Shown here piece by piece: positions 1 through 48,196 of a stretch of DNA of 48,196 nt. Below the pieces are notes generated by a model, which had not been told where the DNA came from, searched no databases, and saw only the letters and a program-made list of their open reading frames with translations. The stretch covers positions 1 through 48,196 of the forward strand of contig CANJPT010000017.1 in the NCBI GenBank assembly GCA_947476195.1. Direction: 5' to 3'. Each line of letters begins with the position of its first letter. Positions within the stretch are counted from its first letter, which is position 1. Both the position numbers and the translations under genes were made by a program. This DNA is from Lewinellaceae bacterium. Lineage in GTDB: Bacteria > Bacteroidota > Bacteroidia > Chitinophagales > Saprospiraceae.

Positions 1-2
1 GA

Positions 3-599
3 CGTGTCTTAAATAGCAAGACCCACGAACTAATTCAAGGCTCCAGAATATATTATGGAGCATCCGGAGACCCGCACAATATCGTACTTGCAACCGATGG
101 CACCTTTCGTTTAAAAATACCCAAAGGGGTTAAGTTTGACCTCATACCTAAGAAGGGCGGCTTTTCCGGACAAACAGAGGAAGTTCTTTTCCGGAGAGAC
201 TACTATTATTTTCGAGAGCAGTATGTAGACCTTTTGCTTGATCCATTAGAAGTAAATGCAAAGATCAAACTACGTCCTATTTTTTTTCAGCAGTCCAAAT
301 CCATTATTTTAGAGGAGTCTTATGGTGAACTTGAACGACTTGCAAGTATCCTTTTGGAATCACCTAACCTTCAGATCCGCATCGAAGGATACACAGACAA
401 TATTGGAAAAGCTGAAGACCTGTTTAAACTTTCAGAAGAACGAGCCGATGCGATTAGAAGTTTTCTGATTCAAAAAGGCTGCGCATCCTCAAGAATAGAG
501 ATCCTTGGCCAAGGACCAAAGTTTCCGATCAATGACAATAACTCTGCAGAGCTTCGCTCTAAGAATCGAAGAGTCGAAATTATTGTTACCAAAATTTGA
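3..599 (+). CDS. OmpA-family protein, C-terminal part (5' end outside window)
   Basis: The reading frame is open from the first complete codon at position 3 to a TGA at 597-599, so the gene starts upstream of the window. The C-terminal ~110 residues have the OmpA/MotB peptidoglycan-binding pattern: a segment 'KIKLRPIFFQQSKS', then 'RIEGYTDNIG' (the usual h-x-G-(Y/H)-T-D motif), 'LSEERADAIRSFL', and 'NRRVEIIV' at the end. Family members sit in the outer membrane or periplasm and bind the peptide stem of peptidoglycan. The part before it ('GTFRLKIPKGVKFDLIP') resembles a carboxypeptidase-regulatory-like beta domain, common in Bacteroidota OmpA proteins. A TTG at 234 could be read as a start but would cut off this clearly coding upstream region, so I reject it. 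The two parS sites follow directly after the stop. Confidence 0.85.
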   Translation, partial: RVLNSKTHELIQGSRIYYGASGDPHNIVLATDGTFRLKIPKGVKFDLIPKKGGFSGQTEEVLFRRDYYYFREQYVDLLLDPLEVNAKIKLRPIFFQQSKSIILEESYGELERLASILLESPNLQIRIEGYTDNIGKAEDLFKLSEERADAIRSFLIQKGCASSRIEILGQGPKFPINDNNSAELRSKNRRVEIIVTKI

Positions 600-601
600 A
601 T

Positions 602-617
602 TGTTCCACGTGGAACA
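602..617. promoter_or_regulatory. parS partition site, copy 1
   Basis: Positions 602-617 read TGTTCCACGTGGAACA, a perfect 16-bp palindrome identical to the parS sequence known from Pseudomonas and one substitution from that of Bacillus subtilis. ParB binds such sites to segregate the chromosome origin. It begins three bases after the OmpA stop codon. No parA or parB gene is in the window. Confidence 0.9.
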
Positions 618-622
618 AGATA

Positions 623-676
623 GGGTATGTAAAAAGCATATTGTTCCACGTGGAACAATATGCTTTTTACATACCC
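623..676. repeat. perfect 54-bp palindrome centred on parS copy 2
   Basis: Bases 623-649 are the exact reverse complement of 650-676, with no loop and no mismatch. The innermost 16 bp are the second parS. The outer arms (start GGGTATGTAAAAAGC, end the complement) are not part of parS. As RNA it would form a very strong hairpin and could also end transcription of the OmpA gene. Such a long loop-free palindrome is expected to be unstable unless kept by selection. Confidence 0.95.
642..657. promoter_or_regulatory. parS partition site, copy 2
   Basis: Second perfect copy of TGTTCCACGTGGAACA, exactly 40 bp after the first (about four helical turns, so both would face the same side of the DNA). 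It forms the centre of the 54-bp palindrome. Two sites this close in a non-coding gap are very unlikely by chance. Confidence 0.9.
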
Positions 677-877
677 CACTAATGCAATCTTAGCACTGAT
701 ATAAACTATACTTCTTCTTCCAATACAAAGCCTGTGCAACTCTAATCATATCGAAGACTCCAATACAGTAGATTATGTTTTAGTCCCTATAGGCAGAATT
801 ACACAAGCTCATAGACAAAAGCCTGGGTCGTCGATAGAGCAGTCTAAGCTCAGTAGTGTCAAGGCATTTCATTTGCA

Positions 878-885
878 TACCTTTG
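878..885 (+). promoter_or_regulatory. Bacteroidota -7 promoter element (TACCTTTG) of the aldehyde dehydrogenase gene
   Basis: TACCTTTG matches the TAnnTTTG -7 consensus used by the Bacteroidota primary sigma factor. It lies 19 bp before the ATG at 905, giving a very short leader. I see no good -33 TTTG at the usual spacing. Confidence 0.55.
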
Positions 886-904
886 CTCAAATAAAAGACC
901 ATTC

Positions 905-2341
905 ATGCATACTATTCAAAACTTCATAAACGGAGCACATGTACCCCCAAAGAATGGGTTGTATCTCGATAATTTCAACCCTGCAACAGGAGAGATATCT
1001 GGCAAGATTCCAGACTCATCGATGGAAGATGTTGAAGATGCTGTCCGGGCAGCTGCCGCAGCATTTCCTGTCTGGGTCAATACTTCCTTAGAACACAAAC
1101 AGGAAATACTCATTGCCATAGCAAATGGCATTCTCCAAAACCTGGATATGCTGGCAGAGGCAGAAAGTGCCGACTCAGGCAAAACCGTGATAACTGCTCG
1201 TACTATAGATATTCCACGAGCAGCCCTGAACTTTAAGTTTTTTGCTACAGGCTTATTACATTTTGCTTCTGAAAGCCATCATGCGCCTGGCACTTTGAGT
1301 TACACCTTGCGACAACCAATCGGTGTTGTAGGTTGTATCTCTCCCTGGAACCTCCCCCTATATCTTTTCTCCTGGAAGATCGCACCTGCACTTGCTGCCG
1401 GAAATTGTGTAGTTGGTAAACCTTCTGAGGTTACACCACTCACGGCTTCTTTGTTGGGCGATATTTGCAATGCCGCTGGTCTACCACCAGGTGTTCTGAA
1501 TATTGTGCATGGCTTAGGACCTCAAGTAGGCGAAGCTATTGTTCGGCACCCTAAAATAAAGGCTATCTCATTTACAGGAAGCACCCGGGCAGGAGCTGAA
1601 ATCGCGCGAATTGCAGCACCAATGTTTAAGAAATTAAGCCTTGAGTTGGGTGGAAAAAACCCAAACCTAATCTTCGCTGACTGCGATTATGAAAAAATGT
1701 TGGAGACCACCGTGCGCTCCTCATTCAATAATCAAGGACAAATATGTCTTTGCGGATCCAGAATTTATGTAGAAAAAAGTATTTACCCGAAGTTCAAAAA
1801 GGACTTCGTTGAACGAGTGCAGGAATTAAAGATTGGTAATCCAAGTGACCCTATAAATAATTTAGGCGCCGTCGTATCCAAATTGCATTTTGAAAAAGTA
1901 CTGCATTGTATTGAATTGGCTAAAGAGGAAGGGGGGATAATCCTCACTGGTGGAACAGCAATACAAATACCAACCCCCTTTGACAAAGGGTGGTACATCG
2001 CACCTACCGTGATAGAGGGCTTATCCTGCGAATGCCGAACCAATCAAGAAGAGATCTTTGGACCTGTAGTAACCATTCAACCTTTCGATCAGGATGCCGA
2101 AGTACTTGAACTGGCAAACAACACACCATATGGTCTAAGTGCAACTGTATGGACCAATAATTTACAACGCGCTCACTTCTTCGCCGAAAATCTGCAAACC
2201 GGTATTGTCTGGGTGAACACCTGGATGCTACGTGATTTACGAACCCCTTTTGGCGGGGTAAAAAATTCCGGGGTAGGAAGAGAAGGTGGCTGGGAGGCTT
2301 TGCGCTTTTTTACCGAAGCAAAAAACGTAACCTTTGGATAA
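905..2341 (+). CDS. aldehyde dehydrogenase, 2-aminomuconate/2-hydroxymuconate semialdehyde dehydrogenase type
   Basis: A 478-residue NAD-dependent aldehyde dehydrogenase of full family length. The catalytic cysteine is Cys281 in 'NQGQICLCGSR' and the general-base glutamate is Glu247 in 'LELGGKNPN'. The NAD-binding and entry segment 'ISPWNLPLYLFSWKIAPALAAGN' is present. The tail 'WMLRDLRTPFGGVKNSGVGREGG' and the double-cysteine active site are typical of the ALDH8/HMSDH-AMSDH branch, which oxidises 2-aminomuconate or 2-hydroxymuconate semialdehyde in tryptophan (kynurenine) or catechol meta-cleavage breakdown. No other gene of either pathway is next to it, so the substrate is inferred from motifs only. 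The ATG at 905 sits 19 bp after a good -7 element and aligns with the usual family start. Confidence 0.85.
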   Translation: MHTIQNFINGAHVPPKNGLYLDNFNPATGEISGKIPDSSMEDVEDAVRAAAAAFPVWVNTSLEHKQEILIAIANGILQNLDMLAEAESADSGKTVITARTIDIPRAALNFKFFATGLLHFASESHHAPGTLSYTLRQPIGVVGCISPWNLPLYLFSWKIAPALAAGNCVVGKPSEVTPLTASLLGDICNAAGLPPGVLNIVHGLGPQVGEAIVRHPKIKAISFTGSTRAGAEIARIAAPMFKKLSLELGGKNPNLIFADCDYEKMLETTVRSSFNNQGQICLCGSRIYVEKSIYPKFKKDFVERVQELKIGNPSDPINNLGAVVSKLHFEKVLHCIELAKEEGGIILTGGTAIQIPTPFDKGWYIAPTVIEGLSCECRTNQEEIFGPVVTIQPFDQDAEVLELANNTPYGLSATVWTNNLQRAHFFAENLQTGIVWVNTWMLRDLRTPFGGVKNSGVGREGGWEALRFFTEAKNVTFG

Positions 2342-2430
2342 CTGCCAAAATGTCTATGGCACAGTTATCGCATAGGTTAAATTGAAAACAGAACTATGCC
2401 CGCCGTTTTATTACCCAAAATTATTTTATC

Positions 2431-3468
2431 ATGTTTGATTTAATTGCTTCAGAAGAAGGTCATACCATGTCTTCTTCAGCCCTACGAACGACTGCAGATT
2501 CTGATGGTGCTTTACTCGATACCTATTCCAAAACAGTATCCGGGGTGGCCCGACAAGTAAGCGGTGCTGTTGTTCATTTAAAAGTTCAGAAACCAGAGAA
2601 CCCACAAAACAGACAAAGACAGACTCAAAATGGTAATGGTCAAAATACTGGTTCCGGAAGTGGTTTTGTCATCAGTACCGATGGATTCATTGTTACCAAT
2701 AGTCATGTGGTAAATGGCGCTACCCATATTGAAGCCAGCCTTCCCGACGGCCGTAGTTTTCATGCCCGTACCGTAGGAGATGACCCCTCCACAGATATTG
2801 CTGTCGTTAAAATTGATGGCGAAAATTTGATGCCTACACGCTTTGGTGATAGCAATAACCTTCAGGTTGGACAAATCGCTATTGCCATCGGCAATCCTTT
2901 TGGCTTCCAATATTCCGTAACCGCCGGTGTTGTAAGTGCCTTGGGGCGAACCCTTCGTACCCAAACAGGACGGCTGATCGATGATGTAATTCAAACCGAT
3001 GCGGCACTTAATCCTGGTAATTCCGGTGGTCCATTAGTTGATTCATTTGGTCAAGTGATTGGGGTGAATACTGCGGTTATATTAACAGGTCAGGGGTTGT
3101 GCTTTGCCGTAGCGTCTAATTTAGCAAAATTAATTGTAGGTAAATTGATTCTGGAAGGACGCGTTCGAAGAGGCATGTTGGGAATTGGAGCCCAGGCAGT
3201 GCCTTTGCCGACAAAATGGCTTAATGCTTTAGAGATCAATACTAAAGGTGGTATTCAAGTTCAGGGTGTAGAATCCGGTGGCCCTGCCGATAAAGCCGGT
3301 TTACGTGCCGGAGACATTATCGTGCAGTTCGAAGGAAAACCCGTAGATTCTATTGATACACTTCACAAAGTACTGGATGAAGATTCTATTGGCAGAAGCA
3401 TAAGTCTCTGGGTATTGCGTGATGGTAACCTAAAAAGTATGACAGCAGTACCTGCTGAAATGCGCTGA
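2431..3468 (+). CDS. HtrA/DegP-like trypsin-fold serine protease with one PDZ domain
   Basis: A 345-residue S1C protease. The catalytic triad is visible: His92 in 'VTNSHVVNG', Asp122 in 'STDIAVVKI' and Ser198 in 'NPGNSGGPLVDS'. A PDZ domain follows at about 255-340 ('GGIQVQGVESGGPADKAGLRAGDIIVQFEGKPV'). Family members degrade or refold damaged proteins, usually in the periplasm. Here the N-terminus (MFDLIASEEGHTMSSSA) shows no signal peptide or membrane segment, which is odd for the family and suggests a cytoplasmic form or an unrecognised export route. A second ATG at 2467 would shorten it by 12 residues without adding a signal. A clear terminator at 3499-3538 closes the gene. Confidence 0.88.
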   Translation: MFDLIASEEGHTMSSSALRTTADSDGALLDTYSKTVSGVARQVSGAVVHLKVQKPENPQNRQRQTQNGNGQNTGSGSGFVISTDGFIVTNSHVVNGATHIEASLPDGRSFHARTVGDDPSTDIAVVKIDGENLMPTRFGDSNNLQVGQIAIAIGNPFGFQYSVTAGVVSALGRTLRTQTGRLIDDVIQTDAALNPGNSGGPLVDSFGQVIGVNTAVILTGQGLCFAVASNLAKLIVGKLILEGRVRRGMLGIGAQAVPLPTKWLNALEINTKGGIQVQGVESGGPADKAGLRAGDIIVQFEGKPVDSIDTLHKVLDEDSIGRSISLWVLRDGNLKSMTAVPAEMR

Positions 3469-3498
3469 CCAATTCATTCCTTCTTTAATTTTTGTATT

Positions 3499-3538
3499 AG
3501 AGGTAGCACTTTACTTAAAGTACTACCTCTACTTTTTT
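3499..3538 (+). terminator. rho-independent terminator after the HtrA-like gene
   Basis: Stem AGAGGTAG (3499-3506) pairs with CTACCTCT (3523-3530). After one mismatch it continues ACTTT/AAAGT, with a 4-base loop. A run of six T follows at 3533-3538. Position and shape fit termination of the protease gene 30 bp upstream. Confidence 0.85.
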
Positions 3539-3583
3539 AGGGCCGGGAGCATAATACCTCGTAATTTTAATCCAATTCCTGAA

Positions 3584-3591
3584 TACATTTG
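3584..3591 (+). promoter_or_regulatory. -7 promoter element (TACATTTG) of the GH109-type gene
   Basis: TACATTTG fits TAnnTTTG and lies 31 bp before the ATG at 3623, after the terminator of the previous gene. The -33 element is weak (TTTT at 3565-3568). Confidence 0.5.
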
Positions 3592-3622
3592 AGGCAATTT
3601 AAAACACAACAATTTTCTAAAA

Positions 3623-5020
3623 ATGCCTATAAAAATTAACCGTCGCTCCTTTCTCCAAAATTCTGCATTAGCCAGCGCAGCTATGATCCTGCCAAATATT
3701 AGCAGCGCAGAACCTACCGTATCACCGAATACCAAAATTAAAAAATATCCCTCTCGGAGTAGACTCCGCGTAGGTTTTATCGGGGTAGGCCTTCGTGGTC
3801 AAAATCACGTGGAAGCAGCCCTTATGCGTAATGACTGCGACGTGGTTGCAATTGCCGACCCAAATCAAAGTATGTTAGCTGATTGCCTGAAAATGATCAG
3901 CGAAGCTGGACATAAAAAACCAGATGTCTACGACAAAGGAGCGTATGATTATCTCAGACTTTTGAAAGACAAAAGTATCGATGCAGTACTAATCGCAACA
4001 CCTTGGGAATGGCATACCCAACAATGTGTCGCAGCCATGCAAGCCGGGAAGTTTGTCGGTACAGAAGTATGCGGGGGGTTCTCACTCGATGAATGCTGGC
4101 AATTGGTGAACACACACGAAGCGACCGGATCACACCTGATGTTTATGGAAAACGTTTGTTACCGCCGCGATGTCATGGCTGTGATGCAAATGGTACGAAA
4201 TGGTTTATTCGGCGAACTCATTCACCTCGAAGGAGGATATGAACATGACCTGCGTGGTGTGAAATTTAATGACGGAAAAACACCTTATGACTCTGGCGTA
4301 GAGTTCGGTGAAAAGGGTTACTCCGAAGCCAAATGGCGGACCAAACATTCCGTCCACCGTAATGCCGACCTCTACCCTACCCACGGTGTCGGCCCGATTG
4401 CAATGATGACCAACATTAATCGGGGTAACAGATTCTTGCATTTGACTGCTACCGCAAGTAAGTCTCGCGGCCTGCACGATTATGTAGTGAACCATCCACA
4501 AGGCGGACCAAACCATCCCAATGCTCAGGTGCAATTCAATCTTGGCGATAAAGTGACCACCATTATTAAAACGTCTAATGGCGAAACTGTGATGCTTTCA
4601 CACGACACAAGTTTGGCTCGGCCATATTCGCTTGCCTTCAGGGTACAAGGCACCCGTGGCATTTGGATGGACCTCAATAAAAGTCTGTTGCTTGATGGTG
4701 TTACTGATGCACACAAATGGTCAGAAGCAAAAGCATGGCTTGATAAATATGACCATCCACTTTGGCAAAAATTTGGAGCCGATGCCAAAACAGCTGGCCA
4801 TGGAGGAATGGATTTCTTTGTATTCAATCACTTCGTAGAATCCGCCAAACGTGACCAAGCTCCTCAAATAGACGTATATGATGCCGCAACCTGGCTGGCA
4901 ATTACGCCACTTTCAGAAGCTAGTATTGCTACCGGAAGTAGCCCACAGGCTTTTCCTGATTTCACCCGCGGACGCTGGACAGAACGGAAGCCGGACTTTG
5001 CTTTTGGAGACGAATTTTAA
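3623..5020 (+). CDS. Tat-exported Gfo/Idh/MocA-family protein, glycoside hydrolase 109 type
   Basis: A 465-residue protein. The N-terminus 'NRRSFLQNSALASAAMILP' is a twin-arginine signal, so it is exported folded, which fits a protein that loads NAD in the cytoplasm. The Rossmann fold begins at about residue 50 ('RVGFIGVGLRGQNHV') with the second strand ending 'VVAIADPN'. The sequence 'YEHDLRG' and the C-terminal 'GHGGMDFFVFNHFVE' are hallmarks of family GH109, whose founding member is an NAD-dependent alpha-N-acetylgalactosaminidase. Substrate is inferred from family only; many relatives are uncharacterised. Single gene after a terminator with its own promoter. The candidate origin region begins right after its stop. 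Confidence 0.85.
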   Translation: MPIKINRRSFLQNSALASAAMILPNISSAEPTVSPNTKIKKYPSRSRLRVGFIGVGLRGQNHVEAALMRNDCDVVAIADPNQSMLADCLKMISEAGHKKPDVYDKGAYDYLRLLKDKSIDAVLIATPWEWHTQQCVAAMQAGKFVGTEVCGGFSLDECWQLVNTHEATGSHLMFMENVCYRRDVMAVMQMVRNGLFGELIHLEGGYEHDLRGVKFNDGKTPYDSGVEFGEKGYSEAKWRTKHSVHRNADLYPTHGVGPIAMMTNINRGNRFLHLTATASKSRGLHDYVVNHPQGGPNHPNAQVQFNLGDKVTTIIKTSNGETVMLSHDTSLARPYSLAFRVQGTRGIWMDLNKSLLLDGVTDAHKWSEAKAWLDKYDHPLWQKFGADAKTAGHGGMDFFVFNHFVESAKRDQAPQIDVYDAATWLAITPLSEASIATGSSPQAFPDFTRGRWTERKPDFAFGDEF

Positions 5021-5288
5021 GGTTAAATAATCGGATATTATTTTCTCTCAACGAAGCACTTACCACCAACTCAAATATTCCATATTTGTTTTATGATCTA
5101 CACAATAAACCACTTTTTTAGCTCAATAAAGCCAAATATTCCCTTGTTTAAAAAATGTAACGTACTCATTATTAAACAATTAAGCCATTAAACGGTTTGT
5201 GTTAAACACTTACTAACAGCTCTTTTTTAAAAGATCCTAATCTTCTCATTATCAAGAGATTTGGAAAGTGGTCAATGTTATAATCTGG

Positions 5289-5297
5289 TGTGTATAA
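5289..5297 (-). promoter_or_regulatory. DnaA box, perfect match to TTATNCACA
   Basis: TGTGTATAA on the forward strand, that is TTATACACA on the reverse strand. Eight bases separate it from the next box, which points the other way. Confidence 0.7.
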
Positions 5298-5305
5298 CCC
5301 GTCTT

Positions 5306-5314
5306 TTATCCACA
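5306..5314 (+). promoter_or_regulatory. DnaA box, perfect match to TTATNCACA
   Basis: TTATCCACA, the strongest E. coli R1-type DnaA box. It is followed at once by a weaker TTTCCACAT. Confidence 0.75.
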
Positions 5315-5371
5315 GGTTTCCACATCAGTACATCCAAACATACCGTAAAACAGTCTATACACCTTAAGTCT

Positions 5372-5380
5372 TGTGTACAA
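5372..5380 (-). promoter_or_regulatory. DnaA box, 8 of 9
   Basis: TGTGTACAA, reverse strand TTGTACACA, one change from consensus. Confidence 0.5.
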
Positions 5381-5505
5381 CCCTGTGCTTATAAACGTCA
5401 GTTAACAACACCAAATAAATTGAAATGTCTAACAACCCTCTTCTCCACTTTTTTAGGATTCTTTGTTGAAAAACATACAAGTCATTGATCCTAAAAAGAT
5501 TTCTT

Positions 5506-5514
5506 TGTGGGTAA
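5506..5514 (-). promoter_or_regulatory. DnaA box, 8 of 9
   Basis: TGTGGGTAA, reverse strand TTACCCACA, one change from consensus. Confidence 0.5.
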
Positions 5515-5526
5515 GCTGTTGGCAAG

Positions 5527-5581
5527 GTTGGTAACTATACTTAATATAGAATTTACATTGGCAAGTTATGACGTTACCAAC
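5527..5581. repeat. 9-bp inverted repeat with nested direct repeat beside the DnaA boxes
   Basis: GTTGGTAAC (5527-5535) is the exact reverse complement of GTTACCAAC (5573-5581). A direct repeat TTGGCAAG occurs at 5519-5526 and 5558-5565. It could bind an origin protein or regulate ctaA, whose promoter lies 100 bp on. Confidence 0.6.
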
Positions 5582-5681
5582 AAACTAACAGCCCTTATAA
5601 TGGCCCTTAGGGTTATTTTTTAAACCATCTAAATTTCATAGAAGGCAGTCAGAAATGTATAACTCAAAGCTTTTTCAGGTC

Positions 5682-5689
5682 TACTTTTG
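5682..5689 (+). promoter_or_regulatory. -7 promoter element (TACTTTTG) of ctaA
   Basis: TACTTTTG fits TAnnTTTG and lies 23 bp before the ctaA ATG. Confidence 0.55.
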
Positions 5690-5712
5690 TTTGAAGTTTT
5701 TTAAAACACTAC

Positions 5713-6795
5713 ATGACGAATTCAATTTTCAATTTTCGGTTTGCGGACGAATTTCAAATTACCCGCGCGGTCAAGATCTGGCTCATAGCTGGCTTGGTTA
5801 TGATCTTCTTTCAAATTGTGATCGGTGGGGTAACACGTCTTACCGGGAGTGGACTGAGTATTACCCGTTGGGAAATCGTGACAGGAAGTATTCCACCACT
5901 CAACGAAGCCGATTGGATCTCTGAGTTTGAATTATACAAACTGACGCCTCAGTATCAAAAAATCAATCAGGGTATGACGGTAGGCGAATTTAAATTCATC
6001 TACTTCTGGGAATACTTTCACCGGCTCTGGGCACGCTTGATGTTCTTTGTTTTTATCATTCCTTTTGTCTGGTTTTTAGGACGTGGAATGTTATCCAGGC
6101 TGCTGCTGCCCAGGATGTTGACCGTAGTAGGACTGGCGGGTCTGGAAGGATTCTTTGGTTGGGCGATGGTGGCCAGTGGTCTGATAAAACGTCCTTGGGT
6201 AAATGCTTACAACCTGACCTTACACCTTTGCATGGCACTGGTCATATTCACCTATTTACTCTGGACCTGGTTTTTAGCCGTTTCGCCCAAATTGCCTGAT
6301 TTTTCGAGTGTTCGTTTCAGGCGCTTTGCCTTATACTTATTTGGGTTAGCTTTTTTTCAGATTGCACTTGGTGCCATTATGTCCGGGTCCAAAGCGGGAC
6401 TTTTTTTTCCGACCTGGCCTGATATGAATGGGGAATATTTTCCAACTGTTTTGCTTGATGGAAATCATTGGACCGCTGATAGTTTTATACATTATGATAC
6501 GAATCCGTTCATGCCCGCGCTGATTCATTTTTTACATCGTAATACGGCGTACTTATTAACAGCTCTGGTGTTGTACTTTGTGGTGAAGATTTCCAAGGAG
6601 CCTATCTCTCCTATGTTGCGGCGTAGTGGGGGCTGGCTGATTGCTGCGATCAGTACACAGGTTTTGCTGGGTATATTTACGGTGATCAACTGTAAGACTA
6701 AAATCCCGGTCGATCTGGGTGTAGCGCACCAGGCAGGGGCCGTGGTATTGCTGAGTTTAGTGTTGTGGGTGTGCTATCAGTTGCGTAAAAAATAG
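5713..6795 (+). CDS. ctaA: heme A synthase, COX15/CtaA family
   Basis: A 360-residue polytopic membrane protein, about eight transmembrane helices in two similar halves. Heme A synthase oxidises the methyl group of heme O to a formyl group, giving heme A for aa3-type cytochrome oxidase. Conserved features are seen in order: 'IGGVTRLTGSGLSITRW' after helix 1, the heme-ligand histidine segments 'EYFHRLWAR' and 'NLTLHLCMAL', then 'LIHFLHRNTAY' and 'GVAHQAGAVV' in the second half. The long loop after helix 1 ('WEIVTGSIPPLNEADW') marks the COX15-like (type 2) group. It stands alone; no ctaB or cytochrome oxidase genes are adjacent. The ATG at 5713 follows a -7 element by 23 bp. A forward frame at 5655-5924 overlaps in another frame and looks like a shadow. 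Confidence 0.92.
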   Translation: MTNSIFNFRFADEFQITRAVKIWLIAGLVMIFFQIVIGGVTRLTGSGLSITRWEIVTGSIPPLNEADWISEFELYKLTPQYQKINQGMTVGEFKFIYFWEYFHRLWARLMFFVFIIPFVWFLGRGMLSRLLLPRMLTVVGLAGLEGFFGWAMVASGLIKRPWVNAYNLTLHLCMALVIFTYLLWTWFLAVSPKLPDFSSVRFRRFALYLFGLAFFQIALGAIMSGSKAGLFFPTWPDMNGEYFPTVLLDGNHWTADSFIHYDTNPFMPALIHFLHRNTAYLLTALVLYFVVKISKEPISPMLRRSGGWLIAAISTQVLLGIFTVINCKTKIPVDLGVAHQAGAVVLLSLVLWVCYQLRKK

Positions 6796-6926
6796 CCTGG
6801 ATCCTGCTGGATATTTAGATGTTAGAGATTGGGTTGATTACGAAAGTGCATAATTTTTGCGTTTGATAGCTCAAGTACAATCTCTAGCGTATAAATATAC
6901 AGCAGTCTTTTTTTGTTCCTTTTTCC

Positions 6927-6934
6927 TACTTTTG
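6927..6934 (+). promoter_or_regulatory. -7 promoter element (TACTTTTG) of the alpha/beta hydrolase gene
   Basis: TACTTTTG fits TAnnTTTG, 49 bp before the ATG at 6984. Confidence 0.5.
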
Positions 6935-6983
6935 CCAACTAGACATTTAGTCTGTTATCGAATCAATCAGAAATTTCCCGCGC

Positions 6984-7751
6984 ATGAATTTTAATTTAAT
7001 AGAAGAAGAAGGTTTTAAATATATTGAAACCGGTGGTGACGGTACGCCAATCGTATTACTCCATGGCTTGTTTGGTGCACTCTCTAATTTTGAGAGTCTC
7101 GTAGATCATTTCTCGCATAAGCATAATGTGGTGATTCCGATTCTTCCTATTTATGAGATGCCTATCTTTCAGGTATCGGTATCTGGTTTGGTAGAGTTTC
7201 TGGAAAAATTTGTGGAGCACAAAGGGTATGACAAAGTACACCTCTTGGGCAATTCACTCGGAGGACACGTAGGCTTGTTATATGCTATTGGAAATCCTGA
7301 GCATATAGCGTCGATCACGCTGACTGGAAGTTCTGGTTTGTATGAGAGTGCATTCGGTTCCGCATTTCCCAAGCGAGGCGACTACGAATATATCAAAACC
7401 AAAACAGCCGCTACCTTCTACGATCCGGCTACTGCCAGCAAGGAATTGGTGGATGAAGTATTCAGTATTGTAAACGACCGTGGCAAAGCCATCCGGGTTG
7501 TAGCCACAGCCAAATCTGCCGTGCGGCATAACCTTGGCGATAAACTCCACAAGATCAAAGCCCCTACCCTCCTCATCTGGGGAATGCAGGATATTGTGAC
7601 CCCACCTTTTGTGGGAGAAAAATTTCATGAATTGATCGAAGACTCCCGTCTGCACATGCTGGATCAATGTGGCCATGCGCCCATGATGGAAAAGCCTGAG
7701 GAGTTCAATGTTTTGTTGGATGCGTTTTTGGATGAGGTGGAGGGTAAGTGA
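6984..7751 (+). CDS. alpha/beta-fold hydrolase
   Basis: A 255-residue cytoplasmic hydrolase of normal length for the fold. The oxyanion loop is 'LLHGLFGALSNF'. The triad is Ser91 in the nucleophile elbow 'LLGNSLGGHVGL', Asp203 in 'WGMQDIVTPP' and His231 in 'QCGHAPMMEKPEEF'. The family cleaves esters, lactones or C-C bonds; nothing here shows the substrate. The last 22 codons recur as a broken copy at 8629-8697, so the region downstream has been rearranged. The ATG at 6984 is preceded by a -7 element. Confidence 0.85.
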   Translation: MNFNLIEEEGFKYIETGGDGTPIVLLHGLFGALSNFESLVDHFSHKHNVVIPILPIYEMPIFQVSVSGLVEFLEKFVEHKGYDKVHLLGNSLGGHVGLLYAIGNPEHIASITLTGSSGLYESAFGSAFPKRGDYEYIKTKTAATFYDPATASKELVDEVFSIVNDRGKAIRVVATAKSAVRHNLGDKLHKIKAPTLLIWGMQDIVTPPFVGEKFHELIEDSRLHMLDQCGHAPMMEKPEEFNVLLDAFLDEVEGK

Positions 7752-7785
7752 TTCTTATAAGCGCTGGATAGCCTAAAACCCATAT

Positions 7786-8307
7786 ATGCCCACAGTAGAA
7801 ATTGCCTCCGTTCAATCGTCCGGTCTTGGTCTCAACCAGGCTGACTTTGACGTTGCGATCATTCAAGAAAATAAACTGATCAGACATCGTAGCCTTTTCT
7901 ACGATTTACTCCGAAAAGAAAAAGGGGTGATTATTCATATTGGTAATACTGATTTTAAACAGGATAAGGATAGAGAATTTTATGCCGGTGGAATTATTGA
8001 CTGGAGCTTAGATGAAAATAAACACATCATCATTCCTGAGTATGATTCGGATTAAGCGTTACTTCAAAAGGGGGCCGATCAAAAATCTGTTTTTAAATTT
8101 CTGGATATATATAAATCTGATATGGATCAATTACTCAAAATAGCGCTAGACCATTCGCCAGTTAAAAAAGTATATTTTCTTACGGATTATCAATTTGGAC
8201 CCAAAAAAGAAAGCATTGAAAAAGCAGGTACCCTCTTCGATTTTTAGATGCTGCACGATGACGAAGGATTGAAGCTTAATACACTGTATGAAATTTATGA
8301 CAAGTAG
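7786..8307 (+). pseudogene. decayed gene of unknown function with two in-frame stop codons
   Basis: An ATG at 7786 opens an 89-codon frame ending in TAA (8053-8055). The same frame then continues with coding-like sequence for 63 codons ('KSVFKFLDIYKSDMDQLLKIALDHSP...') to a TAG at 8245-8247, and again for 19 codons to a final TAG at 8305-8307. Read through, it would be a protein of about 173 residues. Because all three pieces share one frame, point mutations to stops are the simplest explanation. I do not recognise the family. The first piece could still be made as an 89-residue protein (MPTVEIASVQSSG start). It lies between two copies of the hydrolase tail. Confidence 0.6.
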
Positions 8308-8341
8308 GCTGGTGGGTTTCTGGTGCAATAAATATTGAACA

Positions 8342-8611
8342 ATGGCCGTAAAATTTGAAATTGAATTTGTGGTGTCGGACAAAAGGAAAGACAACTACGT
8401 CATAGCGCGTTTGATGGTTCCAGGTCAAAATTTCAATGTTCAGGAAAATTCTTTTTTAAATCAGGTCCCCATAAAATCAGGAGTTATCAGCCCCCGGGCT
8501 ATGGATGAGGCCGGAGCTCCCAGATTTGATCTATTTATTTTTTATCCTGTAAATCCTGAGGACATCCAAGCATTTGAAAAGCTAATGATTGTGGAGCTTA
8601 CACCTGGATAG
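8342..8611 (+). CDS. small protein of unknown function
   Basis: An 89-residue protein starting at an ATG, with no signal peptide or membrane segment. It begins with an alternating beta-strand pattern ('AVKFEIEFVVSDKRKDNYVIARLMVPGQNF') and ends in 'EDIQAFEKLMIVELTPG'. Its make-up suggests a small, acidic, mainly beta fold. I do not recognise the family. It lies just after the decayed gene and before the broken hydrolase tail, so it belongs to the accessory patch inserted behind the hydrolase; a role linked to the decayed gene is possible but not shown. Confidence 0.5.
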   Translation: MAVKFEIEFVVSDKRKDNYVIARLMVPGQNFNVQENSFLNQVPIKSGVISPRAMDEAGAPRFDLFIFYPVNPEDIQAFEKLMIVELTPG

Positions 8612-8628
8612 TATTTGCCGTCACAGAC

Positions 8629-8697
8629 ATGAAGGAAAAGCCGGAGGAATTTAATGTTTTGTTGGATGCAATTTTGGGTGAGTTGGAGGGGAAGTGA
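8629..8697 (+). pseudogene. fragment: duplicated C-terminal tail of the alpha/beta hydrolase
   Basis: Bases 8631-8697 match 7685-7751 (the end of the intact hydrolase gene, stop included) at 58 of 67 positions, with no gaps. The fragment encodes MKEKPEEFNVLLDAILGELEGK and a stop; the intact gene ends MMEKPEEFNVLLDAFLDEVEGK. Most differences leave the amino acid the same or similar, so it probably came from a second, once functional paralogue that lost its 5' part. Confidence 0.8.
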
Positions 8698-8705
8698 TGG
8701 CTTAC

Positions 8706-8714
8706 TTATCCACA
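8706..8714 (+). promoter_or_regulatory. isolated perfect DnaA box
   Basis: TTATCCACA in the AT-rich gap 8698-8896, 3.4 kb from the candidate oriC. No second strong box is seen within 200 bp. Confidence 0.35.
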
Positions 8715-8896
8715 ACGGATTACTAAGTGATTTTCCACGGGTTGTTTATTTATAGGAAACTGTAGTTGGCTAACAATGTAAAAAGCGTACTACTAAATTG
8801 TTGTATTTCAAATACTTACTTGTGCTAAGATTTGTAAATACAGATGTTAGCTGTGATTTGAGAAATGCTTATTCCTAAAATACGTTGACTAAAAAT

Positions 8897-9298
8897 ATGG
8901 ATATTAAGAGAGCCTCCGGAATACATCTAAAAATTAATTTGGTTTTGATTATATTTTTTTTAATCAACAAAAGGTATTTACGGCCAAATTATAGTGATAT
9001 TATTCTCTTATCTACTATTCTTGGTAGCTTGCCAAATTTAATTGGTGCATTTATGTTCAGTTTGCTCCCGATGAGCAAAACATTAAAACTAAAATTACAT
9101 AAAGGACGAAGGATTATTTGTATAAGTTCCATTTCTGTATTTGCTATTTTGACTTTCGAAGAGTTTTTCCCGTATTTTACAGCGACAAAAACATTTGATT
9201 ATTTTGATATTATTGCATCCGGAATAGGTTCATCGCTTGCCCTTATTTACTACTATTTTTTATCCAATAAGATTGATAAGGGGGATTTAATAAAATAA
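8897..9298 (+). CDS. small membrane protein of unknown function
   Basis: A protein of 133 residues from the ATG at 8897 (a TTG at 8885 would add four residues; ATG preferred). It has three to four hydrophobic helices: 'LVLIIFFLI', 'IILLSTILGSLPNLIGAFMFSLL', 'IICISSISVFAILTFEEFF' and 'IIASGIGSSLALIYYYFL', with basic residues between them. The layout recalls VanZ-like small membrane proteins but I see no diagnostic motif. It is noticeably AT-rich compared with ctaA upstream and katG downstream, as is the whole 8700-9300 stretch, which suggests acquired DNA. Followed by 700 bp of repeats. Confidence 0.6.
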   Translation: MDIKRASGIHLKINLVLIIFFLINKRYLRPNYSDIILLSTILGSLPNLIGAFMFSLLPMSKTLKLKLHKGRRIICISSISVFAILTFEEFFPYFTATKTFDYFDIIASGIGSSLALIYYYFLSNKIDKGDLIK

Positions 9299-9497
9299 TA
9301 TCTTGGGATTAATAATCAACTCACATAACTTATTAGGTTTTTTTTGGTGTGATAATCAGTCAGTTAAGTAAAATTTACAGAGTCCGGTACAAACACCTGC
9401 TACAAGGTTATACAATTGAATATCGCGACAGCGTAAATGATCTTATAAAAATCTAAAACGCTTCAGCCCGCTAGCCTTAGGTTGTAAAAATAAATGC

Positions 9498-9570
9498 AAC
9501 GCTGGCACAAGGTTTCAATCAAGTGCGGTCTATTTCATTTGGCTGTGCTGAAAAACCAAGTTTAGTTGCT
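9498..9570 (+). repeat. interspersed repeat, copy A
   Basis: A roughly 70-bp unit beginning with CGCTGGCACAAGGTTTCAA. It is similar along its length to copy B (9736-9807) and, reversed, to copy C (9850-9910). The gap 9299-10014 contains no gene that I can support; it holds these repeats, a short IS-like tandem repeat and the katG terminator. Confidence 0.7.
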
Positions 9571-9628
9571 AGTGCCGCGTCCGGCCATTAAGGTGTGAAT
9601 ATGGCGGTCTAATTTTTCTGTCACTAAT

Positions 9629-9669
9629 CACCAAAAGTGTACCACCAATTTGCACCAAAAGTGTACCAC
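9629..9669 (+). repeat. tandem 17-bp repeat, possible insertion sequence end relic
   Basis: CACCAAAAGTGTACCAC occurs at 9629-9645 and again at 9653-9669, 24 bp apart. Repeated GTGTACC-type motifs in this arrangement recall the multiple end repeats of IS21-family elements, but no transposase is present. The family assignment is a guess. Confidence 0.5.
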
Positions 9670-9735
9670 TTGGCAAATTAAAATTAGGCAATGTTGTTAA
9701 GTTTGGTTAGGAAATCTTTTATTCTATAACTTTCC

Positions 9736-9807
9736 CCGCTGGCGCAAGGTTTCAACCTTGTGCCGCCTATTTCAGTCGGCTGTGCCGACAAACCCATTTT
9801 AGTCGCT
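9736..9807 (+). repeat. interspersed repeat, copy B
   Basis: Begins CCGCTGGCGCAAGGTTTCAA and contains the hairpin GTCGGC-TGT-GCCGAC (9775-9789). The hairpin also occurs in copy C, while in copy A it has decayed. Its shape resembles REP-type elements mobilised by Y1 (RAYT) transposases. Confidence 0.7.
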
Positions 9808-9849
9808 AAGTGAACAGAACGATGTAGATAAATAAGTTATATTTTGCCG

Positions 9850-9910
9850 TTGTCGGCAGAGCCGACGCATATAGTAGACACAAGTCTAAAGCCTTGCACC
9901 AGCGTGTTAG
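9850..9910 (-). repeat. interspersed repeat, copy C (inverted)
   Basis: On the reverse strand it reads CTAACACGCTGGTGCAAGG..., with the hairpin GTCGGC-TCT-GCCGAC. It is the same unit as A and B in the opposite direction, so B and C face each other with about 42 bp between them. Confidence 0.7.
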
Positions 9911-9958
9911 GCCGGATTTTCAGCGTTCTTAGCCTCGGAGAGGCTTAATATTGGTATC

Positions 9959-9987
9959 AAAAAAAGGCGGCCCGAAACCGGGCCGCC
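9959..9987 (-). terminator. rho-independent terminator of katG
   Basis: Stem GGCGGCCC (9966-9973) / GGGCCGCC (9980-9987), 6-base loop. On the reverse strand it is followed by seven T (9959-9965). It lies 28 bp past the katG stop. Confidence 0.92.
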
Positions 9988-10014
9988 TTCCAATAAATTA
10001 TCTCAGCAAAAATC

Positions 10015-12240
<2,226 letters not shown>

Positions 12241-12294
12241 TTAATAAATTGTTGGTAATGCAGACGATTGCCTAAATAGGCATAGACTAAGGGA

Positions 12295-12325
12295 CAAAAT
12301 TAGCCCAATAAAAACATAGCTCAAA
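12295..12325 (-). promoter_or_regulatory. katG promoter, -33 and -7 elements
   Basis: On the reverse strand, TTTG (12322-12325) is followed after 19 bp by TAATTTTG (12295-12302), matching the Bacteroidota TTTG-N17-20-TAnnTTTG promoter. The -7 lies 63 bp before the katG ATG. The -33 overlaps the OxyR-type operator. Confidence 0.7.
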
Positions 12326-12360
12326 ATAATAATTTCTATACTTACATAGTTTAAGGCTAT
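12316..12360. promoter_or_regulatory. OxyR-type operator between katG and oxyR
   Basis: ATAG (12346-12349) and CTAT (12357-12360) are separated by 7 bp, which is the OxyR half-operator ATAG-N7-CTAT. A second CTAT (12336-12339) lies 6 bp to its left and another ATAG at 12316-12319. E. coli OxyR sites have four such tetranucleotides over ~37 bp. It ends 5 bp before the oxyR start, so oxyR is probably autoregulated, and it covers the -33 of katG. Confidence 0.6.
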
Positions 12361-12364
12361 ACTT

Positions 12365-13315
12365 ATGACTTTACAACAATTAGAATATGTCCTGGCGGTA
12401 GACGCCTACAAACAGTTCTCAACAGCTGCTGAAAAATGTTTCATCACGCAGCCTTCCCTGAGTGCTATGATTCAAAAACTTGAAGACGAGTTGGGCGTCA
12501 AAATTTTTGACAGGAGCAAGCAACCCATCATGCCAACAGAGCTTGGAACTGAGATCATTGCACAAGCACGTTTGATTTTAAATGAATCCGAAAATTTAAA
12601 ACAAATGGTAAAGGATCGCATGGAAACCGTGAGTGGTGAATTGCGGTTGGGCATCATTCCGACCTTAGCCCCCTATCTTTTGCCCTTATTTTTAAAAGAT
12701 TTTTCTGAAAAATACAGTGATCTGAAGCTAAGTATTACAGAATTAACGACCGAAAATATCATCACTCATTTGAAAAAAGGGATCTTAGATGTTGGTATTA
12801 TGGCCACCCCATCCAAAGACAACCAGCTTTTTGAAGACCCTATTTTTTACGAAGAATTTGTGGTTTATGCACCCAATGAAAACGCAATCCTTAAAAAGGA
12901 TTATTTACTTGCTGAAGATATCGATGCCAACCTGTTGATGCTTTTGCAGGAAGGACATTGTATGCGGGCGCAAGTCATTAACCTTTGTGCATTGCAAAAA
13001 ACCCAAAGTTCGCTCAGTAATATCAGTTACGAAGCGGGCAGTCTTGAAACCTTGAAACGATTGGTAGAGGCACATTCGGGCATCACCATTCTTCCTCATT
13101 TAGCCGTTTTGGATATGGATGAAGACCAGATGCAGTATATTCGGTTCTTCAAACCACCCGCTCCGGTACGGGAGATTAGCCTTGTGACACATCGAAGTTT
13201 GGCAAAAAAAAGGCTTATAACGGTCTTAAAGGAGGCTATTTGTGATAACTTACCGCAATCAATAAAGAAAACCAATAAAAAACGGGTGGTAGATTTTGAC
13301 ATAAAGTATTTGTAA
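12365..13315 (+). CDS. oxyR: LysR-family peroxide sensor OxyR
   Basis: A 316-residue regulator. An N-terminal winged helix-turn-helix (residues 1-60, 'QFSTAAEKCFITQPSLSAMIQKLEDELG') is followed by the two-lobed sensor domain. Cys199 and Cys208 lie in 'EGHCMRAQVINLC', the same residue numbers as the redox disulfide pair of E. coli OxyR, so this is OxyR and not a general LysR protein. Peroxide would oxidise the pair and switch on katG. The gene is divergent from katG, and its start codon lies 5 bp from an OxyR-type site. The last ~20 residues are lysine-rich ('KKTNKKRVV') and extend past the usual end. Confidence 0.95.
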   Translation: MTLQQLEYVLAVDAYKQFSTAAEKCFITQPSLSAMIQKLEDELGVKIFDRSKQPIMPTELGTEIIAQARLILNESENLKQMVKDRMETVSGELRLGIIPTLAPYLLPLFLKDFSEKYSDLKLSITELTTENIITHLKKGILDVGIMATPSKDNQLFEDPIFYEEFVVYAPNENAILKKDYLLAEDIDANLLMLLQEGHCMRAQVINLCALQKTQSSLSNISYEAGSLETLKRLVEAHSGITILPHLAVLDMDEDQMQYIRFFKPPAPVREISLVTHRSLAKKRLITVLKEAICDNLPQSIKKTNKKRVVDFDIKYL

Positions 13316-13445
13316 CCCGTAGCAAAGGTTCATTCCTGATACGGCCTGACATTGGTTGCGCACCTGTCAAAAAGAGTCAGATGCCCGTAATGTTTTTAGC
13401 GATCAGAAAATTAGTAGACCAATTCTACAATCAAATTAAGAAGCA

Positions 13446-14579
13446 ATGGACTCAGAGCAAACCAAGCTTAAAGAACTGGTCAGGTTATTCTTAAAACTTG
13501 GGATAATTGGCTTTGGTGGTCCTGCAGCACATGTTGCGATGATGCAGGCAGAAGTTGTAAAGAAGAGAAAGTGGTTGACACATCAGCATTTTCTGGATCT
13601 GGTTGGGGCGACCAATCTAATACCAGGCCCCAACAGCACCGAAATGGCCATTCATATTGGTCAGGAAAGAGCTGGCTGGAAAGGCCTGGTCGTTGCGGGC
13701 TCCTGTTTCATTTTGCCTTCGGTCATCATAACGGGTATTTTTGCCTGGCTTTACAAACAATATGGGCAGCTTCCTGATGTACAGCCATTTGTTTATGGAA
13801 TCAAACCGGCCATTATTGCCATAATCCTTGGGGCGGTATTCCCGCTTGCAAAGCGATCCATGAAGTCTTTGGAGCTTATAATCCTTGGTATACTTGTTTT
13901 GGTCTGTTCCTTATGTAGCTTCAATGAAATTTATCTGATGTTTGGCGCAGGCCTGATTGCCTTACTGCTGGCTTGGAGGAGAAATCATAAGGTTACCCAC
14001 ACCCCGTTTTTTTTTCCATTCACCTTGCTTCAGATATCCAAAACTAGTCTTCTCACTGCAACGAACCTTAACTTATTTTGGATCTTTCTGAAGATTGGTT
14101 CAATCCTTTATGGGAGCGGGTATGTGTTGTTTGCTTTTCTGGATACCGAGCTTGTTTCGACAGGACTTTTGTCCCGTCAGCAATTGATTGATGCGATCGC
14201 TGTAGGACAGTTTACGCCGGGTCCAGTTTTTTCGGCGGTCACTTTTATCGGGTATCAGATCAATGGATGGACCGGCGCAGTCGTTTCAACTATCGCAATT
14301 TTTGTTCCGGCATTTCTTTTCGTTGCCTTATTGAATCCCATCGTAAAAAAACTGCGAAACTCGGATCTATTTTCAGCATTTCTGGATGCTGCAAATGTAG
14401 CCTCGGTCGCTATTATAGTTTCCGTCTGTTTTTCAATGGCTAAAGATACCCTTACGGACTGGCGGACCATTGTTATTGCCGCTTTAAGTATTCTTATAAC
14501 ATTTTGTTTTAGCAAAGTAAACAGTGCTTGGGTAGTCTTGGGCGCTGCATTGATGGGTTCTCTGTTGTTGTTGATATGA
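13446..14579 (+). CDS. chrA: chromate transporter, two-domain CHR family
   Basis: A 377-residue membrane protein with two homologous CHR halves. The first has 'GIIGFGGPAAHVAMMQAEVV' and 'ATNLIPGPNSTEMAIHIG'. The second has 'YGSGYVLFAFLDTEL', 'LLSRQQLIDAIAVGQFTPGPVF' and 'TFIGYQ'. About ten transmembrane helices are predicted by eye. Characterised members export chromate; many homologues are untested. It follows oxyR on the same strand after 130 bp, but I see no shared regulation. Confidence 0.9.
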   Translation: MDSEQTKLKELVRLFLKLGIIGFGGPAAHVAMMQAEVVKKRKWLTHQHFLDLVGATNLIPGPNSTEMAIHIGQERAGWKGLVVAGSCFILPSVIITGIFAWLYKQYGQLPDVQPFVYGIKPAIIAIILGAVFPLAKRSMKSLELIILGILVLVCSLCSFNEIYLMFGAGLIALLLAWRRNHKVTHTPFFFPFTLLQISKTSLLTATNLNLFWIFLKIGSILYGSGYVLFAFLDTELVSTGLLSRQQLIDAIAVGQFTPGPVFSAVTFIGYQINGWTGAVVSTIAIFVPAFLFVALLNPIVKKLRNSDLFSAFLDAANVASVAIIVSVCFSMAKDTLTDWRTIVIAALSILITFCFSKVNSAWVVLGAALMGSLLLLI

Positions 14580-14592
14580 GTCCTTTAGCAGC

Positions 14593-14608
14593 TATTTTTG
14601 TACTTTTG
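14593..14608 (+). promoter_or_regulatory. two adjacent -7 elements upstream of hemW
   Basis: TATTTTTG (14593-14600) and TACTTTTG (14601-14608) both fit TAnnTTTG and abut one another. They lie about 90 bp before the hemW ATG. A purine-rich AAGGAG lies nearer the start but too far off to be a standard ribosome binding site. Confidence 0.45.
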
Positions 14609-14698
14609 TGATCGAATGGAGCTTAAATCCATAAAATGCACTTAACACAAGCGTATTGATGTAAGGAGAACATCATACTCCAATCGTAAATCATTGAT

Positions 14699-15823
14699 AT
14701 GCCCGGCCTATACCTCCACATTCCTTTTTGCAAACAAGCCTGCCACTATTGCAACTTTCATTTCTCAACTACGCTTCGACAAAAAGGAGCCATGGTTGAG
14801 GCGCTTTTGAAAGAACTGGAATTGCAGCAAGGCTATCTCGGAGGGGAGGAAATTCAATCCATCTATTTTGGGGGCGGTACGCCATCTTTGCTGGATACAG
14901 CGGAACTGGAACAGATTTTTTCCAAAATCTATCAGACCCACCGGGTCGCGCCAGATGCTGAGATCACACTCGAAGCAAATCCGGACGACCTTAGCCCCGA
15001 AAAACTTCGCGATCTGAAAAATTACAGCCCTATCAACCGCCTGAGCATTGGCATACAATCTTTTGCAGATGCAGATCTGCGTTGGATGAATCGAGCGCAC
15101 ACTTCTGGCCATGCCCGGTCTTGCCTCGACGATGCGATTGCCAAAGGGTTTCACGATCTTACTATCGATCTCATTTACGGCTCCCCTACCACCCCGGACG
15201 AGGTATGGGCTGAAAATCTTCGTCTGGCATTTGAATATGAGATCCCACACCTTTCCTGCTACTGCCTTACGGTGGAAGACGGCACGGCATTGGGCACTTT
15301 TGTGCGTCGTGGACACCAACCAGCGGTAGATGAGGACCGGGCGGCCCGACAATTCGAAATGTTGATGATATCCACAGCAGAGAAGGGTTATCAACATTAT
15401 GAAATTTCAAATTTTGCCCTGCGGGGCCGGTATGCACGCCATAATACCAACTATTGGCGGGCAGAGTCATACCTTGGGCTTGGGCCTTCATCGCACTCTT
15501 TTGATGGAATTTCCAGACAATGGAATGTGGCGAATAATGCCCAATATATCAAGCAAATATCCGAAGGTAAGGTACCATTCGAACGGGAAGTGCTAACGCA
15601 GGATCAACGCTACAACGAATATGTGATGACCTCGCTCCGTACCATGTGGGGGGTTGATATGGGAATGATTCGCACCTGGGGATCCAATTTTGAGCAACAT
15701 TTTAAAACCCAAGCCCAACCATTTTTAGAAACAGGGGTTTTAGTACAAACGGAACAAACCTTTTACCTGTCCAGGGCGGGTAAACTTCTGGCTGATCGGG
15801 TGGCGATGGAGCTGTTTGTATAA
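14699..15823 (+). CDS. hemW: radical SAM heme chaperone HemW
   Basis: A 374-residue radical SAM protein. Cys11, Cys15 and Cys18 form the CxxxCxxC cluster motif in 'HIPFCKQACHYCNF'. 'FGGGTPSLL' and 'EANPDDL' follow as in the HemN family. The motif 'HNTNYWRAESYLGLGPSSHSF' contains HNxxYW, which separates the heme chaperone HemW from true coproporphyrinogen dehydrogenase HemN. HemW carries heme to respiratory proteins. The protein lacks the N-terminal extension of HemN, in keeping with that call. Single gene, with its own promoter-like elements. Confidence 0.92.
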   Translation: MPGLYLHIPFCKQACHYCNFHFSTTLRQKGAMVEALLKELELQQGYLGGEEIQSIYFGGGTPSLLDTAELEQIFSKIYQTHRVAPDAEITLEANPDDLSPEKLRDLKNYSPINRLSIGIQSFADADLRWMNRAHTSGHARSCLDDAIAKGFHDLTIDLIYGSPTTPDEVWAENLRLAFEYEIPHLSCYCLTVEDGTALGTFVRRGHQPAVDEDRAARQFEMLMISTAEKGYQHYEISNFALRGRYARHNTNYWRAESYLGLGPSSHSFDGISRQWNVANNAQYIKQISEGKVPFEREVLTQDQRYNEYVMTSLRTMWGVDMGMIRTWGSNFEQHFKTQAQPFLETGVLVQTEQTFYLSRAGKLLADRVAMELFV

Positions 15824-15839
15824 AAATCCATGTTCAATC

Positions 15840-15865
15840 CGTTATCCATCAGCACACGGATAACG
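15840..15865. promoter_or_regulatory. 8-bp inverted repeat upstream of the response regulator
   Basis: CGTTATCC (15840-15847) and GGATAACG (15858-15865) are exact inverted repeats 10 bp apart, about one helical turn, ending 21 bp before the -7 element. This is the shape of a dimer binding site; self-regulation by the downstream regulator is a guess. Confidence 0.5.
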
Positions 15866-15869
15866 TGAA

Positions 15870-15893
15870 TTGGATGTGGATAAGTTATCTTTG
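15870..15893 (+). promoter_or_regulatory. response regulator promoter overlapping a perfect DnaA box
   Basis: TATCTTTG (15886-15893) is a -7 element. TGTGGATAA (15875-15883), on the reverse strand TTATCCACA, is a perfect DnaA box directly upstream of it. The start codon at 15898 is 5 bp past the -7, so the transcript would have almost no leader. Confidence 0.55.
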
Positions 15894-15897
15894 CACA

Positions 15898-16584
15898 ATG
15901 CTACGAATCCTATTAGTAGAAGATGAAGCTCATATCCGGGATGCAGTGAAGCTCAACCTGGAGTTGGAAGGCTATGAAGTAGTGAGTACAGGTAATGGAC
16001 GAAAGGCGCTCGACCTATTTGCCGGGCAGCATTTTGACCTACTGTTGCTGGATGTCATGCTGCCAGAAGTGGACGGCTTTGACATTACCGAAAAAGTTCG
16101 CCTAACCAATTCCGAAGTACCCATCCTTTTACTGACGGCCAAAGACATGAGTCAGGATCGGATAAACGGACTAAAAAAAGGAGCTGACGATTATCTAACC
16201 AAGCCATTTAATCTGGAAGAACTTTTGCTTCGAGTGAGTAAACTTATCAAAAGAAGTCAACGGCACAAAGGAGAATCGCTCTCGTTGTTTGAATTCGGCG
16301 GAAATAAGGTCAACTTTGAAACGTTTGAGGCCTCCACATTCCGGGGAGAGGAGATCACCCTCACTAAAAAAGAAACGATGTTGCTCAAGCTACTGGCGGA
16401 ACGCAAAGATGAGGTGGTAAGCCGAAATCAGATCCTGCAGGCAGTTTGGGGCTATGACGTTTTTCCAAGCACGCGTACCATTGATAACTTCATCCTTTCG
16501 TTTCGGAAATACTTTGAGGAAGACGCAAAAAAACCGCAATTTTTCCATTCAAGCAGAGGGGTAGGCTATAAATTTACTCTGTGA
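15898..16584 (+). CDS. OmpR/PhoB-family response regulator, orphan
   Basis: A 228-residue two-domain regulator. The receiver domain (1-115) has the acidic pair in 'LVEDEAH', the phospho-acceptor Asp in 'LLLLDVMLPEVDG', Thr in 'LLLTAKD' and Lys in 'DDYLTKPF'. The C-terminal winged helix (about 130-228) has 'LTKKETMLLKLLAERKDEVVSRNQIL' and 'TRTIDNFILSFRKYFEEDAKKP'. No histidine kinase is adjacent, so its partner is unknown. A GTG-type start at 15865 would add 11 residues, but it would lie upstream of the -7 element and inside the inverted repeat, so I use the ATG at 15898. Confidence 0.92.
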   Translation: MLRILLVEDEAHIRDAVKLNLELEGYEVVSTGNGRKALDLFAGQHFDLLLLDVMLPEVDGFDITEKVRLTNSEVPILLLTAKDMSQDRINGLKKGADDYLTKPFNLEELLLRVSKLIKRSQRHKGESLSLFEFGGNKVNFETFEASTFRGEEITLTKKETMLLKLLAERKDEVVSRNQILQAVWGYDVFPSTRTIDNFILSFRKYFEEDAKKPQFFHSSRGVGYKFTL

Positions 16585-16680
16585 GCCAACGAGTTATATA
16601 TAATAAAAATATTTTATTGATTTAATGGCGGATTCCAAGTTTGGAACCATCAAATCTACGCATAAACGAATCGCCCCCAA

Positions 16681-16920
16681 ATGTGGTTGCTCAAACAAAT
16701 ACTAATTCTGCTAATTCGGGTTTATCAGGTTACACTTTCGCCCTTTTTAGGAGCGAACAAGTGTAGATATCAACCAACCTGCTCACATTATGCCATTGAC
16801 GCACTGCAGATTTGGGGACCGTTTAAAGGGAGCTATTTAGCGGCAAAGCGAATCTGGCGCTGTCATCCTTGGAGCAAGCATCCGATTATTGATCCAGTAC
16901 CAACTAAGAACGAAGCATAA
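16681..16920 (+). CDS. yidD: membrane protein insertion efficiency factor YidD
   Basis: A 79-residue protein of normal family length with the YidD signature: 'LIRVYQVTLSPFLGANKCRYQPTCSHYAIDALQIWGPFKGSYLAAKRIWRCHPW', containing the conserved cysteines and the CRxxPTCSxYA motif. YidD is a small amphipathic inner-membrane protein that helps YidC insert membrane proteins. In many bacteria it is next to rnpA and yidC, often near the origin; here neither is adjacent. Confidence 0.95.
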   Translation: MWLLKQILILLIRVYQVTLSPFLGANKCRYQPTCSHYAIDALQIWGPFKGSYLAAKRIWRCHPWSKHPIIDPVPTKNEA

Positions 16921-16991
16921 ACAATAGTCTGAATTACTGTTTCTACCGACTCCCAATCACCAATCCACTATTATACCAACCACCGTTCTCT

Positions 16992-17147
16992 ATGAAATTT
17001 CCCCGTTTTGTTCCTCCAGCATTGTTCCTGATTTTTGTGATCGCTGTGATAGCCCCCGCTTGTAATCGCGGAGTCGGCTGTCCGAAGGCTACCCATGCCA
17101 GCGATGTTTTTGCAAAAGATAGTAAGAAAAAAAGCAAGAAAAACTGA
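16992..17147 (+). CDS. mini-lipoprotein 1 (51 residues)
   Basis: From the ATG at 16992 to TGA at 17145-17147. The N-terminus is a hydrophobic signal ending in 'VIAPAC', a lipobox-like cleavage site with Cys24. The mature part is only 28 residues, 'CNRGVGCPKATHASDVFAK...', and ends in lysine-rich sequence (KKKSKK). It shares its design with the next gene: lipobox APAC, then a second Cys followed by Pro six residues on, then a lysine-rich tail. I do not recognise the family. A basic tail could lie along the membrane or bind peptidoglycan or nucleic acid; this is only inferred from charge. Confidence 0.65.
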   Translation: MKFPRFVPPALFLIFVIAVIAPACNRGVGCPKATHASDVFAKDSKKKSKKN

Positions 17148-17154
17148 GTCTAAA

Positions 17155-17340
17155 ATGAAGATCCGAAGCTCTTGGCCCTTTTTATTTATGCTCTTCTTTG
17201 CTTTGGTGTTGGCCGCACCTGCTTGTAGCAAAAAGAGTGGTTGCCCGGCTGAATCGAGTCTGCATACGCCCAAAAAGAAAAAAGGCAAAACACAGAAAGG
17301 GCTGATGTCCAAGAAGATGCGTAAAAAGATAGGGGGGTAG
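17155..17340 (+). CDS. mini-lipoprotein 2 (61 residues), paralogue of the gene before it
   Basis: The ATG at 17155 is 7 bp after the previous stop, so both are probably co-transcribed. Signal 'SSWPFLFMLFFALVLAAPAC' ends in a lipobox; the mature part 'CSKKSGCPAESSLHTPKKKKGK...' repeats the C-x5-C-P layout of its neighbour and has a still more basic tail (about half lysine/arginine). An in-frame ATG at 17095 would fuse 20 residues before the signal peptide and overlap mini-lipoprotein 1, so I reject it. Unknown function. Confidence 0.7.
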   Translation: MKIRSSWPFLFMLFFALVLAAPACSKKSGCPAESSLHTPKKKKGKTQKGLMSKKMRKKIGG

Positions 17341-17390
17341 ATTCGGTTCTAATTGAGGGTCTGACTCCAAGTTAGACCATTAATGCCTTT

Positions 17391-17425
17391 AAATGGGTTG
17401 TTCGCCAAGGGCGGGCAGCCCATTT
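17391..17425 (+). terminator. hairpin after the mini-lipoprotein pair
   Basis: AAATGGG (17391-17397) pairs with CCCATTT (17419-17425), with inner CGCC/GGCG pairs. Only a weak T-rich stretch follows, so it may act on both strands or depend on other factors. Confidence 0.5.
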
Positions 17426-17547
17426 GTCCTTGTGTAAACGTTTAAATCATTTGTTTTTGTAACTTTTAGACATACAAGTTAAGTCGGCTCAATTTTCGTG
17501 GCAGGTTAATCTCTCACCTATTCATCTATGCACAACTAATTTTTCCT

Positions 17548-20500
17548 ATGAATCGTGTTTTACTCCTTTTGCTTTCAGTGCTTACGCTCAATCTTTTTGG
17601 CAAAGTATTTCCGCCTGAAATATTGAAAGCAGACACCCAAATCCGTTTAGTTACTTCCAAAGATGCCCAAATTAAAAACACAGTCTCCACCCATGGAGTG
17701 CAGGGTAATTTACAAATGCTTGCAGATACGATTCCACCCGTTCTGAATTGCCCGGCTTCTGACACCATTACACTGCTTACTCAAGGCCGCTGTGATACGG
17801 TGCTTAATTATTCGGTTACTGCTACAGACGACCAGGGCCCGGCCATTGTTATCCAACTTTCCGGACTACCGTCAGGCAGTGTTTTTCCGATAGGTGTCAA
17901 CACTTGCGTGTATTTGGCAACAGATCTAACGGGCAATACTGCTACCTGTTCTTTTTCATTTAAGGTACAAGATGAAGGAGCATTGTCGCTTAAATGCAAC
18001 GACCTTATAACGGTTAATTTGGATGCCAATTGCACCAAAACAATGCTTGCTCAGGAGCTTTTGGAGGTGGGTCCATATGGTTGTTGGGATCGCTATTTTG
18101 CAGAGGTTGACAAAACATCGCCCTTTGGAAACGGCCCATGGCTTCCCGCGATCTTTAATTCCAACGATATAGATAAAACGTATCAAGGCCGTGTAACTGA
18201 TTCAAATACAGGCAATAAATGCTGGGGAAATGTGAAAATTCTGGATAAAACGCCTCCTGTTTTCGCTTGCAGTGACCTAACCGTTTCGTGTGCAGAACCA
18301 AATCTTACTCCGACCTTTCTAAAAGACAGTCTTGGCCTTGCGGCAGCTATGCCGCAAGTGAATGATGCCTGTGGTACCCTTACATTTTTGGGGCATTTGG
18401 ATACAAATTTTCCTTTCAACTGTGACACGCCCTTTACAAGAATTGTCAACCGCCAATGGCAGGCCAACGACCAGAGCGGCAACACCAGTACATGCCTTCA
18501 GCATATCAAAATGCATCGTCATACGCTTAGTGAAATGCAGTTGCCGCCTGATGTGACACTCAGTTGCCTCGATACAATTATTACCCAGGACATTACCGGA
18601 CAGCCATTTTTGATCTACGAGGGTCGTCGGTATGATTTGAATGACAACGCCATTTGTGATATTTCTGCCTTCTATGAAGACATTCCGCTTGTACTTCCCT
18701 GCGGCGACCGTCGTATTCGGCGGCTTTGGGAATATTTTGACTTTTGTACCGGAGTTACCGACGGACCTTTTGAGCAGAATATCTATCTTCTGGACGATAC
18801 AAAACCAACCATTGCTTGCCCGGGCTCATTTTTGGTGACACTTCATGCGGATACCTGTTATGCTCTGGTAAACTTACCTGATGTAATTTTAAATGATGCC
18901 TGTTCGCAAATTGCATCGTTCGAGGCAGTTTGGGAAGATAAAGGATTGGCGAAAACGCTTGTTGGTACCCTGGCAGATTATATGGGGAATGATTCGACCA
19001 GTTTTGATACGCTGGGCGTGCTCGGAACGGTCGTATTACCCGTTGGAACTACTACCATCTCGTATGTGGCCGAAGACAGTTGTGGCAATATCGGCGATTG
19101 TATCTTCAACCTCACAGTGGCCGACATGGTCCTGCCCGTGGCACGGTGTGATACGTTTTCTACCCGTCAGCTTTTATCGGACGGCTTGCTTGCGGTTGCT
19201 GCCAATTCATTTAACAACGGTTCTTCAGACGATTGCGTACCGCTTGTAATGAAGGCAAGATTTTTAGAGAATACTGCCTGCCAGTTTGACACCATTTTGA
19301 CGGATACCTTGCGTTTTTGTTGCCTGAATCAAAACGATACCCTAAACGTGATGCTGCGGGTGTATGACATTCCGGTGCCTTTTGGCAATGTTTCGGTAAG
19401 CTTCGGAGCGGGGCATTACAGTGATTGTGCGATGAAAATTTTCGTGACAGATCCGAACCCACCCAGCTGTGTGGCACCGCAAAACCTTACCGTAGACTGT
19501 CCAAACTTTGATCCGACACTCCAGACGTATGGATCTATTGTATCAAATTCTTGTGCAGTTGACTCGATTTCGCTCGATATAGATTATACCCAATTTGACA
19601 CTGCTTGCAATCGGGGCGTAATTACCCGGATCTTTAAAGTGTTCGATGCGGCGGGAAATATTGGAGGTTGTGCTCAGGCTGTTACGGTCAATTACCTGCA
19701 GGATTATTTTGTCAAGTTTCCAAACGACATGATCGTGACCATTTGTGATGGAACAAACAATTTTGGTGAGCCGATTTTTTTATCTCAAGGATGCGAGGAC
19801 ATAAAAGTGGAGCATACAGATATGCTTTTTACGGTAGTGCCGGATGCCTGTTATAAGATCGAACGCACCTGGAAAATTACCAATAATTGCACGTATGATC
19901 CTTTATTGCCGTTCATAACGGTGCCAAATCCGAACCCAAATCCAGTTGCAAATGCTTCAGCGAACCTCCCCGGCCCAACCGTTTCGGCTTGCGGAACGCT
20001 TCCACCCTGGAGCCCAAGCATTCTAAAAATCAACCCAACAGATCCTACAGCGACCAACTATTGTGTATTTTATGATAAAAACGTAAACGGTTACGAGTAC
20101 AAGCAAATCATCAAGGTCATTGATAATCAAGCACCAACGGGTACTTACACCGTACCGGCTTGTGTAAACCAAAATTGGGCTACTGCTAATAACAGCCAAT
20201 TCTGGAACGAGACGTATTGGTGGGACAATGGCATTCAGACACATGATCTCTGTGAAGAACCAACCGAGCTTAGTATTACCGGTACCGACGCCTGTTCCGG
20301 TTCTAACATAAATATATCGTTCCTGCTTTACCTCGACCTGGATGGGGATGGAATTACAGAAACGGTGATCAAATCTGAAAACCTGGGTGCCGGAGGACTT
20401 GGTTGGAACAATGTGCTGTATAACAACTATAACACCCCACCCAACTACATGGGCGGCACGCCACGTTCGTTCGACGAGCGGGCGTTACCATCCAATCAAA

Positions 20501-22233
20501 AAGTAGGATTTGCCATTGAAGAAACTGTTTCGGGCAACAATAAAACTGCCCGGGTGCGCTGGAATACCCAACAGCAGCCGAATACCTACTTCACACCCGA
20601 ACTTCCACACGGAACACACAAGATCAGGTGGTTTCTAACGGATGGCTGCGGCAACAACAAGGAATACGAATACACTTTTACGGTGAAGGATTGTAAGCCA
20701 CCAACAGTGGTCTGCATCAATGGTCCTATCAGCGTCAATATTCTGCAAACCGGACTGGTTCAATTGTATGCAGCTGACTTTTTGCAATTCAAGGAGGATA
20801 ACTGTACCCCGGAACCTCAAATAAAAATTGGCGTTAGAAAATGTGGAACAGGCACTGGATTCCCGGTGGATATAAACGGAAACCCGGAGCTAAGTGTGAC
20901 ATTTGCCTGTACGGAATTGGGCAATAAATGTATTGAATTATGGGCTCTAGACCATGCTGGCAATGCGGATAAATGTGAGACAACGGTGGTGGTGCATGAT
21001 AATTTAGATAATTGTGCTTCTAATAAAACATCCGGTAGAGTGATCACAGACTTAGGGGTAGGAATTTCTGATGTAGCAATTAATATATCTAACAATTGCC
21101 TATTCTGCCCGCCATTGTCACCAGTAACCTTTACAGATGCCTTTGGGTATTATACCATTCCAAATAACATTCCACTAATCTCCACGAATGACATCATTCC
21201 TGAAAGGGGCGATAACCCGCTCAATGGAGTAACCACCTATGATCTGGTATTAACTTCTAAACACATCCTTGGAATACTACCCTTCACGTCTCCCTACAAA
21301 ATGATCAGTGCGGATGCCAACAAGTCTGGAAGTATCACAACGTTTGATATCGTGGAACTTCGAAAACTCATTTTGGGCATCTACAATGGCTTGCCGAACA
21401 ACAGCAGCTGGCGTTTTGTAGATTCAAGTTTTGTGTTTCCCAATCCGTTAAACCCTTTTCAGACTGGGTTCCCGGATTCCATTCAACTCAATAGTCCCAA
21501 GCCATATAATTTTATTGGGATGAAAGTCGGGGATGTGAATAACACCGCTGTCCCCAATTTCAGCTCACCTGCGAAAGAACGCTTTGAAGGCATTGTCTAC
21601 TTTGACAGTGAGGAAAGGGATGTTCGGGAAGGGGAGATATTTGAAATAAAATTCAGCGCATCTGAACGACTCGAAGGTTGTCAGTTCACCCTCGAAACTG
21701 ATGGGTTGGAAATATTGGAAGTCCTTCCGGGAGAAAACATGAGTAAGGAAAACTTTGCCATATTTCCTCAAAAATTCTTGCTCACGATGGCCTGGGAGAC
21801 AGGCGGGCTAGCAAATTTTGTATTAAAGTTAAAAGCGCAAAAAGCGGGCTCTCTTCGTGAAATGCTTCGAATCAGTAATCAAATTACACCAGCAGAAGCA
21901 TATACCAGCGTCCTGACAACAGACCAATCAATTACCAAACAGCGCGTCGCACTTCGGTTTGGCAATCCCAACCTGAGCTTTGAGTTGTTCCAAAATCAGC
22001 CTAATCCTTTTACAGACAAAACCGCGATCACATTCCAGCTTCCGGAGTTCAGTTCAGCAGTCCTCTCGGTATTAGATGGAAACGGCCGCCTCCTTTGGTC
22101 AAAAATGAGCGATTGGCCAGGCGGCTTGAATACGGTTGAGCTGGATCTGAGCGGACTAAGTGCTGCGGGGGTGTTGTATTTTAAATTGGCAACATCCGCT
22201 AAAACGGCCGTACGGAAAATGGTGAGGATTTGA
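17548..22233 (+). CDS. large secreted multidomain protein with HYR-like, dockerin-like, cohesin-like and type IX sorting regions
   Basis: A 1561-residue protein. A signal peptide is seen (MNRVLLLLLSVLTLNLFG). Residues ~65-1150 hold repeated HYR/immunoglobulin-like modules, each with 'D-x-x-P-P-x-x-x-C' starts, 'TATDxxGN' strands and paired cysteines (for example 'PPVLNCPASDTITL', 'VNDACGTLTFLG', 'DQSGNTSTC'). Around 1165-1330 a carboxypeptidase-regulatory-like strand ('SGRVITDLGVGISDVAIN') leads into a dockerin-like pair: 'GDNPLNGVTTYDLVLTSKHILGI' and, from about residue 1254, 'ADANKSGSITTFDIVELRKL', then 'VGDVNNTA'. Residues ~1346-1450 look like a cohesin-type beta sandwich ('DVREGEIFEIKFSASERLEGCQFTLE'). 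From 1478 comes the Por/type IX sorting domain ('FELFQNQPNPFTDKTAITFQLP', ending 'VRKMVRI'). It should be exported by Sec, then secreted or anchored at the surface by the type IX system. Probable role: adhesion or surface scaffolding. No enzyme domain was recognised. Confidence 0.88.
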   Translation: MNRVLLLLLSVLTLNLFGKVFPPEILKADTQIRLVTSKDAQIKNTVSTHGVQGNLQMLADTIPPVLNCPASDTITLLTQGRCDTVLNYSVTATDDQGPAIVIQLSGLPSGSVFPIGVNTCVYLATDLTGNTATCSFSFKVQDEGALSLKCNDLITVNLDANCTKTMLAQELLEVGPYGCWDRYFAEVDKTSPFGNGPWLPAIFNSNDIDKTYQGRVTDSNTGNKCWGNVKILDKTPPVFACSDLTVSCAEPNLTPTFLKDSLGLAAAMPQVNDACGTLTFLGHLDTNFPFNCDTPFTRIVNRQWQANDQSGNTSTCLQHIKMHRHTLSEMQLPPDVTLSCLDTIITQDITGQPFLIYEGRRYDLNDNAICDISAFYEDIPLVLPCGDRRIRRLWEYFDFCTGVTDGPFEQNIYLLDDTKPTIACPGSFLVTLHADTCYALVNLPDVILNDACSQIASFEAVWEDKGLAKTLVGTLADYMGNDSTSFDTLGVLGTVVLPVGTTTISYVAEDSCGNIGDCIFNLTVADMVLPVARCDTFSTRQLLSDGLLAVAANSFNNGSSDDCVPLVMKARFLENTACQFDTILTDTLRFCCLNQNDTLNVMLRVYDIPVPFGNVSVSFGAGHYSDCAMKIFVTDPNPPSCVAPQNLTVDCPNFDPTLQTYGSIVSNSCAVDSISLDIDYTQFDTACNRGVITRIFKVFDAAGNIGGCAQAVTVNYLQDYFVKFPNDMIVTICDGTNNFGEPIFLSQGCEDIKVEHTDMLFTVVPDACYKIERTWKITNNCTYDPLLPFITVPNPNPNPVANASANLPGPTVSACGTLPPWSPSILKINPTDPTATNYCVFYDKNVNGYEYKQIIKVIDNQAPTGTYTVPACVNQNWATANNSQFWNETYWWDNGIQTHDLCEEPTELSITGTDACSGSNINISFLLYLDLDGDGITETVIKSENLGAGGLGWNNVLYNNYNTPPNYMGGTPRSFDERALPSNQKVGFAIEETVSGNNKTARVRWNTQQQPNTYFTPELPHGTHKIRWFLTDGCGNNKEYEYTFTVKDCKPPTVVCINGPISVNILQTGLVQLYAADFLQFKEDNCTPEPQIKIGVRKCGTGTGFPVDINGNPELSVTFACTELGNKCIELWALDHAGNADKCETTVVVHDNLDNCASNKTSGRVITDLGVGISDVAINISNNCLFCPPLSPVTFTDAFGYYTIPNNIPLISTNDIIPERGDNPLNGVTTYDLVLTSKHILGILPFTSPYKMISADANKSGSITTFDIVELRKLILGIYNGLPNNSSWRFVDSSFVFPNPLNPFQTGFPDSIQLNSPKPYNFIGMKVGDVNNTAVPNFSSPAKERFEGIVYFDSEERDVREGEIFEIKFSASERLEGCQFTLETDGLEILEVLPGENMSKENFAIFPQKFLLTMAWETGGLANFVLKLKAQKAGSLREMLRISNQITPAEAYTSVLTTDQSITKQRVALRFGNPNLSFELFQNQPNPFTDKTAITFQLPEFSSAVLSVLDGNGRLLWSKMSDWPGGLNTVELDLSGLSAAGVLYFKLATSAKTAVRKMVRI

Positions 22234-22260
22234 CCGTGTGAAGAAGAGGGTGTCTTATTA

Positions 22261-22324
22261 GTGTTTTTCACCGCGGAGCCTTACAAAAACTCCGCGTCTC
22301 TGCGCCTCCGCGGTGAAAAAACAC
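22261..22324. terminator. bidirectional hairpin between converging genes, REP-like
   Basis: GTGTTTTTCACCGCGGAG (22261-22278) is mirrored by CTCCGCGGTGAAAAAACAC (22306-22324), with one extra A in the right arm. The middle contains TCCGCGTCTCTGCGCCTCC, a phrase I know as common between Bacteroidota genes. It separates the secreted-protein gene from the GH57 gene, and both arms have T/A runs placed to stop transcription from either side. Confidence 0.75.
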
Positions 22325-22341
22325 TCTTCTATCCTCCCAAC

Positions 22342-24813
22342 CTAACTCTTCAATCGAACTTTCAGCAGCGTTGCCAAACGTTCAAATTCAGCTTCCCATT
22401 CTTTATTTACAAACACCCACAAGCCTTTTCGCATGCCATTGGTGAGCAGATAAAATACATTTTGGCTGCGCCAAATACTGGGTATTAGCCCCATTTGCTG
22501 CACAATAGAAAGTACGTCGGCGAGCCAGCGCACCCTCGGGAGGGAAGATTCATCGACCCCTATTTTCTCGATCTCGCGAAATACGCGTTCGCCGATTGCT
22601 AAGTTAAGTGCTTCTTCATCCGTGCGTTTGATGTGCCAGCGTTCAATATCAGCAGATATCCGGCGGAGATTGCGCGTGTCCAGCACTTCATTTCCCTCAA
22701 AAAAATTCAGCAGATCAGCGTTTAAGACGTAGGAAGCAATATTGTGCCAAGTGGAAGGCAGGGGAAGTTTTGCCTCTTCAATGCCCGCCATGAGTTGGTA
22801 ATTATCATTGAACACATCGCGAAAAGTTGCCTCTGCTACTGCCAGACTTGTATCGGTGATACTGTTGATAATTTTGATCTTCTCGTCGGCAAAAAGGCTC
22901 GTTAAGGTAAATTTTTCCGGGCCAAAGTATTCTTGTAGTGCACCAATCACCTCCCCCATGTTGGCGGCACGAAACGCAAGACTAGTGCGTGCGTACATTT
23001 CTTCGAACTGAGAGCGCATCATTTCACCGCTTATGTTCCCAATAATATGCTGTTGACCGAGGTATAATACTGCAAAACAAAAGGTTTTTTCGGCATGGCT
23101 GAGCCGGGAGCGTATGCGCAGACGTCCTGCAGTAAACTGGGGTGTACCAGCCTGGATTTTTTCAAAAAACTCTACAGAGGCGGTATAGTTGAACAGATCA
23201 AGTTTTTCCGGGTCATCTTCAAAAAGGGAAGCGACCGCAAAGTGCATGGCTACACGCTCCAGGGTAACCCGGGTAGGCACTACATTTTTCAGAAAACTTT
23301 CTGCCCCGTTGGATAGTACATTACTAGGAGCCGCAGCCAAGCGCCGTATGAATTCGGGGTGCAAATCTTGTCCGGTCACGTCGAGGGTATAATCCATCGT
23401 TCGCAGGGCGTACTGCAAAATCTGGTTGGTCTCAAGACCCGAAATTTCGTCAAAAAACCAACCGCAACTGGTGTACATCAGCACGGCAAAACGCTGACTT
23501 TCAAGCAACCGCAGCACCACGACTTTTTCTAAATGGCTGAGTGTCCGTCTTGAATGTTTTTTCAAAAACGCTTCCACGGCAGACTCAGAACGGTCGAGCA
23601 TGATCTCTATATAATCATTTCGAGCTGACCAGGGGTCGCGGAGTAGTCGGGCTCCTTCGCGTTCAAATACCGGAGCAAGTTGATCCCGGAGCCAATCCAG
23701 CGTATCGCGCAATGGTTTTCTCCAGCGTTGGTGCCAGCCCGGTTTTCCAGCGTTGCAACCGCAATCGTTTCGCCAACGCTCGATTCCGTGTACGCAACTC
23801 CAGGAGGAATTTTCGTGAATTTGAACTTCCCATTCTGGAGGGTGACGTTCAAGGAATTGGCCGTAGTTGGTAATGGTAGCAAGGCCGTTATTTTCTATAT
23901 ATTTTAAACAGTCGGCAAGGGCCATTTCCCCGTACTTATGGTGGTGGCCATAGCTTTCTCCGTCGGTCGCGATGTGTGCCAGTTGGGCTTTATCGTCGTC
24001 ATCAAAAATACCAGTGATCCGCTGAGAAAATGCTTTTCCGCTGTTTAAAATCCCATTGAACGCTACTTCCTGGGCGATAGGGCCATAGTAAAAGAACAGT
24101 GCGATACGTCGTCCGCTTGGGAGCAGACACCAATAGGGTTGACGGGTATCCAGGGTGTCGGCAGCTACGTTGCGCCAAACATCCTGTTGCGCTGCTGTTG
24201 TTGCATTTCCAGCCTCCAGCTTACTATCTTTAACGACAGGCTTTCCTAATTTTCTGACCATTTTAGCTTGACGAGGTGCCAAAATGGTGTATTGAATACC
24301 ATGAGATGCAAGGACCTCTAAGGTTTCTGTATTCACGGCGGTTTCTGCCAACCAGACACCTTCGGGATAGCGGCCAAAACGTCGTTCAAAATCACGGATC
24401 CCCCAATGTACTTGTGTCACCTTGTCGCGGGCATTGCAAAGCGGCATAATCAAGTGGCTGTGTACCTGTGCAACAGCCGAGCCGTGACCACCAAAAAGTT
24501 CCTGACTACGCTTGTCTGCCCTCAATAACATGGAATAAGTGTCAGTATCATTTTCTTCAAGCCATGAAAGGAGCGTCGGACCAAAATTCCAGGAAATGCG
24601 GTTGTAGTTGTTGCGGATCTTTATGATCCCCGCTTCACCATCCATAATACGAGCCGCCGCATTGGGGGCATAGCACTCATGGTTGATGCGTGTATTCCAG
24701 TCATGGAAAGGGTGAGCGGTTTCTTGTTGTTCAACCGTTTCAAGCCAGGCATTCTCGCGGGGAGGCTGATAAAAATGGCCGTGGATGCAGACGTATTTAT
24801 TCGAGCGTGACAT
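22342..24813 (-). CDS. glycoside hydrolase family 57 protein with DUF3536 region
   Basis: A protein of 823 residues from the ATG at 24813. It opens with the GH57 motif 'CIHGHFYQPPREN'. 'YPEGVWLAETAVN' contains the likely catalytic glutamate, and 'ATDGESYGHHHKYGE' the likely acid aspartate region. The C-terminal half matches the DUF3536 region in character (helical, 'DYTLDVTGQDLHPEFIRRLAAAPSNVL'). GH57 enzymes act on alpha-glucans such as glycogen and branched maltodextrins; the substrate of DUF3536 members is not firmly known. No signal peptide, so intracellular. A TTG at 24837 would add eight residues but overlaps a -7-like TACCTTCG, so I reject it. Alone on the reverse strand before the crp-CBS pair, from which it is separated by a repeat-rich 53 bp. 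Confidence 0.88.
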   Translation of the reverse strand: MSRSNKYVCIHGHFYQPPRENAWLETVEQQETAHPFHDWNTRINHECYAPNAAARIMDGEAGIIKIRNNYNRISWNFGPTLLSWLEENDTDTYSMLLRADKRSQELFGGHGSAVAQVHSHLIMPLCNARDKVTQVHWGIRDFERRFGRYPEGVWLAETAVNTETLEVLASHGIQYTILAPRQAKMVRKLGKPVVKDSKLEAGNATTAAQQDVWRNVAADTLDTRQPYWCLLPSGRRIALFFYYGPIAQEVAFNGILNSGKAFSQRITGIFDDDDKAQLAHIATDGESYGHHHKYGEMALADCLKYIENNGLATITNYGQFLERHPPEWEVQIHENSSWSCVHGIERWRNDCGCNAGKPGWHQRWRKPLRDTLDWLRDQLAPVFEREGARLLRDPWSARNDYIEIMLDRSESAVEAFLKKHSRRTLSHLEKVVVLRLLESQRFAVLMYTSCGWFFDEISGLETNQILQYALRTMDYTLDVTGQDLHPEFIRRLAAAPSNVLSNGAESFLKNVVPTRVTLERVAMHFAVASLFEDDPEKLDLFNYTASVEFFEKIQAGTPQFTAGRLRIRSRLSHAEKTFCFAVLYLGQQHIIGNISGEMMRSQFEEMYARTSLAFRAANMGEVIGALQEYFGPEKFTLTSLFADEKIKIINSITDTSLAVAEATFRDVFNDNYQLMAGIEEAKLPLPSTWHNIASYVLNADLLNFFEGNEVLDTRNLRRISADIERWHIKRTDEEALNLAIGERVFREIEKIGVDESSLPRVRWLADVLSIVQQMGLIPSIWRSQNVFYLLTNGMRKGLWVFVNKEWEAEFERLATLLKVRLKS

Positions 24814-24866
24814 AGGTGCGAAGGTAACAAGTTGCAAGTAACAAGCTGAATGTTACACGAGGCAAG

Positions 24867-25604
24867 TTATAAGTTGGTGCCATGGTCTGGGCTTGCCACG
24901 TTTAACTTGAAAATTTTAACTTCTTCCGTCAGCTTTTCCAAATCCCGAACCAGCAACCTGGACCGATTGATGGTCAGAAGCTTTTTATAGCGTAGGTCAT
25001 GGAGGGTTGTGGCGACCGTTTGGCGGCTGGTTGCGGTGAGATTCGCAAGTTCGTGATGGGTCACGGGTTTTCGGACGATCCATTCATAACCTACCCGTTG
25101 ACCTTTTGAGCGGGTGATATTCACCAAATATTCTATGATCCGGCTTCTGTTATCGCAAAAAAAAAGTGATTCCAGTCGGCGTTCCATTTCCAGTTGCCGA
25201 CTCCCGAAGACCTTCATAAAGAACAGGTTGAGCGCTGAACGATCGCGCATCAAACTGCGCAACGCTTCAAGTGTCACCACGCAGGTGTCGATGTCTTCAA
25301 GCGCTGTGGCAAAGTCATGGCGAAACTGTTCTCCCACGAAAGCTAATTCGCCGAACACCTCGCCTCGTCCTAAGATAACTTTTGTGATCTCTTTTCCTTC
25401 TCCGTTCATCGCCGAAATTTTTACCCGTCCATCCGTAATAAAAAAAATACGGTCAGAAAGATCTTGCGGCACACAAACAGCTTCGCCTTTTTTGAAACTG
25501 CAATGGGTATGACTTGCCATTAAGGCCTCATCACCCAACTTTGCAGGGCAAAGGAGATGGGTAAGATCAATGTTTTCTAAATACCAGAAGGAATGCGCTT
25601 GCAT
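24867..25604 (-). CDS. Crp/Fnr-family transcription regulator
   Basis: A 245-residue regulator. The cyclic-nucleotide-binding-type beta barrel spans about 20-140 ('FKKGEAVCVPQDLSDRIFFITDGRVKIS...GEGKEITKVILGRGEVFGELAFVGE'), the dimer helix follows, and the winged helix-turn-helix lies at about 165-225 ('VTHHELANLTATSRQTVATTLHDLRYKKLL'). There is no N-terminal cysteine set for an Fe-S cluster, so it is not an Fnr oxygen sensor of the classic type. The barrel residues match cAMP-binding Crp only loosely, so its signal is unknown. It begins 3 bp after the CBS-domain gene on the same strand, which implies co-transcription and perhaps a shared signal. Confidence 0.88.
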   Translation of the reverse strand: MQAHSFWYLENIDLTHLLCPAKLGDEALMASHTHCSFKKGEAVCVPQDLSDRIFFITDGRVKISAMNGEGKEITKVILGRGEVFGELAFVGEQFRHDFATALEDIDTCVVTLEALRSLMRDRSALNLFFMKVFGSRQLEMERRLESLFFCDNRSRIIEYLVNITRSKGQRVGYEWIVRKPVTHHELANLTATSRQTVATTLHDLRYKKLLTINRSRLLVRDLEKLTEEVKIFKLNVASPDHGTNL

Positions 25605-25607
25605 GTC

Positions 25608-26270
25608 TTAAACGTTCAGGTAATGCATCAGGGCATCATAACGGTCGCGAATAAGTTCGCTACGGTCTGTTTCGCCAAAGCTTTGTTTTACTTGAAAGTC
25701 ATGGCGCTCCAGCGAGGCGATGGCACGGGAAAGGTCGTGTCGATCTAATTTTAACGTCAGTTCTACATCCTCAGGATTCGGGGTGGACGTGACAAAAGCG
25801 CTTAGAATATTTACTTTTTCTTCTTCAAAAATGCGCGCAATGGTAGAGAGGGCATAATCGCGGCGGGGCATTTCCAGTACCAATACAGCACCATGTTCCG
25901 TCAGCGAAGCTGTATGGGCAAAATAGCGTAAGACATCATTTTGCTGCACAAGTCCAAGATATTTTCCTTCCTTATCAGCCACCGGAATAACCGTGAGGCG
26001 GTGGTCGCCCATAATTTTTATAATTTCAAAAACGTGTGCATTTTCAGGCACCTGAAACAAGGGCAACACCGAAAAATCATGTTCGCTGAGCGGACTGGCA
26101 AGTTTGTGATTAAAAATGTCTTCCTCTGATAGAAGTCCAACCAGTTTGCCATCCTTCACTACCGGAAGATGTTTCAGGTGGTAATCGTTGAGTATTTGAA
26201 ATGCCTCACGCCCCGTTTGTTCAACAGTGAGTGCGGGAATATCATGGGCGATGAGTGTTCTTGCAGTCAT
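25608..26270 (-). CDS. CBS-domain pair protein with C-terminal ACT-like domain
   Basis: A 220-residue protein. Two CBS motifs occupy residues 1-130: 'VEQTGREAFQILNDYHLKHLPVVKDGKLVGLLSEEDI' and 'VFEIIKIMGDHRLTVIPVADKEGKYLGLVQQNDVLRYF'. The rest ('GAVLVLEMPRRDYALSTIARIFEEEKVNILSAFVTSTPNPEDVELTLKLD') has the beta-alpha-beta pattern of an ACT domain. CBS pairs bind adenosine compounds and ACT domains bind amino acids or other small ligands, so this looks like a cytoplasmic energy or metabolite sensor without an enzyme part. First gene of a two-gene operon with the Crp-type regulator, divergent from the aminotransferase. Confidence 0.85.
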   Translation of the reverse strand: MTARTLIAHDIPALTVEQTGREAFQILNDYHLKHLPVVKDGKLVGLLSEEDIFNHKLASPLSEHDFSVLPLFQVPENAHVFEIIKIMGDHRLTVIPVADKEGKYLGLVQQNDVLRYFAHTASLTEHGAVLVLEMPRRDYALSTIARIFEEEKVNILSAFVTSTPNPEDVELTLKLDRHDLSRAIASLERHDFQVKQSFGETDRSELIRDRYDALMHYLNV

Positions 26271-26330
26271 GGATCAGAACATCTAAACGTTATTCGTGCA
26301 AGCTTGTTTGGATAAGGTGCTAACAAATTA

Positions 26331-26359
26331 TTGCGTACCCATACCTTAACCGAACTTTG
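26331..26359 (+). promoter_or_regulatory. probable promoter of the class III aminotransferase
   Basis: TTG (26331-26333), 18 bp, then GAACTTTG (26352-26359), one base from TAnnTTTG. The start codon lies 50 bp on. Confidence 0.4.
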
Positions 26360-26409
26360 CACGATCCCGCAAATATGGGTGGAATAAATTGTTCGCAAAC
26401 AAATTAGTG

Positions 26410-27624
26410 ATGAATACGCAAAAAAGAGCCAATCTGAGGGCAAGTTTCTTTCGCCACGTGGCGCAAACGTCTCCCGCACCACTCGCCCTCGAGATTGAGC
26501 GTGCAGAGGGTTGTTGGTTGTATGGCTACAAGGGTGAACAATGGCTCGACCTAATCGCTGGTATAGGGCCAAGTGTATTGGGGCATCGCCATCCGCGGGT
26601 ACAAAGTGCTGTACAACAACAACTTGAGGCATATTGGCACACGCTCGTTTATGGGGAATTTATACTTACTCCGCAGGTACGCTTAGCGCAATTACTTGCT
26701 GACAATTTGCCCGGTGGGCTTGACGCTGTGTATTTCACAAACTCCGGAACAGAAGCAGCCGAAGGGGCTATGAAGCTTGCCAAACGTGTTACCGGGCGGT
26801 CTCAATTCGTGGCTTGCCGGTATGCGTATCATGGCAGTACACAAGGTGCTGCTAGCCTGATGTGGCCAAAAGATTTTACAGAAGTATTTCAGCCCCTGCT
26901 TCCTGGTATAAGACATATCGGGTTTAATGAAGCCTCTGAATTGGATAACATTGATTACCAAACAGCGGCGGTTGTGGTCGAAACCATTCAAGGGGAGGCG
27001 GGAGTCATTCCACCCAACCCATCCTGGCTTTTGGCATTACACAAGCGATGCACTGAAGTTGGCGCATTGTTGATCTTAGACGAAATTCAGGCCGGTATGG
27101 GCCGGACAGGACAGCTTTTTGCATTTGAAAAATATGGTATCGTGCCGGATATTTTGTTGTTAGCCAAAGGCTTTGGAGGCGGAATGCCGCTCGGTGCTTT
27201 TATTGCCCGGCAGGAGCTAATGCAGACTTTGACGCACGACCCGGTGCTGGGGCATATTACCACCTTTGGCGGCCACCCGGTATGCGTGGCGGCAGGACTG
27301 GCAACTTTGGAGATTTTACTCGAAGGTGATTTGTTAGCGCAGGTACCAGCAAAGGAGGCTCTTTTTAAAAGCTTGCTGATTCACCCGGGTATCAAAGAAC
27401 TGCGCAGCGCGGGACTTTGGTTGGCGGTGGATCTGGGCAATGCGGCTAAAGTGCAATCGGTTATCCAATATTGTCTAAAAGAAGGAATTATCACGGATTG
27501 GTTTTTGTTCAATGACAGAAGTTTGCGAATTGCTCCACCCCTTACCATTTCAGAAGAAGAGATCAGATTTGCTTGTTCAGTGATTTTAGATGGGATTTCG
27601 CTTTGCAGCAGCGAAGTACATTGA
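26410..27624 (+). CDS. class III pyridoxal phosphate aminotransferase
   Basis: A protein of 404 residues from the ATG at 26410 (a TTG at 26389 would add seven; rejected as it lacks family support). It belongs to the acetylornithine/ornithine/omega-amino-acid aminotransferase class: 'GPSVLGHRHPRVQSAV', the phosphate-binding 'FTNSGTEAAEGAMKLAKRVTG', 'YHGSTQGAASL', 'VVETIQGEAGVIPP', the pyridoxal Asp in 'LILDEIQAGMGRTG', and the Schiff-base Lys in 'LLLAKGFGGGMPLGAFI'. These transfer an amino group, usually to 2-oxoglutarate. Donor substrate unknown; 4-aminobutyrate, ornithine and acetylornithine are all possible. No arginine or lysine pathway gene is near. Confidence 0.88.
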   Translation: MNTQKRANLRASFFRHVAQTSPAPLALEIERAEGCWLYGYKGEQWLDLIAGIGPSVLGHRHPRVQSAVQQQLEAYWHTLVYGEFILTPQVRLAQLLADNLPGGLDAVYFTNSGTEAAEGAMKLAKRVTGRSQFVACRYAYHGSTQGAASLMWPKDFTEVFQPLLPGIRHIGFNEASELDNIDYQTAAVVVETIQGEAGVIPPNPSWLLALHKRCTEVGALLILDEIQAGMGRTGQLFAFEKYGIVPDILLLAKGFGGGMPLGAFIARQELMQTLTHDPVLGHITTFGGHPVCVAAGLATLEILLEGDLLAQVPAKEALFKSLLIHPGIKELRSAGLWLAVDLGNAAKVQSVIQYCLKEGIITDWFLFNDRSLRIAPPLTISEEEIRFACSVILDGISLCSSEVH

Positions 27625-27665
27625 CCACATTTAATTCATTGACCACTTTTAACCACATTCATCCC

Positions 27666-27673
27666 TACCTTTG
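27666..27673 (+). promoter_or_regulatory. -7 promoter element (TACCTTTG) of smpB
   Basis: TACCTTTG matches TAnnTTTG, 15 bp before the smpB ATG at 27689. Two phrases 'ATTGACCAC' just upstream form a short direct repeat. Confidence 0.6.
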
Positions 27674-27688
27674 TACACATTTTAAAAC

Positions 27689-28165
27689 ATGGCAAAAGAG
27701 AAGAAAAAAGCGAATATTGAGATAATGAACCGCAAGGCGATTTATGAATTCCATTTTGTGCAGGAGTTCGATGCAGGTATTATGCTCACAGGAACAGAGG
27801 TTAAAAGTATTCGCGATGGCAATGCAAACCTATCTGATGCGTATTGTATTTTTGACCAGGGAGAGCTATGGGTGCGCAATCTCTATGTGGCTGAATATAA
27901 ATACGGTACAGATGCCAATCACCTGCCCCGCCGAAACCGAAAACTCTTGCTTCGTCGCCCGGAACTTCGCAAACTGGAACGTGGAATCAAGGAAAAAGGC
28001 TCGACCATCGTACCATTTAAAATCTTTTTTAGTGAACGCGGCTTTGCTAAACTGACCATCTGTCTTGCCAAAGGAAAAAAATCATTTGACAAACGAGATA
28101 CGATTAAGGACCGGGAAAACAAACGAGAGCTTGACCGTGTGAACAAGGAATATAAAGTGAGATAA
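27689..28165 (+). CDS. smpB: SsrA-binding protein SmpB
   Basis: A 158-residue protein of family length. SmpB binds tmRNA and guides it to ribosomes stalled on broken mRNAs. Seen motifs: 'EIMNRKAIYEFHFVQEFDAGIMLTGTEVKSIRDGNANLSDAY' at the N-terminus, 'LRRPELRKLE', 'PFKIFFSERGFAKLTICLAKGKKSFDKRDTIKDRENKRELDR' and the basic C-terminal tail that becomes helical in the decoding site. No tmRNA (ssrA) gene was recognised in the window. Start is at ATG 27689, 15 bp past a clear -7 element. Confidence 0.97.
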   Translation: MAKEKKKANIEIMNRKAIYEFHFVQEFDAGIMLTGTEVKSIRDGNANLSDAYCIFDQGELWVRNLYVAEYKYGTDANHLPRRNRKLLLRRPELRKLERGIKEKGSTIVPFKIFFSERGFAKLTICLAKGKKSFDKRDTIKDRENKRELDRVNKEYKVR

Positions 28166-28169
28166 AAGA

Positions 28170-28220
28170 GTTTCAAGTGAAAAGCTGGGGTTGGCCAAGC
28201 CTGCTCCACTTCCTTGAAAC
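28170..28220 (+). terminator. imperfect hairpin between smpB and the S8 protease gene
   Basis: GTTTCAAG (28170-28177) pairs with CTTGAAAC (28213-28220) across a GC-rich middle. It begins 4 bp after the smpB stop and ends 20 bp before the next start, so it may both end smpB and form the leader of the protease mRNA. Confidence 0.4.
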
Positions 28221-28240
28221 TTTCAACTACTTCCTTCAAA

Positions 28241-30277
28241 ATGGCAACAAAAAAAGTAAACAAGGCCACCTTCAAATTTGGCGGCGAAACGATCAATCTG
28301 AGTAAAAGCAAAACTCAGATAGCCGTACGCTACACTCCTGGAATGAAGCGGGCCGCAAAGCGAAAAAACGCTCCGGAGCAGGAGCTTATCCGCGATTTCG
28401 AAGTTGTGAAATCAACCCGCGGAATTGACCAGAAACTGGACGCCTTGCGCGCAAAACCGGAAGTTTCGGTTGGCACGCACATCTGGATTGTTGATGGTGA
28501 AGACGATTCACCCTTTATCCCAACCGGTTACCTATATATAGAGTTCAAACCAGATACAGCTTACGAGAAGCAACAAGCTGCGATGGAGGAGCTCAAGCTT
28601 AATGTGCGTCAAATCGTAAGCCCGGAGGCCTACCGGGTAAGCACTACACCGGACTCTCCAAATCCGGTGAAATGTGCCATGTTGCTCCAAAAAAATCGCC
28701 TTGTTAAGATCGCTGAGCCAGAGTTTATGTCTAAACCAGTGACCAACGATGATTTTTCAGCACCTACTGGCAAATTCATCAATAGTCAGTGGCATCACGA
28801 AAACCTGGGCGGACAAATCCCCATTATCGACATCCCCAATGCGGTTTTTGGAACGCAACATTTCAAAAAAGGAGCAGATGCAAAAGTGCGGGCTGCCTGG
28901 GAAGAATTGCAGGGACTTGGTTCAAAAAATATTAAGATTGCGATCATTGACACTGGATTCGATACTGATCACCCCTCGCTTCGCGGCGACGGCACTAAGA
29001 TTCGCAATACGTTCAACGCTGCCAACCGCAGTGCCGATGTGGCGCCCTGGTTTCAGGCATCTGACGGGACCTTTGGTGTTTTTAGTCATGGAACTTCCTG
29101 CGCTGCAGTAGCGGCCGGAGTCTGGGATACACAAGGGGTACTCGGCGCGGCACCCAATGCCCGCATCATTCCAATCAAACTCGACATTCTTTCAGATGAT
29201 GCCATCCAAAAAGCTTTTGAACACGCGCTCCTGAATGGTGCGGATATAATTTCCTGTAGTCTCGGTTTTCCAAAACCTGTACCACTTTCCACCTACGTTT
29301 CTAATTATATCAGTCGTTTGGTACGGGAAGGTCGCAACGGAAAAGGACTGCCTGTTTTTATTGCAGCAGGCAATGCCAACCCCGCTTCGAACAACCTGCC
29401 ACGTCAGGTCAGTGACTTCGCCGCGCACCCTGATGTGATGTGCATCACGGCCTCTAATAGCCTGGATGAGTCTTCCAGCTATACTTTTTTTGGACCGAAT
29501 GCCTTCCTCTGTGCTCCGACCAATGGGAATGATGGGGCCGGTGTGACCACAGCAACAGTGAGTGCCAATGGCGATTCATTGAATCATATTTATACCAGCC
29601 GATTTGGTGGTACCTCGAGCGCTGCTCCACTGACAGCAGGCGTGTGCGCCCTTATACTTTCAGCCAATCCTGATCTTACCCTGGGGGAAATCAAAGATAT
29701 TCTGCGTCGTTCGGCAGACAAGATCGGGAGTGGATATGATGCCAATGGCCGTTCTCCAAAAATGGGCTTTGGACGACTCAATGCGCTTCGCGCAGTGCAA
29801 ATGGCTTCTGGCAATAGGGGTGGTAATACAGGGACCAGCCAGGCCCCTGATTCCGGAAGCGGAAACAGCCAGGGAAGCGGACAGCCCGCCACCCAACGTG
29901 GCAAGGTGGTCTCTAAATTCCTCAATGTGCGTTCCGGACCCGCCACGACCAATCCAAAAGTTGCCGAATTGTTTCAGGGAGATACTGTCAACTTGTTCGA
30001 AAAAGTAGGTGGATTCTGGCGGATCGGTAACGGGCAATATGTCAGTGCCGATTTTATTCAGGTCATAGCCAACAACGGAGCGCCGGCTGCCGGGACGCGA
30101 AAAGGGAAAGTAACCTCTTCTTTCCTAAACGTGCGTTCAGGCCCTGCGACCACTAATGCCAAGGTTGGCGAATTGAAACAAGGAGCAACGGTTACAATAT
30201 TTGAGACCAACAGCAATGGCTGGCACCGTATTGGCGAGGGCCGATGGGTGATTGGAACCAATGTACAGGAGGTTTAA
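28241..30277 (+). CDS. subtilisin-like (S8) serine protease with two C-terminal SH3b domains
   Basis: A protein of 678 residues from the ATG at 28241; an upstream TTG at 28214 lies in the hairpin and adds nine residues without support. Triad: Asp237 in 'IAIIDTGFDTDHPS', His283 in 'FSHGTSCAAVAAG', Ser459 in 'GGTSSAAPLTAG'. The oxyanion Asn is in 'IAAGNANP'. The N-terminal ~200 residues look like an inhibitory prodomain. After a Gly/Ser/Gln-rich linker (~525-555) come two SH3b repeats, both with 'FLNVRSGPATTN'. There is no signal peptide, membrane helix or C-terminal sorting domain, so its location is unclear. SH3b domains often bind cell wall peptides. Confidence 0.9.
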   Translation: MATKKVNKATFKFGGETINLSKSKTQIAVRYTPGMKRAAKRKNAPEQELIRDFEVVKSTRGIDQKLDALRAKPEVSVGTHIWIVDGEDDSPFIPTGYLYIEFKPDTAYEKQQAAMEELKLNVRQIVSPEAYRVSTTPDSPNPVKCAMLLQKNRLVKIAEPEFMSKPVTNDDFSAPTGKFINSQWHHENLGGQIPIIDIPNAVFGTQHFKKGADAKVRAAWEELQGLGSKNIKIAIIDTGFDTDHPSLRGDGTKIRNTFNAANRSADVAPWFQASDGTFGVFSHGTSCAAVAAGVWDTQGVLGAAPNARIIPIKLDILSDDAIQKAFEHALLNGADIISCSLGFPKPVPLSTYVSNYISRLVREGRNGKGLPVFIAAGNANPASNNLPRQVSDFAAHPDVMCITASNSLDESSSYTFFGPNAFLCAPTNGNDGAGVTTATVSANGDSLNHIYTSRFGGTSSAAPLTAGVCALILSANPDLTLGEIKDILRRSADKIGSGYDANGRSPKMGFGRLNALRAVQMASGNRGGNTGTSQAPDSGSGNSQGSGQPATQRGKVVSKFLNVRSGPATTNPKVAELFQGDTVNLFEKVGGFWRIGNGQYVSADFIQVIANNGAPAAGTRKGKVTSSFLNVRSGPATTNAKVGELKQGATVTIFETNSNGWHRIGEGRWVIGTNVQEV

Positions 30278-30280
30278 GTT

Positions 30281-30444
30281 TGATTTACGATATCCGATTG
30301 ATGATTTTAGAAGGAGGACAAGTACTTGAAATTTAGGGGAACTAATCGTGGCCTATCTTTTCAAGTGCAATGGCAGCCACTTGGAAACCGAGGCCGAAAC
30401 ACCCCATCTAAAATCGTAAATCATCAATCGGATATCGTAAATCA
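30281..30444. terminator. 27-bp perfect inverted repeat between converging genes
   Basis: Bases 30281-30307 are the exact reverse complement of 30418-30444. The arms are built on repeated GTAAATC/GATTTAC phrases. The 110-base middle has a smaller inverted repeat (ACTTGAAA/TTTCAAGT). The arms begin 4 bp after the S8 protease stop and end 4 bp before the trxB stop, so this is a shared terminator. Confidence 0.75.
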
Positions 30445-30447
30445 AAC

Positions 30448-31377
30448 TCAAAGTCCCGTCTCCACCAGATACCGCTCCGCATCCAGCGCCGCCATACAGC
30501 CCGTACCAGCAGCGGTCACCGCCTGCCGGTAGATCTTATCCTGGGCATCTCCACAGGCAAATACGCCCGGGATATTGGTAAATGTGCGACCCGGCACCGC
30601 CTTGATATAACCGGTCTCATCAAGATCAAGCCAGCCTTTTAAAATATCCGTGTTGGGTTGGTGGCCTATCGCCACGAAAAAGCCTGTGATATCTAAAGTG
30701 CTGACCTCACCAGTATTGTTATTGCGAAGACGAACGCCCGTCACGCCGTCATCGCCGAGTACTTCTTCGGGAGAGGTGTTCCAGTGAACGATTAGATTTG
30801 GTGTGTTCAAAACACGCTCCTGCATAATCTTAGATGCACGCATTTCGTCGCGACGCACGATCAGGTGTACTTCTGAGCAGATCTTTGCCAGATAGGTACT
30901 TTCCTCCGCGGCGGTATCGCCACCCCCTACGATGGCAACCTTTTGTTTGCGGAAGAAAAAACCATCGCAAACGGCACAGGCTGAAACCCCTTTATTTTCC
31001 AATTCATGTTCGCCGGGAATGCCAAGCCATTTGGCGCTTGCTCCAGTTGCAATGATGATGGTCGGCGAATGAATTTCCGTACCTGACTCACTCCACGCTT
31101 TGTGGATTGGTCCGGTGAAATCCACTTTCACGATCATTTCGTTTCGGATCACGGTGTCGAAACGTTCGGCCTGTTTGCGGAAATCTTCCATCATTTCAGG
31201 ACCGTTTCTACCTTCCGGATAGCCAGGGTAGTTTTCAACTTCGTTGGTGATCATAAGTTGTCCACCAGGCTGAGGGCCAGTGTAGAGCATAGGACTGAGT
31301 CCAGCGCGGGCTGCATAAATGGCGGCTGCATAACCGGCAGGGCCTGAGCCAATGATAAGGCATTTTACTTTTTCCAT
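30448..31377 (-). CDS. trxB: thioredoxin reductase
   Basis: A protein of 309 residues from the ATG at 31377. FAD-binding 'CLIIGSGPAGYAAAIYAARAG', redox-active 'CAVCDGFFF' (CxxC), NADPH-binding 'VAIVGGGDTAAEESTYLAKI' and C-terminal 'GVFACGDAQDKIYRQAVTAAGTGCMAALDAERYL' are all present. It uses NADPH to reduce thioredoxin in the cytoplasm. A TTG at 31389 would add four residues, but this TTG is part of the -7 element TACATTTG, so I reject it. No thioredoxin gene adjacent. Confidence 0.96.
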   Translation of the reverse strand: MEKVKCLIIGSGPAGYAAAIYAARAGLSPMLYTGPQPGGQLMITNEVENYPGYPEGRNGPEMMEDFRKQAERFDTVIRNEMIVKVDFTGPIHKAWSESGTEIHSPTIIIATGASAKWLGIPGEHELENKGVSACAVCDGFFFRKQKVAIVGGGDTAAEESTYLAKICSEVHLIVRRDEMRASKIMQERVLNTPNLIVHWNTSPEEVLGDDGVTGVRLRNNNTGEVSTLDITGFFVAIGHQPNTDILKGWLDLDETGYIKAVPGRTFTNIPGVFACGDAQDKIYRQAVTAAGTGCMAALDAERYLVETGL

Positions 31378-31386
31378 AATTGGGTG

Positions 31387-31394
31387 CAAATGTA
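31387..31394 (-). promoter_or_regulatory. -7 promoter element (TACATTTG) of trxB
   Basis: Reverse strand TACATTTG, 9 bp from the ATG at 31377. The transcript would have a leader of only a few bases. Confidence 0.55.
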
Positions 31395-31589
31395 ACTGAC
31401 CCTAACAGGAAAGAAGCACAAGGGTTTTAAGTAAATCCGAACAAATTTACACAAAAGTGTCCATTCCGAATTTGATAAGCAGCCTCTCTAAGGTTGTAGC
31501 CTTCCAAAATTCAGCTGATTTGTGTTTGAGTGTCAACAATCGACAACACCTTTTTTCGTAATCTATTTTTTTAAAAACGCCCGGATCGT

Positions 31590-31674
31590 ACTACTGGACA
31601 TTTTTGTTTTGCCCCCAGCCCTGTAAGGTTTTCAAAAACCTTATAGGGCTCGATTTTAGAAAACGTCCAGTAGT
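31590..31674. mobile_element. 85-bp miniature inverted-repeat element, copy 1
   Basis: Ends are exact 10-bp inverted repeats, ACTACTGGAC (31590-31599) and GTCCAGTAGT (31665-31674). The centre (31617-31650) is a second stem. Its reverse complement aligns without gaps over all 85 bp with 40213-40297, with about nine differences. No coding capacity. It lies between the gene at 31693 and trxB (the 303-bp gap 31390-31692 has otherwise only the trxB promoter) and could serve as a terminator. Confidence 0.8.
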
Positions 31675-31692
31675 GTGCGCCCGGATACCCGT

Positions 31693-32220
31693 TTAATCCT
31701 TACTGCTTTCACCTACAAAATAGTCCTCCTTATTTTTGAATAAGACATTGAAGGTGGTCATGCTTCCATAACAGCGCGTAATGTATTGCTGGAGGTTTAC
31801 CTTGTCTTCGTCGTCGAGTTTTTTGTTTACATTGATATTCTGTTCTAGTACCCGCAAGCGGTCACGCATCATCACTATCTTGTGAAAAAAGGCATCAATA
31901 GGCACTTCTTTTGGTTGGATCCCATCGGCCTGAAGGATCATTTTGCCGTTTCTCCAGCGTTCACCAAGCGGCACGATCTCGAGGCCAAAGCCTGACCACG
32001 CCTTTAAGATACGCACAAGTGATTGCTCTGCTTCCGTGAATGACACGGCTTCTTCGGGTACGATCCGTTCGACGACCTCCCAGTTTGCGTAGTCTTTTCC
32101 GATCATTTTGAGCCCAAGTTGCATAAAACAGACTTCGTAGGCCGCCACATGTAGCCTGACAATTACGCCATGGCCATGCGCAGGGTGAATAATACGAGAA
32201 CCGATTCCGAGGAGTTCCAT
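31693..32220 (-). CDS. conserved-looking protein of unknown function with small N-terminal beta barrel
   Basis: A 175-residue cytoplasmic protein. The N-terminal ~55 residues ('GIGSRIIHPAHGHGVIVRLHVAAYEVCFMQLGLKMIGKDYANWEVVE') have the Tudor/CarD-like pattern 'G-x-x-V-x-H-P-x-x-G-x-G-V-I', as seen in proteins that touch RNA polymerase or DNA. The C-terminal half is helical ('VPIDAFFHKIVMMRDRLRVLEQNINVNKKL'), with a possible short coiled coil. No catalytic motif. A CarD-like role is only a suggestion. It is divergent from holB across 186 bp. Confidence 0.75.
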   Translation of the reverse strand: MELLGIGSRIIHPAHGHGVIVRLHVAAYEVCFMQLGLKMIGKDYANWEVVERIVPEEAVSFTEAEQSLVRILKAWSGFGLEIVPLGERWRNGKMILQADGIQPKEVPIDAFFHKIVMMRDRLRVLEQNINVNKKLDDEDKVNLQQYITRCYGSMTTFNVLFKNKEDYFVGESSKD

Positions 32221-32406
32221 AAAATTTTATTTTGGACGTTATACTTTGCACATTTTGACGTTGGATATTGATACAACGCTCATGTTTAGACAATAAATAA
32301 TCGTGCCTAAAAATATCTGGCAAACTTACGCTGAGTCTGCTTTCTTAACAGGCTTTTTCTAAAATCAACTTGCTTTTAGGCTGTACCTTGTGGCCCTGTT
32401 TTTATT

Positions 32407-33627
32407 ATGCAAGAAATAATCGGTCAACAACGCACCAAGGAATTTTTGGCCACGCTCGCAGCGAGCGAGCGCGTGCCACATGCCCTGCTTTTTCTGTCGC
32501 CAACTGGCGGTGGTGGACTTGCGCTGGCTACAGTTTTTGCTCAATTGCTTCAATGTGAAAAAAACAGAAGTGGATCTGAACCCGAATCGGGTAGTTTATT
32601 CGATGCCGACCCATCCCCTACCCCAGATTTCACATCACTAACTATCAACCACCAACCACCCCATTTTATTCCTTGTGGTGAATGTGCATCCTGCCGGAAA
32701 GCAGCCAATTTTGCTCATCCGGATATCCATTTTTCATATCCAAGCGTAGGCGCCAATGCTGTCAGCACTGATTTTATGAAGGCATGGCGCATGTTTTTGT
32801 CCGAAACGCCCTACGCCGATGTAAATACCTGGCTTCAGCGACTGGGCGCGGACAATAAACAAGGCAATATCAATAAAGAGGAATGCAATGCCATCCTAAA
32901 AAAACTTAGCCTAAAGGCCTTTGAGGGTCGCTATAAGATCTTAGTGATGTGGCTGCCAGAATATCTTGGAAAAGAAGGTAACCGTTTACTCAAGCTTATT
33001 GAAGAGCCGCCAGACCAAACCATTTTTTTGCTTATTGCCGAAAATCAGGATCTTATTCTCAATACCATACTCTCCCGTTGTCAATTGGTGAAACTGGACC
33101 CGCTCTCTGATGAAGAGGTCGCACAGGGTTTGCTCCAGCAGCGGGGAGTCGAAATTGAACGTGCCCGCCAGATAGCTTTTCTAAGTGGTGGTGATTATGG
33201 TGCAGCCCTCGCTGCATCGGATGCACCCTCCACGGATGATGCTCAACTTTTGTTGGACTGGTTGCGCAAATGTTGGCGTGGTCATGCGGTTGAAATGGTG
33301 CGATGGACCGAAGATTTTGCCAAATTGGGTCGCGAAAACCAAAAACAATTTTTGCATTACGGGCTGCACTTTTTGCGCGAAATGCTGGTATTGATAGTGA
33401 GTCCACCAATCGTCCGGGAGGGTCCGGGAGGTGTTCGTCTCCGTCCAGAAGAACTTACAACGGCTCAAAATATGGCAAAAGTGCTTGATTTTGAAAAAAT
33501 TGCACAGATTGCCGGACTGCTCAATGATAATATTTTTTACATAGAACGGAACGCCAATCCAAAGATCCTTTTCCTGGATACCTCCATTCAAATGCATCAG
33601 ATCATGAAATCCAAAACAGAATCCTGA
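32407..33627 (+). CDS. holB: DNA polymerase III clamp loader subunit delta'
   Basis: A 406-residue AAA+-type clamp loader subunit. The N-terminal 'IIGQQRTKEFLATLAASERVPHALLFLSPTGGGG' holds a degenerate Walker A without the Lys-Ser/Thr pair, as expected for delta', which does not hydrolyse ATP. 'LLKLIEEPPDQTIFLLIAENQDLILNTILSRCQ' is the sensor 1/SRC region. Zinc cysteines are Cys50, Cys90, Cys93 and Cys96. In E. coli delta' the four are 50, 59, 62 and 65, so here about 31 extra residues (low-complexity, Ser/Pro/Thr/Asp-rich) sit inside the zinc module. First gene of a forward run of seven. Confidence 0.92.
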   Translation: MQEIIGQQRTKEFLATLAASERVPHALLFLSPTGGGGLALATVFAQLLQCEKNRSGSEPESGSLFDADPSPTPDFTSLTINHQPPHFIPCGECASCRKAANFAHPDIHFSYPSVGANAVSTDFMKAWRMFLSETPYADVNTWLQRLGADNKQGNINKEECNAILKKLSLKAFEGRYKILVMWLPEYLGKEGNRLLKLIEEPPDQTIFLLIAENQDLILNTILSRCQLVKLDPLSDEEVAQGLLQQRGVEIERARQIAFLSGGDYGAALAASDAPSTDDAQLLLDWLRKCWRGHAVEMVRWTEDFAKLGRENQKQFLHYGLHFLREMLVLIVSPPIVREGPGGVRLRPEELTTAQNMAKVLDFEKIAQIAGLLNDNIFYIERNANPKILFLDTSIQMHQIMKSKTES

Positions 33628-33631
33628 AAAC

Positions 33632-33898
33632 ATGGAATCGAGTAAATTTTCCTGGAACAAACTTATCTTTGTTTTTGGGTTGACTACACTGGTAGGTATT
33701 GGCCAATACGCTTTGGCTTACCAATTTAATGATGGCAAGATCACCCAAAAAGTTATCGGCGCGATCTTTCTGGGTATGGCACTTCCAAGTCTGATCATCG
33801 GCGGGGTGATTCGAATTTTCAAGCCAAGATTGCAATCTTATTTTGCTATTACGATCGGACTCTGCCTGAGTATCGGGCTTTTTTTGATCCTTATTTAA
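33632..33898 (+). CDS. small membrane protein of unknown function
   Basis: An 88-residue protein, starting 4 bp after the holB stop, so co-transcribed. Three hydrophobic helices: 'LIFVFGLTTLVGIGQYALAY', 'VIGAIFLGMALPSLIIGGVI' and 'YFAITIGLCLSIGLFLILI'. Few charged residues and a positive loop before helix 3 (RIFKPRLQ). Family not recognised. Confidence 0.75.
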   Translation: MESSKFSWNKLIFVFGLTTLVGIGQYALAYQFNDGKITQKVIGAIFLGMALPSLIIGGVIRIFKPRLQSYFAITIGLCLSIGLFLILI

Positions 33899-33973
33899 AC
33901 CCAAAACACGGTCCGCATTCCCGGAAGAAATGAGAACTTTTTTAAAATCTGGTAAATCTGGGTTTTGCGGTGC

Positions 33974-33981
33974 TACTTTTG
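33974..33981 (+). promoter_or_regulatory. -7 promoter element (TACTTTTG) of ricT
   Basis: TACTTTTG fits TAnnTTTG, 41 bp before the ATG at 34023. Confidence 0.5.
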
Positions 33982-34022
33982 CTCCTAAACTACAAGAACA
34001 TCAGTCTAAATAAAAATTAATC

Positions 34023-35450
34023 ATGGGATGTATAGGGTGCTCCTGCTCCACAGGAAAAGATAGTACAAAAGGTTGCAAATCAAATGGCGGCTGTTCAACT
34101 GGTGGTTGTAACCGTCATAATACATACGACTGGATAACGGCGCAAGGAATTGCAGATCCGAGTCCTTTTGATGCCGTAGAAGTCAGTTTCAAAAACGGCT
34201 CACGCAAAGAGTTTTTCAAAAACCCGCAGCATACCCGCGCAACCACTGGCGACTGGGTCGTTGTGGAAGCCACGGCGGGTGGCTTCGACGTGGGTACTGT
34301 TACCCTCACTGGCGAACTGGTGCGTATGCAAATGAAGCGAAAGCGCGTTCGTCAGGATGCCCGACTTGGCCAGGTGGTTCGTAAAGCTCACGAGCGCGAC
34401 CTTGAACGATTGGATGAGGTGCGCAAAGAAGAACGGGATATTCTCATCCATGCCCGTGCCATTGCCCGCTCTCTGGATTTGAATATGAAGATCGGGGATG
34501 TTGAGTTTCAGGGCGATGGACGCAAATGCACTTTTTTTTACACGGCGGATGGTCGTGTAGATTTCCGTGAACTGATACGCCATTATGCACGTGATTTTAA
34601 AGTCAAGGTAGAAATGCGCCAAATCGGTGCAAGGCAGGAATCTGCACGTATTGGTGGGCTGGGTAACTGTGGTCGCGAACTTTGTTGCTCCACCTGGCTC
34701 ACAGAGTTCAAAAGTGTAAACACAGCTGCTGCCCGGTATCAAAATCTTGCGATCAACCAGACCAAGCTATCCGGAATGTGCGGGCGACTGAAATGTTGCC
34801 TTAACTATGAGTTGGATACTTATATTGATGCACTGGAGGATTTTCCTGATCGTGCGGAACGCCTTAAAACCAATGCAGGCCTGGCAATACTGATTAAAAC
34901 AGACGTGTTTAAACGGCTAATGTTTTATACGTATGCTGAGGATCGTGGCAAGTTTTATCCCATCCATGTGGATCAGATCTGGGAAGCCCTTGACATGATC
35001 AAATCAGGCAAACTCCCGGGCAGCCTGGATGAAATCCTGGCAATGGCTCCATCGACTGAAGCAGATGAACCAGAAGAGGCAGAACCAGATTTTGAAAACG
35101 TGCACGACGTTATTCAACTGCCCATGGAGACCCGAAACAAGCGAAAAAAGAGTCGGAATAAAGGCCGTGATCGTTCGCAGTCAGCCGCAGCTGCAGTTGA
35201 AAAAGCCTCGCAGAATGATGCAGCCCAAGGCCGTAACCAGGGCCCAGCCCCTCGTCGCCACGACCGGCCGCAGCAGGGCCGCACCCAGGGTGGCGGGAAT
35301 AGACCAGCTCAAAATCGCCCGGAACAAAGACTCGGTGACAGACCCAAACAGGAAAATAGACCGCCAAATCCAAACAGGAATCAAGGCCCCAGAGATGGTG
35401 GTGGCAAGGGAGATTCCAATCAGGGAACTGACAAGGGGGATAAAACATAG
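34023..35450 (+). CDS. ricT: PSP1-domain protein RicT (YaaT-like)
   Basis: A 475-residue protein. It begins with a cysteine-rich stretch, 'MGCIGCSCSTGKDSTKGC...' then 'GGCSTGGC'. The PSP1 region follows ('ARIGGLGNCGRELCCSTWL' and 'KLSGMCGRLKCCLNYE'), whose cysteines bind iron-sulfur clusters in the B. subtilis RicAFT complex. There the complex controls RNA processing by RNase Y; in Bacteroidota its role is less clear. The last ~110 residues are low complexity, rich in Arg, Asn, Gln and Pro (for example 'RRHDRPQQGRTQGGGN'), and probably disordered and RNA-binding. The holB-ricT order is common in Bacteroidota. Confidence 0.9.
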   Translation: MGCIGCSCSTGKDSTKGCKSNGGCSTGGCNRHNTYDWITAQGIADPSPFDAVEVSFKNGSRKEFFKNPQHTRATTGDWVVVEATAGGFDVGTVTLTGELVRMQMKRKRVRQDARLGQVVRKAHERDLERLDEVRKEERDILIHARAIARSLDLNMKIGDVEFQGDGRKCTFFYTADGRVDFRELIRHYARDFKVKVEMRQIGARQESARIGGLGNCGRELCCSTWLTEFKSVNTAAARYQNLAINQTKLSGMCGRLKCCLNYELDTYIDALEDFPDRAERLKTNAGLAILIKTDVFKRLMFYTYAEDRGKFYPIHVDQIWEALDMIKSGKLPGSLDEILAMAPSTEADEPEEAEPDFENVHDVIQLPMETRNKRKKSRNKGRDRSQSAAAAVEKASQNDAAQGRNQGPAPRRHDRPQQGRTQGGGNRPAQNRPEQRLGDRPKQENRPPNPNRNQGPRDGGGKGDSNQGTDKGDKT

Positions 35451-35486
35451 ATCAGCACTCTAGTTTTGTATTTTTAATTTTTGACC

Positions 35487-35951
35487 ATGCGTAAATTGCT
35501 CGTTGCCGTATTTTTTGCTGCTTTTTATCTTTTTTCCTGCCAGAACAAGCCTGCTCCAAAAATGACAGGGCTGGCAGGTAGTCTTCAGGATTCTTCAATT
35601 GTTCGTCTTTGGCCTAAAGAGGTAGACTCGCTGTTGAAGAAAAATCCTAATATGCCATTCATAGATGTTCGTTCGGAAACGGAATTTCGTTCCAGCCATA
35701 TTTATCGGTCTATGAATTGTGACGTAAATACAACAGATTTTCCGCAGCGTATCATGAAACTGGGGATTGAAACACCCGTAATTGTGTACGATGAAAATAG
35801 TACACGGAGTATTGATGCCGCAGAAAAAATGAAACAACTGGGATTTAAACGGACTTATGAATTGGCTGGAGGGCTGTACAGTTGGGCCACTGCAGGCAAA
35901 ACCCTGGTTTCCGGTGAAAGCAAGATTGATTCTTCTACAGTTTTGAAGTAA
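35487..35951 (+). CDS. rhodanese-like lipoprotein lacking the active-site cysteine
   Basis: A protein of 154 residues from the ATG at 35487; a TTG six bases earlier would add two. The signal 'LLVAVFFAAFYLFSC' ends in a lipobox (Cys18), so it is a lipoprotein. Residues ~40-145 have the rhodanese fold pattern: 'PFIDVRSETEFRSSHIYRSMN', 'VIVYDENSTRSIDAAEKMKQLGFKRTYELAGGLYSWA'. In active enzymes the segment after 'VIVY' starts with the catalytic Cys; here it is Asp, so sulfur transfer is not expected. A binding or regulatory role is likelier. It sits between ricT and the DUF58 gene. Confidence 0.85.
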   Translation: MRKLLVAVFFAAFYLFSCQNKPAPKMTGLAGSLQDSSIVRLWPKEVDSLLKKNPNMPFIDVRSETEFRSSHIYRSMNCDVNTTDFPQRIMKLGIETPVIVYDENSTRSIDAAEKMKQLGFKRTYELAGGLYSWATAGKTLVSGESKIDSSTVLK

Positions 35952-35982
35952 AACCTCCTGCGCCGAGGCTACGGCGGGTAAA

Positions 35983-36849
35983 ATGGAAGAACTGATCAAG
36001 AAAGTCCGTAAAATCGAGATCAAAACCCGTAGGCTAACCCGAAACCTTTTTACGGGGGGCTACCATAGCGCGTTTAAAGGCCGTGGAATGTCGTTCAGTG
36101 AGGTGCGACAATATCAGTTTGGTGACGATGTACGGGATATCGATTGGAATGTGACTGCACGAACAGGAGACCCACACATTAAAATTTACGAAGAGGAACG
36201 CGAGCTGACTGTAATGCTACTGGTAGATGTAAGCGGTTCTTCCTTTTTTGGCACGAGCGGGCAGTGGAAACAAGAGCTGCTCACTGAGATCTGCGCCTTG
36301 TTGGCCTTTAGTGCTGATTCAAACAACGATAAGGTCGGGCTGCTGCTTTTCTCCAATCAACCAGAGCTTTATATCGCCCCTAAAAAAGGACGACAACATA
36401 CACTACGCATTATTCGCGAGCTGCTGAATGTTCAATCAAATGAGCGGGGTACAGACCTTGCCACAGCCATTCAATTTACACGCAACGTGTTGAAAAAGAA
36501 AAGTGTATGCTTTATTCTATCCGATTTTTGGGCAAATGAGTATGATGTTTCGCTTCGAACACTTGCCCGCCGGCATGATTGCGTTGGTATTCATTGTTGG
36601 GATGCACGCGAACGGGACTTACCCGATGTCGGGCTTCTCCAAACCCGGGATGCAGAGTCTGGACAAGAGACGTGGCTCGATACCACGGATCCAAAGCTCC
36701 GCCGTGCTTATGCGCAAAGCTTTGATGAAAACAGCGCTTATGCTACAGCAGCATTTCGACGAGCCGGAGCAGATTTTCTAAGCCTTCAAACGGCTGAATC
36801 ATACGCTACTGCATTATTACATTTTTTTGAAAAAAGGGCAAAAAAATGA
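35983..36849 (+). CDS. DUF58 protein, von Willebrand factor A-like
   Basis: A 288-residue protein of normal length. Conserved 'GYHSAFKGRGMSFSEVRQYQFGDDVRDIDWNVTARTG' is the DUF58 core, and 'MLLVDVSGSSFFG' is a DxSxS metal-ion-dependent adhesion site. No membrane helix. In Bat-type clusters, DUF58 proteins work with a MoxR AAA+ ATPase to mature or insert other proteins; no moxR gene is found here. It overlaps the next gene by 4 bp. Confidence 0.92.
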   Translation: MEELIKKVRKIEIKTRRLTRNLFTGGYHSAFKGRGMSFSEVRQYQFGDDVRDIDWNVTARTGDPHIKIYEEERELTVMLLVDVSGSSFFGTSGQWKQELLTEICALLAFSADSNNDKVGLLLFSNQPELYIAPKKGRQHTLRIIRELLNVQSNERGTDLATAIQFTRNVLKKKSVCFILSDFWANEYDVSLRTLARRHDCVGIHCWDARERDLPDVGLLQTRDAESGQETWLDTTDPKLRRAYAQSFDENSAYATAAFRRAGADFLSLQTAESYATALLHFFEKRAKK

Positions 36850-37787
36850 AAAAAGAAGTGGCAAAAGCAATAGCAGCAAAACTACTTATCCTTTGTTGCC
36901 TCGCATTCCAGGCTCAGGCTCAGGTCGAGCTTCGGGTTGATAGCAACCATGTAGAAACGGGCAATCCATTTGTCCTTCAACTGCGCATTCCTGCTGCTCT
37001 GGGAATACCAGATTCTCTGAATTTTGAGGCCTGGGATATCATGCTCCCAAGGCAAAATGTAGTAAGTCAAACGGAATGGCATAAGGAGGGGCATTTTTTT
37101 AGTAAAACGCTTACAGCCCTTTTCTTTAAGGAGGATTCGCTGCAAATACAGGCACTCCCAATCGCGCTACACAATGGCGACACCGTTTATTCCAATCCTC
37201 TCTTCATCCTTGTAACGGCTACCCCAGCTCCAGAGGACTTGAATGATATGGCGCCTATTAAAGATATTCATCGAGAGCCTTCTCAGTGGACAGATTATCT
37301 GCCCTGGATTTTGGGCGTATTGCTGGCACTTGCGCTTCTGGCTGCGGTATATTGGATAGCAAAACGAAAGAAAAATGCTACCATGAATAGCCGGAGCATT
37401 GAAATTCCTCCACAGGAACTAGCATTGAAAAAACTTAGTATACTGATCCAAAAAGAATTGATTGTCAATGGTTTTGTGAAAGAGCACTATGCAGAACTTA
37501 CCTTTATTCTCAGAGAATATCTGGAAAAAATGTTTGGGATTCCAGCCCTTGAATCCACTACAGAAGAAACATTGGGGTATTTGAAAAAACAAAACATTTC
37601 TGATTCGCTTTCTAAACAACTTCAAGCGCTTATGGAACAAGCGGATCTGGCTAAATTTGCCAAAATAATTCCCGCTGAATCCTTCCATGCAGCGGCATTA
37701 GAAATGTCCAGAAAGATCATCCTCGAAACAAGCGCGGAGACTGATTCACCGAATACCCAATCATCAGCCAATCCAATCATCAGCTAA
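36846..37787 (+). CDS. BatD-like single-span membrane protein
   Basis: A 313-residue protein. Signal peptide (about 1-25, ending 'AFQAQAQ'), a periplasmic beta-rich part ('VELRVDSNHVETGNPFVLQLRIP'), one membrane helix at about 155-172 ('LPWILGVLLALALLAAVYWIA') and a helical cytoplasmic tail ('LALKKLSILIQKELIVNGFVKEHYAELTFILREYLEKMFGIPA'). This plan fits the small protein found between DUF58 and VWA genes in Bacteroidota. Coupled by 4-bp overlap upstream and 1-bp overlap with batA downstream. Function not known beyond the cluster's link to stress tolerance. Confidence 0.8.
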   Translation: MKKEVAKAIAAKLLILCCLAFQAQAQVELRVDSNHVETGNPFVLQLRIPAALGIPDSLNFEAWDIMLPRQNVVSQTEWHKEGHFFSKTLTALFFKEDSLQIQALPIALHNGDTVYSNPLFILVTATPAPEDLNDMAPIKDIHREPSQWTDYLPWILGVLLALALLAAVYWIAKRKKNATMNSRSIEIPPQELALKKLSILIQKELIVNGFVKEHYAELTFILREYLEKMFGIPALESTTEETLGYLKKQNISDSLSKQLQALMEQADLAKFAKIIPAESFHAAALEMSRKIILETSAETDSPNTQSSANPIIS

Positions 37788-38761
37788 TGTCGTTCGCCGC
37801 TCCTTTTTGGCTTTTCCTTTTCCTTCCCCTTGCCTGGTTGATCAGGCACAGGGAATCAGGGTTTTTCCTGCGGATAACACAGCCAGATAGGTCAAGCGGC
37901 AACCCTGGGTTTCGTACACAGGTTCGGAGCAAGCTATCCTTGTTGCGCTGGATTGCATTAGTGATGCTAATTCTTGCAATGGCCCGGCCACAACGCAAAT
38001 GGGAGGAAGAAAAAATAAAAGCAGATGCACTTGACATCGTGTTGAGTATGGATATTTCGCCGTCAATGCTCAGCAAGGATTTTGACCCCGATCGGCTTAC
38101 CGTAGCAAAACGGGTAGCGGCTGAATTTGTGGAAAAACGCCCACATGATCGAATTGGGCTCGTTGCTTTTTCTGCCGAAGCTTTTACCCAATGTCCCCTT
38201 ATCACTGATCGTCGGGTGGTAGAAACTTTCATCAATGAACTTGCAGTAGGTCGCCTGGATGATGGCACTGCAATAGGTATGGGACTTGCTACCGCAGTAA
38301 ACCGGTTGAAAGACAGTCCATCCCGCAGTAAGATTGTAGTACTACTCACCGACGGAGAGAACAATGCAGGCTACATCGCGCCACTTAAAGCAGCGGAAAT
38401 AGCCCATACCCTGGGTATTCGGGTATATACCGTTGGGATTGGCACAGAGGGTGTGGTCATGTCACCTGCCCAACGAAACTCCGATGGCTCATATTCGTTT
38501 GCGCCCCGTTTCACGAAATTTGACACAAATTTGTTAGCGGAAATAGCGACAGCTACGGAAGGCAAGTTTTATCGGGCCTTTTCGGAGCGGGATCTGGAAG
38601 CGATTTATGCGGAGATCGACCAATTGGAAAAAACGAAGATCGAGGTCAGCACGGTGCGGCGCAGCAAGGACTATTACCACTGGCTCATTGGAGCGGCGGT
38701 CTTGTTACTTTTGCTGGAAATCCTGGGAACCTGGGGGATATTGCGTTCAATCACGCCTTAA
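37787..38761 (+). CDS. batA: BatA-like von Willebrand factor A membrane protein
   Basis: A 324-residue protein. N-terminal helices at about 5-18 and 45-62 ('SLLRWIALVMLILAMARPQ', followed by the conserved ARPQ), a VWA domain at ~85-285 with the metal site 'DIVLSMDISPSM' (DxSxS), 'GLVAFSAEAFTQCPLITD', 'GTAIGMGLATAVNRL' and 'VLLTDGENNAG', and a C-terminal helix ('WLIGAAVLLLLLEILGTW'). The VWA domain faces the periplasm between helices. Usually batB and a TPR protein (BatC) follow; here the forward run ends at a hairpin and the next gene is on the other strand. Confidence 0.9.
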   Translation: MSFAAPFWLFLFLPLAWLIRHRESGFFLRITQPDRSSGNPGFRTQVRSKLSLLRWIALVMLILAMARPQRKWEEEKIKADALDIVLSMDISPSMLSKDFDPDRLTVAKRVAAEFVEKRPHDRIGLVAFSAEAFTQCPLITDRRVVETFINELAVGRLDDGTAIGMGLATAVNRLKDSPSRSKIVVLLTDGENNAGYIAPLKAAEIAHTLGIRVYTVGIGTEGVVMSPAQRNSDGSYSFAPRFTKFDTNLLAEIATATEGKFYRAFSERDLEAIYAEIDQLEKTKIEVSTVRRSKDYYHWLIGAAVLLLLLEILGTWGILRSITP

Positions 38762-38773
38762 ACAGTTCGAGGT

Positions 38774-38855
38774 AAATAGTATCAAGTTAAAAGTTCCAAG
38801 CGGCACGATGACTACTTGAAACTTTTAACTTGATACTTGAAACTTGATACTATTT
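38774..38855. terminator. bidirectional terminator with two competing stems
   Basis: Arm 38779-38800 pairs with 38815-38836 at 21 of 22 positions. Arm 38774-38788 also pairs perfectly with 38841-38855 (15 bp). Both use the same left arm, because the right side holds ACTTGATAC twice. It lies between batA and the TPR gene, which converge. Confidence 0.75.
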
Positions 38856-39692
38856 GGACATTTTCTCACATTCAGCCAACAAAAACTCAGCCTTCGGCCG
38901 GAAACGAATATTGGGATCGTTATCTGAAAAGGAGCGCTGCAGGAAAAGCTTTAACTCTTTTATTGCAACGAGGTAATTTTTTGCGTGGAAGAGGCAATCG
39001 GCCTTGCGCAAGCGTGCCAACCAATAGATGGGTTGAACTGCTAGGGATCGGTCTATGGTATTTTGAAAATCCAGAATGGCTGCATCCCACTCGTTTTTGA
39101 GCATATTTACCTTGCCACGACCAAAGAAAGGCTCTGGGTTGTGTGCATAAATCGCAATGCTTTTGTTGAAGTCGTAGAGTGCGTCGTTGTAGTTTTTCAA
39201 CTTGTAATTCACGTAACCACGGCGCTCGTAGGCCAGTGCATTGCGCTCATATTTTTCAATGGCATTGGTAAGGGCTTCTGAGGCTTGTTCCATGCCGCCT
39301 TGTTGCACAAGTTCGCAACCACGTAGGTATTCCGTAACAGCAATCTTATCGGTTTTTGGTTCAATCGTGTGCTGGTCAAGTACTTTGCCGTTTAGTACCC
39401 ACCAAGCGCCTACATTGCCTGCAAGCGCGTATTGCGCAACCTCATAGAGTAAAGCAGTCGTGCTGCGCCAGCGCTTCTGTGAACTCATCAGCGTTTGCTG
39501 CGGCACGGTAAGCAAGAAGCCTTCTTCGCTGAAGATCTCTTCGGCTGTGAACAAGACATCAGACCGAAAATAGGTATCCACCCGGCTATTCCAGTGCTTC
39601 AATACCATGTCATAGGCTCTTTGTGAACCAAATTCAAGGCGGCCTCTGAAAACCACCTTTAACTGTACGGATTGCTGTTGTATTGATATCAT
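38850..39692 (-). CDS. TPR-repeat protein with novel N-terminal part
   Basis: A 280-residue protein without signal peptide. Residues ~125-275 hold tetratricopeptide repeats ('CELVQQGGMEQASEALTNAIEKYERNALAYERRGYVNYKLKNYNDALYDFNKSIAIYAHNPEPFFGRGKVNMLKNEWDAAILDFQNTI'). The first ~115 residues ('LKVVFRGRLEFGSQRAYDMVLKHWNSRVDTYF...') match nothing I know; they look alpha/beta. TPRs serve protein contacts. It converges on batA but is on the other strand, so it is not the usual BatC/E gene of that cluster. Confidence 0.82.
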   Translation of the reverse strand: MISIQQQSVQLKVVFRGRLEFGSQRAYDMVLKHWNSRVDTYFRSDVLFTAEEIFSEEGFLLTVPQQTLMSSQKRWRSTTALLYEVAQYALAGNVGAWWVLNGKVLDQHTIEPKTDKIAVTEYLRGCELVQQGGMEQASEALTNAIEKYERNALAYERRGYVNYKLKNYNDALYDFNKSIAIYAHNPEPFFGRGKVNMLKNEWDAAILDFQNTIDRSLAVQPIYWLARLRKADCLFHAKNYLVAIKELKLFLQRSFSDNDPNIRFRPKAEFLLAECEKMSK

Positions 39693-40068
39693 CCTGCTTG
39701 CTGTTTTGCTGTTAAGTTGTTTTCAAATGGCAGGCGGCATGGATGTAATCCTCCAAAAACACAAAAGGTGAATTCACACAACACAATTTAGCGCAGACAA
39801 AGTTCTACTATTAATAACAGAGATGACAAGGTTTGCCTGTCCTGTTAAAAAAGGAGGAACGCTGCTCGGAACAACCACACGAATGAAACGTGTGAGGTTA
39901 TTTGCTAAATACACGAAATCGATGAATGATACCCTTCTGCAACTATAGTTGGGATGAATGCGATTAAAATTCCCAAATAAGTTAAAAACTGCTTTCCCAT
40001 AAAGCAGCTACAAAGGTGCTATATCCTTATTGGATTTGCAAGCGAATATATATAATTAAATAAAAAAT

Positions 40069-40101
40069 ATTTTTTGTTTTAAGGTTTTTAAAACAAAAAA
40101 T
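40069..40101. terminator. AT-rich perfect hairpin in the dnaN-TPR gap
   Basis: Arms ATTTTTTGTTTTAA (40069-40082) and TTAAAACAAAAAAT (40088-40101), 5-base loop. Could end readthrough from dnaN. The rest of 39693-40212 has no gene that I can support. Confidence 0.5.
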
Positions 40102-40212
40102 TCGAAACGGGATTATGGTCCAACGTCAAAATATCCAATACTAGGATGCCAGACAAACAGGTGTCGGCCGATTTTTTTAAATTCATCGCGCGTAACCCGA
40201 GCCCACGACCAC

Positions 40213-40297
40213 ACTACTGGACATTTTCTAAAATCGAGACCTATAAGGTTTCCAAAAACCTTATAGGTCTCGGGGCAAAACAAAAATGTTCAGTAGT
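40213..40297. mobile_element. 85-bp miniature inverted-repeat element, copy 2 (opposite orientation)
   Basis: ACTACTGGAC (40213-40222) faces GTTCAGTAGT (40288-40297), one mismatch. Inner stem 40237-40270. It is the reverse complement of 31590-31674 with the same length and no gaps. In the inner stem, copy 1 has AGCCCT/AGGGCT and copy 2 has AGACCT/AGGTCT: a C-G pair became A-T, a compensatory change. Confidence 0.82.
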
Positions 40298-40335
40298 ATA
40301 GCCCACGACTTCAGTGGGCTATACTACTGAACATT
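40285..40335 (-). terminator. 22-bp perfect hairpin after dnaN, sharing the end of the 85-bp element
   Basis: Bases 40285-40306 are the exact reverse complement of 40314-40335, with a 7-base loop. The dnaN stop lies 4 bp beyond. The left arm includes the right end of the 85-bp element, so the right arm is a third copy of that terminal repeat. Confidence 0.8.
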
Positions 40336-40339
40336 GGAA

Positions 40340-41458
40340 TTAATTATTCAGCATCACCGGCATCACAAGCATCAGGATGTCGCGGTCAGTGCTGTTTTCT
40401 TCTACCGGAGTCAAAATTCCTGCGCGGCTTGGGCTGCTAAATTCCATCTGTACATCATCAGAATCAAGTATCCCCAGCATTTCAGCTAAAAACCGGGCAT
40501 TGAAAGCGATTTTCATGGGTGCACCGTTGTAGGTGCAAGGAATTTGTTCGGTGGCCTCGTTTGAAAAATCGAGGTCTTGTGCGCTCACGGTCAGGCTTTT
40601 GTCAGTCAGTTCAAACACCACCTGGTTGGTAGTTTTGTTGGCGTAGATAGCGATACGCTTCAGCGAATTCTGGAAGTCGCTGCGATTGGCCGTCATGTTA
40701 TTCGGGTTATCGATCGGGATGACAGCATTGTAATCCGGGTAGCGGGCATCAATAAGCCGACAAACCAGCTTCATACCTCCGAAGGCAAAAAAGGCATTTG
40801 CTTTATTGAAAGAGATTGTTACACCTTCTCCGCCTGGAAGGGCATTTTTGAGTAGGTTTAGGGCTTTTTTGGGTATAATGAAAGTAGTACTGACTTCTCC
40901 TGCAAGGTGGTGTGTGGTGTACTTCACGAGTTTATGCGCATCAGTAGCCACACAGGTCAGCTTGTCATTTTCGATCTGGAAATACACCCCGGTCATGGCA
41001 GGTCGAAGCTCATCCGAAGAGGTAGCAAATACAGTATTGTTGATAGCGTCAAGCAAATATTTGCTGTTGATCTTCACGATATCTACGCCGTCAGGTTCCG
41101 GGATATTGGGGAAATCCTCACCGTTTTCTCCAGCCAGTTTATATTTACCATAGGAGGAAGTAATCTCGATGTTCCAGTTTTCGGCGTTTACGCTGAAAGT
41201 AATAGGCTGTTGTGGCAGCGCCTTAAGTGTATCGAGCAGTATTTTAGCGGGTACGGCGACAGAGAAATTGTCGTCAGCCATCACATCAATGGTCGTAGCA
41301 ATGCTTGTTTCCAGGTCAGTGGCAGCGATGGTAAGTTTTTTATCTTCGATCTTGAAAAGAAAATCCTCCAGAATAGGTAACACTGGGTTGGAACCAATGG
41401 CGCCATTGGCGATCTGGATTTGCTTCAGGAGTTCGGAAGAGGAGACGCTAAATTTCAT
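40340..41458 (-). CDS. dnaN: DNA polymerase III sliding clamp (beta subunit)
   Basis: A 372-residue protein of normal length with the three-domain clamp pattern. 'MKFSVSSSELLKQIQIANGAIGSNPVLPILEDFLFKI', 'SSDELRPAMTGVYFQI', 'VATDAHKLVKYT', 'PKKALNLLKNAL', 'RLIDARYPDYNAVIP' and the C-terminal 'LMLVMPVMLNN' are family hallmarks. The ring tethers the polymerase to DNA. In many phyla dnaN is beside dnaA at oriC; here it stands alone about 35 kb from the candidate origin. Divergent from the M16 gene. Confidence 0.97.
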   Translation of the reverse strand: MKFSVSSSELLKQIQIANGAIGSNPVLPILEDFLFKIEDKKLTIAATDLETSIATTIDVMADDNFSVAVPAKILLDTLKALPQQPITFSVNAENWNIEITSSYGKYKLAGENGEDFPNIPEPDGVDIVKINSKYLLDAINNTVFATSSDELRPAMTGVYFQIENDKLTCVATDAHKLVKYTTHHLAGEVSTTFIIPKKALNLLKNALPGGEGVTISFNKANAFFAFGGMKLVCRLIDARYPDYNAVIPIDNPNNMTANRSDFQNSLKRIAIYANKTTNQVVFELTDKSLTVSAQDLDFSNEATEQIPCTYNGAPMKIAFNARFLAEMLGILDSDDVQMEFSSPSRAGILTPVEENSTDRDILMLVMPVMLNN

Positions 41459-41513
41459 CTAAAGAAGTGTTTGAGCCTATGGCATTAGTGTGATAGGCCA
41501 TAAAAAGAGACAG

Positions 41514-41521
41514 CAAAAGTA
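41514..41521 (-). promoter_or_regulatory. -7 promoter element (TACTTTTG) of dnaN
   Basis: Reverse strand TACTTTTG, 55 bp before the dnaN ATG. The leader contains a small inverted repeat, GCCTAT/ATAGGC (41475-41498). Confidence 0.5.
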
Positions 41522-41561
41522 ACAGCTTATGACGGGCTATTTTTTTAAAGAAATTAACAAA

Positions 41562-41592
41562 TTGTGGAAAAAACGAGGAAAATTTACCTTTG
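41562..41592 (+). promoter_or_regulatory. promoter of the M16 peptidase gene
   Basis: TTG (41562-41564), 20 bp, TACCTTTG (41585-41592), a good match to the Bacteroidota consensus. It rules out the TTG at 41564 as the start codon and supports the ATG at 41696. Confidence 0.65.
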
Positions 41593-41695
41593 CGCTCTTT
41601 TTTGTACGCAGTTTAAGCACCAGGTTAGTTCTTTAACCGCCTACAAAGTGTTCCTGATTCAAATAATTCCCCATAATAGACACAAAGACACACAA

Positions 41696-42982
41696 ATGCT
41701 CAATCGAAAAACTGCTCCGGCCATCTATGAAGTGAGCCACCTTACCTTGCCGATTCCGGAGCTGAAGCACCTGGATAATGGAATTCCAGTGTACGTACTG
41801 GACTATCCCGGGCAAGAGATCGTAAAGATCGAAGCGGTGTTTCGCACCGGGAGACCGGAGGAAGAAAAGCGCCTGGCTGCTCGGGCTACCGCCAGGCTTT
41901 TGCGCGATGGCACGCTACAAAAATCGGGTGCAGCGCTTGCCGAGCATATTGATTTTTACGGGGCTTCACTGAGTATCCCCACCAATCTGGACACCTCAAG
42001 CTTTATCCTGTTTTCTTTAAAAAAGTATGCCCATGAGGTCATACCAACCTTTGCAGAAATGCTCCAGTCACCATCCTTCCCTGAAGATGAGCTGGAAAAT
42101 TTCCGCCGGACAAATATCCAGGAGCTTTTGGTTGAATTAGAAAAGGGTGAAACCGTGGCTTATCGTAAAGTGACCGAACTTATCTTTGGGGAACAACACC
42201 CTTATGGATATAACTCCATGCCGCATGACTACACCGCTATTCAGCGTGCCGACCTCCAGTATTTTTTTGATACTTGGTATACGCCTTCAAATTGCCTGCT
42301 TTTTGCCAGTGGGCGTATCGATGCGGAAATATTGAGCATGCTCAATCAGCATTTTGGGCAAAAAAAAGGAGCGACTATAATCCCCCCTGTTGTTTCAACA
42401 GCAGAAAAATACGCACCTCCTGCCAGCCCGGCGCGCGCCAACGTTCAGGTGCCATTGCCTGGCTCACTTCAGACCGCTATCAAAATTGGCCGCAGGCTTT
42501 TTAACCGAAGCCATCCTGATTTTAATGGATTGGTGGTATTGAATACCGTGCTTGGAGGTTATTTTGGATCCAGACTGATGACCAATATTCGCGAAAAGAA
42601 AGGTTTTACATATAATATTTATTCCTCGGTAGATGCCTATTTGCTGGATGGATGCCTTTACATCGCCACCGAGGTAAGTCCGGAAAAATCGTCTGCTGCC
42701 GTGCGCGCTATTTTCCGGGAAATGAAAAAACTTCGCGAAATGCCAGTGCCGGAAGAGGAACTCAGCATGGTGCGCAATTATATCCTGGGGATGCTGCTCA
42801 ATGGATTAGATGGACCAATCAACAGTTCAGATATGATCCGCAACCAAATCATTGAAAATCAATCGCCTGAAAATTTCGAAACAATGGTACATACGGTTCG
42901 AAATATTTCCGCCGAAGCGCTCCAGGCGTTGGCACAACAGTATTTACAGCAGAAAGATTTTTGGGTGGTTACGGTAGGGTAA
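41696..42982 (+). CDS. M16-family (insulinase-like) peptidase without the zinc site
   Basis: A protein of 428 residues from the ATG at 41696. It has two M16 domains, residues ~15-200 and ~225-428 ('FNGLVVLNTVLGGYFGSRLMTNIREKKGFTYNIYSS' is the domain 2 R/Y signature). The zinc motif HxxEH expected near residue 60-70 is absent: the equivalent stretch is 'EEKRLAARATARLLRDGTLQKSGAALAEHIDFYGASLSI'. Thus it is like the non-catalytic partner of two-subunit M16 enzymes. The active partner is not adjacent. The longer frame from 41564 starts inside the promoter and is rejected. Confidence 0.88.
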   Translation: MLNRKTAPAIYEVSHLTLPIPELKHLDNGIPVYVLDYPGQEIVKIEAVFRTGRPEEEKRLAARATARLLRDGTLQKSGAALAEHIDFYGASLSIPTNLDTSSFILFSLKKYAHEVIPTFAEMLQSPSFPEDELENFRRTNIQELLVELEKGETVAYRKVTELIFGEQHPYGYNSMPHDYTAIQRADLQYFFDTWYTPSNCLLFASGRIDAEILSMLNQHFGQKKGATIIPPVVSTAEKYAPPASPARANVQVPLPGSLQTAIKIGRRLFNRSHPDFNGLVVLNTVLGGYFGSRLMTNIREKKGFTYNIYSSVDAYLLDGCLYIATEVSPEKSSAAVRAIFREMKKLREMPVPEEELSMVRNYILGMLLNGLDGPINSSDMIRNQIIENQSPENFETMVHTVRNISAEALQALAQQYLQQKDFWVVTVG

Positions 42983-43036
42983 GGTCCAAAAATTAGGACA
43001 TAAAATTTTTGGCAAGATGATCCGCAAAAATCTGCT

Positions 43037-43044
43037 TAGATTTG
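43037..43044 (+). promoter_or_regulatory. -7 promoter element (TAGATTTG) of the mre operon
   Basis: TAGATTTG fits TAnnTTTG and is 43 bp before the mreB start. A TTTG at 43008-43011 is 25 bp upstream, a little far for the -33 element. Confidence 0.5.
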
Positions 43045-43087
43045 CGCACTTTTTTGTACCAATCCGATTCGACTCACATTTAAAAAA

Positions 43088-44134
43088 TTGCCCAATATTT
43101 TGTTCAACCTGTTTAATTTTTTCAAACAAGAACTAGCCGTTGACCTCGGCACAGCGAATACGCTTATCATGGTAGACGACGTGGTGGTGGTGGATGAGCC
43201 TTCGATCGTGGCAATGGATCGTGCAACCAAGCAAACAATTGCTGTAGGCCACCGGGCGATGCAGATGCACGAAAAAACCCACGAAAATATCAAGACTGTG
43301 CGCCCGCTTAAGGATGGCGTTATTGCAGATTTCCAGGCAGCGGAGGCGATGATCCAGGGGATGATAAAAATGGTAGGGCGTCGAAGGAATATGTTTAGCC
43401 ATCTCAAAATGGTTATTTGTATCCCTAGTGGCATCACCGAAGTAGAAAAGCGTGCGGTATTTGATTCTGCTGACCACGTGGATAGCAAGGAGACTTATCT
43501 GATCCATGAGCCAATGGCTGCGGCACTTGGCATTGGCCTCAACATCGAAGAGCCTATTGGAAACATGATCATTGATATCGGTGGGGGTACCACAGAGATT
43601 GCCGTTATCGCACTTTCGGGCATCGTTTGCGATCAGAGCATCCGCATTGCAGGGGATGAACTGACAAACGATATCATGAACTACATGAAGCGGGAACACA
43701 ATATTCTGATCGGCGAGCGTACTTCTGAGCAGATTAAGATCCATGTCGGATCGGCCCTTCACGAACTCGAAAATCCGCCACCGGATTATGCCGTGAATGG
43801 CCGAGATCTGATGACAGGCATTCCGAAGCAAATTAAGATTGGTTACCAGGAAGTTGCCTATGCCCTCGACAAAAGCATCAGCAAGATCGAAGACGCAGTA
43901 CTTCGCGCCCTTGAACTTACTCCTCCTGAGTTGGCTTCAGACATTTATAAAACAGGGCTTTATCTGACCGGTGGCGGAGCACTACTCCGTGGACTGGATA
44001 AACGACTGGAGTCAAAAACCAAGCTGAATGTGCATGTTGCAGACGACCCGCTTCGCGCGGTCGTGCGTGGCACTGGCATGGCACTCCGGAATACCCAACA
44101 ATATTCATTTTTAATCGATCGCAAAAGCGTCTAA
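43088..44134 (+). CDS. mreB: rod shape-determining actin-like protein MreB
   Basis: A 348-residue actin homologue. 'ELAVDLGTANTLIMV' is phosphate loop 1, 'VVVDEPSIVA' follows, 'NMIIDIGGGTTEIAVI' is phosphate loop 2 and 'LTGGGALLRGLDKRLE' the adenosine motif. N-terminal 'FNLFNFFKQE' forms the membrane-binding segment. MreB filaments steer lateral cell wall synthesis. No ATG is available: the start is TTG at 43088 or, closer to family length, TTG at 43100. First gene of mreB-mreC-mreD-mrdA. Confidence 0.96.
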   Translation: MPNILFNLFNFFKQELAVDLGTANTLIMVDDVVVVDEPSIVAMDRATKQTIAVGHRAMQMHEKTHENIKTVRPLKDGVIADFQAAEAMIQGMIKMVGRRRNMFSHLKMVICIPSGITEVEKRAVFDSADHVDSKETYLIHEPMAAALGIGLNIEEPIGNMIIDIGGGTTEIAVIALSGIVCDQSIRIAGDELTNDIMNYMKREHNILIGERTSEQIKIHVGSALHELENPPPDYAVNGRDLMTGIPKQIKIGYQEVAYALDKSISKIEDAVLRALELTPPELASDIYKTGLYLTGGGALLRGLDKRLESKTKLNVHVADDPLRAVVRGTGMALRNTQQYSFLIDRKSV

Positions 44135-44143
44135 TCTAACTGT

Positions 44144-44250
44144 GAACGATGAACTGTGAACCATGAGATTAATCGGGGATTTGGACCTACAGCTCCCGAC
44201 AAAAAATTAGTTCATCGTTCATATTTCATCGTTCATCGTTTATCGTTCAA
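44144..44250 (+). repeat. hairpin with near-tandem TTCATCGT units inside the mre operon
   Basis: GAACGATGAACT (44144-44155) pairs perfectly with AGTTCATCGTTC (44209-44220). After it, TTCATCGT-like units repeat four times up to 44250, four bases before the mreC ATG. The left arm starts 10 bp after the mreB stop. It could lower mreC expression relative to mreB. Confidence 0.65.
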
Positions 44251-44253
44251 CAA

Positions 44254-45141
44254 ATGGGTCGCCTTCTTCAACTCCTGCTTCGCAATGGCGGCTTCGTAAC
44301 ATTCCTTCTGGTGGAGTTGGTTTGTTTTGCGATTATGGTGAATTTCAATGGGCGGCAAGGAGAGATTTGGGCCAATACAACCGGGATCTTTGGGGGGCGA
44401 GCGCTTGAAAAGCGTCAAATGGCCTCCGACTACTTTGGTCTTTACGAAACAGCCGATAGCCTCGCACATATTGTAGACAGTCTTCAGGCTCGACTATCGA
44501 ATGCTCGTCAGATGCAAGTGCCCATCCGCGACACCTTTTTCCTGGTTAATTACGATTCCCTTTCCAAAACAGATTCTGTGCGCCGCAAAACGGTGCGGCC
44601 GCAGTTTGAGTTTATTACAGCGAAAGCCATTAAAAATTCCATTTCCGGTGCAAATAACTGGCTAATCATCAACAGAGGTTCCCTGGATGGTATTCAGCCA
44701 GATATGGCAGTGGTCAGTCCGGAAGGAATTGTCGGCATTGTTCGGCATGTGAGTACTAATTTCTCTCTGGTTATGTCGGTATTACACCAACAAGCCAAGA
44801 TATCAGTGGCATTGCCCAAACAAAAAAACGCCTTTGGCTCGCTTACCTGGGAAGGCGGAAATCCAAGAGAAATGATCCTGCGTTACATCCCTCAACACTT
44901 TGTGGTGCAGGAAAACGAACCGGTTGTAACAAGCGGTTACTCACTCATGTTCCCACTTGGACACCCGGTTGGCAAAGTGATCGGCGTACCAAAGCCAGAC
45001 CCTGAGAACCCGTATTTTTTGGAAATCAGGGTAAGGCTCAATCAGGATATGTCTACAGTGCGGGATGTGGCAGTAATAAATAATTTGTTTCGTGCAGAAC
45101 TTGACAGCTTACAATTAAATATTAAGAGCAATGAACGGTAG
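44254..45141 (+). CDS. mreC: rod shape-determining protein MreC
   Basis: A 295-residue protein. One N-terminal helix ('GFVTFLLVELVCFAIMVNF'), a coiled coil at about 60-85, and the periplasmic two-barrel domain with 'NWLIINRGSLDGIQPDMAVVSPEGIVGIVRHVSTNFSLVMSVLHQQAKISV' and 'VTSGYSLMFPLGHPVGKVIGV'. MreC binds MreD and activates PBP2. It overlaps mreD by 11 bp. Confidence 0.94.
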   Translation: MGRLLQLLLRNGGFVTFLLVELVCFAIMVNFNGRQGEIWANTTGIFGGRALEKRQMASDYFGLYETADSLAHIVDSLQARLSNARQMQVPIRDTFFLVNYDSLSKTDSVRRKTVRPQFEFITAKAIKNSISGANNWLIINRGSLDGIQPDMAVVSPEGIVGIVRHVSTNFSLVMSVLHQQAKISVALPKQKNAFGSLTWEGGNPREMILRYIPQHFVVQENEPVVTSGYSLMFPLGHPVGKVIGVPKPDPENPYFLEIRVRLNQDMSTVRDVAVINNLFRAELDSLQLNIKSNER

Positions 45142-45652
45142 CAATATCACTCCCCATATCCTGCGGTTTATAGGCTTGGTAGTGGTACAGTCGCTGCTGC
45201 TCAACCAGATGACTGATACGGTAGGCGCCTATTTTAATGTGTTGCTCTACCCGCTGTTCATCCTTTTTTTGCCCTTGCAAATGGCTACTCCTTATCTGGT
45301 GCTACTTGGATTTGCAATAGGAATGGCGGTGGATGCTACAGTCCCTTCCTGGGGGGTACATGCCAGCGCCGGGGCGTTTAGCGGCCTGATGCGCGGCCTG
45401 GCACTTATGCCTTTCGCACCGAAGGGCGGATTTTCGGCCAAAGACCCCATTTTTGCGCCAGCGCGTATGGGATGGCAAACATTTATCAATGGTGCAACGT
45501 TATTCATGGTTTGCCATATTTTCTGGTATTTTTCAGTCAGCTACTTCGCCCCCGTTTTCGTCGGCGAGATTTTGAAAAAGACCTTAGCTGCCTGGGTATT
45601 GACCATGTTATTCGTAGCACTTTATACTGCAATGTTCAACCCCAAAAAGTAA
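45131..45652 (+). CDS. mreD: rod shape-determining protein MreD
   Basis: A 173-residue membrane protein with five to six helices ('ILRFIGLVVVQSLLLNQM', 'VLLYPLFILFLPLQM', 'YLVLLGFAIGMAVDATVP', 'GATLFMVCHIFWYFSVSYF', 'LAAWVLTMLFVALYTAMF'). The region 'GVHASAGAFSGLMRGLAL' matches the family loop. Position and helix pattern support the call better than sequence motifs. Confidence 0.88.
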   Translation: MNGSNITPHILRFIGLVVVQSLLLNQMTDTVGAYFNVLLYPLFILFLPLQMATPYLVLLGFAIGMAVDATVPSWGVHASAGAFSGLMRGLALMPFAPKGGFSAKDPIFAPARMGWQTFINGATLFMVCHIFWYFSVSYFAPVFVGEILKKTLAAWVLTMLFVALYTAMFNPKK

Positions 45653-45678
45653 CCCTACACGGTCAATAGTCTTCTTAC

Positions 45679-47676
45679 ATGAAAAACGGCCTTAACCGAC
45701 AACGTAATATCCAGTGGGTATTTTTGGGCTGCGCCATTGTCTTGGTGCTGCAGGCCGCGAATCTTCAAATTTTTGATGGTTCGTACGCTAAAATGGCTGA
45801 TGCAACGGCCATTGAAGAACTCACGGTGTACGCTCCTCGTGGAATTGTCTACGACCGGAATGGCGAACGTATTGTAAATAATGAGGCGACCTTTGATTTG
45901 ATGGTGACCTATAATCAAGTGGATCTGAAGAAAATGGATGTGCCCAAATTTTGTGATATTTTGGACATAAAACCAGAGGACTTTAAGCATAATCTGGAGA
46001 AAGATTGGCGAAGCGGAAAATTTTCAAAATCTGTTCCTTTCGTTTTTCTAAAAAAAATATCGCCTGAAAAAAACGCCAGGCTCTTAGAAAGTCAGTATGA
46101 ATTCCCTGGTTTTTTTGTCCAGGCACGTAGTATCCGAGGCTATCCTTTCAATGCCGGAGCGCACGTATTGGGCTATATCAATGAGGTAGATCCGAGGGAT
46201 ATAGCAAGGAATAAAGGCAAATACGAAACAGGTGACTACATCGGCGCAGCCGGACTGGAATCAGGCTACGAAGACTACCTCCGCGGTCAAAAAGGTGTGA
46301 CCAATCTATTACGAGATAACCTCGGCCGTATAGTCGGTAAATATAAGCAAGGTGAGCGGGATTCTGCAGCAGTGGCAGGTAAGGACCTGATCTCCAGCAT
46401 TGATATTCGGCTCCAGGCCTATGGTGAAAATCTGATGGCCAATAAAACAGGTAGTATCGTCGCGATTGACCCCCAAACGGGCGAGATATTGGCTATGATC
46501 AGTGCTCCGACCTATAATCCAAATTTGCTGGTCATGACCAATAATCGTGGACAGGAATTCAGCCGACTTCTTACCGACCCGCTTCGCTACTTTTTTGATC
46601 GGACCGTCATGGCAAAGTATCCTCCGGGCTCGATCTTTAAAACGGTGGTGTCGCTCATCGGATTACAAACGGGAACGATCAACAAGGATGCTGGGTTTAC
46701 TTGTAATGGTGGATACTTTTATGCAGGCAGATTGTATAAATGTCACCATTCGGGTCGCTTAGACGGTGTGGCAGATGGAATTGCCCGCTCTTGCAATTCT
46801 TATTTCATGAGTAAGTACCGGGATCAGATAGATCGTTTTGGTTACTCAAATCCACAGCAGGGGCTTGACGAGTTTAATAAATATATGCTTCAATTTGGCT
46901 TTGGCCAAAAACTGGGCATTGATTATCCGAATGAAAGTCCAGGTGGTTTCCCAACCTCAGCCTATTATGACAAGCTGTATCCCAGGAACTTAGGGGGCTG
47001 GCACTCACCCACGATCATGTCCTGCGGCATTGGACAAGGGGAGCTTCAATTGACTACCCTTCAGATGGCCAACCTTGCGGCTTGTATCGCCAACAGGGGC
47101 TTTTGGTATGCACCACGTTTGATCAAAGAATTTAAAGATGGAACGCCCATCCCCGAGCGTTTTTTTGTAAAACATACGGTAGAAATTGAGAAACGCCACT
47201 TTGAAACGGTGGTGGAAGGTATGGAGCAATGTGTCGTACGGGGCACGGCTCGTATCGCGCAGGTACCCGGCATATCGGTTTGCGGAAAGACCGGCACCAG
47301 TCAAAACCCCCACGGCGATGACCACTCTGTGTTTTTTGCCTTTGCGCCGAAGGATAATCCGAGAATTGCGATTGCGGTGTATGTCGAAAACGCGGGTTGG
47401 GGTACTTCTTACGCAGCGCCTATTGCAGGCCTGATGATCGAAAAAATGCTCAACGATACCATCGCAACAGATCGCCTCCCTGTTGAACAGCAGATGTTTA
47501 AAGCGGACCTGACCTCAAAAATTCTGGCTAACCGGGCGGAAGAAAAAATTCTGGCCAGGCTGCCCAAGCCGAAACCAGACTCGCTGCCGGACCCGGCAAG
47601 AATACCCTCGGATGTGCCGGATGTGGTGAGTCCAAAGGATACGAAACCGCAGAGTCCGAAGCCGATCCATCGGTAG
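45679..47676 (+). CDS. mrdA: penicillin-binding protein 2, class B transpeptidase
   Basis: A 665-residue protein. N-terminal membrane helix ('WVFLGCAIVLVLQAANL'), PBP dimer domain ('APRGIVYDRNGERIVNNEATFDLMV'), then the transpeptidase with Ser318 in 'KYPPGSIFKTVV' (SxxK), 'RSCNSYF' at ~370-375 (SxN) and 'CGKTGTSQN' at Lys537 (KTG). The C-terminal ~60 residues are Pro/Lys/Asp-rich. It cross-links peptidoglycan in the elongasome with MreBCD. RodA usually follows, but no such gene begins within the remaining 520 bp. Confidence 0.95.
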   Translation: MKNGLNRQRNIQWVFLGCAIVLVLQAANLQIFDGSYAKMADATAIEELTVYAPRGIVYDRNGERIVNNEATFDLMVTYNQVDLKKMDVPKFCDILDIKPEDFKHNLEKDWRSGKFSKSVPFVFLKKISPEKNARLLESQYEFPGFFVQARSIRGYPFNAGAHVLGYINEVDPRDIARNKGKYETGDYIGAAGLESGYEDYLRGQKGVTNLLRDNLGRIVGKYKQGERDSAAVAGKDLISSIDIRLQAYGENLMANKTGSIVAIDPQTGEILAMISAPTYNPNLLVMTNNRGQEFSRLLTDPLRYFFDRTVMAKYPPGSIFKTVVSLIGLQTGTINKDAGFTCNGGYFYAGRLYKCHHSGRLDGVADGIARSCNSYFMSKYRDQIDRFGYSNPQQGLDEFNKYMLQFGFGQKLGIDYPNESPGGFPTSAYYDKLYPRNLGGWHSPTIMSCGIGQGELQLTTLQMANLAACIANRGFWYAPRLIKEFKDGTPIPERFFVKHTVEIEKRHFETVVEGMEQCVVRGTARIAQVPGISVCGKTGTSQNPHGDDHSVFFAFAPKDNPRIAIAVYVENAGWGTSYAAPIAGLMIEKMLNDTIATDRLPVEQQMFKADLTSKILANRAEEKILARLPKPKPDSLPDPARIPSDVPDVVSPKDTKPQSPKPIHR

Positions 47677-47777
47677 AAGTAAATAAAGAGCATCCAGATT
47701 GCAGCTGTACCAGGATCCTCCCGAACTGAAGGGCAGGAAGAATTTATGGTATGTACAATTTTCGCAACCCATTGCCA

Positions 47778-47905
47778 TTCAATCTTCCCTTGTCATCCTG
47801 AGCGCAGTGAATGACCCTGAGGGGTACCCCGCATCATAAGCAGGTTAGTTGCGGCATTCTGTCTCGGGTCCTTCGCTGCGCTCAGGATGACAAGGGAAGA
47901 TTGAA
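47778..47905. repeat. 30-bp perfect inverted repeat (REP-like) after mrdA
   Basis: Bases 47778-47807 are the exact reverse complement of 47876-47905; the core phrase is TCATCCTGAGCGCAG / CTGCGCTCAGGATGA, a phrase often seen between Bacteroidota genes. It could end the mre operon. Forward frame 47811-48116 across it looks spurious. Confidence 0.8.
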
Positions 47906-48196
47906 TGACGAAGCAATTGGAGGTGAAAAGATAGCGCTTATTCGGTCATTCAAAGGAGTGATGTATCGATGCTATTTCAAAAAAACGCCCTTAAAGCATA
48001 GAAAATCAAGCATTTACCCTGGTTTTATTCCCAGCTTCCTGGGCGCGTGGTCAAAAGACACAAGCGCGGCGCTGGGCTGGGCATCTTGCATGTGGAAGCA
48101 GAGAAGACCAAGTTAGGGAAAAAATGTATTCTTCATTTATCAATCGCCAAAAAATAGGTTGGAAAAAAACCTACCCACTCAATTCTTTAGTGAAAA
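47906..48196. other. end of window: no supported gene
   Basis: After the inverted repeat I see no recognised protein on either strand. An ATG at 48124 opens a frame that runs off the window end after 24 codons ('MYSSFINRQKIGWKK...'). It might be the start of a gene, but it is too short to judge and does not look like RodA. Confidence 0.3.

Follow-up and report, generated by a model that had tools for sequence, protein, structure and literature searches.

A candidate chromosomal replication origin beside the haem A synthase gene ctaA, far from dnaA, in Saprospiraceae bacteria

Where does the chromosome of this Saprospiraceae bacterium begin to replicate, and could the starting point lie beside ctaA, the gene for haem A synthase, far from dnaA? 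The window analyzed here, 48,196 nucleotides long, is the entire contig C17 of a 224-contig draft genome (4.76 Mb, 97% complete). A sequence-only reading of this window had proposed an origin in a gene-free gap of 692 bp, and the gap is found at 5021-5712, bounded by open reading frames (ORFs) at 3623-5020 and 5713-6795. The left neighbor carries a GH109 C-terminal domain; the right neighbor, on the plus strand, is ctaA (COX15-CtaA), whose three best matches in a set of 80 ctaA loci are from Saprospiraceae metagenome bins (86, 81 and 79% identical). About 24 of 33 genes to the right had been said to run away from the gap; the majority holds, the count itself being 23 of 33 non-overlapping ORFs of at least 100 amino acids, and all four such ORFs on the left point toward the gap, which counts against an origin. 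To the right, at 10015-14579, are divergent genes for the catalase-peroxidase KatG and an OxyR-like LysR regulator and, after them, one for a chromate transporter.

The gap contains two perfect DnaA boxes in opposed orientation with 8 bp between them, TTATACACA (5289-5297, minus strand) and TTATCCACA (5306-5314, plus strand), and two boxes matching at 8 of 9 positions, TTGTACACA (5372-5380, minus) and TTACCCACA (5506-5514, minus), all four as previously described. In addition, there is a one-mismatch box, TTTTCAACA (5464-5472, minus), a near-box, GTTTCCACA (5316-5324, plus), which has one mismatch to TTTTNCACA and starts 10 bp after the start of the box at 5306, and a decayed box, TTACCAACA (5574-5582, plus). 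When the gap is shuffled with its dinucleotides preserved, two or more perfect boxes turn up 7 times in 5000, and four or more boxes with no more than one mismatch 55 times in 1000; we therefore take the perfect pair as the signal and the one-mismatch boxes as weak evidence by themselves. The box count that tolerates one mismatch is ordinary across the window (56 against 48.4 expected), and the best weighted 450-bp box cluster of the whole window falls in the gap. Genome-wide, perfect TTATNCACA sites number 174, against 124 for the reversed control, and the head-to-head pair TGTGNATAA-N(0-30)-TTATNCACA has a single occurrence in the 4.76-Mb draft, the one in the gap. Among the matches listed (100 of the 174 sites), there is a head-to-head pair on contig C8 as well, its boxes separated by 37 bp, and pairs on one strand occur on contigs C24 and C27, with starts 18 and 24 bp apart. 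The gap was also inspected by eye for a DnaA-trio beside its boxes, and none is claimed. A cluster of DnaA boxes beyond chance, as looked for in a bacterial chromosomal oriC, is thus present.

The same kind of cluster recurs upstream of ctaA in the family. In 27 family relatives (the 29 best-scoring of 70 with a ctaA match, minus L023 and L026, which have short flanks), we counted 43 exact boxes in the kilobase before ctaA where 1.94 are expected, and 192 where 42.2 are expected if one mismatch is tolerated; 21 of the 27 have at least one exact box. A k-mer count made without prior on 28 upstream regions, window included, returned GTGGATAA, TATCCACA and TGTGGAAA as the top 8-mers. The same count also picked out ACTAACAG, present 13 times against 0.6 expected, in 10 of the 28 regions.

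A wider set of 66 loci gives densities of the TTWTNCACA box: 3.09 per kb (163 boxes in 52.8 kb) over the 800 bp that precede ctaA, 0.73 inside the gene, 1.28 in the 800 bp after it and 0.087 at more than 1.8 kb from it (77 boxes in 887.5 kb). These 66 are the 80 loci minus nine Flavobacteria-like ones and five with less than 700 bp upstream (L121, L124, L156, L165, L173), and some of the 71 loci that are not Flavobacteria-like are titled other than Saprospiraceae. The 27-relative and 66-locus sets are not independent, there are shared contigs (L134/G030, L138/G058, L157/G023, L160/G018 and L172/G042), and distances and bins are counted from the ends of the ctaA match, which can fall some codons inside the gene. 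Exact boxes upstream of ctaA are absent in 9 of the 66 loci; the draft genome G040, of the same genus as the window, has none of the exact form TTATNCACA within 1 kb upstream and six at one mismatch. The nine loci set apart as Flavobacteria-like by title (L144, L176, L181, L186, L187, L188, L189, L193 and L198, although the title of L188 does not say so) have 3 boxes in 7.2 kb upstream, that is, no cluster.

Alignment of the window with eight relatives shows how the array has been kept. Mean column identity is 54%, yet the box at 5289 is a TTWTNCACA box in all nine sequences; at 5306 the core alone is kept in the aligned relatives. Several relatives have a box at the position of 5464, the letters of the box at 5506 are identical in L119 and one change further away in L120, and the position of the decayed box at 5574 is occupied by TTATCCACA or TTTTCCACA in six of the eight relatives (L119, L120, L125, L126, L128 and L132). 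In L125, L126, L132 and partly L123, boxes stand about 430, 385, 260, 205 and 145 bp before ctaA. The window retains the first of these positions; at others (5464, 5574) its boxes have one mismatch or are decayed, and its array thus looks like a worn copy of a richer one. A conserved word, ACTAACAGC, follows the last upstream box in the window (5584-5592) and in relatives.

Besides the boxes, the gap has candidate sites for strand opening. The AT-rich left flank with three repeats that had been described is there: TTAAAC occurs at 5172, 5188 and 5202 (spacing 16 and 14 bp; 5172-5207, plus strand, 72-75% AT), 60-bp windows from 5081 to 5260 have an AT fraction of 0.72-0.75, and three TTAAAC within 40 bp arose in 0 of 1000 shuffles of the gap. 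This stretch is a candidate unwinding element. A second candidate unwinding region, 5513-5663, lies where AT content peaks in the 66 loci, at 0.69-0.70 between 200 and 50 bp before ctaA. Both inverted repeats reported earlier are also present (5450-5459/5488-5497 and 5527-5535/5573-5581). Close to the gene, TACTTTTG (5682-5689, plus strand) is a probable ctaA promoter, as it fits TAnnTTTG, the -7 consensus of Bacteroidota promoters. We also considered a short ORF upstream of the gene, at 5655, which has a similar form in the three closest sequences, and set it aside: wider relatives keep the TACTTTTG stretch in a manner more promoter-like than reading-frame-like.

A likely promoter at a gene start that boxes adjoin raises the alternative that the ctaA boxes are a DnaA-controlled promoter or a site that titrates DnaA, as datA does in E. 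coli, and not an origin. The further boxes inside and after ctaA, described below, would suit such a role. It does not predict the linkage to parS or the skew switch at ctaA in 5 of 12 relatives, both given in the following paragraphs, and the nine Flavobacteria-like ctaA loci without a cluster also speak against it. We regard it as very improbable.

The parS sites are the second line of evidence for an origin. As the sequence-only reading had noted, two exact sites lie 4.6 kb from the perfect box pair; both are TGTTCCACGTGGAACA on the plus strand (602-617 and 642-657), and they are the only parS found in the bacterium's own genome, searched with TGTTCCACGTGGAACA at up to one mismatch and with TGTTNCACGTGNAACA exactly. 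A parS close by is a common, though not strictly defining, companion of oriC, and the candidate has one. Among eight family genomes chosen for few contigs, seven have an exact parS, and all six of these with a ctaA match have it within 16 kb of ctaA. In an order-level draw, exact parS sites occur in 55 of 79 genomes and are absent in 24. We compared distances in 48 of these 55 genomes; sorted by eye, 7 belong to the family and 41 to other families. Among the matches listed, 6 of the 7 family genomes, the window's own included, have parS within 20 kb of ctaA (in G041 the two are on different contigs), against 1 of 41 from other families (G089, less than 20 kb, on one contig), a comparison made mostly on drafts, in which different contigs do not prove distance. 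In four of the other-family genomes (G094, G092, G152 and G123) parS and ctaA share a contig at a distance of at least 50 kb, and in the remaining ones they are on different contigs. One genome, G006, is counted in both the eight-genome and the order-level comparison. Of the nine Flavobacteria-like loci, L144 alone has parS near ctaA, at about 3 kb; it carries the title Flavobacteriaceae and is possibly a mislabelled bin.

GC skew provides a third line of evidence. The cumulative minimum of the window falls at 5448, inside the gap, with a depth of -53; it is shallow because the contig ends 5 kb to the left of the gap. Because this bacterium's genome is split over 224 contigs, we sampled skew at chromosome scale in relatives instead. 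G062 is a single contig of 7.51 Mb; of its sampled 20-kb stretches, all 15 between 6.1 Mb and 2.34 Mb, passing through zero, are negative and all 14 between 2.36 and 5.745 Mb are positive, so that all 29 stretches flanking ctaA have the sign expected for an origin there; the stretch straddling ctaA itself is at +0.005. The minimum of the contiguous 2.30-2.40 Mb lies at 2,349,196, which is 460 bp upstream of the ctaA match. In G057 (two contigs), 11 of 12 stretches fit an origin at ctaA, the exception being 3.00 Mb (-0.009), and over 40 contiguous kb the minimum falls at 2,052,643, which is 828 bp upstream of ctaA and inside a run of ten perfect boxes within 340 bp. The same-genus draft G040 has its local minimum 306 bp upstream of ctaA.

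Across 12 relatives, the local minimum is within 1 kb upstream of ctaA in five (G062, G057, G018, G033 and G040), where 0 to 6 of 5000 shuffles of 1-kb blocks gave one as deep within 2.5 kb of ctaA. In the other seven (G042, G055, G030, G006, G031, G016 and G116), the minimum of the stretch analyzed is 12-39 kb off ctaA, and in G016 and G116 the skew is negative on both sides. The check that had been proposed for the gap, a whole-chromosome skew minimum at the boxes, has a mixed outcome: the local minimum agrees in five relatives and disagrees in seven, and the agreement in the window comes with a left arm of 5 kb. Five of the seven bear on another reading, in which replication starts not at ctaA but in its neighborhood, tens of kb away at most, near parS or at some other place, with the ctaA boxes as an accessory element: the minimum is 12-20 kb from ctaA in G042, G055, G030, G006 and G031, and parS can be as far as 16 kb from the gene. 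The five minima within 1 kb of ctaA argue against such a displaced start, as does the fall of box density to about background beyond the ctaA array, in the 4 kb binned on each side, and we consider it even less probable than promoter control or titration.

The remaining question is whether the true origin adjoins dnaA or dnaN, as the gene-order rule of many other phyla would have it. That neither gene is adjacent to the gap had been stated at the outset and is confirmed, with the correction that dnaN, for the DNA polymerase III beta clamp, is in the window (40340-41458, minus strand), 35 kb from the candidate origin; dnaA of the same genome is on another contig, C1. The candidate is beside neither gene and so is not an origin of the dnaA-dnaN type. 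In the same-genus genome G040, dnaN and dnaA are about 5 kb apart on one contig (C14:1654-9329); in the window's genome they are on separate contigs. The presence of dnaN in the window and its closeness to dnaA in G040 would favor an origin at these genes. Against it, eight dnaA loci hold 0-2 TTWTNCACA boxes each in 2.9-4.4 kb, with the upstream side cut by the contig start in G062 and G057. Both of these near-complete genomes start at dnaA (base 25 of G062:C1 and base 209 of G057:C1), and their skew minima are 2.35 and 2.05 Mb away from it; the G062 samples nearest to dnaA on either side (100 kb and 0.5 Mb) both have negative skew. The cumulative skew minimum of the window is at 5448, not at dnaN, and dnaN is 0.5 Mb (G062) and 165 kb (G057) from ctaA and on a separate contig in six other relatives. 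An origin at dnaA or dnaN is thus exceedingly improbable.

Taken together, the box cluster, the parS linkage, the recurrence of boxes upstream of ctaA in the family and the skew switch in some relatives support the original proposal. We are highly confident that the gap at 5021-5712 is the upstream, main part of the chromosomal oriC of this Saprospiraceae bacterium. The candidate origin very probably lies beside, perhaps around, ctaA and far from dnaA, in an arrangement common to many relatives.

Boxes are not confined to the upstream side. When boxes are binned in the 66 loci, an upstream zone extends from -800 to 0 with a peak of 5.45 per kb at -200 to -400, a second zone, with 55 boxes in 64 loci or 4.30 per kb, covers the first 200 bp past the ctaA match, and beyond both zones the density is about background out to 4 kb on each side; ctaA sits within a box array in many relatives. 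Of 64 loci, 27 have one or more exact boxes in the second zone and 20 have two or more. In 15 of these 20, and so in 15 of the 64 loci, two minus-strand boxes are exactly 12 bp apart, and in 14 of the 15 the pair lies no further than 35 bp from where the ctaA match ends. A minus-strand TTTTCCACA pair with this spacing directly follows ctaA in L129, L130, L131, L135, L136, L147 and L161, and several loci with the 12-bp pair are titled Lewinella or Phaeodactylibacter. Downstream of ctaA, the 27 family relatives have 17 exact boxes and 90 at up to one mismatch, as raw counts without a shuffle control of their own. Inside the gene, 66 ctaA sequences contain 50 boxes, where 200 synonymous shuffles gave 8.46 on average and never more than 18, which rules out coding constraint as their entire cause. 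Within +400 to +800 of ctaA, in-gene boxes recur at about +530 and +705 (for example, in L142, L163 and L164). The window has a single one-mismatch TTATNCACA box in the second zone, TTATGCACT (6845-6853, minus strand), possibly a remnant of the relatives' downstream cluster, and its downstream part is degenerate.

The occurrence of boxes before, inside and just after ctaA suggests, from sequence comparison, an origin that is split around the gene. A fuller version of this idea is tentative, and we lean slightly away from it: the Saprospiraceae origin might consist of an upstream array (-800 to 0), in-gene boxes that selection keeps at synonymous sites and, in some members of the family, a phased 12-bp pair after the gene, with ctaA taking the place that dnaA has in the split origins of other phyla and perhaps tying haem A synthesis physically to DnaA occupancy and replication timing.

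If the gap is an origin, DnaA made from its distant gene would bind the boxes around 5289-5324 and the weaker boxes further to the right, and one of the AT-rich elements, 5172-5207 or 5513-5663, would open. Two forks would leave the opened origin, the rightward one moving in the direction in which ctaA is transcribed, and ParB on the two parS sites 4.6 kb away would then separate the new origins. DnaA binding, unwinding and firing in this organism are inferred.

The ctaA landmark would allow the origin to be placed in many draft and metagenome-assembled Saprospiraceae genomes, a placement that oriC plasmids and growth rates estimated from read depth both depend on. The two near-complete family genomes begin at dnaA, about 2 Mb from the apparent start of replication. 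Because DnaA boxes appear to be under selection within a respiratory gene and behind it, a connection of haem A synthesis with the control of replication can be put to the test.

Origins away from dnaA are not in themselves new, since they are in print for Bacteroidetes (PMC4755523). That paper, citing DoriC, describes the oriC of Bacteroidetes as commonly far from dnaA. The oriC that it gives for chromosome 1 of Prevotella intermedia is, like ours, a DnaA-box cluster far from dnaA, at a GC-skew switch such as some relatives have at ctaA; it differs in belonging to another lineage of the phylum and in being an Ori-Finder prediction, and the account of it does not mention ctaA or boxes flanking a gene (PMC4755523). 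Origins in gut bacteria likewise do not always go with dnaA, and there, too, parS clusters and skew mark the origin; that work has two Bacteroidetes among its 12 strains, concerns other families and, in its account of them, has no anatomy at the level of boxes (PMC10197239). The literature searched yielded nothing on the oriC of Saprospiraceae or on an origin at ctaA, and DoriC may hold Saprospiraceae entries; ctaA as a landmark with boxes before, inside and after the gene seems to be new. The nearest parallel to the latter arrangement is in Helicobacter pylori, where the order is oriC1-dnaA-oriC2. The bipartite oriC of H. pylori and its relatives (PMC5043019, PMC8235120) has two DnaA-box clusters around a gene, as does the ctaA locus in some relatives of our bacterium. 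The Saprospiraceae arrangement differs from it: the intervening gene is ctaA and not dnaA, there are boxes inside the gene as well, and in the window the downstream cluster is degenerate.
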